25,568 bases of DNA from a virus. This document shows positions 1-25,568 of the stretch, in pieces (the stretch's first letter is position 1; every line of letters starts with the position of its first letter). The notes under the pieces are model-generated. The model was not told where the DNA came from. It worked only from the letters and a program-made list of their open reading frames with translations, and ran no database searches. Made by a program: the position numbers and the translations under genes. The stretch spans positions 1 through 25,568 of the IMG/VR virus record IMGVR_UViG_3300042401_000120. One strand, written 5' to 3'.

Positions 1-2
1 AT

Positions 3-704
3 AATATACACTTACCCGATTCGTACGTAACAAGTTTAACCCGATTACCTGAAGCAGATAGAAAGCGCTTGCTTGAGGGAGATTGGGAATTTGATAACAG
101 CTCAGATAGATTATACATGTATGATGAGCTTATGCGCTGCTTTAGAGAGCCAATGGCTGTAGGAGAGGGTTACATCACAGCAGATATAGCTCGCTTGGGT
201 AAGGATAGAACAGTGCTTTGTGTATGGAGAGGCCTTAGCTGTATTGATATTGTGGTCCTAAGACAAAAGCGCCAAGACGAAGTTAAGGCAGAGATACAGC
301 GCTTAATGAATCAGTATCAAGTTAGACTAAGCAACGTGCTTGCGGATGCTGATGGGGTAGGCGGTGGCCTTGTAGATAGCCTACGCTGTAGGGAATTTAT
401 GAACGGAAGTAAAGCTGTGAGAGGTACTCAGTACATGAATCTAAAAGCAGACTGTTACTTTAGATTAGGCGAGCTGATAGATAAGAATGAGATTACTCTA
501 CCCATTAAATGGCAAGAGGATATAGTTAAAGAGCTTGAGCTTATTCGAAGAGTAGATCCTGATAAGGAAGGAAAGCTAAGAGTTACTTCTAAAGATACCA
601 TAAGCCAGCGCACCGGAGGTATATCTCCCGATATAGCTGATGCTATAATGATGAGAGCTTACTTTGAGCTGAATAGAAATTATACTAAGTATGCATTTAT
701 CTAA
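3..704 (+). CDS. Terminase large subunit, C-terminal part (5' end outside window)
   Basis: This is the nuclease half of the phage DNA-packaging motor, which cuts concatemeric DNA and seals packaging. The reading frame is open from base 3, upstream of the first TTG/ATG codons, so the gene starts outside the window and no start codon is assigned. The visible N-terminal part carries a terminase-type LPE..RKRLLEGDWEF segment. The RNase H-like nuclease domain follows, with three acidic motifs: YITADIARLGKD, LADADGVGGGLVD and SPDIADAIMMR. These are the expected metal-binding aspartates. The ATPase domain is not in view. The stop is followed by a 314-bp gene-free interval. The small terminase lies about 2.8 kb downstream instead of directly upstream. 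Identification as TerL is confident; the packaging type cannot be read from this fragment. Confidence 0.9.
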   Translation, partial: NIHLPDSYVTSLTRLPEADRKRLLEGDWEFDNSSDRLYMYDELMRCFREPMAVGEGYITADIARLGKDRTVLCVWRGLSCIDIVVLRQKRQDEVKAEIQRLMNQYQVRLSNVLADADGVGGGLVDSLRCREFMNGSKAVRGTQYMNLKADCYFRLGELIDKNEITLPIKWQEDIVKELELIRRVDPDKEGKLRVTSKDTISQRTGGISPDIADAIMMRAYFELNRNYTKYAFI

Positions 705-707
705 GTT

Positions 708-746
708 AAAGTGTGATTTAGCGCACTTTATCGTACTTAAAAGTGC
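708..746 (+). promoter_or_regulatory. Mutually exclusive hairpins after the terminase gene
   Basis: AAAGTG at 708-713 can pair with CACTTT at 724-729. The same central arm, GCACTTT at 723-729, can instead pair with AAAGTGC at 740-746, a perfect 7-bp stem with a 10-nt loop. The two stems share one arm and exclude each other, as in attenuators. There is no long T-tract, so a simple intrinsic terminator is not obvious. A role in transcript processing or termination after TerL is inference. Confidence 0.4.
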
Positions 747-760
747 TTTATGACGGATAT

Positions 761-778
761 TGCATACTATAGTATGCA
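761..778. repeat. Perfect 18-bp palindrome
   Basis: TGCATACTATAGTATGCA equals its own reverse complement over all 18 bases. It lies 57 bp after the terminase stop in the gene-free interval. A palindrome without a loop is more typical of a binding site for a dimeric protein than of an RNA hairpin. The binding partner is unknown. Confidence 0.6.
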
Positions 779-781
779 TTC

Positions 782-860
782 TTAGTATACCCTAAAGGGG
801 CAATTAAGGGCAATTAGGGAGTACTCCCTGTGTTTTCTATCCCTATAGGGTATAAACTAA
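782..860. repeat. Long inverted repeat with nested palindrome
   Basis: The arms TATACCCTAAAGGG (786-799) and CCCTATAGGGTATA (841-854) pair at 13 of 14 positions. Outside them TTAG (782-785) and CTAA (857-860) extend the stem across a 2-nt bulge. The loop contains a near-direct repeat (CAATTAAGGG, CAATTAGGG at 801-819) and a perfect 14-bp palindrome AGGGAGTACTCCCT at 816-829. The whole could form a cruciform or a branched RNA. Candidate roles are an origin, a terminase recognition or cleavage site, or an operator; the sequence does not choose between them. Confidence 0.6.
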
Positions 861-862
861 AA

Positions 863-886
863 TAGCCCTGCACGTTTGCAAGGCTA
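863..886 (-). terminator. Hairpin with T-tract on the minus strand
   Basis: TAGCCCTGCA (863-872) and TGCAAGGCTA (877-886) pair at 9 of 10 positions around a CGTT loop. On the minus strand the stem is followed by TTTTAGTTT, which fits an intrinsic terminator. On the plus strand there is no T-tract. No minus-strand gene is seen in this window, so the element may belong to an unrecognised antisense transcript or to the structured region as a whole. Confidence 0.45.
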
Positions 887-954
887 CTTCAGAAATCAAT
901 AATCACTTGCTAAACCAAAAGCAAATTAATGAGCTAAAGATATAGCGCTTAATG

Positions 955-978
955 CTATGTGAATAACTATGTGAATAA
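955..978. repeat. 12-bp perfect tandem repeat
   Basis: CTATGTGAATAA occurs twice head to tail with no spacer (955-966 and 967-978). It lies just upstream of the promoter for the nuclease-sigma operon, a position suited to an activator or repressor binding pair. An iteron-like role is also possible, but two copies are few. Confidence 0.6.
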
Positions 979-982
979 GATG

Positions 983-1014
983 TTGAAAGAGACTAAGTTA
1001 ATAGGTTAATTTTG
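983..1014 (+). promoter_or_regulatory. Bacteroidota-type promoter for the nuclease-sigma operon
   Basis: TTG at 983-985, a 21-bp spacer and TAATTTTG at 1007-1014 match the Bacteroidota primary-sigma consensus (TTG/TTTG, 17-23 bp, TAnnTTTG). Only four bases separate the -7 box from the ATG at 1019, so the transcript would be leaderless or nearly so. Confidence 0.6.
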
Positions 1015-1018
1015 AATC

Positions 1019-1372
1019 ATGAAGAACGAGGAAGCCTTAATACAAGAGGCTGTTATTAACTACATTAACGCTCAATATCCGCGTTTACTTTACTGTGCTT
1101 CAGCTGGTGGTGTTAGAACTTCTATGAAGCAGGCAGTAAAGATGAAGAAAACAGGATATGTTAAAGGCTTTCCTGATATCTTTATCTATAATGCTAAGGG
1201 CCCATTCTTTGGATTAGCAATAGAAATGAAAACAGCTAAGGGTGTAATGAGTGAAAGCCAAAAGGATTGGCAAGCAAAGCTTATTAACAATGGCTACCAT
1301 GCAGTAACATGCAAGAGCTTCGATGAAGCTAAACAAGTAATAGATGAATACCTGGCGCTCAGAAATAAATAG
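1019..1372 (+). CDS. VRR-NUC domain nuclease
   Basis: A 117-residue protein that is almost entirely one VRR-NUC domain, the virus-type replication-repair branch of the PD-(D/E)XK nucleases. The catalytic pattern is visible: GFPDIFI at residues 50-56 gives Asp53, and IEMK at 68-71 gives Glu69 and Lys71. SESQKDW (78-84) and the NNGYHAV strand follow, as usual in the family. Stand-alone phage VRR-NUC proteins of this size are thought to cut branched or junction DNA, so a role in resolving replication or packaging intermediates is likely but inferred. It is the first gene of an operon, directly behind a promoter, and overlaps the sigma-like gene by 29 bp. The ATG at 1019 is the only start that leaves the domain intact. 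Confidence 0.9.
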   Translation: MKNEEALIQEAVINYINAQYPRLLYCASAGGVRTSMKQAVKMKKTGYVKGFPDIFIYNAKGPFFGLAIEMKTAKGVMSESQKDWQAKLINNGYHAVTCKSFDEAKQVIDEYLALRNK

Positions 1373-1844
1373 ATGCTATCCCGAATGGCGCAGAGTAGCA
1401 GCAACTGTTACTCGCTTAGACTTAGCCGATGAGCTGCTCCATGACACTCTACTTAAGATATTAGAAAGCGACAAAGATAAATTACAGGATATTCATAACC
1501 GAGGTAAGCTCAATAACTACGTAAGTAATGCTATTAGATTATCTGCACGCTGTAGTAATAGCTCATTCAACTATACCCGGTTAAGATTCGAAAAGATACG
1601 CAACGATCTGAAAGATGATATTATAGATGATGTAAACAAGAGCGTAGGGATGCGCTTAGAGAATGAGCAGTTAGATATCTTTATTAGCAGACTTCCCTAC
1701 TTTGAGCGTGAGCTATTCTTTCTCTATGCCTTAGATGATTTTAGCTACCAAGAATTAGCTAAAGAAACAGGCATACCTTTGAACTATCTTTACAGAACAA
1801 TTAAGAAAGCTAAAGTAACACTTAGAAATTCATTACAGATATGA
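1344..1844 (+). CDS. Small sigma-70-family (ECF-like) RNA polymerase sigma factor
   Basis: A 166-residue protein with the two-domain plan of ECF-type sigma factors. Residues about 25-70 resemble region 2 (LADELLHDTLLKILE). Residues about 108-164 resemble region 4: LPYFERELFFLY, then the helix-turn-helix FSYQELAKETGIPLNYLYRTIKKAK, read here as two adjoining parts (FSYQELAKETG and IPLNYLYRTIKKAK). It would bind host RNA polymerase and redirect it, perhaps to phage promoters. The start overlaps the nuclease gene by 29 bp, and no later in-frame Met precedes region 2. The stop overlaps the next start (ATGA). Region 2 is weakly conserved, so a region-4-only regulator is an alternative. Confidence 0.75.
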   Translation: MNTWRSEINRCYPEWRRVAATVTRLDLADELLHDTLLKILESDKDKLQDIHNRGKLNNYVSNAIRLSARCSNSSFNYTRLRFEKIRNDLKDDIIDDVNKSVGMRLENEQLDIFISRLPYFERELFFLYALDDFSYQELAKETGIPLNYLYRTIKKAKVTLRNSLQI

Positions 1845-2380
1845 CTAAAGAAAACTACGCTGCGAGGATTGAAATCTGCAATAAGTGCGAAGTGTTTAAC
1901 ACTCGTTATAAGACTTGCGGACCTCCAACTAATGCTATTAATCCATTTGCTAAACCAACTGAGCTTAATGGTCATCTATTCAAGCCATGTGGCTGCCCTA
2001 TTGATCACTTAGCAATGTATGCTGTAAAAGATTGCCCAGCTAAGAAATGGCCTATCTTAGATGATAGATTAGTCATTGAGAACATGCTTGCATTCATTGA
2101 GGCTATGAAGCGCAAGAATCAGGTAACGAGCCAAGATATGAAGGTCATAGGTGAGATGCGAAAGAAGTACACTAACTTAAATTACCCTGGTACAAGCTGT
2201 GGCCCATGTGCTAAGAAATACGTAGATGAAGTAGAGCAGCGCTTGTTATCTGAGCTAAGTAAATTCGAACAAGCTCAAGCACTAATTGAATTAACGCAAG
2301 TAGAACTTACTCCCGAACCAATAACAGAAGTAACTAATACACCACAAAAAAAACGTAGAGCTAAACGTAAAAAACTATGA
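1841..2380 (+). CDS. Cys-rich putative zinc-binding protein with basic C-terminus
   Basis: A 179-residue protein of unrecognised function. The N-terminal third has Cys13 and Cys16 (CNKC), Cys26, Cys50 and Cys52 (CGC), Cys65, and His45/His56, suggesting one or two zinc sites. A second CGPC pair sits at residues 120-123. The middle is helical. The last ten residues are nearly all Lys/Arg (KKRRAKRKKL), a likely nucleic-acid-binding tail. It starts in an ATGA overlap with the sigma-like gene and ends in an ATGA overlap with a membrane protein gene, so the four genes are probably translated from one message. It could be a partner or regulator of the sigma-like factor, but that rests on position only. 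Confidence 0.7.
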   Translation: MTKENYAARIEICNKCEVFNTRYKTCGPPTNAINPFAKPTELNGHLFKPCGCPIDHLAMYAVKDCPAKKWPILDDRLVIENMLAFIEAMKRKNQVTSQDMKVIGEMRKKYTNLNYPGTSCGPCAKKYVDEVEQRLLSELSKFEQAQALIELTQVELTPEPITEVTNTPQKKRRAKRKKL

Positions 2381-2568
2381 CACTATTCATTATCTACTTA
2401 GTAGGTTTCCTACTGCATTTTGCAATCTTATCTGTGAACGTTTACAGACATCAGAGACACCTATCTAACTACCATTGGTACGCTTATGTGGGTATAGCTT
2501 TTACAGGCCTTGTATGGCTGCCTTTTTGGATATACATTACAGCGCTACGTTTTAAACAGCCTAAATAG
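2377..2568 (+). CDS. Small two-helix membrane protein
   Basis: A 63-residue hydrophobic protein. Residues about 3-20 (FIIYLVGFLLHFAILSV) and about 36-56 (YVGIAFTGLVWLPFWIYI) are predicted membrane helices. They are joined by a His/Arg-rich loop (YRHQRHLSNYHWY). The tail is short and basic. Size and topology would suit an inner-membrane phage protein such as a superinfection or lysis accessory factor. It sits in the nuclease-sigma operon, not the lysis module, so the role is open. The start lies in an ATGA overlap with the preceding gene. Confidence 0.65.
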   Translation: MTLFIIYLVGFLLHFAILSVNVYRHQRHLSNYHWYAYVGIAFTGLVWLPFWIYITALRFKQPK

Positions 2569-2604
2569 TTTTCCACAATAGTGAGTGTAATTAATTTACA
2601 TTTC

Positions 2605-2612
2605 TATATTTG
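2605..2612 (+). promoter_or_regulatory. Bacteroidota -7 box (TATATTTG)
   Basis: TATATTTG matches TAnnTTTG exactly. A convincing -33 TTTG is not seen at 17-23 bp upstream, so the promoter is incomplete by eye. Transcription would begin around 2617-2620. Confidence 0.45.
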
Positions 2613-2616
2613 TCTC

Positions 2617-2706
2617 ATGCGCAAGATTACTGTTAAGATATTCGATTTAAGGTTTAATAATTCCCCTCTGAACGGGCGCATACGTTCTTTGGGGTTTTAT
2701 TGTTTT
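2617..2706 (+). ncRNA. Candidate ~90-nt small RNA between promoter and terminator
   Basis: The interval runs from the expected start of the 2605-2612 promoter to the T-tract of a strong terminator and contains no convincing gene. A 32-codon frame (2617-2715) does exist in it, beginning four bases after the -7 box, but it reads through the terminator stem. A short non-coding transcript fits better than a protein. No known RNA family was recognised. Confidence 0.3.
2663..2706 (+). terminator. Intrinsic terminator
   Basis: CCCC (2663-2666) pairs with GGGG (2691-2694) and GAACG (2670-2674) with CGTTC (2683-2687). A 3x3 internal loop separates the two stems, the terminal loop is 8 nt, and TTTTATTGTTTT follows. 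AATAA upstream can extend pairing into the T-tract. It ends the nuclease-sigma operon and/or a short RNA from the 2605 promoter. Confidence 0.7.
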
Positions 2707-2836
2707 AAGATATGAAAGCAGTACTATTCCTGAGTAAGTCAAAGCTCAGTAACCAAAGACTAAACTTGCATCACATCAATGCTTGGAACGAGCAACTGCT
2801 CTTATTGAGCGTGAACGTTTGTTTTTCTTGGGGGAG

Positions 2837-2892
2837 CTTTTTCTTTTCTTTCTTTTTCTTTTTACCTTTTTTCTTTTTCTTTCTTTTCTTTT
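2837..2892 (+). repeat. 56-nt T-rich pyrimidine tract
   Basis: All bases are T or C except one A at 2864, giving runs of 27 and 28 pyrimidines made of CTTT/CTTTT units. This is far from the base pattern of the surrounding genes. Such tracts can form triplex DNA, stall polymerases or bind single-strand proteins. A frame through the tract would code for a poly-Phe tail and is not considered a gene. Confidence 0.7.
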
Positions 2893-2898
2893 GTTGAT

Positions 2899-2984
2899 GT
2901 TAATTAACTATAGCTATAGCTTAGCTAATAAGCTAACTGCTTTAAGCTAATAGCTAAATCTAATTACACTAATAGTTATAACTA
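2899..2984. repeat. Cluster of short AT-rich palindromes
   Basis: Directly after the pyrimidine tract lie GTTAATTAAC (2899-2908), CTATAGCTATAG (2908-2919), the hairpin TTAGCT-AATA-AGCTAA (2921-2936), AGCTAATAGCT (2945-2955) and TAGTTATAACTA (2973-2984). Most are perfect, and several share AGCT. The 108 bp up to the next ATG hold no gene. The cluster could be an operator array or an easily melted origin element. Confidence 0.5.
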
Positions 2985-3000
2985 ATAAAGATTAATATAA

Positions 3001-3150
3001 ATGAGTGATAATAACTATAACTTTTTGAAGGCTCAAGTAAAGATGTTTAACCCTAACTGGAGTGAGGCACAAGTAGATAAGGAATGTGAAAGAATACTAA
3101 ATGCAGGTGAAGGTGGAGAGGATGAGGCTTGCCTTTATTGTGGATCTTAA
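3001..3150 (+). CDS. Small protein with C-terminal CxxC, unknown function
   Basis: A 49-residue frame from ATG 3001 to TAA 3150. The protein begins MSDNNYNFLKAQVKMF, is amphipathic and helical in the middle (WSEAQVDKECERIL), then has an acidic Gly/Glu stretch and ends ACLYCGS. The final CxxC could bind metal or be redox active, but three Cys in total is few for a zinc site in a monomer. The start is preceded by A-rich sequence (AATATAA), as in other genes here. It is the first gene after the palindrome cluster and is followed by a 9-bp gap to the next gene. Confidence 0.6.
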   Translation: MSDNNYNFLKAQVKMFNPNWSEAQVDKECERILNAGEGGEDEACLYCGS

Positions 3151-3159
3151 ATAACTAAT

Positions 3160-3513
3160 ATGATATTAATACCAGCACAGCTCGAAGCAGTAGGTACACG
3201 AAAAGATAAGACTCTTAAGCTTACTTTTGGAACTAATGAGCTCACACCGGCACAAGCAGCTGAGCTATTTGGCACAGCCAATCAGTTTGGTTACTTAGCT
3301 TTTAAAGATGAGAGCTTCAGACGTGAAGAGTTAGATGCTATAGAATCGCTTAAATCAGAGTTAGAAGATACACTTAAGAAACCATCACAGAGATTAAGAG
3401 GTATAATGTTTAGAGTTTATGAAGCTGATTCAGAGGGATTTACTACCTTTGCTAAATACTATGACTCGAAGATGGAGCAGTTAATAACACACTTTAAGAA
3501 TAAGTTAGCGTAA
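3160..3513 (+). CDS. Conserved-looking phage protein, unknown function
   Basis: A 117-residue soluble protein with no signal peptide or membrane helix. An N-terminal beta-like part (MILIPAQLEAVGTRKDKTLKLTF) contains TPAQAAELFG, and the C-terminal half is charged and helical (ELDAIESLKSELEDTLKK, then FAKYYDSKMEQLITHFKNKL). Its stop overlaps the small terminase start by one base, and translation is probably coupled. This position suggests a part in packaging or in early head-tail functions. I do not recognise a named family. Confidence 0.65.
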   Translation: MILIPAQLEAVGTRKDKTLKLTFGTNELTPAQAAELFGTANQFGYLAFKDESFRREELDAIESLKSELEDTLKKPSQRLRGIMFRVYEADSEGFTTFAKYYDSKMEQLITHFKNKLA

Positions 3514-3917
3514 TGCAGGAGTCTTTACAAAAGTTAACAATCAAAAAAGAAGCTATGATTCAGGCACTTACGGCTTCGCTTGGCAATGTAACTGAGGCAT
3601 GTGAGAAGATGGGATTAAGTAGAACTATTCACTATGAATGGCTTAAAGATGATCCTGAGTATTCAGCTGCTGTAGCTTCGCTTAAGAATGTAGCTTTAGA
3701 CTTTGCAGAATCACAACTCAAGAAGCTGATGGAGGGAGCAGAGCGCCAGGCATTAACTCACGATGGTGAGGTAGTGACTATTAAGGATGCACCTAACACA
3801 AGCGCTGTGATATTCTACCTAAAGACTCAGGGCAAGCAGAGAGGGTATATTGAAAGACAAGAGCTGAGCACAGAGATAAAGAGCATTAACATAACTATAG
3901 ACGGTACAAACATATGA
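3513..3917 (+). CDS. Terminase small subunit
   Basis: A 134-residue protein matching the plan of phage small terminases. Residues about 12-50 hold a helix-turn-helix with the typical reading ALTASLGNVTEACEKMGLS then RTIHYEWLKDDPEYS. A helical oligomerisation region follows (FAESQLKKLMEGAERQ), then the usual SAVIFYLKTQGKQRGY segment before a short C-terminal tail. TerS binds the packaging site as a ring and hands DNA to TerL. The gene is separated from TerL by about 2.8 kb and by a promoter and terminator, which is unusual. Its end overlaps the next gene by ATGA. Confidence 0.85.
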   Translation: MQESLQKLTIKKEAMIQALTASLGNVTEACEKMGLSRTIHYEWLKDDPEYSAAVASLKNVALDFAESQLKKLMEGAERQALTHDGEVVTIKDAPNTSAVIFYLKTQGKQRGYIERQELSTEIKSINITIDGTNI

Positions 3918-4162
3918 ATAAACAAACTGCGGTTGAATGGTTGGTTGATATTGTAGAAAGATATATAGAAAATTTACCCGAAGATGACTTAGAAAACTTA
4001 TCTAATTTATTTGACCAAGCCAAGCAAATGGAAAAAGAGCAGATTGAATTATCAAATTCTATTGGATTTGAAGATGGATGCCATTCTGTAAAAGGATTTC
4101 CTTTATCATTTGAATCTGCCGAACAATACTACAACGAAACTTACGGAGGTCAAGATGAGTGA
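3914..4162 (+). CDS. Small acidic phage protein (QYYNET type)
   Basis: An 82-residue acidic protein. The start MNKQTAVEWLVDIVERY, the central QAKQMEKEQIE helix and the end SAEQYYNETYGGQ are a pattern I recall from many small Bacteroidota phage proteins of unknown function. There is no membrane helix. It begins inside the TerS stop (ATGA) and overlaps the next gene by 8 bp. The function is unknown; its presence supports a Bacteroidota host. Confidence 0.75.
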   Translation: MNKQTAVEWLVDIVERYIENLPEDDLENLSNLFDQAKQMEKEQIELSNSIGFEDGCHSVKGFPLSFESAEQYYNETYGGQDE

Positions 4163-4739
4163 TAAAATAATAAGCACTAAGTATAGCGACCAAACGCTCG
4201 GCACGTACGTAGACTTTATGGCCGCAGGGGAAGATACTGTTTCACAGATTCAAGCCATCACAGGATTGAAGCGAGACGATATCAGGAAGATAGACATGGC
4301 TACTATTGACAAGATAGTAAGCGCCTATGCTAACGGCTTGCGTAACGATGAGAAGATATTTAAGCAGTTCATAGATATTGATGGGGTAAAGTTTGGCTTT
4401 CATCCTAACCTTAAATCTATGACCTTTGGAGAGTGGTTAGATTTATCTGAGCTGAGTAAGAACTTCCCCCATCAGCTGCCTGAGCTTATGTGCATTCTCT
4501 ATAGACCGGTAACAGCTGAGATTAATCTGCAATACAAGATAGAGGAGTATGATAGCGATGTGCATCTTAATTACGCTCCTCAAATGCGAAAGCTAAACTT
4601 AGCCAATGTGAATGCTGCGCTGCTTTTTTTTTCGACACTCAGAAACGATTTAGTGAACAGTACACCCGAATATTTAGAAGCGGAGCTGGAGAAGCTGAAG
4701 AGGGAGATCAGTCTCTTAGCAGACGAGGTGAAACCTTAG
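4155..4739 (+). CDS. Putative tail assembly chaperone (0-frame product)
   Basis: A 194-residue soluble protein. The core FHPNLKSMTFGEWLDLSEL, then LPELMCILYRPVT, an IEEYDSD segment and NAALLFFSTLRNDL resemble Bacteroidota phage proteins that I associate with the tail chaperone role (lambda gpG-like). A coiled helix ends it (YLEAELEKLKREISLLADEV). Such proteins hold the tape measure protein before tail assembly. The start at 4155 is preferred over an in-frame TTG at 4110 because ATG follows GGAGGT (4145-4150), the one clear Shine-Dalgarno match here, although those bases also code for the end of the upstream gene. A run of nine T lies at codons FF, and a -1 frame stays open past the stop. The tape measure gene lies 8 kb away, which weakens the assignment. 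Confidence 0.55.
   Translation: MSDKIISTKYSDQTLGTYVDFMAAGEDTVSQIQAITGLKRDDIRKIDMATIDKIVSAYANGLRNDEKIFKQFIDIDGVKFGFHPNLKSMTFGEWLDLSELSKNFPHQLPELMCILYRPVTAEINLQYKIEEYDSDVHLNYAPQMRKLNLANVNAALLFFSTLRNDLVNSTPEYLEAELEKLKREISLLADEVKP
4624..4632 (+). promoter_or_regulatory. Candidate -1 frameshift site (T9)
   Basis: The gene reads CTT TTT TTT TCG, so a T TTT TTT heptamer is in phase at 4625-4631. A -1 slip would continue as TTC GAC in a frame that has no stop until 4894. Confidence 0.45.
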
Positions 4740-4894
4740 CTTCAGTTTACCAATGGTGGCACGTAATCGAAGAGATGGCAGAGAGAGATGTAACTAAGTT
4801 CGATGCCATAACTAAAACGAGAGCTTCAACAATATTCACCCATTTAACCTACGCGATGGATTACGCTAACAGCCTACAACAAAAGCTTACTTAA
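4634..4894 (+). CDS. -1 frame extension of the tail chaperone (possible gpGT-like fusion)
   Basis: This open frame has no upstream start of its own that would include its best-looking part. Its distal segment, LASVYQWWHVIEEMAERDV then TKFDAITKTRASTIFTHLTY, looks like folded protein and resembles C-terminal domains of related Bacteroidota phage proteins. The 35 residues just after the T9 run look like linker or out-of-frame sequence. The first in-frame ATG is at 4775 and would give only 39 residues without the Trp-rich part. A fusion with the 0-frame protein by -1 frameshifting, as in lambda gpG-gpGT, explains the arrangement best. The slip could also occur nearer the 0-frame stop. Confidence 0.5.
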   Translation, partial: DTQKRFSEQYTRIFRSGAGEAEEGDQSLSRRGETLASVYQWWHVIEEMAERDVTKFDAITKTRASTIFTHLTYAMDYANSLQQKLT

Positions 4895-4909
4895 TTTCCA
4901 CTATAAGAT

Positions 4910-7150
4910 ATGAGCACAATTAACTACACATACAACGTAATAGTAGATAGGTTTAGACAGTTCGCAGCAGGGCACTTTCAGCTGAGAAGGTTTACGCATG
5001 GTGAGATTTCACAGGCCGATTTAGAGAAAGAGGCAGAGTGGCCATGGCTGCACGTTAAGCCTCGCGCTATTAACTACTCACCAGGCACAAGAGCTTTTCA
5101 GTTTGAGATATTCATTTCTGATTTACCTCGCGACAAAGAAGACAAGACAGGCTACCAAGCAGAAAGTATTACTGACTGCTCGCTAATCTTTCAAGACTTA
5201 ATTAACGAGATTTACTTGGGCAATATGTTCGGGGATCAGGTAGTGCTTACTCGCCCTGTTAGCTCTGAGCCATTTGTTGAACAGTACACTCACACATTAA
5301 CCGGTGTAACAGGAACTATTGAGCTTAACTTAGATTACGATTGGAGCGCATGTAGCATTCCTGCAAGCTGGAACTATAACACACCTACTGATTCGCCATC
5401 TGATGGATGGGGAGCTTTGCAGTTTATTGAAAGCTTAGATCAGAATGGGGTTTATGTTAGCCTATTAAATGACGAAGAAACACCGGGTAATTCTTACTAC
5501 TATGGTACTAACGCAAGTGGAGTTAAGGGATGGTACGCAATAGTGGATAACATCGGCCTCACGTGCGAGACTTTACCCGAATGCGCTACTATCATAAGCA
5601 TCTTAGATGATATTGCAGCGCTGCAAACTGATGTAGCTTTAAAAGCTAACACTGCTGATTTAGGAGCTACAGCATTTAGCAATAATTATAATGACTTAGA
5701 TAACTTACCTACAATCCCTGCGGCTCAAGTTAATTCAGATTGGAACGCAGTAAGCGGAGTAGCTGAGATACTTAACAAGCCTACAATACCTACAACGTTA
5801 CCACCAAGTGGTGCAGCAGGTGGAGACCTACAAGGCACTTATCCTAATCCAACAGTACATAGAGTACATGGAGTAGATTTTCAAAGCGGTGCGCCTGCTG
5901 TTGACGATACTTGGATATACGTTAGCACTCCATTCGGTACACAGCCTTTTCAATGGCAGCACAGCAAGTTAAAGACTTCGCAAGTTCAGAATGATAGCAC
6001 CGTTACAGGAACAAATGCAGACGATGCGCTTGAGCATTTGGATAGCACAAAAGTTCCAACAACGCGGACGCTCACGATTAACGGCACAACGCAAGATTTA
6101 TCAGCAGATAGAACATTCACAATAGCGACAGGCTTAACGGTAGGCACTACACCAATAACAAGCGGAACTGTTGGACGTGTGTTGTTTGAAGGAACAGGCA
6201 ATGTATTGCAGGAAGATGCTGGGTTAAGTTGGGATAATACAAATAAGCGTTTGAGTCTTGTAAGCACAGGAGATAATCTACTTAACCTAACACCCCAAGC
6301 AAGTGGTAACGCTATTGTATTTAATAATAACAGTTACATTAAATGGGGAACAATTGGTTATACGAGAGGATTTTCAACAGCTACTACATTTGCTGTGTAC
6401 AATTCTGCGTTTACTAATATTTTGAACATCGGTACTACTGCTGCTTGTTATGTAAATACAGGAAGTAATTTCCTCATCGGCACAACAACAGACGCAGGTT
6501 ACAAGCTCGATGTGAATGGCACTGCGAGGGTTGTAGGACAAACAACATTAAGCGGTGTTGGAAATACAAGTGCTACAGTCGCTTTAACAACTCAAAATAG
6601 TGATGCCGTTGCAATGTTTGCCGTTAGAAATGATGGTGCTATTAGACTTAATTCAATTTCTACAGGAACAACAATTTTTCCTTACGCGAGTGATGAAAAC
6701 ACATTAGCCATAGGAGGAAGAAATATTGCATTTAGTAGCGCAATAACAACGCAAGGATCTCGTGGAGTTATTGCAATATCGGGAGTTAGTTTTACTGCAA
6801 CAATAGGATCAAGTATTAGCTTGGGAATTTACAAGGGTTTTGCTCCAACATCAGGAACGGGTACTTTTGAGTTTACAAGAATTGAAGGAACAATCAATCA
6901 AACAGGAGGAGCTAACGGAATAACGCGAGGTCTTTACATCAATCCAACGCTAACAGCGGTAGCAGATTTTAGAGCAATTGAAGTAGCGAGAGGTATAACA
7001 ATTTTAGGCGCAGCCACAACGGCTAAAGCATCTTTGAGAATACCAAGCGGAACAGCACCTACCTCACCAGTAGACGGAGACATTTGGTTTGATGGAACTA
7101 ACATACAAATGAGAATTGGAGGAGTAACAAAAACATTCACTTTATTATAA
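4910..7150 (+). CDS. Tail fibre protein with N-terminal virion-attachment domain
   Basis: A 746-residue protein. Residues 1 to about 155 form a distinct domain (NYTYNVIVDRFRQFAAGHFQ, then PRDKEDKTGYQAES and DYDWSACSIPA) that resembles Bacteroidota phage tail-completion-like proteins and probably docks the fibre on the tail. The rest is Thr/Gly/Asn-rich, as in fibres. It contains YNDLDNLPTIP and EILNKPTIP near residues 258-292, GGDLQGTYPNPTV near 304, DAGYKLDVNGTARV near 527, and a final SPVDGDIWFDGTNIQMRIGG before the C-terminus. These repeats are typical of receptor-binding fibres in Bacteroidota phages and suggest a trimeric beta-helical shaft. The fusion of a tail-completion-like domain with a fibre in one chain is notable. 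It would recognise the host surface; the receptor is unknown. Confidence 0.8.
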   Translation: MSTINYTYNVIVDRFRQFAAGHFQLRRFTHGEISQADLEKEAEWPWLHVKPRAINYSPGTRAFQFEIFISDLPRDKEDKTGYQAESITDCSLIFQDLINEIYLGNMFGDQVVLTRPVSSEPFVEQYTHTLTGVTGTIELNLDYDWSACSIPASWNYNTPTDSPSDGWGALQFIESLDQNGVYVSLLNDEETPGNSYYYGTNASGVKGWYAIVDNIGLTCETLPECATIISILDDIAALQTDVALKANTADLGATAFSNNYNDLDNLPTIPAAQVNSDWNAVSGVAEILNKPTIPTTLPPSGAAGGDLQGTYPNPTVHRVHGVDFQSGAPAVDDTWIYVSTPFGTQPFQWQHSKLKTSQVQNDSTVTGTNADDALEHLDSTKVPTTRTLTINGTTQDLSADRTFTIATGLTVGTTPITSGTVGRVLFEGTGNVLQEDAGLSWDNTNKRLSLVSTGDNLLNLTPQASGNAIVFNNNSYIKWGTIGYTRGFSTATTFAVYNSAFTNILNIGTTAACYVNTGSNFLIGTTTDAGYKLDVNGTARVVGQTTLSGVGNTSATVALTTQNSDAVAMFAVRNDGAIRLNSISTGTTIFPYASDENTLAIGGRNIAFSSAITTQGSRGVIAISGVSFTATIGSSISLGIYKGFAPTSGTGTFEFTRIEGTINQTGGANGITRGLYINPTLTAVADFRAIEVARGITILGAATTAKASLRIPSGTAPTSPVDGDIWFDGTNIQMRIGGVTKTFTLL

Positions 7151-7158
7151 TTATAACA

Positions 7159-7428
7159 ATGGCTAAAATTCAACCAATCGTCTTTCCTTTAAACGCAGGA
7201 ACAGCAACAGAAATGAGTGTTCTCATTCTCAACTTTGAAACATCTGCAACAACTTGCACTACTTATTATGAATTGAAAACTGAAGGTACTGAAGAAGAAC
7301 CTTCAAAAGTTCTTTCAAATGGTAACTACACGCTAACCGAAGATGAGTTCGCAGCGTGGGGAACAGATAACAGCTACGTTGCTGAGTGCGTAGCGAAGGC
7401 AATAGGAGTAACAATTTTATCTTTTTAA
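7159..7428 (+). CDS. Small protein downstream of the tail fibre
   Basis: An 89-residue protein with no membrane segment. It opens with beta-prone sequence (IQPIVFPLNAGTATEMSVLI) and continues through a Thr-rich and acidic middle to DEFAAWGTDNSYVAE and a hydrophobic end. Small proteins of this look often follow fibre genes in Bacteroidota phages and may be fibre chaperones or virion decorations. No family was named with confidence. The start is 8 bp after the fibre stop, with an A-rich leader. Confidence 0.65.
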   Translation: MAKIQPIVFPLNAGTATEMSVLILNFETSATTCTTYYELKTEGTEEEPSKVLSNGNYTLTEDEFAAWGTDNSYVAECVAKAIGVTILSF

Positions 7429-7430
7429 AT

Positions 7431-7553
7431 ATGCAACTAACAGAGGAACATTTGAAGCAGTTAGATGCTTTCATTCAAGAGATGCCAACCAAGTTTGGCT
7501 TGCCATTGATTCAGTTTTTCAACAAGATAAAAGAAGAGGCTGATAAAGAATGA
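7431..7553 (+). CDS. 40-residue helical protein
   Basis: A short frame from ATG 7431 to TGA 7553, starting two bases after the preceding stop and ending in an ATGA overlap with the next gene. The product begins MQLTEEHLKQLDAFIQEM and ends KIKEEADKE, so it is charged and helical with a central hydrophobic turn (FGLPLIQFF). The tight junctions on both sides support it as a real gene. Function is unknown. Confidence 0.6.
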   Translation: MQLTEEHLKQLDAFIQEMPTKFGLPLIQFFNKIKEEADKE

Positions 7554-8173
7554 GCATACTTGCTGAGCTGTTTGAACAGGGAGCGCTATACGATGTGCTT
7601 TTAGATTTCGGAGAAACCGTTACTGATCGTGCACGCTCAAACATTCGCATCCAGCAAACACGTTACGGCAAGAAGCGCAAGGCTAACACAACAGGAACTT
7701 TAGCAGCTTCGCTCTACTATGACTTAGATGTAACCGGCACTACTCCATCTATAGCTTTTAACTCATCTGCTGATTACGCTAAATGGGTGGAATACGGAAG
7801 GCAAGGTAAGGAGAGTAACTACCCAGGCATAGATAAGAGATTTGCAGCAGGAGCAGCCAAGCCTCCGGTAGATGCTATTCTTAATTGGATGAATCTAAAA
7901 AAGATTAAGCTACGCAGCATAGGTGAGACAGGCAAAAGAACTAAGTTCGCTAAAAGCTCAATAAACAAAGATGAAGATCAGAGAAGGAGAGTAGCTAACG
8001 CTATGGCTAAGAGCATTGAAAAGAAAGGTATTGCTCCTTTGTATTATTGGAGAGAAGCATATTTAGAAACACTACCTGAATATGGAGCGCAGCTGAATGA
8101 GGCAATGGGGGAAGCTGTGAACATCTATATCTTAAACCAAACGAGAAAACTAACTAATATTAAACCTGTCTAA
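7550..8173 (+). CDS. HK97 gp10-like head-tail/neck protein
   Basis: A 207-residue protein. The N-terminal half has the gp10-like pattern: helix with VTDRARSNI, basic GKKRKANTTGTLAASLYY, then SADYAKWVEYGRQGKESN and a PVDAILNWM helix. The C-terminal half is basic and helical (RRRVANAMAKSIEKKGI, YYWREAYLETLPEY). Members of this family join the neck and the tail, often as tail terminator or adaptor. It lies between the fibre gene and tail genes, far from the connector at 20041. Assignment to the broad family is fairly secure; the exact neck position is not. Confidence 0.7.
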   Translation: MSILAELFEQGALYDVLLDFGETVTDRARSNIRIQQTRYGKKRKANTTGTLAASLYYDLDVTGTTPSIAFNSSADYAKWVEYGRQGKESNYPGIDKRFAAGAAKPPVDAILNWMNLKKIKLRSIGETGKRTKFAKSSINKDEDQRRRVANAMAKSIEKKGIAPLYYWREAYLETLPEYGAQLNEAMGEAVNIYILNQTRKLTNIKPV

Positions 8174-8175
8174 TA

Positions 8176-9456
8176 ATGGCAATTACAATACAACAACAGC
8201 CCTACACATACACTGCGCTAAAGCAGAAGCTAATAGTAGTGGCTACATCTACCAACGTAGGGCAGCCTGGCTTTAGATATGTGCTAACTGTTAGCAATGG
8301 CACTACTACAAATATCTTTTACGTGCAGCCTAACCTATCAGGCGCTTTAGTATTTGACTTAAATCCTGTAGTTAGCTCTGCCATGGATTTAGGAGTAAAC
8401 AGCACTGACGCAGTGCCTTCTTTATTCGCATCTACAACAGTGCAAGCTGCTGCTACATCACGTAATATATTAGGTATTAGCACAATCATTCAAGAGGGCT
8501 ATGAGGTGCTTGGCTTATTCGAGGTGCAGGCTACTACTTACCCATTAGATGAAAGTGCATTAATTAATGCAGCGTTTCAGATTAGTGATGGCTTTAATCC
8601 TGATCCTGCTGATTACTTTTCATTAGACTCAGCAACGAGCTACATCATGAGCGACTTAGTTAGAGAGACCTATGCAATGGATGACGTAATAAGCAAGTAT
8701 TCGTTAGGCGCTTCCGTTATAGGCATAACAGGGTACAACGATGACTATGGAGTACTAACTGTACCTGCTGATGACGGCACACGCTTAACAGGTAACGCAA
8801 TTAACAACGTGCAAATAGTGCAATTTAATGAAGCAGGTGCGCCTATTCAAACTGATACTTTATCTTGCGTAATTGCAGCAGGAACAATTAACCATCTACC
8901 TCTGTTACCGGCTAACATAAATGATGTATTTGGGTTAGATGCAGATTGGCATCACTACCTACTTAATTTTAGAAATGCAGGAGGCACAGCAACTGCAAGA
9001 GGAATAGCAGTATTCAAAGCAGCAGAAGAGTGCAGATTCGATAAGATAAGATTAGGATGGACAAATAGCCGAGGCGGTTGGGATTACTTCAATTTTACTA
9101 AACGTAGTGAGCAAAGTTACTCAGTAGAACGCAAGAGATACCGCAAGGTAGTAGGTAACTATGCTACTGCCGATGAAACAACAGCGTTTGGCTTTAACAC
9201 TTATGATAGAGGCTTAACCGAGCGCAGCCCATTTGTAGAGAAGATGATGCGTATTAGAACTGACTTCTTAACCGAAGGGCAGTTTGAATATTTAAAGAAT
9301 CTAATCTACAGCGAATCAGTCTACATTATTAATCCTGATGGCACAGCTACACCGGTACTAATAGACTCTAACAACTATACTGCAATTAAGACTCGCAGCT
9401 ACGCTAAGACCGATTTAGAATTAACATTAAAATTCAGTAACGATTATACAGCATGA
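8176..9456 (+). CDS. Putative tail/baseplate structural protein
   Basis: A 426-residue protein, mostly beta-rich, without signal peptide or membrane helix. The first half reads like a virion protein with repeated Ala/Thr/Asn stretches. The second half carries CRFDKIRLGWTNSRGGWDYF, then FTKRSEQSYSVERKRYRKV and TERSPFVEKMMRIRTDFL. A GWDYFNF-like segment followed by KR-rich strands is what I recall from distal tail or baseplate proteins of Bacteroidota siphoviruses. Its end overlaps the next tail gene by ATGA and the tape measure gene lies further downstream, which fits a tail-tip role. The family name is uncertain. Confidence 0.6.
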   Translation: MAITIQQQPYTYTALKQKLIVVATSTNVGQPGFRYVLTVSNGTTTNIFYVQPNLSGALVFDLNPVVSSAMDLGVNSTDAVPSLFASTTVQAAATSRNILGISTIIQEGYEVLGLFEVQATTYPLDESALINAAFQISDGFNPDPADYFSLDSATSYIMSDLVRETYAMDDVISKYSLGASVIGITGYNDDYGVLTVPADDGTRLTGNAINNVQIVQFNEAGAPIQTDTLSCVIAAGTINHLPLLPANINDVFGLDADWHHYLLNFRNAGGTATARGIAVFKAAEECRFDKIRLGWTNSRGGWDYFNFTKRSEQSYSVERKRYRKVVGNYATADETTAFGFNTYDRGLTERSPFVEKMMRIRTDFLTEGQFEYLKNLIYSESVYIINPDGTATPVLIDSNNYTAIKTRSYAKTDLELTLKFSNDYTA

Positions 9457-12400
9457 GGCCAACAGTAATTCTAACATTAGTAGCTGACAATGGAGCTAAA
9501 GTAGTAGTAGACCTATACGAGAATGAGAGCATAAGCTACTCGTCTAACTTTAACAGCGTATCTGAGTTTACACAAAGAGGCGCTTTCTCGCGTGAGTTTA
9601 GAATACCTGCGAGTAAAACTAACGTAGAATTTTTTGGGCAGCAGTACGATGTTAATCTACTGAATAACGATACTACACAGATTAACGTACTTCGTAAGAT
9701 AGATGCTACCTTATCAGTAGATACTTTACCCATTGCTGAAGGACACATACAATTTAAGCAGAGCATTACTCAACAGGGTAAGATGCATGAATTCTTAATA
9801 GTGTTTTTTGGAGAGACAGTAGACTTAGCTCGCAGCATTGGAGACAAGATGATTAGCGAGTTAGATTATTCTGAATTTGACCATGAAAATACCTATGATA
9901 ACGTAGTAGATATTAACGCTGGTGATTTGTTTGATTATAACATCTGCTACACCTTAACCGATCGCGGGCAGAATTGGAGTGAGGATACAACGGTAACAAG
10001 TAGAAGAGTATTTAGCTCGGTTAATCCTGTTTTTACCTCAGAGCTTACGTTAGCTGTTAGAGCTAAATGGCTTATGGATAAGATTATTTCTGAGGCAGGC
10101 TTTACTTGGAGCGGAGATACAATAAATGATGATTTAGCAAAGATGTATATTCCTTATATCACTAATCCTCTTACGCTTGGGCCTATATCAAATGACGAAG
10201 CTAAGTTTAGCTCCAACTATGTTAGTGATCAAACATTTACTCTTGATCAAATACCTAATACAGCATTATACAGACAACAGCTTACAGGATGGACAGAAAC
10301 TTTAGATCCTTCTAACAGCTTTGCTGCTGATGTTTATACAGCGCAGGCTAATTTTGATATTACGTTTGATGCTGATTTATTTATAGAATCACTTACTGCC
10401 TTTACTGATTTTAATACTTATGATATAAATATAGGTTTAACAAGAGATGGGGTAGAAACAATTCTGCCAATGTATTCAGGGCAGGGATTAACCAATAGCA
10501 TTTTAGCGTATGACGCTGCGACACAGCAATACGAGGTAATGCCAGGCGATGTAATAATACATGCTCAATGTGGCCGAAATTTGTCAGTAGTAGTAGGAGA
10601 TGAAATAAGATTATACATTGATGCACATTTAGGCAGCCAAACAACAATAAAGGTAAATACAAATTCAGTTTTTTCTGCAACTTATGTAACAGGAGAGCTG
10701 CAAGCTAAACCTATAAGCTTTAAAAAGAATGCTCCCGAACTGAAGCAAATAGATTACGTTAGAGATATCTTAAAGATGTTTAACGCTGTCTTAGTTCCTA
10801 ATCCAAACTTACCTAACGCTGTTGAGATAATACCAATGGTAGAGTATTTAGGTAGTGGTAATGATTACGATTGGACAGGCAAGCTCGACACATCAAAAGA
10901 TATTGTACTTACTCCTGCTGCTGACATTAGAAAAAGGGTATTAAAGTGGAGCTATAAAGAGCAGGGAGATGTATTTAACGCTAAATACAAGAGCGGAGCG
11001 CAGCGAGTTTATGGAGAGCTTCGCTTAACTGATCCAGGCAACGATTTTAGCACAAGTGATTTTACAGTAGAGCTAAACTTCGGGCCTTCACCTTGCGATT
11101 TAATCCCTAATAGCTATATCATTATCCCTAAATACTTTAATGAAACAGGGGAATTTATGCAGCCTGGGCCTCGCATTCTTTACAGAAGAACTGAAGGTGC
11201 AGATATTATGGTCTATAATGAGGATACTTCATCAGCAAGTTATACCTATGTGCCTTTATTAAATCACTATAGAACTGTGCCTACTGCAATAGGTACTAAT
11301 GATTTAAACTTCGGTCAAGAAATACCTCCGCATCCGATAGAAGTAATGCCTTTACATACTTTATTTGATAGATATTGGAGAGAGTATATTGCCGAGCTTT
11401 ACGATGATGAGCAAAAAATAATGGAGGCTTATTTTAAGCTATCTGTAACTGATGTATTTGGGTTAAAATTTAATGATAAGATTTGGGTAAAAGATTCTTT
11501 TTGGAGAGTAATAGAACTTACTGATTACATAATAGCTGATGAGCAAGTAACAAAATGCAAGCTTCTACGTTTACTCAATATAGGAGCTCTTTGCCAATTT
11601 ACACCATCTACTATTAACGCAAGCACAGGAGCTGTAGACTTTTTAGATTACGATGGAGATATAAGCGAAGGCTCACAGGAATGCTGTGAGTTTTACGGCT
11701 ACACTTGGGATACAGGTAAAAGCCGATGCTTTGCAAGTACAGGAACAAACGGCACAGGCGGTATAATTACTTCGCCTAATAACGTAGGTGGTAGCAATAT
11801 CACTAACGAAAGCGGTAATCAAAAAAGCGCTACCGGAATGGGTAACGTAAATAGAGCTTCTATTGAAGATAATAACGAGCGCATCTTAGTTAGTGGCTTA
11901 GGCCATGGTATTGCACCTAACAATAATTACAGTCAAGCGTTAGGCTATCGCAACTTTATTAGACCTAACTTAGAAGGTACTGCTGTTATGGGCAGATGGG
12001 CACAAGCAGATGTAAGAGGGGTGCACTTTGGTGGGGGTACTTGGTGGGATGGAGAAAGTGATTTTGGAGCAACTATACCAGGGCGAAGCCAGCATGGATT
12101 TATTCAGCTAATGGGGTTAGGTGAAATGACAAGTAACCCAACAGATGTAGATTTATTTGTAGATGGCATTAACAATGGCACTATTTCACTACCTACTGAG
12201 ACTGTTTGGTCTGTTAAATTTTCTATCTCAGTTATGGAGTATGATTACTCAGGCGGAGACTTTACCGGCAAGGTTGCAAGTGTTGAATATACTGCCATGG
12301 TTTGGCGAGATAAGGTAACAAACTATAGCGCTACACCTCATAAAATACATGAATTTACAAATGGATTTTCATCTAACTCATTTGTGTTACACTTACCTAT

Positions 12401-12515
12401 TGTTAGCAATAAGATTGCACCCTACTTGGAGTGCAAGCATACAGGTAAAACAGCAGTAATCAGCGCTACTCTTCAATATACACAATCTAAATTTCAACGT
12501 ATACCTATAATATGA
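9453..12515 (+). CDS. Large tail-tip/baseplate protein with C-terminal receptor-binding-like region
   Basis: A 1020-residue protein. Near residue 48 it has SREFRIPASKTNVEFFG, a motif I associate with tail hub-like proteins of Bacteroidota prophages. Residues up to about 720 are mixed beta/alpha, as in tail hub proteins. A small Cys module, ECCEFYGYTW...RCF, is near residue 742. The last ~240 residues change character: Gly/Asn-rich (GTNGTGGIITSPNN), then a YadA-head-like stretch (SQALGYRNFIRPNLEGTAV) and a beta-rich end. This suggests a hub joined to a fibre-like tip. There is no catalytic peptidoglycan motif that I can see. The start is in an ATGA overlap with the preceding gene. Confidence 0.65.
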   Translation: MRPTVILTLVADNGAKVVVDLYENESISYSSNFNSVSEFTQRGAFSREFRIPASKTNVEFFGQQYDVNLLNNDTTQINVLRKIDATLSVDTLPIAEGHIQFKQSITQQGKMHEFLIVFFGETVDLARSIGDKMISELDYSEFDHENTYDNVVDINAGDLFDYNICYTLTDRGQNWSEDTTVTSRRVFSSVNPVFTSELTLAVRAKWLMDKIISEAGFTWSGDTINDDLAKMYIPYITNPLTLGPISNDEAKFSSNYVSDQTFTLDQIPNTALYRQQLTGWTETLDPSNSFAADVYTAQANFDITFDADLFIESLTAFTDFNTYDINIGLTRDGVETILPMYSGQGLTNSILAYDAATQQYEVMPGDVIIHAQCGRNLSVVVGDEIRLYIDAHLGSQTTIKVNTNSVFSATYVTGELQAKPISFKKNAPELKQIDYVRDILKMFNAVLVPNPNLPNAVEIIPMVEYLGSGNDYDWTGKLDTSKDIVLTPAADIRKRVLKWSYKEQGDVFNAKYKSGAQRVYGELRLTDPGNDFSTSDFTVELNFGPSPCDLIPNSYIIIPKYFNETGEFMQPGPRILYRRTEGADIMVYNEDTSSASYTYVPLLNHYRTVPTAIGTNDLNFGQEIPPHPIEVMPLHTLFDRYWREYIAELYDDEQKIMEAYFKLSVTDVFGLKFNDKIWVKDSFWRVIELTDYIIADEQVTKCKLLRLLNIGALCQFTPSTINASTGAVDFLDYDGDISEGSQECCEFYGYTWDTGKSRCFASTGTNGTGGIITSPNNVGGSNITNESGNQKSATGMGNVNRASIEDNNERILVSGLGHGIAPNNNYSQALGYRNFIRPNLEGTAVMGRWAQADVRGVHFGGGTWWDGESDFGATIPGRSQHGFIQLMGLGEMTSNPTDVDLFVDGINNGTISLPTETVWSVKFSISVMEYDYSGGDFTGKVASVEYTAMVWRDKVTNYSATPHKIHEFTNGFSSNSFVLHLPIVSNKIAPYLECKHTGKTAVISATLQYTQSKFQRIPII

Positions 12516-12709
12516 CAAATCCACAAGAAGACATTATACTTAGTATGACTTTATTAAGGTCAGGAGTAAAGGGCAAGAGCAAAGAATTTAAGCAAGCTGT
12601 AGGTATCTATCATGCAAGTCGCAAGGTATGGCAAATAAGGGCTATTAATTACACTATAGTTATAGGGCTACTTGCCTTAATCGGATTAACAATTTATAGC
12701 GTAATATAA
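12512..12709 (+). CDS. Small single-helix membrane protein
   Basis: A 65-residue protein with a charged N-terminal half (GVKGKSKEFKQAVGIYHASR) and one membrane helix at about 46-63 (NYTIVIGLLALIGLTIYSV). It begins in an ATGA overlap and its stop shares one base with the tape measure start. The location between tail-tip and tape measure genes is constant in its coupling, but function is unknown. It might help the tape measure protein at the membrane or act in DNA entry. Confidence 0.6.
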   Translation: MTNPQEDIILSMTLLRSGVKGKSKEFKQAVGIYHASRKVWQIRAINYTIVIGLLALIGLTIYSVI

Positions 12710-14664
12710 TGGCTGCACAAGAAATGGTATTAAAGCTTTCGTTTAATGACGATGGCACTTTCCAAGGATTAGAAGAGATTAATCAGGAGCTACAAAAAGT
12801 AGATAATACATCTAAAGATACAGCTAAAGGTTTTACCTCTGCTAAAGCTGAACTGCGAGCATTGCAGAATCAGATGCAGCAAATGGATAAATCCAGCGAA
12901 GAGTTTAAAAAAGCTTCTGCTCGTGCTGCTCAGTTAAAGGATGATATAAGTGATTTATCAGCAGAGATTAGCGCCAATGCAGGTAACGCTTTTGAAGGTC
13001 TTTCGAATAACATAGGCTTGTTTGGTAGTCGCTTATTAAGTTTGGATTTAGCAGGCGCAGGACAGGCTTTAAAAAATATGGGGACTAACGTTTCCAAAAT
13101 TGATTTTAAGACTTTAAAAAATGAGATAGGTGGCTTAGTTAGTGGCTTTGCATCTTTGGCTAAGGCTATTATAGCAAATCCGATTCTTTTACTTGCTGGT
13201 GTTATTGCTTTAGTTATTGCAAACTTTGAAGAGTTAGTTAAGTTTTTTCCTGCTATTGAAAGCGGCTTGTCAGGTATTAACGAGCAAGAAAGAGAAAGTC
13301 TTGCCTTGTCAAAACAAAAAGCTGATGCCTCACAAAAGGCTTACGAAAATTTATCTCTTCAGGAAAATAGCTTAAAACTACAGGGCAAGAGTGAGCGTGA
13401 GATTTTAAATATAAAGTTAAAAGCGTTAGAGACTGCAATAGCTGATAGAAAGGCACAGTTAGCAATAACAGAAAAGCAAGCCATCACTCAAATTGAAACG
13501 GCAAAAAGAAACAGAGAAATTCTTGAAGGAATTATTCGCTTTCTTACCGCTCCGCTTCAACTTCTTTTAACGGCTGTTGACAAGATAGCGCAATATATTG
13601 GAGTAGATTCTAAACTTGCAGAAGGCTTTACTGATTTGGCAGCAGGTCTTTTGATAGATCCACAGGAATTGGAAACTGAATTGAATAAAACAATTCAAGA
13701 GAATAAAGATGCCATTACAAAAATGGAAAGTGATTACGCTGGGTTACAATTATCTATTAAGGCAATAGATAAAAAAGCTTCAGATGATAAAAAAGAAAAG
13801 CTGCAAAAAGAGGTAGATGAATATGAAAAAGCACAGCAAGAAATAACAGATCTTTTAGGTAAATGGGATGAGGAGCGCTTAGCTGAAGAGGCTAAAACAG
13901 ATGCTGAAAGAAGAAAAGCTTACCAAGATAGAAGAGATGCAGAGATAAAAGCTGAAGACGATAAGTTTAAATCTCTTAATGCAATTCAAGAAAGCGCTAA
14001 AGAGAAAGAAATTACAACGGCTATTGAAGCGAGTGAATCACTTTACGCATTAGCTGGACAAGATGCAGCAGCTGAAGCTCTGATAGCTGAAAATTTAGCC
14101 AAGCAAATCTTAGATATTAATAAGAAATACGCTGATGAAGAGGTAAAGTTAGAGGAAGAAAAGGAAAAAAAGAAGCAGGAATTACGCATGGCTAACATTC
14201 AATCCAACTTCGAAATGGCAGATCTTGCATTAGGCGCTTTAATGGATTTAAATAATGCAGCAGCTAAAGGGGATGAGGCAAGCCAGCGCAAAGCTTTCAA
14301 TAGAAATAAAATGCTGCAAAAAGCACAAGCTACTATAGCTATGGCAAGCGGTATTGTTCAGCAGTTAGCAGTACCACAAGACCAACTTACAGGGATGAAC
14401 TTTGTTAAGGCAGCGGCAGTAGCAGCAGCAGGGGTAGCTAACATAGTTAAGATTAACCAAACGCAGTTTAATGGCGGTGGATCAGGCGGCAGTAATGGTA
14501 ATCTAAATGAACCAACAGGCGGAGCTAATGCACCGGCTATAGATTTTAGCGGAGCTAATATGCAAGTAAATGCACCTGGTACTGTTGAGACTTATGTACT
14601 TGCAGGCAACGTAGCTAACGCATTAGAGGCACGTCAAAAGATAATAGACCAAGCAAATTTATAA
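12709..14664 (+). CDS. Tail tape measure protein
   Basis: A 651-residue, mainly helical protein. The N-terminus has the tape-measure look (LKLSFNDDGTFQGLEEIN then coiled KAELRALQNQMQQMDKSSEE). A hydrophobic helix lies at about 153-171 (AIIANPILLLAGVIALVIA). Long charged coiled coils follow, for example EEKEKKKQELRMANIQ. A Gly-rich patch (FNGGGSGGSNGN) precedes the C-terminus. Tape measure proteins set tail length at roughly 0.15 nm per residue, so a tail near 100 nm is expected. This is the best single piece of evidence for a long non-contractile or contractile tail; no sheath gene is seen, so siphovirus form is preferred. Confidence 0.88.
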   Translation: MAAQEMVLKLSFNDDGTFQGLEEINQELQKVDNTSKDTAKGFTSAKAELRALQNQMQQMDKSSEEFKKASARAAQLKDDISDLSAEISANAGNAFEGLSNNIGLFGSRLLSLDLAGAGQALKNMGTNVSKIDFKTLKNEIGGLVSGFASLAKAIIANPILLLAGVIALVIANFEELVKFFPAIESGLSGINEQERESLALSKQKADASQKAYENLSLQENSLKLQGKSEREILNIKLKALETAIADRKAQLAITEKQAITQIETAKRNREILEGIIRFLTAPLQLLLTAVDKIAQYIGVDSKLAEGFTDLAAGLLIDPQELETELNKTIQENKDAITKMESDYAGLQLSIKAIDKKASDDKKEKLQKEVDEYEKAQQEITDLLGKWDEERLAEEAKTDAERRKAYQDRRDAEIKAEDDKFKSLNAIQESAKEKEITTAIEASESLYALAGQDAAAEALIAENLAKQILDINKKYADEEVKLEEEKEKKKQELRMANIQSNFEMADLALGALMDLNNAAAKGDEASQRKAFNRNKMLQKAQATIAMASGIVQQLAVPQDQLTGMNFVKAAAVAAAGVANIVKINQTQFNGGGSGGSNGNLNEPTGGANAPAIDFSGANMQVNAPGTVETYVLAGNVANALEARQKIIDQANL

Positions 14665-14669
14665 TAAAA

Positions 14670-14822
14670 ATGGCAAACTTTCCACTACTTAAAAAGTGCG
14701 TAGACCGAGGAGTTAGAAATGCACTATCTGAAATTGATAGAACAGGATTAGAAGATACTGATACTATCATAGATGAAATAATTGATGCTATACTATTTGA
14801 AATAAATGAAACCTATGAATAA
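14670..14822 (+). CDS. 50-residue acidic helical protein
   Basis: A short frame from ATG 14670 to TAA 14822, five bases after the tape measure stop and overlapping the protease gene by 17 bp. The product starts MANFPLLKKCVDRGVRNAL and ends in an acidic helical part (DTDTIIDEIIDAILFEI). It has no signal or membrane helix. The tight spacing and good codon content support a real gene. Function is unknown; it may be a tail or head assembly accessory. Confidence 0.55.
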   Translation: MANFPLLKKCVDRGVRNALSEIDRTGLEDTDTIIDEIIDAILFEINETYE

Positions 14823-15411
14823 TAAATTGAAGTTAATAGAGTACGGCTTAGGCGAGGAAGAGGATAACATGGGGGTGTATGCTGTGAGCCTTGTATCTGA
14901 GCCTGCTATAATGGTAGACTTTGTAGCACTTAGTAAGCAGAGCTTAATGTTAGCTCGCGTAGAGGATGGTGAAAAGAGAATGCTTTACGGCCCTGCATTA
15001 ATTCCAAACCAACCTATAGTTAGATACGATGGTAATGGCGAAAAGTATTACATCACTTATACTAAAGATACCATAGAGCAAACTGCTCAAGAATTTCTTA
15101 AGCGTAACATGCACCATAACCATACTATTCAGCATGAGATGCCTGTAAATAATCTTACAGTAGTAGAATCTTGGGTTACTATGGGTGCTCATGATAAGAG
15201 CATGAACTTAGGCTTTGAACTACCGGAAGGCACTTGGATGATAGGGGTAAAGGTAGACGATGAGAACACTTGGCAAGCTGTAAAGAATGGCGAGGTTAAA
15301 GGCTTTTCAATAGAGGGATGGTTTACTCCAATGGCAGAGACTGAAGTAAAAGAGAAAGACTTAGAGAAGCTCTTAGCTGAATTGGCAGAAGCTCTTGAAA
15401 TGAATTTGTAA
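14806..15411 (+). CDS. XkdF-like prohead maturation protease
   Basis: A 201-residue protein matching the XkdF-type phage serine protease family. Key stretches are VSLVSEPAI (28-35), MLYGPALIPNQPIVRYD (59-75), YYITYTKDTIEQTAQEFL (81-98), the His-rich MHHNHTIQHE (102-111), VESWV (120-124), and VKGFSIEGWF (164-173) with Ser168 as probable nucleophile. The His cluster (103, 104, 106, 110) contains the likely catalytic His. It would cleave scaffold and capsid proteins during head maturation, and scaffold-like and capsid genes follow at once. An alternative start is at 14815 (nine bases later). Confidence 0.85.
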   Translation: MKPMNNKLKLIEYGLGEEEDNMGVYAVSLVSEPAIMVDFVALSKQSLMLARVEDGEKRMLYGPALIPNQPIVRYDGNGEKYYITYTKDTIEQTAQEFLKRNMHHNHTIQHEMPVNNLTVVESWVTMGAHDKSMNLGFELPEGTWMIGVKVDDENTWQAVKNGEVKGFSIEGWFTPMAETEVKEKDLEKLLAELAEALEMNL

Positions 15412-15437
15412 TTTTTTCCACTAACTATTATAACACT

Positions 15438-16016
15438 ATGAACATGATTCAAGACATTTTAAACAAGTTCGCTCCACAGCTTTCGAAGCATGGAGTAAAG
15501 CTATCTGTTGAAGAGACTACTGCACCTGAAACTACTAAGGTAGAGATGATGGCAGAGGGTGCTTTAATGGATGGTACTATGATCTATTCACCAGCTGCTG
15601 AATGGGCAGAGGGAGTAGAGATATTCGTAATGGATGCAGACGGCAATCCTTCACCTTTAGCAGATGGCGAGTACACTTTAGATAACGGTAAGAAAATCGT
15701 TGTAGCAAGTGGTTTAATCGCATCTATCGCTGATGCTGAAGAGCCTTCTACAGAAGTAGAGGTAACAGTAGAGCAAGAAGTAGCTGAGACTTACAGCAAA
15801 GAGCAAGTAGAGGGATTACTTAAAAACGTAATTACTGAATTTGAAGCTAAGTTAAGCGCTGCTGAAGCTAAGATTACTGAGCTTTCTAAAGCACCAGCTG
15901 CTACAACTGTTAAGCAGTCTCGTCAAGCTTCACCTGAAGCACCTTTAAACATTAAAGCCATGAGCAATATCGAAGATAGAACTCGTGCAATAGTAGCAAA
16001 ATACAAAAACAAATAA
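15438..16016 (+). CDS. Scaffold-like head protein
   Basis: A 192-residue acidic protein between the protease and the major capsid gene, the usual scaffold position. Residues about 40-100 form a small beta domain (GALMDGTMIYSP, IFVMDADGNPSPLADGEYTL, DNGKKIVVASGLI), a motif I know from Bacteroidota phage head proteins. A coiled coil follows at about 118-150 (KEQVEGLLKNVITEFEAKL, AAEAKITELSK), then a flexible Ala/Pro part and a basic C-terminus (ARAIVAKYKNK-like, reading TRAIVAKYKNK). Coiled coil plus basic tail fits a scaffold that binds the capsid protein and is later cleaved by the upstream protease. Confidence 0.7.
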   Translation: MNMIQDILNKFAPQLSKHGVKLSVEETTAPETTKVEMMAEGALMDGTMIYSPAAEWAEGVEIFVMDADGNPSPLADGEYTLDNGKKIVVASGLIASIADAEEPSTEVEVTVEQEVAETYSKEQVEGLLKNVITEFEAKLSAAEAKITELSKAPAATTVKQSRQASPEAPLNIKAMSNIEDRTRAIVAKYKNK

Positions 16017-16031
16017 TAAAACAAAAACAAA

Positions 16032-16955
16032 ATGGCTGATAACTTGACCATCACCTCAACCTACGCTGGCGAATTAGCGCTTCCGTACATTGCTGCAGCA
16101 GTTCTTTCAGGAGATACTATTGCAAACAACTACATCACTGTTAAAGAGAACGTAAAGTACAAAGCTGTACTTAAGATTCTTGCTTCTACAGGCTTAGTTA
16201 AAGCTGCTACTTGCGACTTTGACAACTCTACATCTGCGCTTACTCTTGAGGAGAAAGTGTTGACTGTAACTGACCTTATGGTTAATATCCAACTTTGCAA
16301 AGCAGAATTTACAAAAGATTGGGAAGCGGCTCAAACAGGACGTGGCTTTATCAACGATGTAGTTCCTGCTAACTTCTCTGATTTCTTAATCTCTCACTTG
16401 GCTGCTAAGGTTGCTCAAGAGATTGAATGTAACATTTGGAAAGGTAACTGGCCATCTTCAGGATTCACAGGATTCAACGGTTTACAATACTTAATCGATG
16501 CCGGTAAAGGTGGTACACCTGATGTTGACTTTACAACTTCTTTGGATGCTACTAACGTAATTGCTAAATTGCAGTTATGTACAGATGCATTGCCTGCTAC
16601 ATTGGTAGGAAGCCCTGACCTTAAGATCTACGTTAACCGTAAGACTGCACAGTTATATCGTCAAGCTTTGGCTACTGCAGGATACCTTCAGACGTTCCAA
16701 GGTACTGCTCAGTTCCCATTGACTTTCAATGGATATGATGTGTATGTTTGCCCAGGTATCTCTGATTCAGTAGTTATCTTAGCTACTCCTGCTAACTTAG
16801 TGTTCGGTACAGATCTTAACTCTGACTTCAACGAAGTGAAAGTTGTAGATATGAGCTTCACTGATGCATCAGACAATGTGCGTATGGCAATGAGATTCCG
16901 CGCTGGTGTTCAATACGCAGTACTTGGAGACATTGTTATCGGATTCGATAACTAA
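16032..16955 (+). CDS. Major capsid protein (HK97-fold type)
   Basis: A 307-residue protein in the place of the major capsid gene, after protease and scaffold. It starts MADNLTITSTYAGELALPYI and has the alternating helix/strand pattern of HK97-fold shells, with LISHLAAKVAQEIECNIWKG as a spine-helix-like segment and a final RMAMRFRAGVQYAVLGDIVIG region. The leader is very A-rich (AAATAATAAAACAAAAACAAA split over two parts: AAATAATAAAA and CAAAAACAAA), as expected for a strongly translated Bacteroidota gene. Codon choice is visibly more uniform than in neighbours, consistent with high expression. A terminator-like hairpin follows the stop. Confidence 0.85.
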   Translation: MADNLTITSTYAGELALPYIAAAVLSGDTIANNYITVKENVKYKAVLKILASTGLVKAATCDFDNSTSALTLEEKVLTVTDLMVNIQLCKAEFTKDWEAAQTGRGFINDVVPANFSDFLISHLAAKVAQEIECNIWKGNWPSSGFTGFNGLQYLIDAGKGGTPDVDFTTSLDATNVIAKLQLCTDALPATLVGSPDLKIYVNRKTAQLYRQALATAGYLQTFQGTAQFPLTFNGYDVYVCPGISDSVVILATPANLVFGTDLNSDFNEVKVVDMSFTDASDNVRMAMRFRAGVQYAVLGDIVIGFDN

Positions 16956-16972
16956 ATAATACTCCTTTGTTA

Positions 16973-17006
16973 AAAGAGTGGGTTAGCTAATAGCTGCCCA
17001 TTCTTT
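16973..17006 (+). terminator. Hairpin after the major capsid gene
   Basis: AAAGAGTGGG (from 16973) pairs with CCCATTCTTT (to 17006) with one G-T pair, around a loop that itself contains AGCT-AAT-AGCT. A T-rich end is short (TTCTTT). A perfect 14-bp palindrome, TTCTTTGCAAAGAA (17001-17014), overlaps the 3' arm. It likely ends part of the capsid transcripts or stabilises their 3' end. Confidence 0.55.
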
Positions 17007-17043
17007 GCAAAGAATATTTAACTAATTAAATAATAAAAAACAC

Positions 17044-17592
17044 ATGAGCTGTCTAACTACCGCAGGCTTTTTAGTAAATTGTAAAGAGGCAATTGGAGGG
17101 ATTAAAGCAATCTACCTCGGAGCTTACTCTACATTTGCTAATACTGCTACTATTGATGGAACAAGTAACTTGGTTACTGCTCTTACAACAGGTAGCGTTT
17201 ACGAATTCGAATTACCTAAGCACACTGGTTCATTCACTGAAGAGGGAACAATCTCTATTGAAAATGGCACAGTGTTCTATACTCAAACTATCGTGGCTTC
17301 ATTCCATGGGATGAGCGCTGCACGTGCACTACAACTTCAAAACATCGCTAAAGGTCGCAACGTATTATTCGTTCAAGACAATAATGATAACATTTGGATG
17401 TGCGGTTATAAGGATGGAGTAGAAGTTACTGCATTCACTACTACTACCGGTACTGCCAAGGGTGACCTCGTAGGATATACCGTTACCTTCACAGGCGAGG
17501 AGAAAGATAAGGCATACTTACTTGACCAAGACGCTGGAGATACTCCATTTGAAGACTTCGCAACTGTTACTGTAGTAGCAGGTACATTGTAA
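17044..17592 (+). CDS. Major tail (tube) protein
   Basis: A 182-residue beta-rich protein. The start MSCLTTAGFLVNCKEAIGGI with GGIKAIYLG is a pattern I recall from tail tube proteins of Bacteroidota siphoviruses. The middle has FELPKHTGSFTEEGTISIEN and TVFYTQTIVASFHGM, and the end has GDLVGYTVTFTGEEKDKAYL. These fit a tube beta-sandwich with a long hairpin. The A-rich leader (AAATAATAAAAAACAC) suggests high expression, like the capsid gene. It sits directly after the capsid gene and far from the other tail genes. Confidence 0.72.
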   Translation: MSCLTTAGFLVNCKEAIGGIKAIYLGAYSTFANTATIDGTSNLVTALTTGSVYEFELPKHTGSFTEEGTISIENGTVFYTQTIVASFHGMSAARALQLQNIAKGRNVLFVQDNNDNIWMCGYKDGVEVTAFTTTTGTAKGDLVGYTVTFTGEEKDKAYLLDQDAGDTPFEDFATVTVVAGTL

Positions 17593-17604
17593 ACTAAATT
17601 GTGC

Positions 17605-17612
17605 TATATTTA
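17605..17612 (+). promoter_or_regulatory. Weak -7-like box (TATATTTA)
   Basis: TATATTTA differs from TAnnTTTG only in the last base and stands four bases before the ATG at 17617. A TTG occurs at 17587-17589, but the 15-bp gap is too short. It is recorded because the spacing to the ATG matches that at 1019 and 2617. Confidence 0.2.
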
Positions 17613-17616
17613 AAGC

Positions 17617-18027
17617 ATGATTTACTTAATAAAAAATACAGCAGCACAGCTCCTCTACCTTACACTAAAGGAAGGGGAGCTTTTGCTTGCTAATCCATAC
17701 ACTCATTACCTGCTTGAATTAACTAACGAGCAGACATTACAAAAGCTTTACGTTATCCCTAATCAGATAGCGCAGAATGATAGGTATACTACCATTCAAA
17801 TAGGCACAAACGCCAACACACCAATAGCTGCAAGCCTATTAATTAACTACCCAGCACGTTTCAGTTACGTAGTTTATGGGCAGAATAGCAGCACTAACTT
17901 AGATCCTACCAACGCGGCAGTAGAGGGAGTAATTGAGAAGGGATATTTGATAGTAGAAGATATTACTACTCCAAGATTTACTGAGCCGAATTTAACAATA
18001 GATAACGATATAGCCTACAATGGATAA
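17617..18027 (+). CDS. Putative virion structural protein
   Basis: A 136-residue protein, beta-rich, with no signal peptide. It opens MIYLIKNTAAQLLYLTLKEG, has YTHYLLELTNEQTLQKLYVI in the middle, and shows FSYVVYGQNSSTNLDP and VEGVIEKGYLIVED before the end. I recall similar proteins between tail tube and portal genes in Bacteroidota phages; they may be minor tail or head-tail proteins. Its end overlaps the portal gene by 8 bp, so the two are probably translationally coupled. Confidence 0.6.
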   Translation: MIYLIKNTAAQLLYLTLKEGELLLANPYTHYLLELTNEQTLQKLYVIPNQIAQNDRYTTIQIGTNANTPIAASLLINYPARFSYVVYGQNSSTNLDPTNAAVEGVIEKGYLIVEDITTPRFTEPNLTIDNDIAYNG

Positions 18028-20020
18028 GATAGCACACTCAGCACCTATGCTTGTTAACTTGGGAGCAGCAATGCCACAAGATGCAACCGAGAAAGAAACT
18101 CCTAAAGGGTGGGTTACTTTAGGCGAGGCGAATTCCTTTAGTGATTATTTAATTGATTTGTACTATAGCTCACCGGTGCATTCAGCACTAACGATGAGTA
18201 TAGCTTTCATGATAGCAGGAAAAGAAATTAAGAGTAACAATCCTGCTGCACAGCGTGAAATTGATAGACTTAAACTAAACAATATTCGCAGGCCTATAGC
18301 ATTGGATGCTAAAATGCAGGGCGGATATTACTTAGAGGTAATTTGGAGCGTAGATAGAAAGAGCATTGCTAAGATTAACGAGCTTCCTTATGAGAATTGC
18401 AGATTAGCTGTAGCTAATGATGAGGATATTATACCGGGTATTTATTACTCGAAAGATTGGAACGATATCCGAAAAAAGAAAAACGCTCCTGTGTTTATTC
18501 CAATGTATAACCCAACGAGCAAAGCAGATGAGCCAAGCCAAGTGTTATTTATTGGAGTAATGACACCAGGCAGCGCTTACTATCCTAAGCCTGACTACTA
18601 TAGTGCTATCAATTACATTGAAATCACAAGAGAGATAAGCGAATTTTATCGAGCTTTCCTAAGCAATGGTATGGCACCGTCTTATTTCTTGCACTTTAAT
18701 AATGGTATTCCTGATCCTGAGGAGCAGATGGCTATCCGCAGAAATTGGGAGGCTGCTGTAGGTACTCAGAAATCGGGTAAAGTAGTATTTACTTTTAATG
18801 AGTCAGCAGATAGAGCACCTCGTTTAGACCTTGTGCCTATGACTGATGCTGATAAGCAATGGCAGGAATTAAGCGTGCAGTCAAGAGAGAATATCTTAGC
18901 AGCTCACAGAGTAACTTCACCTTTACTTTTTGGTATTAGAGATGCAGGAGGATTAGGAAGTAATGCGGATGAAATGAAACAGGCTTACCGCATCTTTAAT
19001 AAGAACATTGTCGAGCCATATCAAAAGATTATAACAGATTCACTTGAAGAGATATTTAAAGGTATGGGCATTGTGGCTGATATTTATATTGAGTCTAATG
19101 ATCTATTCTCTGATGAAATGGATGCGGCAATAGCAGCAACTACACCAACTATTGCAGATTCTGCAACTACTGACACTAACGTAGCTGCACCGGTAGCACC
19201 AGCAGGAGCTTCAGTAAGTGATGTAACTTATAACGGTGCTCAGATAGCTTCAGCTTTAGAAATTGTAGCAGCAGTTCAAACAGGAGCATTAACTAAGGAG
19301 CAGGCAATAGTATTCTTAGTACAATTCTTACAGCTTCCTATTGACGTAGCTACTGCTATGTTTACACCATCAGAAGGAAGCGCTGTAGCTAAACTATCTG
19401 CTCAAAAAAAAAAGATTAATCTAAGTGATCCACAAGAAAAGCCTGTTTTCACAGATGAGGATGAGGCTTGGTGGTGTGAATTCTTAGAAGATAAAGGGGA
19501 GATAGTAGACGAGGAGGAATGGGAATTAATCGAAGCTGAGCCTGTTGATTTAGCTTCAGTTAGAAGCTACTCTGATCCTGATAAGCCTTCTGAAATGGAT
19601 AGCGGATTATATAAAGTACGTTATGCATACTCTAAAAATCTAAGCAAAAAAAGTAGAAGATTCTGTCGACAAATGGTAAGCGCTGCTAAGGCAGGCTTTG
19701 TTTATCGTTATGAAGATTTAACTGCTATGAGTGCAGATACTAATGAGCTTAATCCTAACATGGGCCACAATGGTAGCACGTTTTCGGTTTGGTTATTTAA
19801 GGGCGGAGTCAACTGTAAACATAACTGGGAGCGTAGAGTTTATTTCCGTAAAAGAGAGAAAGGAAGATTCATTGCAGATAATGGTTTAGATTCAAGTAAT
19901 CCTATCTCAGTATCTAAAGCTATCAGAGCAGGAATGCCTTTAAGAGATATAGCTAAAGGATTTGCTACAGCTAATACTCGTACTTATGATTTACCTGATA
20001 ATGGCAGATATCCAGCATAA
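18020..20020 (+). CDS. Portal protein with C-terminal extension
   Basis: A 666-residue protein. Residues about 30-370 have portal features: DLYYSSPVHSALTMSIAFMI, GGYYLEVIWS, the AINYIEITREISEFYRAFL clip/stem part, NILAAHRVTSPLLFGIRD and EEIFKGMG. The portal forms the dodecameric DNA channel at one capsid vertex. An Ala/Thr/Pro-rich linker follows (about 375-400), a helical part, an A10 run near codon 463, a very acidic part, and a separate C-terminal domain from about 528 (GLYKVRYAYSKNLSKKSRRF, GGVNCKHNWERRVYF). The C-terminal domain may be a head-closure or minor head part fused to the portal. The start overlaps the upstream gene; the gene lies unusually far from the terminase genes. Confidence 0.8.
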   Translation: MDKIAHSAPMLVNLGAAMPQDATEKETPKGWVTLGEANSFSDYLIDLYYSSPVHSALTMSIAFMIAGKEIKSNNPAAQREIDRLKLNNIRRPIALDAKMQGGYYLEVIWSVDRKSIAKINELPYENCRLAVANDEDIIPGIYYSKDWNDIRKKKNAPVFIPMYNPTSKADEPSQVLFIGVMTPGSAYYPKPDYYSAINYIEITREISEFYRAFLSNGMAPSYFLHFNNGIPDPEEQMAIRRNWEAAVGTQKSGKVVFTFNESADRAPRLDLVPMTDADKQWQELSVQSRENILAAHRVTSPLLFGIRDAGGLGSNADEMKQAYRIFNKNIVEPYQKIITDSLEEIFKGMGIVADIYIESNDLFSDEMDAAIAATTPTIADSATTDTNVAAPVAPAGASVSDVTYNGAQIASALEIVAAVQTGALTKEQAIVFLVQFLQLPIDVATAMFTPSEGSAVAKLSAQKKKINLSDPQEKPVFTDEDEAWWCEFLEDKGEIVDEEEWELIEAEPVDLASVRSYSDPDKPSEMDSGLYKVRYAYSKNLSKKSRRFCRQMVSAAKAGFVYRYEDLTAMSADTNELNPNMGHNGSTFSVWLFKGGVNCKHNWERRVYFRKREKGRFIADNGLDSSNPISVSKAIRAGMPLRDIAKGFATANTRTYDLPDNGRYPA

Positions 20021-20040
20021 CAATTAAAAACTAAAAGAAC

Positions 20041-20616
20041 ATGGCAATAGCTCCCGAAATACTTTTTATAAACGAAGAGTTTTTAAAGAAATACACTCAG
20101 TTAAATGAAGCTGTAGATACTAACTTAATTCGCCCTGCAATTTACTTGGCACAGGATAAGTACATCACTTTGTGGTTAGGTACTAATCTTACAAACAAGA
20201 TTAAAAGTGAGATAGAGAATGGCACTTTGTCCGGTGTTTATGAAACTTTACTTAATGAGTATATCGTTAAGCCTACTGCTTGGTGGACAATGGTAGAGCT
20301 TTATCCTATGCTGATGTATAAGCATGATAATGGTAACTTAGTTACAAGACAATCTGAGAACACTACAGCCATTACTCAAGGTGAGCTTTCAAGCTTGAGA
20401 GATATGGCACGTGAGAATGCTAACTACTATACTCAAAGATTAGTAGATTATTTGTGCGCTAATAATTCAGACTATCCCGAATACAGCAATAATACAAGCC
20501 CTGATATTACACCTATTCGCGTAGTAAACAGGCAGAGTCAAGTAGCTTTTAGCAGAGCTGGATACGATGCTGCTAATCCATGGTATAGATTTTCAATTCG
20601 AAACTTTACAAACTAA
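20041..20616 (+). CDS. Head-tail connector-like protein
   Basis: A 191-residue helical protein directly after the portal. The segments INEEFLKKYTQLNEAVDTNL, IRPAIYLAQDKYI and LLNEYIVKPTAWWTMVELYP followed by LRDMARENANYYTQRLVDYL fit the helical bundle of gp6/gp15-type connectors, which attach below the portal ring. The position after the portal supports this. The C-terminal third (NNTSPDITPIRVVNRQSQ) is probably extended. I am confident it is a virion head-tail protein, less so of the exact type. Confidence 0.6.
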   Translation: MAIAPEILFINEEFLKKYTQLNEAVDTNLIRPAIYLAQDKYITLWLGTNLTNKIKSEIENGTLSGVYETLLNEYIVKPTAWWTMVELYPMLMYKHDNGNLVTRQSENTTAITQGELSSLRDMARENANYYTQRLVDYLCANNSDYPEYSNNTSPDITPIRVVNRQSQVAFSRAGYDAANPWYRFSIRNFTN

Positions 20617-20618
20617 GA

Positions 20619-20738
20619 ATGAAGCTAACAAAGGAAGAGCAAACACGTAAAGACTATGAGCGAAAGCTCAAGGTATACTTAACTAAACGCGACAAAGAAT
20701 TAAGAAAGAATGAAAGCACCAACAATAGAAGAGCTTAA
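20619..20738 (+). CDS. 39-residue highly charged protein
   Basis: A frame from ATG 20619 to TAA 20738, starting two bases after the preceding stop and overlapping the putative endolysin gene by 29 bp. The product is almost all Lys, Arg and Glu in a helical pattern (KLTKEEQTRKDYERKLKVYL). It fills what would be a 93-bp gap, which supports it. Function is unknown; a nucleic-acid-binding or assembly peptide is possible. Confidence 0.5.
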   Translation: MKLTKEEQTRKDYERKLKVYLTKRDKELRKNESTNNRRA

Positions 20739-21255
20739 GGCTCAATTCACAGAGCTTGGCTACAAATGGCCATCTATTCACGTGGTAGGAATTAGAAGTA
20801 AGGCTAATATTCCTAACCAATTTGATGACCTCATCGGTTTGGTGCAAGGTGATCAGGTGAAATGGTACACCGGTACCACTAACCCAGGTACATTTTGGCT
20901 TAATAATCCTATCAATAACTTAGGCACAGCAGTTTTAAAGGCAGGGCAATACGTAGATACTTACACAATAGGTTTGCATCAGGGCAAATACACCGCTTTA
21001 AAGCAGTCTAAGAAAGTTACTGTGTATAGAGATGCTGATAAAGATTCAGTAGCTGAGGAGCAAGGTAAAGAGGAAACAGGATTGTTTGGAATTAACATTC
21101 ATCGCGCTAATGAATTAACAGAATCTCGCAATATAGATAAGTGGAGCGCAGGATGCCAAGTGCTTAACAATCCAAAACAATTCAAAGAGCTTATTCAAGC
21201 TTGTATTAAATCGAATAAAAAAGCATTTACTTACACTCTATTACATGAGCAGTAA
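20710..21255 (+). CDS. Putative endolysin (L,D-transpeptidase-like motif)
   Basis: A 181-residue protein at the head of the lysis module. The C-terminal half contains FGINIHRAN followed after about 15 residues by KWSAGCQVL. This His...Ser-x-Gly-Cys arrangement recalls the YkuD-type HG...S.GC site of L,D-transpeptidases, which act on peptidoglycan peptides, with Cys as nucleophile. The N-terminal half has beta-rich segments (LGTAVLKAGQYVDTYTIGLH, KVTVYRDADKD). There is no signal peptide, so it would need holins to reach the wall. Holin-like genes follow at once. The catalytic family is inferred from the motif, not from a full-domain match. Confidence 0.55.
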   Translation: MKAPTIEELKAQFTELGYKWPSIHVVGIRSKANIPNQFDDLIGLVQGDQVKWYTGTTNPGTFWLNNPINNLGTAVLKAGQYVDTYTIGLHQGKYTALKQSKKVTVYRDADKDSVAEEQGKEETGLFGINIHRANELTESRNIDKWSAGCQVLNNPKQFKELIQACIKSNKKAFTYTLLHEQ

Positions 21256-21421
21256 CCAACAACAAATAGCCGAAGGAGTAACCGGTACAATCAGCAGTAT
21301 TCTTTTATCTGTGCCTGCATGGATGGTAGATGTTGAATTCGCTTTAAAGATATTTTGTCTATTGCTATCAGCTGTAGCTTCAGTCTTTACCATCTATAAG
21401 ATGAACAAGAAACGTAAATGA
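21245..21421 (+). CDS. Holin-like small membrane protein
   Basis: A 58-residue frame from ATG 21245 to TGA 21421, overlapping the putative endolysin gene by 11 bp and the next gene by ATGA. A Gln/Ser-rich start is followed by a weakly hydrophobic segment (ISSILLSVPAWMV), a strong membrane helix at about 32-51 (FALKIFCLLLSAVASVFTI), and a basic tail (KMNKKRK). This layout is typical for small holins or antiholins, which form inner-membrane lesions that release the endolysin. Confidence 0.6.
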   Translation: MSSNQQQIAEGVTGTISSILLSVPAWMVDVEFALKIFCLLLSAVASVFTIYKMNKKRK

Positions 21422-21663
21422 AATGGCTAAGGAGTGTATTCAGTAATGAGAGTGATGCAAGTAGTAAAAGAGTCGCTTCAATTTTGGCTCTACTCGTTTG
21501 CGTCAACCTTTCATACATTGGTACATTCACAGATTACAAATGCCCTGAATACATGTTTGATGGCTTGCTTATTTTAGCAGGAGGTGGGTTAGGATTAACA
21601 GTAATAGAATCTATCTTTACCAAAAATAAATCTAATGACACAACAAGCCAAGAATCAAATTAA
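21418..21663 (+). CDS. Holin-like protein with two membrane helices
   Basis: An 81-residue protein. A charged N-terminus (WLRSVFSNESDASSKR) precedes helices at about 19-37 (VASILALLVCVNLSYIGTF) and 48-67 (DGLLILAGGGLGLTVIESIF). The tail is hydrophilic. Topology and the neighbouring endolysin and spanin genes fit a class II holin. It overlaps the preceding small holin-like gene by ATGA and the next gene by 29 bp. Which of the two proteins is holin and which is antiholin cannot be told from sequence. Confidence 0.65.
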   Translation: MKWLRSVFSNESDASSKRVASILALLVCVNLSYIGTFTDYKCPEYMFDGLLILAGGGLGLTVIESIFTKNKSNDTTSQESN

Positions 21664-21991
21664 GGGAGCAGTAGTTATAGTAGTAGCAGTAACCATCTGT
21701 GCTATTATGCAAATAATGTATATTGCTTTAAAGGATAGCAAGAAAGCTTTAGAAGGATATGAGCGCAGAGCTGAGAAAGCTACTCACGTTATTGATAGTT
21801 TAGAAGCTACCAACGTGCAGCGCATGCTTCAGATTGAAGAGCTTAACCAACAGTTAGAACGTAATACACAAATCTATGAAGCAAACATTAGCGCTATTGA
21901 TTCTCTTGATAAGCACGGGCTGCGTAGAGCCATGCACAATCTACTCTCAGAGCTTGCCGGTGAGAGATACCCTGGTGAGTCTAACGACTAA
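21635..21991 (+). CDS. Inner-membrane spanin-like protein (Rz-like)
   Basis: A 118-residue protein with an N-terminal membrane helix at about 11-31 (GAVVIVVAVTICAIMQIMYI) and a long coiled coil after it (KKALEGYERRAEKATHVIDS, MLQIEELNQQLERNT). This is the plan of i-spanins, which anchor in the inner membrane and reach across the periplasm. The 3' 116 bp overlap the next gene, in another frame, which begins with a lipoprotein signal. That nesting mirrors the lambda Rz/Rz1 pair. Spanins fuse inner and outer membranes at the end of lysis. Confidence 0.65.
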   Translation: MTQQAKNQIKGAVVIVVAVTICAIMQIMYIALKDSKKALEGYERRAEKATHVIDSLEATNVQRMLQIEELNQQLERNTQIYEANISAIDSLDKHGLRRAMHNLLSELAGERYPGESND

Positions 21992-22274
21992 GGAAGTAAG
22001 AGCATTACTCAAGCTCAAAGCCGAGCGCGATTATTTAAAGATTCAGTTTGCTACACTATCTAAATCGGATAGCATTTCAGCTATTGTAATTAAGGATCAG
22101 GCTAAGACTATAGAAGCTTGGACTATTACTAACGAAAAGACTTCTCAGCAGTTAGTTAAATCACAAGAGGAGCTATACAAAGAATCTGCACGTAAACAAT
22201 CTTGGCGCAACGCAGCACTTATAGGTATTCCTATCTCATTTATAGGGGGTATCATCTTCAGTCTATTTTTCTAA
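21876..22274 (+). CDS. Lipoprotein with C-terminal membrane helix (u-spanin-like)
   Basis: A 132-residue protein whose start lies inside the upstream spanin-like gene. The N-terminus is a lipoprotein signal: MKQTLALLILLISTGC, with lipobox ISTGC and Cys16 as the lipidation site. A coiled part follows (TKEVRALLKLKAERDYLKI, TNEKTSQQLVKSQEELYKES). The last 20 or so residues form a hydrophobic helix (LIGIPISFIGGIIFSLFF). Outer-membrane lipid anchor plus C-terminal inner-membrane helix is the architecture of unimolecular spanins such as T1 gp11, yet an Rz-like partner also overlaps it. It could be the sole spanin, an o-spanin with an extra anchor, or a partner of the Rz-like protein. Confidence 0.65.
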   Translation: MKQTLALLILLISTGCVEPCTIYSQSLPVRDTLVSLTTKEVRALLKLKAERDYLKIQFATLSKSDSISAIVIKDQAKTIEAWTITNEKTSQQLVKSQEELYKESARKQSWRNAALIGIPISFIGGIIFSLFF

Positions 22275-22321
22275 GCTAACAATTATTTGTTAATAACTTT
22301 GCTAACTTTAGTAAGGTTTCT

Positions 22322-22352
22322 TTTGCATATCTAAAAATTAGTAGTACATTTG
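22322..22352 (+). promoter_or_regulatory. Strong Bacteroidota promoter for the replication module
   Basis: TTTG at 22322-22325, a 19-bp spacer and TACATTTG at 22345-22352 match the Bacteroidota consensus on all named positions. Transcription should start near 22357, about 18 bases before the ATG at 22375. A second -7-like box, TAACTTTG, is at 22294-22301, with only a poor -33 partner. The promoter separates the lysis genes from the next operon. Confidence 0.7.
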
Positions 22353-22374
22353 CTAAAATTAAATCAATAAGCAA

Positions 22375-22488
22375 ATGAAAAAAGCACTACTCTTTCTCGC
22401 GATGATTATCGCAGGCCTACTCATCGGAGGATCATTCGATGCAGACACAGCTAAATTAGAATCACAAACTAATCACATAAGCAAATGA
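22375..22488 (+). CDS. 37-residue membrane or exported peptide
   Basis: A frame from ATG 22375 to TGA 22488. The product starts MKKALLFLAMIIAGLLIGG, a signal-peptide or single-helix segment, followed by a short hydrophilic tail (FDADTAKLESQTNHISK). It is the first gene behind the strong promoter and ends in an ATGA overlap with the next gene. Its leader (AATCAATAAGCAAATGA) is nearly repeated before the next gene. A role in membrane association of early functions or in superinfection control is possible but unsupported. Confidence 0.55.
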   Translation: MKKALLFLAMIIAGLLIGGSFDADTAKLESQTNHISK

Positions 22489-22721
22489 GCCAAAAATTAC
22501 ATTTCTCTAAAACCATCTTTTTATTTTTAGAAGATGTGGTCCAAATTACAGAAGCTATAACGCTGGCGCAAAGAACTTGGCGCAATGAAAAAGAGGGAGA
22601 AAATGAGGAGTGGGATACTTATTGTGAAAAGCGAATTAATGAACTTCAAACAGTTCTAAATAAGATTCACGATACACCATACAAAGAATTACCAACCCCA
22701 AATACTTTAAATAAATTATGA
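22485..22721 (+). CDS. Unknown small early protein
   Basis: A 78-residue hydrophilic helical protein. It opens MSQKLHFSKTIFLFLEDVV and has an acidic centre (NEKEGENEEWDTYCEKR) and a Pro-rich end. No domain is recognised. The start is in an ATGA overlap with the small membrane peptide gene, and the stop overlaps the next ATG in the same way, so the three are probably made from one message. Confidence 0.6.
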   Translation: MSQKLHFSKTIFLFLEDVVQITEAITLAQRTWRNEKEGENEEWDTYCEKRINELQTVLNKIHDTPYKELPTPNTLNKL

Positions 22722-22954
22722 AATTCCATGTAACAGTAACACCAATTGACGAGGTAGCTATCTCAATAGCAGAGCGCTTAGGAACTGCTAACCTATTCAT
22801 AGCAGATACTTGGGAAGTAGCACAGCAGATGCTGCCTCTGCTTATGAAGATTTACAAATTTGATTATACTCCAGTATGGATTAATGAGTATAATGAGAAT
22901 GCTTTGTATGAGTGGGAAAATGACGAGGTAGTTATAGCTATAAAGAAAGTTTAG
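22718..22954 (+). CDS. Unknown small early protein
   Basis: A 78-residue acidic protein with a beta start (MKFHVTVTPIDEVAISIAER), a helical middle (WEVAQQMLPLLMKIYKF) and a Trp/Glu-rich end (YEWENDEVVIAIKK). No domain is recognised. It begins in an ATGA overlap. Its stop is followed by a 32-bp gap containing TATATTAG, a one-off match to the -7 consensus without a clear -33 box. Confidence 0.6.
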   Translation: MKFHVTVTPIDEVAISIAERLGTANLFIADTWEVAQQMLPLLMKIYKFDYTPVWINEYNENALYEWENDEVVIAIKKV

Positions 22955-22986
22955 TATATTAGCAACTTAATTAAATAATCAATATC

Positions 22987-23217
22987 ATGAATAAACCAAA
23001 CAACATAACCGGTAAGGTTATAGTCTCGAGGTGGGATGCCTCTACACTAAAGTGGAATCTGTACACAAATGCTCACAGCTATTCCCTGCAAGATTTTTCC
23101 AACGCTAAAAAGCATGGCGAAGTAATGCCTGAAGATGGTACTTTCTTATTCCAGTTTGAAAGCGAGTGCGAAGAGAATATACATGATTATTTTCTATCTG
23201 ATGTGTATGCTATCTGA
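22987..23217 (+). CDS. Unknown small early protein
   Basis: A 76-residue soluble protein, beta-rich at the start (ITGKVIVSRWDASTLKWNLY) and acidic at the end (FQFESECEENIHDYFLSD). No domain is recognised. The leader is A/T-rich (AATAATCAATATC). It overlaps the next gene by 17 bp. Confidence 0.55.
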   Translation: MNKPNNITGKVIVSRWDASTLKWNLYTNAHSYSLQDFSNAKKHGEVMPEDGTFLFQFESECEENIHDYFLSDVYAI

Positions 23218-23383
23218 TCGCGCTAAGAGCCGCTTTATCTGCGTGCAAAGTTCAGTAGCGGGAGAGCAACTGAATTATAACGAAATAGTACAGCACTTGC
23301 AATACACTAAAGGCACTACTGCCTATGAGAATTGGAAAGCGCATTTTATTAATAACCCCCATGAGCTACAACAGGGAGCCTGA
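23201..23383 (+). CDS. Unknown small protein
   Basis: A 60-residue protein. The frame is open further upstream to 23135, but that part lies inside the previous gene, so the start is placed at ATG 23201; ATG 23207 is equally possible. The product reads MCMLSDRAKSRFICVQSS, then GEQLNYNEIVQHLQYT and YENWKAHFINNPHEL. It is helical and slightly basic, with no known domain. It overlaps the SSB-like gene by 23 bp. Confidence 0.5.
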   Translation: MCMLSDRAKSRFICVQSSVAGEQLNYNEIVQHLQYTKGTTAYENWKAHFINNPHELQQGA

Positions 23384-23975
23384 TTGGGACAAGCTCAAGC
23401 CTACTATTGATTGGGATGAGCAAGAGGAAAAGTTAGCGGATAAATTAAATAAGTATATTAATCAAAACAAACAAACAGTTATGAATCAGTCAGTAGTAAA
23501 ATCACAGAAATTTGTTAGAACATGGGATGGCCCAAGCGGAGCTATTCACTATTTCGATTTAGTTTTAGAGAATGGCGAAGTAGGCCAAGTAGGTGTTAAG
23601 GACATGCAGAGCCCTAAGATTGCAGTAGGCGCTACCATTCATTACACAGCTGAAGAACGCACTGGCCCTACAGGTAGAAAGACTACTAACTTTAAGCTAC
23701 AAAATCCTAATCCATTTAATGGAGGAGGGACAGGCATAGTACAATCAGCATACACTCCGCGTAAAGAATCACCTGAGGTGCAGAACTCTATTAGCAGATC
23801 AGTAGCATTAAATAATGCAGTATTATTCTGCAAAGAGACTAAAGGAAGTAAGCCAGGTGATGTTTTAGATACAGCTGAGATATTTTTAGCATGGCTTAAA
23901 GAGGAAGAGGTTAAAGTTAGTTCACCAATTAATACTAAATTAGATGAAGCAGCAGACGATGAAATGCCATTCTAA
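23361..23975 (+). CDS. Single-stranded DNA-binding protein (SSB-like)
   Basis: A 204-residue protein from ATG 23361. The part from about residue 41 has an OB-fold look: KFVRTWDGPSGAIHYFDLVL, GEVGQVGVKDMQSPKI, TIHYTAEERTGPTGRK, NFKLQNPNPF. A flexible middle and helical part follow, then an acidic tail ending DDEMPF. That end resembles the bacterial SSB tip (DDDIPF), which recruits replication and repair proteins. The first 40 residues are acidic and helical. An in-frame ATG at 23481 with an A-rich leader would give a 164-residue form that starts at the OB-like part, so the true start is undecided. It fits a replication operon. Confidence 0.7.
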   Translation: MSYNREPDWDKLKPTIDWDEQEEKLADKLNKYINQNKQTVMNQSVVKSQKFVRTWDGPSGAIHYFDLVLENGEVGQVGVKDMQSPKIAVGATIHYTAEERTGPTGRKTTNFKLQNPNPFNGGGTGIVQSAYTPRKESPEVQNSISRSVALNNAVLFCKETKGSKPGDVLDTAEIFLAWLKEEEVKVSSPINTKLDEAADDEMPF

Positions 23976-24180
23976 GCTTACTCCATTTCACGCATGGGTG
24001 CGCAGTCATTTTATGACTGTGGCCCACTTTGCGGAGGTGCTTGAGGTAAGCTACCCTACAGCTCAGAAATACATTAAGCAGCCTCGCACTATGAAGGTAA
24101 CGCACATAGGCAAGCTTGCTAATATCACTGAGGAAGAGATACCATACATTTTAGAACTAATGAAAGACAGTAAACCATGA
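23959..24180 (+). CDS. Small helix-turn-helix DNA-binding protein
   Basis: A 73-residue protein. The start is placed at ATG 23959, inside the end of the SSB-like gene; ATG 23944 adds five residues. Residues about 15-50 form a Cro/CI-type helix-turn-helix (FMTVAHFAEVLEVSYPTAQK, then YIKQPRTMKVTHIGKLANIT). A short C-terminal helix follows. It probably acts as a transcription regulator of early genes. It ends in an ATGA overlap with the DnaA-like gene, so the two proteins are made together. Confidence 0.65.
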   Translation: MKCHSKLTPFHAWVRSHFMTVAHFAEVLEVSYPTAQKYIKQPRTMKVTHIGKLANITEEEIPYILELMKDSKP

Positions 24181-24662
24181 GCCAATTAGAGAGAAAGATA
24201 GCAGATTTAATTCTGCTTATACCATCGGAACAGCAGCAATTTGCACGTAGAAGAATTGATAATCTTGTGAGAGCTGTAATAGAGACACCTATACCGGAGC
24301 TCAAATGGCAAACAATAAATGGAGAGATAGAATCTTTAAACGAGCAGCGTGTTAATACCATGATGAAAGTAGTTTGTAATTTAACTCATGCAGATTGGAG
24401 CGAACTTAAGGGCAAATCTCGCAAGCGTGATATTAATGATATCAGGCAAACGTCTATGTGGATTCTACGTAAGGGAACTTCTCTAAGCTTTGCTAATATC
24501 GGAGCTATATTCAATAGACACCATGCTACTGTACTGCACGCTGTGGATTCAGTTAACAATATGATTCAAACCGATCGCATGTATAGAGGCCATGTAGAAC
24601 AGATTCTAAATCACCTGGATAACGAAAATCTGAATAAGGCTTTCAATAAATTAACAGATTAG
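24177..24662 (+). CDS. Stand-alone DnaA domain IV-like protein
   Basis: A 161-residue protein. Residues about 73-145 match the DNA-binding domain IV of the bacterial initiator DnaA: KSRKRDINDIRQTSMWILRK, then LSFANIGAIFNRHHATVLHA followed by V. The RHHATVLHAV segment corresponds to the DnaA signature (DHTTVLHA). No Walker A/B or other AAA+ motif is present, and the N-terminal 70 residues are helical and unlike DnaA domain III. It could bind DnaA-box-like sites in the phage origin, recruit or block the host initiator, or act as a regulator. It follows SSB and HTH genes, fitting a replication role. Confidence 0.82.
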   Translation: MSQLERKIADLILLIPSEQQQFARRRIDNLVRAVIETPIPELKWQTINGEIESLNEQRVNTMMKVVCNLTHADWSELKGKSRKRDINDIRQTSMWILRKGTSLSFANIGAIFNRHHATVLHAVDSVNNMIQTDRMYRGHVEQILNHLDNENLNKAFNKLTD

Positions 24663-24672
24663 TATATCTTTG
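24641..24672 (+). promoter_or_regulatory. Putative Bacteroidota promoter
   Basis: TATCTTTG at 24665-24672 matches TAnnTTTG. TTTC at 24641-24644, 20 bp upstream, is one base off the -33 TTTG. The promoter overlaps the 3' end of the DnaA-like gene and would give a leader of about 20 bases for the ATG at 24697. Confidence 0.45.
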
Positions 24673-24696
24673 TATAAATTAATAATCTTAAACCAA

Positions 24697-25020
24697 ATGA
24701 CAACGATTCTTTTAAAGCGCATAGAAGCGCTCGAAGAGAGGGTAAAGGCGCTTGAATCTAAGCGCTCTACCTCTACCAAATTCACTCCCCCATCACTTGC
24801 CGATGTAGTCGGTTACTTAGAAGATTTAGTTTTAGCTAAGAAATTCTACTGCCATTACGAAAGTAACGGTTGGAAAGTAGGTAAAAACTCCATGAAGAGC
24901 TGGAGAGCAGCCGCAGATCAGTGGAGAGCAAGAGAGAATAACAATAAAAACACTACACAAGATGAGCAAAGAATTGGCCGCATCAGTACTTCAGAGCTTC
25001 AATCGTTCACTAAGCGCTGA
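24697..25020 (+). CDS. Replication-region protein with SNGWKVGK motif
   Basis: A 107-residue protein. The start is ATG 24697; a TTG at 24670 in the same frame falls in the promoter and is not used. An N-terminal coiled coil (LLKRIEALEERVKALESKR) precedes a compact helical domain: DVVGYLEDLVLAKKFYCHY, then ESNGWKVGKNSMKSWRAAAD with QWRAR. The Y.SNGW.VG...MKSW.AA...W pattern is familiar from phage replication proteins and from C-termini of primosome/DnaD-like proteins. A role in replication initiation is therefore likely, but no activity is shown. The tail is polar. It overlaps the last gene by 59 bp. Confidence 0.65.
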   Translation: MTTILLKRIEALEERVKALESKRSTSTKFTPPSLADVVGYLEDLVLAKKFYCHYESNGWKVGKNSMKSWRAAADQWRARENNNKNTTQDEQRIGRISTSELQSFTKR

Positions 25021-25568
25021 AGAGAGAGCTATAGCTGAGTGCATTAGCTCACCTAAATTACATTCATTATCTGAGCAGGAGTTTAGAGAGCTTATAGCTC
25101 AGGCTGCTGTAATCAATTCTATTAAAGCTTTACCTTCAGACATAGAAGTAACTCTGCTTCAACAACTTACACAGAATACGTATCGGAGTACAAGTATTAA
25201 GGATTGGCAGAATGCCTTTCTGTACAATGCTATAGGTAAAGATTTTGAAAGAGTGGAGGCATTTAACCTATTCAGCATAAGCTTTATGGCAGATGTGCTT
25301 AAGCGCTATGAGGAATACAAAAGCAAAGTATGGCGAGAGCTTAATAAGGCTTTAATCTTACCGGAAGCTGAGATTGTAAGAGCTGAACCTACTAATCCTA
25401 TAGATGCTCTGCACGCTGATGCGGAGAGATGGAAGGCAGGCAAAGAAACATGGGTAGAAATCTCTGCGCCATTTAACTGCCAGCGCCTCTTTAGAAAAGG
25501 AATCTATAAGAAGTCTCAATGGCTGCCCGAAGTATGGGCAAGATTTGAAGATATTGCAAAGCAAAAAG
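24962..25568 (+). CDS. Replication-region protein, partial (runs off window)
   Basis: An open frame from ATG 24962 to the end of the window, at least 202 codons without a stop. The product starts MSKELAASVLQSFNRSLSAE, has LPSDIEVTLLQQLTQNTYRS and WQNAFLYNAIGKDFERVEAF, then NLFSISFMADVLKRYEEYKS, and ends near FNCQRLFRKGIYKKSQWL. I recall similar proteins with an FNLFS..F...VL..Y segment in Bacteroidota phage replication modules, with unknown role. The 59-bp overlap with the upstream gene is long, but the frame is the only open one to the window end. The C-terminus is not visible. Confidence 0.65.
   Translation, partial: MSKELAASVLQSFNRSLSAEERAIAECISSPKLHSLSEQEFRELIAQAAVINSIKALPSDIEVTLLQQLTQNTYRSTSIKDWQNAFLYNAIGKDFERVEAFNLFSISFMADVLKRYEEYKSKVWRELNKALILPEAEIVRAEPTNPIDALHADAERWKAGKETWVEISAPFNCQRLFRKGIYKKSQWLPEVWARFEDIAKQK

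Follow-up and report, generated by a model that had tools for sequence, protein, structure and literature searches.

A predicted small RNA gene on the minus strand of the terminase-nuclease gap in a family of Bacteroidota-type phages

Between the large terminase gene (TerL) and the nuclease-sigma operon of the phage contig analysed here lies a gap of 314 b, made of two different parts: a variable one on the 5' side (positions 705-855) and a constant one on the 3' side (856-1018, ~163 b). We consider it fairly probable that the constant part is the gene of a trans-acting antisense small RNA (sRNA), encoded on the minus strand and acting on early genes. As predicted from promoter box, structure, covariation and fold, the gene (853-930, minus strand) would yield an RNA of ~75 nt, with its 5' end near 930-928 and its 3' end in a T tract at 863-853. 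It would be a previously unlisted gene of a family of Bacteroidota-type phages, running against the direction of all phage genes, and its product is probably an RNA switch for turning down early genes.

The whole stretch of DNA, called the window below, is a contig of 25.6 kb with promoters of Bacteroidota type. Among named phages, Flavobacterium phage 11b has the TerL closest to that of the window (48% amino-acid identity); its layout is different, with the portal gene directly behind TerL. Searching viral contigs with a TerL fragment retrieved 80 close relatives, 94-98% identical; the TerL search of bacterial genomes gave zero relatives. The gap comparison covers 71 full gaps, 62 of them distinct and 160-560 b long, and genome-wide counts refer to 20 records, that is, 19 long relatives and the window. 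These phages are closely related, so that all such counts overstate independence. Terminal repeats, of 127 b in three of the 19 long relatives and of 55 b in one, make it probable that these four, of 29-31 kb, represent complete circular maps. G005 and G011 were annotated in full, and all their predicted genes lie on the plus strand round the circle. The order is TerL, the gap, a VRR nuclease, an ECF-like sigma factor and further genes, then small terminase (TerS), structural and lysis genes, followed by early genes and a DnaA domain-IV protein before TerL is reached again. Several peculiarities of these records are worth noting in their own right. Three TerL genes (L206:5001-6425, L211:5001-6425 and L027:399-1823) have a zinc-ribbon-like insert of 36 aa with two CxxC pairs, placed after RIRYKLN in the ATPase domain and missing from the other aligned relatives. 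G002 (L116, L117; 38.5 kb) has a ~1020-aa tail gene in two copies and the L159 contig extends over 61,462 b, about two genome lengths; both are possibly chimeric or multimeric assemblies. G011 (rotated coordinates 24195-24467) has, just behind the gene of an SSB-like protein, a 90-aa ORF in which the C-terminal part of that protein recurs, resembling a local duplication. A second long gap of the window (2569-3159), of widely differing length among relatives, has a TTTTCCACA at its start and contains a polypyrimidine tract of ~65 nt (~2830-2895).

An earlier note on this DNA had described the gap as richer in dyad symmetry than chance would allow. This holds for perfect stems of 7 bp or more, loops being at most 12, where four are observed for 0.43 expected and none of 500 shuffles reaches four, and the gap has the highest dyad count among 506 sliding windows of 314 b; the excess is weaker for stems of at least 6 bp (4 for 1.5 expected, a count reached by 35 of 500 shuffles). 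The individual features listed in that note were all recovered. On the plus strand, dyad analysis places two alternative hairpins at 707-746, mutually exclusive because 707-730 and 723-746 use one common arm. A perfect 18-bp palindrome, TGCATACTATAGTATGCA, occupies 761-778 and a perfect 14-bp one, AGGGAGTACTCCCT, 816-829, inside a long inverted repeat (782-860) whose best arms, 786-799 and 841-854, match at 13 of 14 positions. The hairpin at 863-886 is indeed followed on the minus strand by a T tract, TTTTAGTTT; the perfect 12-bp tandem repeat stands at 955-978, and the promoter at 983-1014 fits the Bacteroidota type (TTG-N21-TAATTTTG). Selection on the dyads, which the note suspected and for which it proposed a comparison with relatives, is supported by compensatory changes in two hairpins, named J and K below. 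Two further features came to light: the tandem repeat consists of two DnaA boxes, and the constant part looks like a minus-strand transcription unit.

A probable minus-strand transcription unit

Of 60 distinct constant regions, 58 share a minus-strand -7 box, TAnnTTTG, which is always in the same position and has no second match in the region; that of the window, TATCTTTA (935-942), deviates by one mismatch. This predicted promoter has no TTG at -33, and a DnaA box sits in that place. Downstream of the -7 box come, in order, hairpin K (905-926; loop UUUGGUUU at 919-912, stem covarying), an almost invariant unpaired linker, hairpin J (857-892; core 863-886, loop AACG) and finally TTTTAGTTT or TTTTGTT. 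The linker, UGAUUAUUGAUU in the window (894-905), would be the second part of the seed, and has a 13-nt form in other relatives. Hairpin J scores as a minus-strand intrinsic terminator in 71 of 71 gaps and, together with the T tract, would end the sRNA. Transcription would thus start at ~930 and proceed leftward through K, the linker and J. As far as can be judged from sequence, the unit has its own promoter and its own intrinsic terminator, and it contains no ORF.

Structure is conserved on the strand presumed to be transcribed, as seen in covariation, in G-U asymmetry and in the fold. Hairpin J exists in 12 sequence variants, all of which keep a stem of 11 pairs; these variants display 113 Watson-Crick pairs and 18 pairs that are G-U on the minus strand, with none of the plus-strand G-U type. 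Because G-U pairs appear on the minus strand only, the structured molecule should be a minus-strand RNA. Aligning 17 relatives shows all 17 pairs intact in every cell (100%), and covariation is higher than in all 500 shuffles, and far higher than in slid controls, while the predicted sRNA of the window folds at z -5.8. A plus-strand RNA, or a 5'-UTR element of the nuclease operon, was considered and rejected: J and K precede the promoter of that operon, and their C-A mismatches on the plus strand are G-U pairs on the minus strand.

A covariance model built on this structure finds exactly one confident copy per genome in all 19 long relatives and in the window, with E values from 1e-21 to 9e-5. 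The same model gave no convincing match on 80 bacterial contigs, a pattern scan of bacterial genomes gave matches at chance level only, and no Rfam family reaches its gathering threshold for the sRNA.

DnaA boxes between two predicted promoters

The two DnaA boxes, TTATTCACA at 966-958 and 978-970 (958-978, minus strand), separate the predicted sRNA promoter from the promoter that drives the nuclease-sigma operon in the opposite direction, and they are the only two occurrences of TTATNCACA in the window. In all 60 cases the proximal box precedes the sRNA -7 box by 14-15 nt, at the position of a -33 element; the distal one alternates between TTATTCACA and TTGTTAACA in relatives. On the plus strand, the nuclease-sigma promoter (983-1014, TTG...TAATTTTG) carries TAATTTTG in 71 of 71 gaps, only 4-5 nt ahead of the nuclease ATG (1007-1019 in the window, with the ATG at 1019), which makes it probable that the mRNA is leaderless.

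A candidate binder of these boxes is encoded by the phage itself, at 24177-24662 (plus strand) and in 19 of 19 relatives: a protein limited to domain IV of DnaA, with a Bac_DnaA_C domain (E 8e-18) and resemblance to the DnaA domain IV structure 3pvp (E 1e-6). Its recognition helix comes in two forms among relatives, RHHATVLHA and RDHSTILYA. We infer that this protein binds the boxes, and the sign of its effect is likewise a matter of inference. Host DnaA or the phage protein might set the balance of the two promoters and, in so doing, tie the early-to-late switch to replication, a weaker part of the proposed mechanism.

The same elements could speak of replication more directly. DnaA boxes, AT-rich DNA and hairpins may form the phage origin, with the RNA or the hairpins serving initiation or priming, and the families matched by the proteins scanned include no polymerase, helicase or primase; the constant presence of the DnaA domain-IV protein fits as well. 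Yet for the origin that the earlier note had offered, the boxes (at least one TTATNCACA in 71 of 71 gaps) are the sole point in favour, and with two in the window and one or two in relatives they may be few for an initiator-box cluster. There is no change in GC skew at the gap in the four end-repeat genomes, the hairpin block is missing in some relatives, and the G-U pairs of J and K, confined to one strand, are of the RNA type. We regard an origin as unlikely to be the explanation of the gap. An origin and an sRNA can coexist, to be sure, by analogy with lambda, whose pO/oop neighbours the origin and has DnaA-protected boxes nearby (PMC3985674).

Predicted targets and the variable island

The complement of the two unpaired segments of the predicted sRNA, AATCAATAATCA then AAACCAAA, is present at early-gene start codons in 20 of 20 records. 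With the gap masked and at most three mismatches allowed, the bipartite motif has 58 matches outside the gap, all of them on the plus strand; 54 of the 58 are in the early region and 46 lie between -45 and +25 relative to a start codon. Permuting the letters gives motifs with a mean of 5.8 matches and a maximum of 29, none of 200 reaching the observed start-codon count. Complementarity to the translation starts of unlinked genes is beyond chance. Motif pairs in reverse order also occur, 14 times. Duplex energy, which alone does not separate these sites from random windows, was dropped as a target screen.

Three genes recur as predicted targets. In the window, a site at 22969-23000 (plus strand) covers the start of T1 (76 aa, ATG 22987) and another, at 24677-24699 (plus strand), that of T3 (107 aa, ATG 24697), just downstream of the -7 box of T3 itself (24665-24672). 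The third, T2 (115-161 aa), adjoins the DnaA-like gene in relatives; the window yielded no T2. T3 shows a weak similarity to the C-terminal region of a DnaD-like helicase loader (phrog_8489, E 0.007) and a stronger one to phrog_15768 (E 3e-14), a family whose function is unknown; T1 and T2 gave no convincing family match. The K loop, UUUGGUUU, and the linker, UGAUUA(U)UUGAUU, would pair with AATCAATAATCA...AAACCAAA sites overlapping the start codons, and this pairing would lower translation or stability of several early genes. Repression is proposed because the sites sit over start codons; activation is the alternative.

The linker exists in a 12-nt and a 13-nt form, and the T2 sites follow. 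The 13-nt type of T2 site is found in six of six distinct pairs with a 13-nt linker vs one of 21 with a 12-nt linker (Fisher 2e-5); one of those 21 pairs (L280) is a chance pattern match, and dropping it changes little. Well-supported branches of the T2 protein tree imply at least three changes of linker form, and in 29 of 30 rows the site carries the form that goes with the linker. L224/G001 departs from the rule. This coevolution of seed and target is seen at T2 only, and not at T1 or T3.

In the variable part of the gap, behind the TerL stop codon (705-855, plus strand), the comparison of gaps reveals a cassette-like island that ranges from 0 to ~390 b in relatives and is missing in about one fifth of them, built of interchangeable hairpin cassettes gained and lost between relatives. 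It folds better than shuffles (z -4.9). Across 48 variable parts, terminator-like hairpins number 29 on the plus strand for 2.1 expected, and 11 on the minus strand for 1.75 expected. On the plus strand, GC-containing stems are followed by T-rich tails, albeit weak ones, and 20 of the 48 variable parts score. Those of the window are two palindromes already flagged by the earlier note, at 761-778 (18 bp, perfect, tail TTCTTAGTAT) and 815-830 (tail TGTTTTCTAT). A mobile element was rejected, as no cassette turned up at any other place in the window or the 19 genomes. The island would mainly serve as a set of exchangeable plus-strand terminators that end early-operon transcription behind the terminase gene. 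Read-through transcripts could pair with the sRNA and titrate it, and the terminators would prevent this. No other step of the mechanism is as weak, given that only 20 of 48 variable parts score and that the island is absent from so many relatives.

The enrichment in plus-strand terminators would also suit a gap of ordinary signals, with tandem terminators of the early operon, a late promoter and no regulatory RNA, the start-site motif being a translation enhancer or operator that also occurs here by chance. The target sites are A-rich, and A-rich start regions are normal in Flavobacterium (PMC6847099). We find this account improbable: it leaves unexplained the minus-strand promoter and terminator, the covariation restricted to one strand, and the complement of the motif lying in a loop and a linker. 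A shared enhancer or operator does not predict the covariation between linker and T2 site, which it leaves unexplained too. A packaging (pac/cos) site or structural terminase mark, suggested by the position adjoining TerL, is scarcely credible, as the palindromic block is missing in about one fifth of the relatives or quite different in content despite TerL being 94-98% identical, and the small-terminase gene is ~2.5 kb away. Of the three functions proposed in the earlier note, the control switch fits; the origin has the DnaA boxes alone in its favour, and the packaging site has no support.

The sRNA that we favour may belong to a wider circuit. It is possible, though we hold it as tentative, that the DnaA domain-IV protein or host DnaA turns on, from the tandem boxes, both the sRNA that silences several early genes at once, T3 among them, and the nuclease-sigma late operon, with fast-exchanged terminator cassettes insulating the sRNA from sponge transcripts. 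If true, this replication-coupled switch would represent a new family of RNAs in Bacteroidota phages, visibly coevolving with its target.

Comparison with known systems

To our knowledge, most of the phage regulatory RNAs described so far come from a small number of enterobacterial and Vibrio phages. If the present prediction is true, Bacteroidota-type phages would add a compact, sequence-defined sRNA with a predicted regulon, seed-target coevolution and a possible link to DnaA. Direct predictions follow: an RNA of 75 nt should be made, and swapping the linker should alter target choice. The covariance model can be used to find further copies.

"Bacteroid-" has no match in the text of a review of phage regulatory RNAs (PMC12197685). 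The same review deals with P22 sar, P1 c4 and VP882 VpdS, which are also phage-encoded base-pairing RNAs controlling phage genes. No sequence or Rfam relation to these three was found, and the predicted sRNA would stand apart from them by its two-part seed, a hairpin loop and a linker, meeting several early start sites. Lambda OOP RNA is likewise a short phage counter-transcript with its own terminator, beside replication genes and with DnaA boxes near its promoter (PMC3985674). However, OOP is cis-antisense to cII, overlapping its target on the other strand, whereas the predicted sRNA is intergenic and its predicted targets are several genes located several kb away; its DnaA boxes, furthermore, are upstream of the promoter. 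The phage DnaA domain-IV protein is like DnaA in its Bac_DnaA_C domain and in boxes that fit TTATNCACA; it differs in having no AAA+ domain and in its presumed use at a divergent promoter pair. Finally, both promoters of the gap share the -7 element of the Bacteroidota primary promoter (TTG...TAnnTTTG), and that of the predicted sRNA departs from it in that a DnaA box replaces the -33 element.
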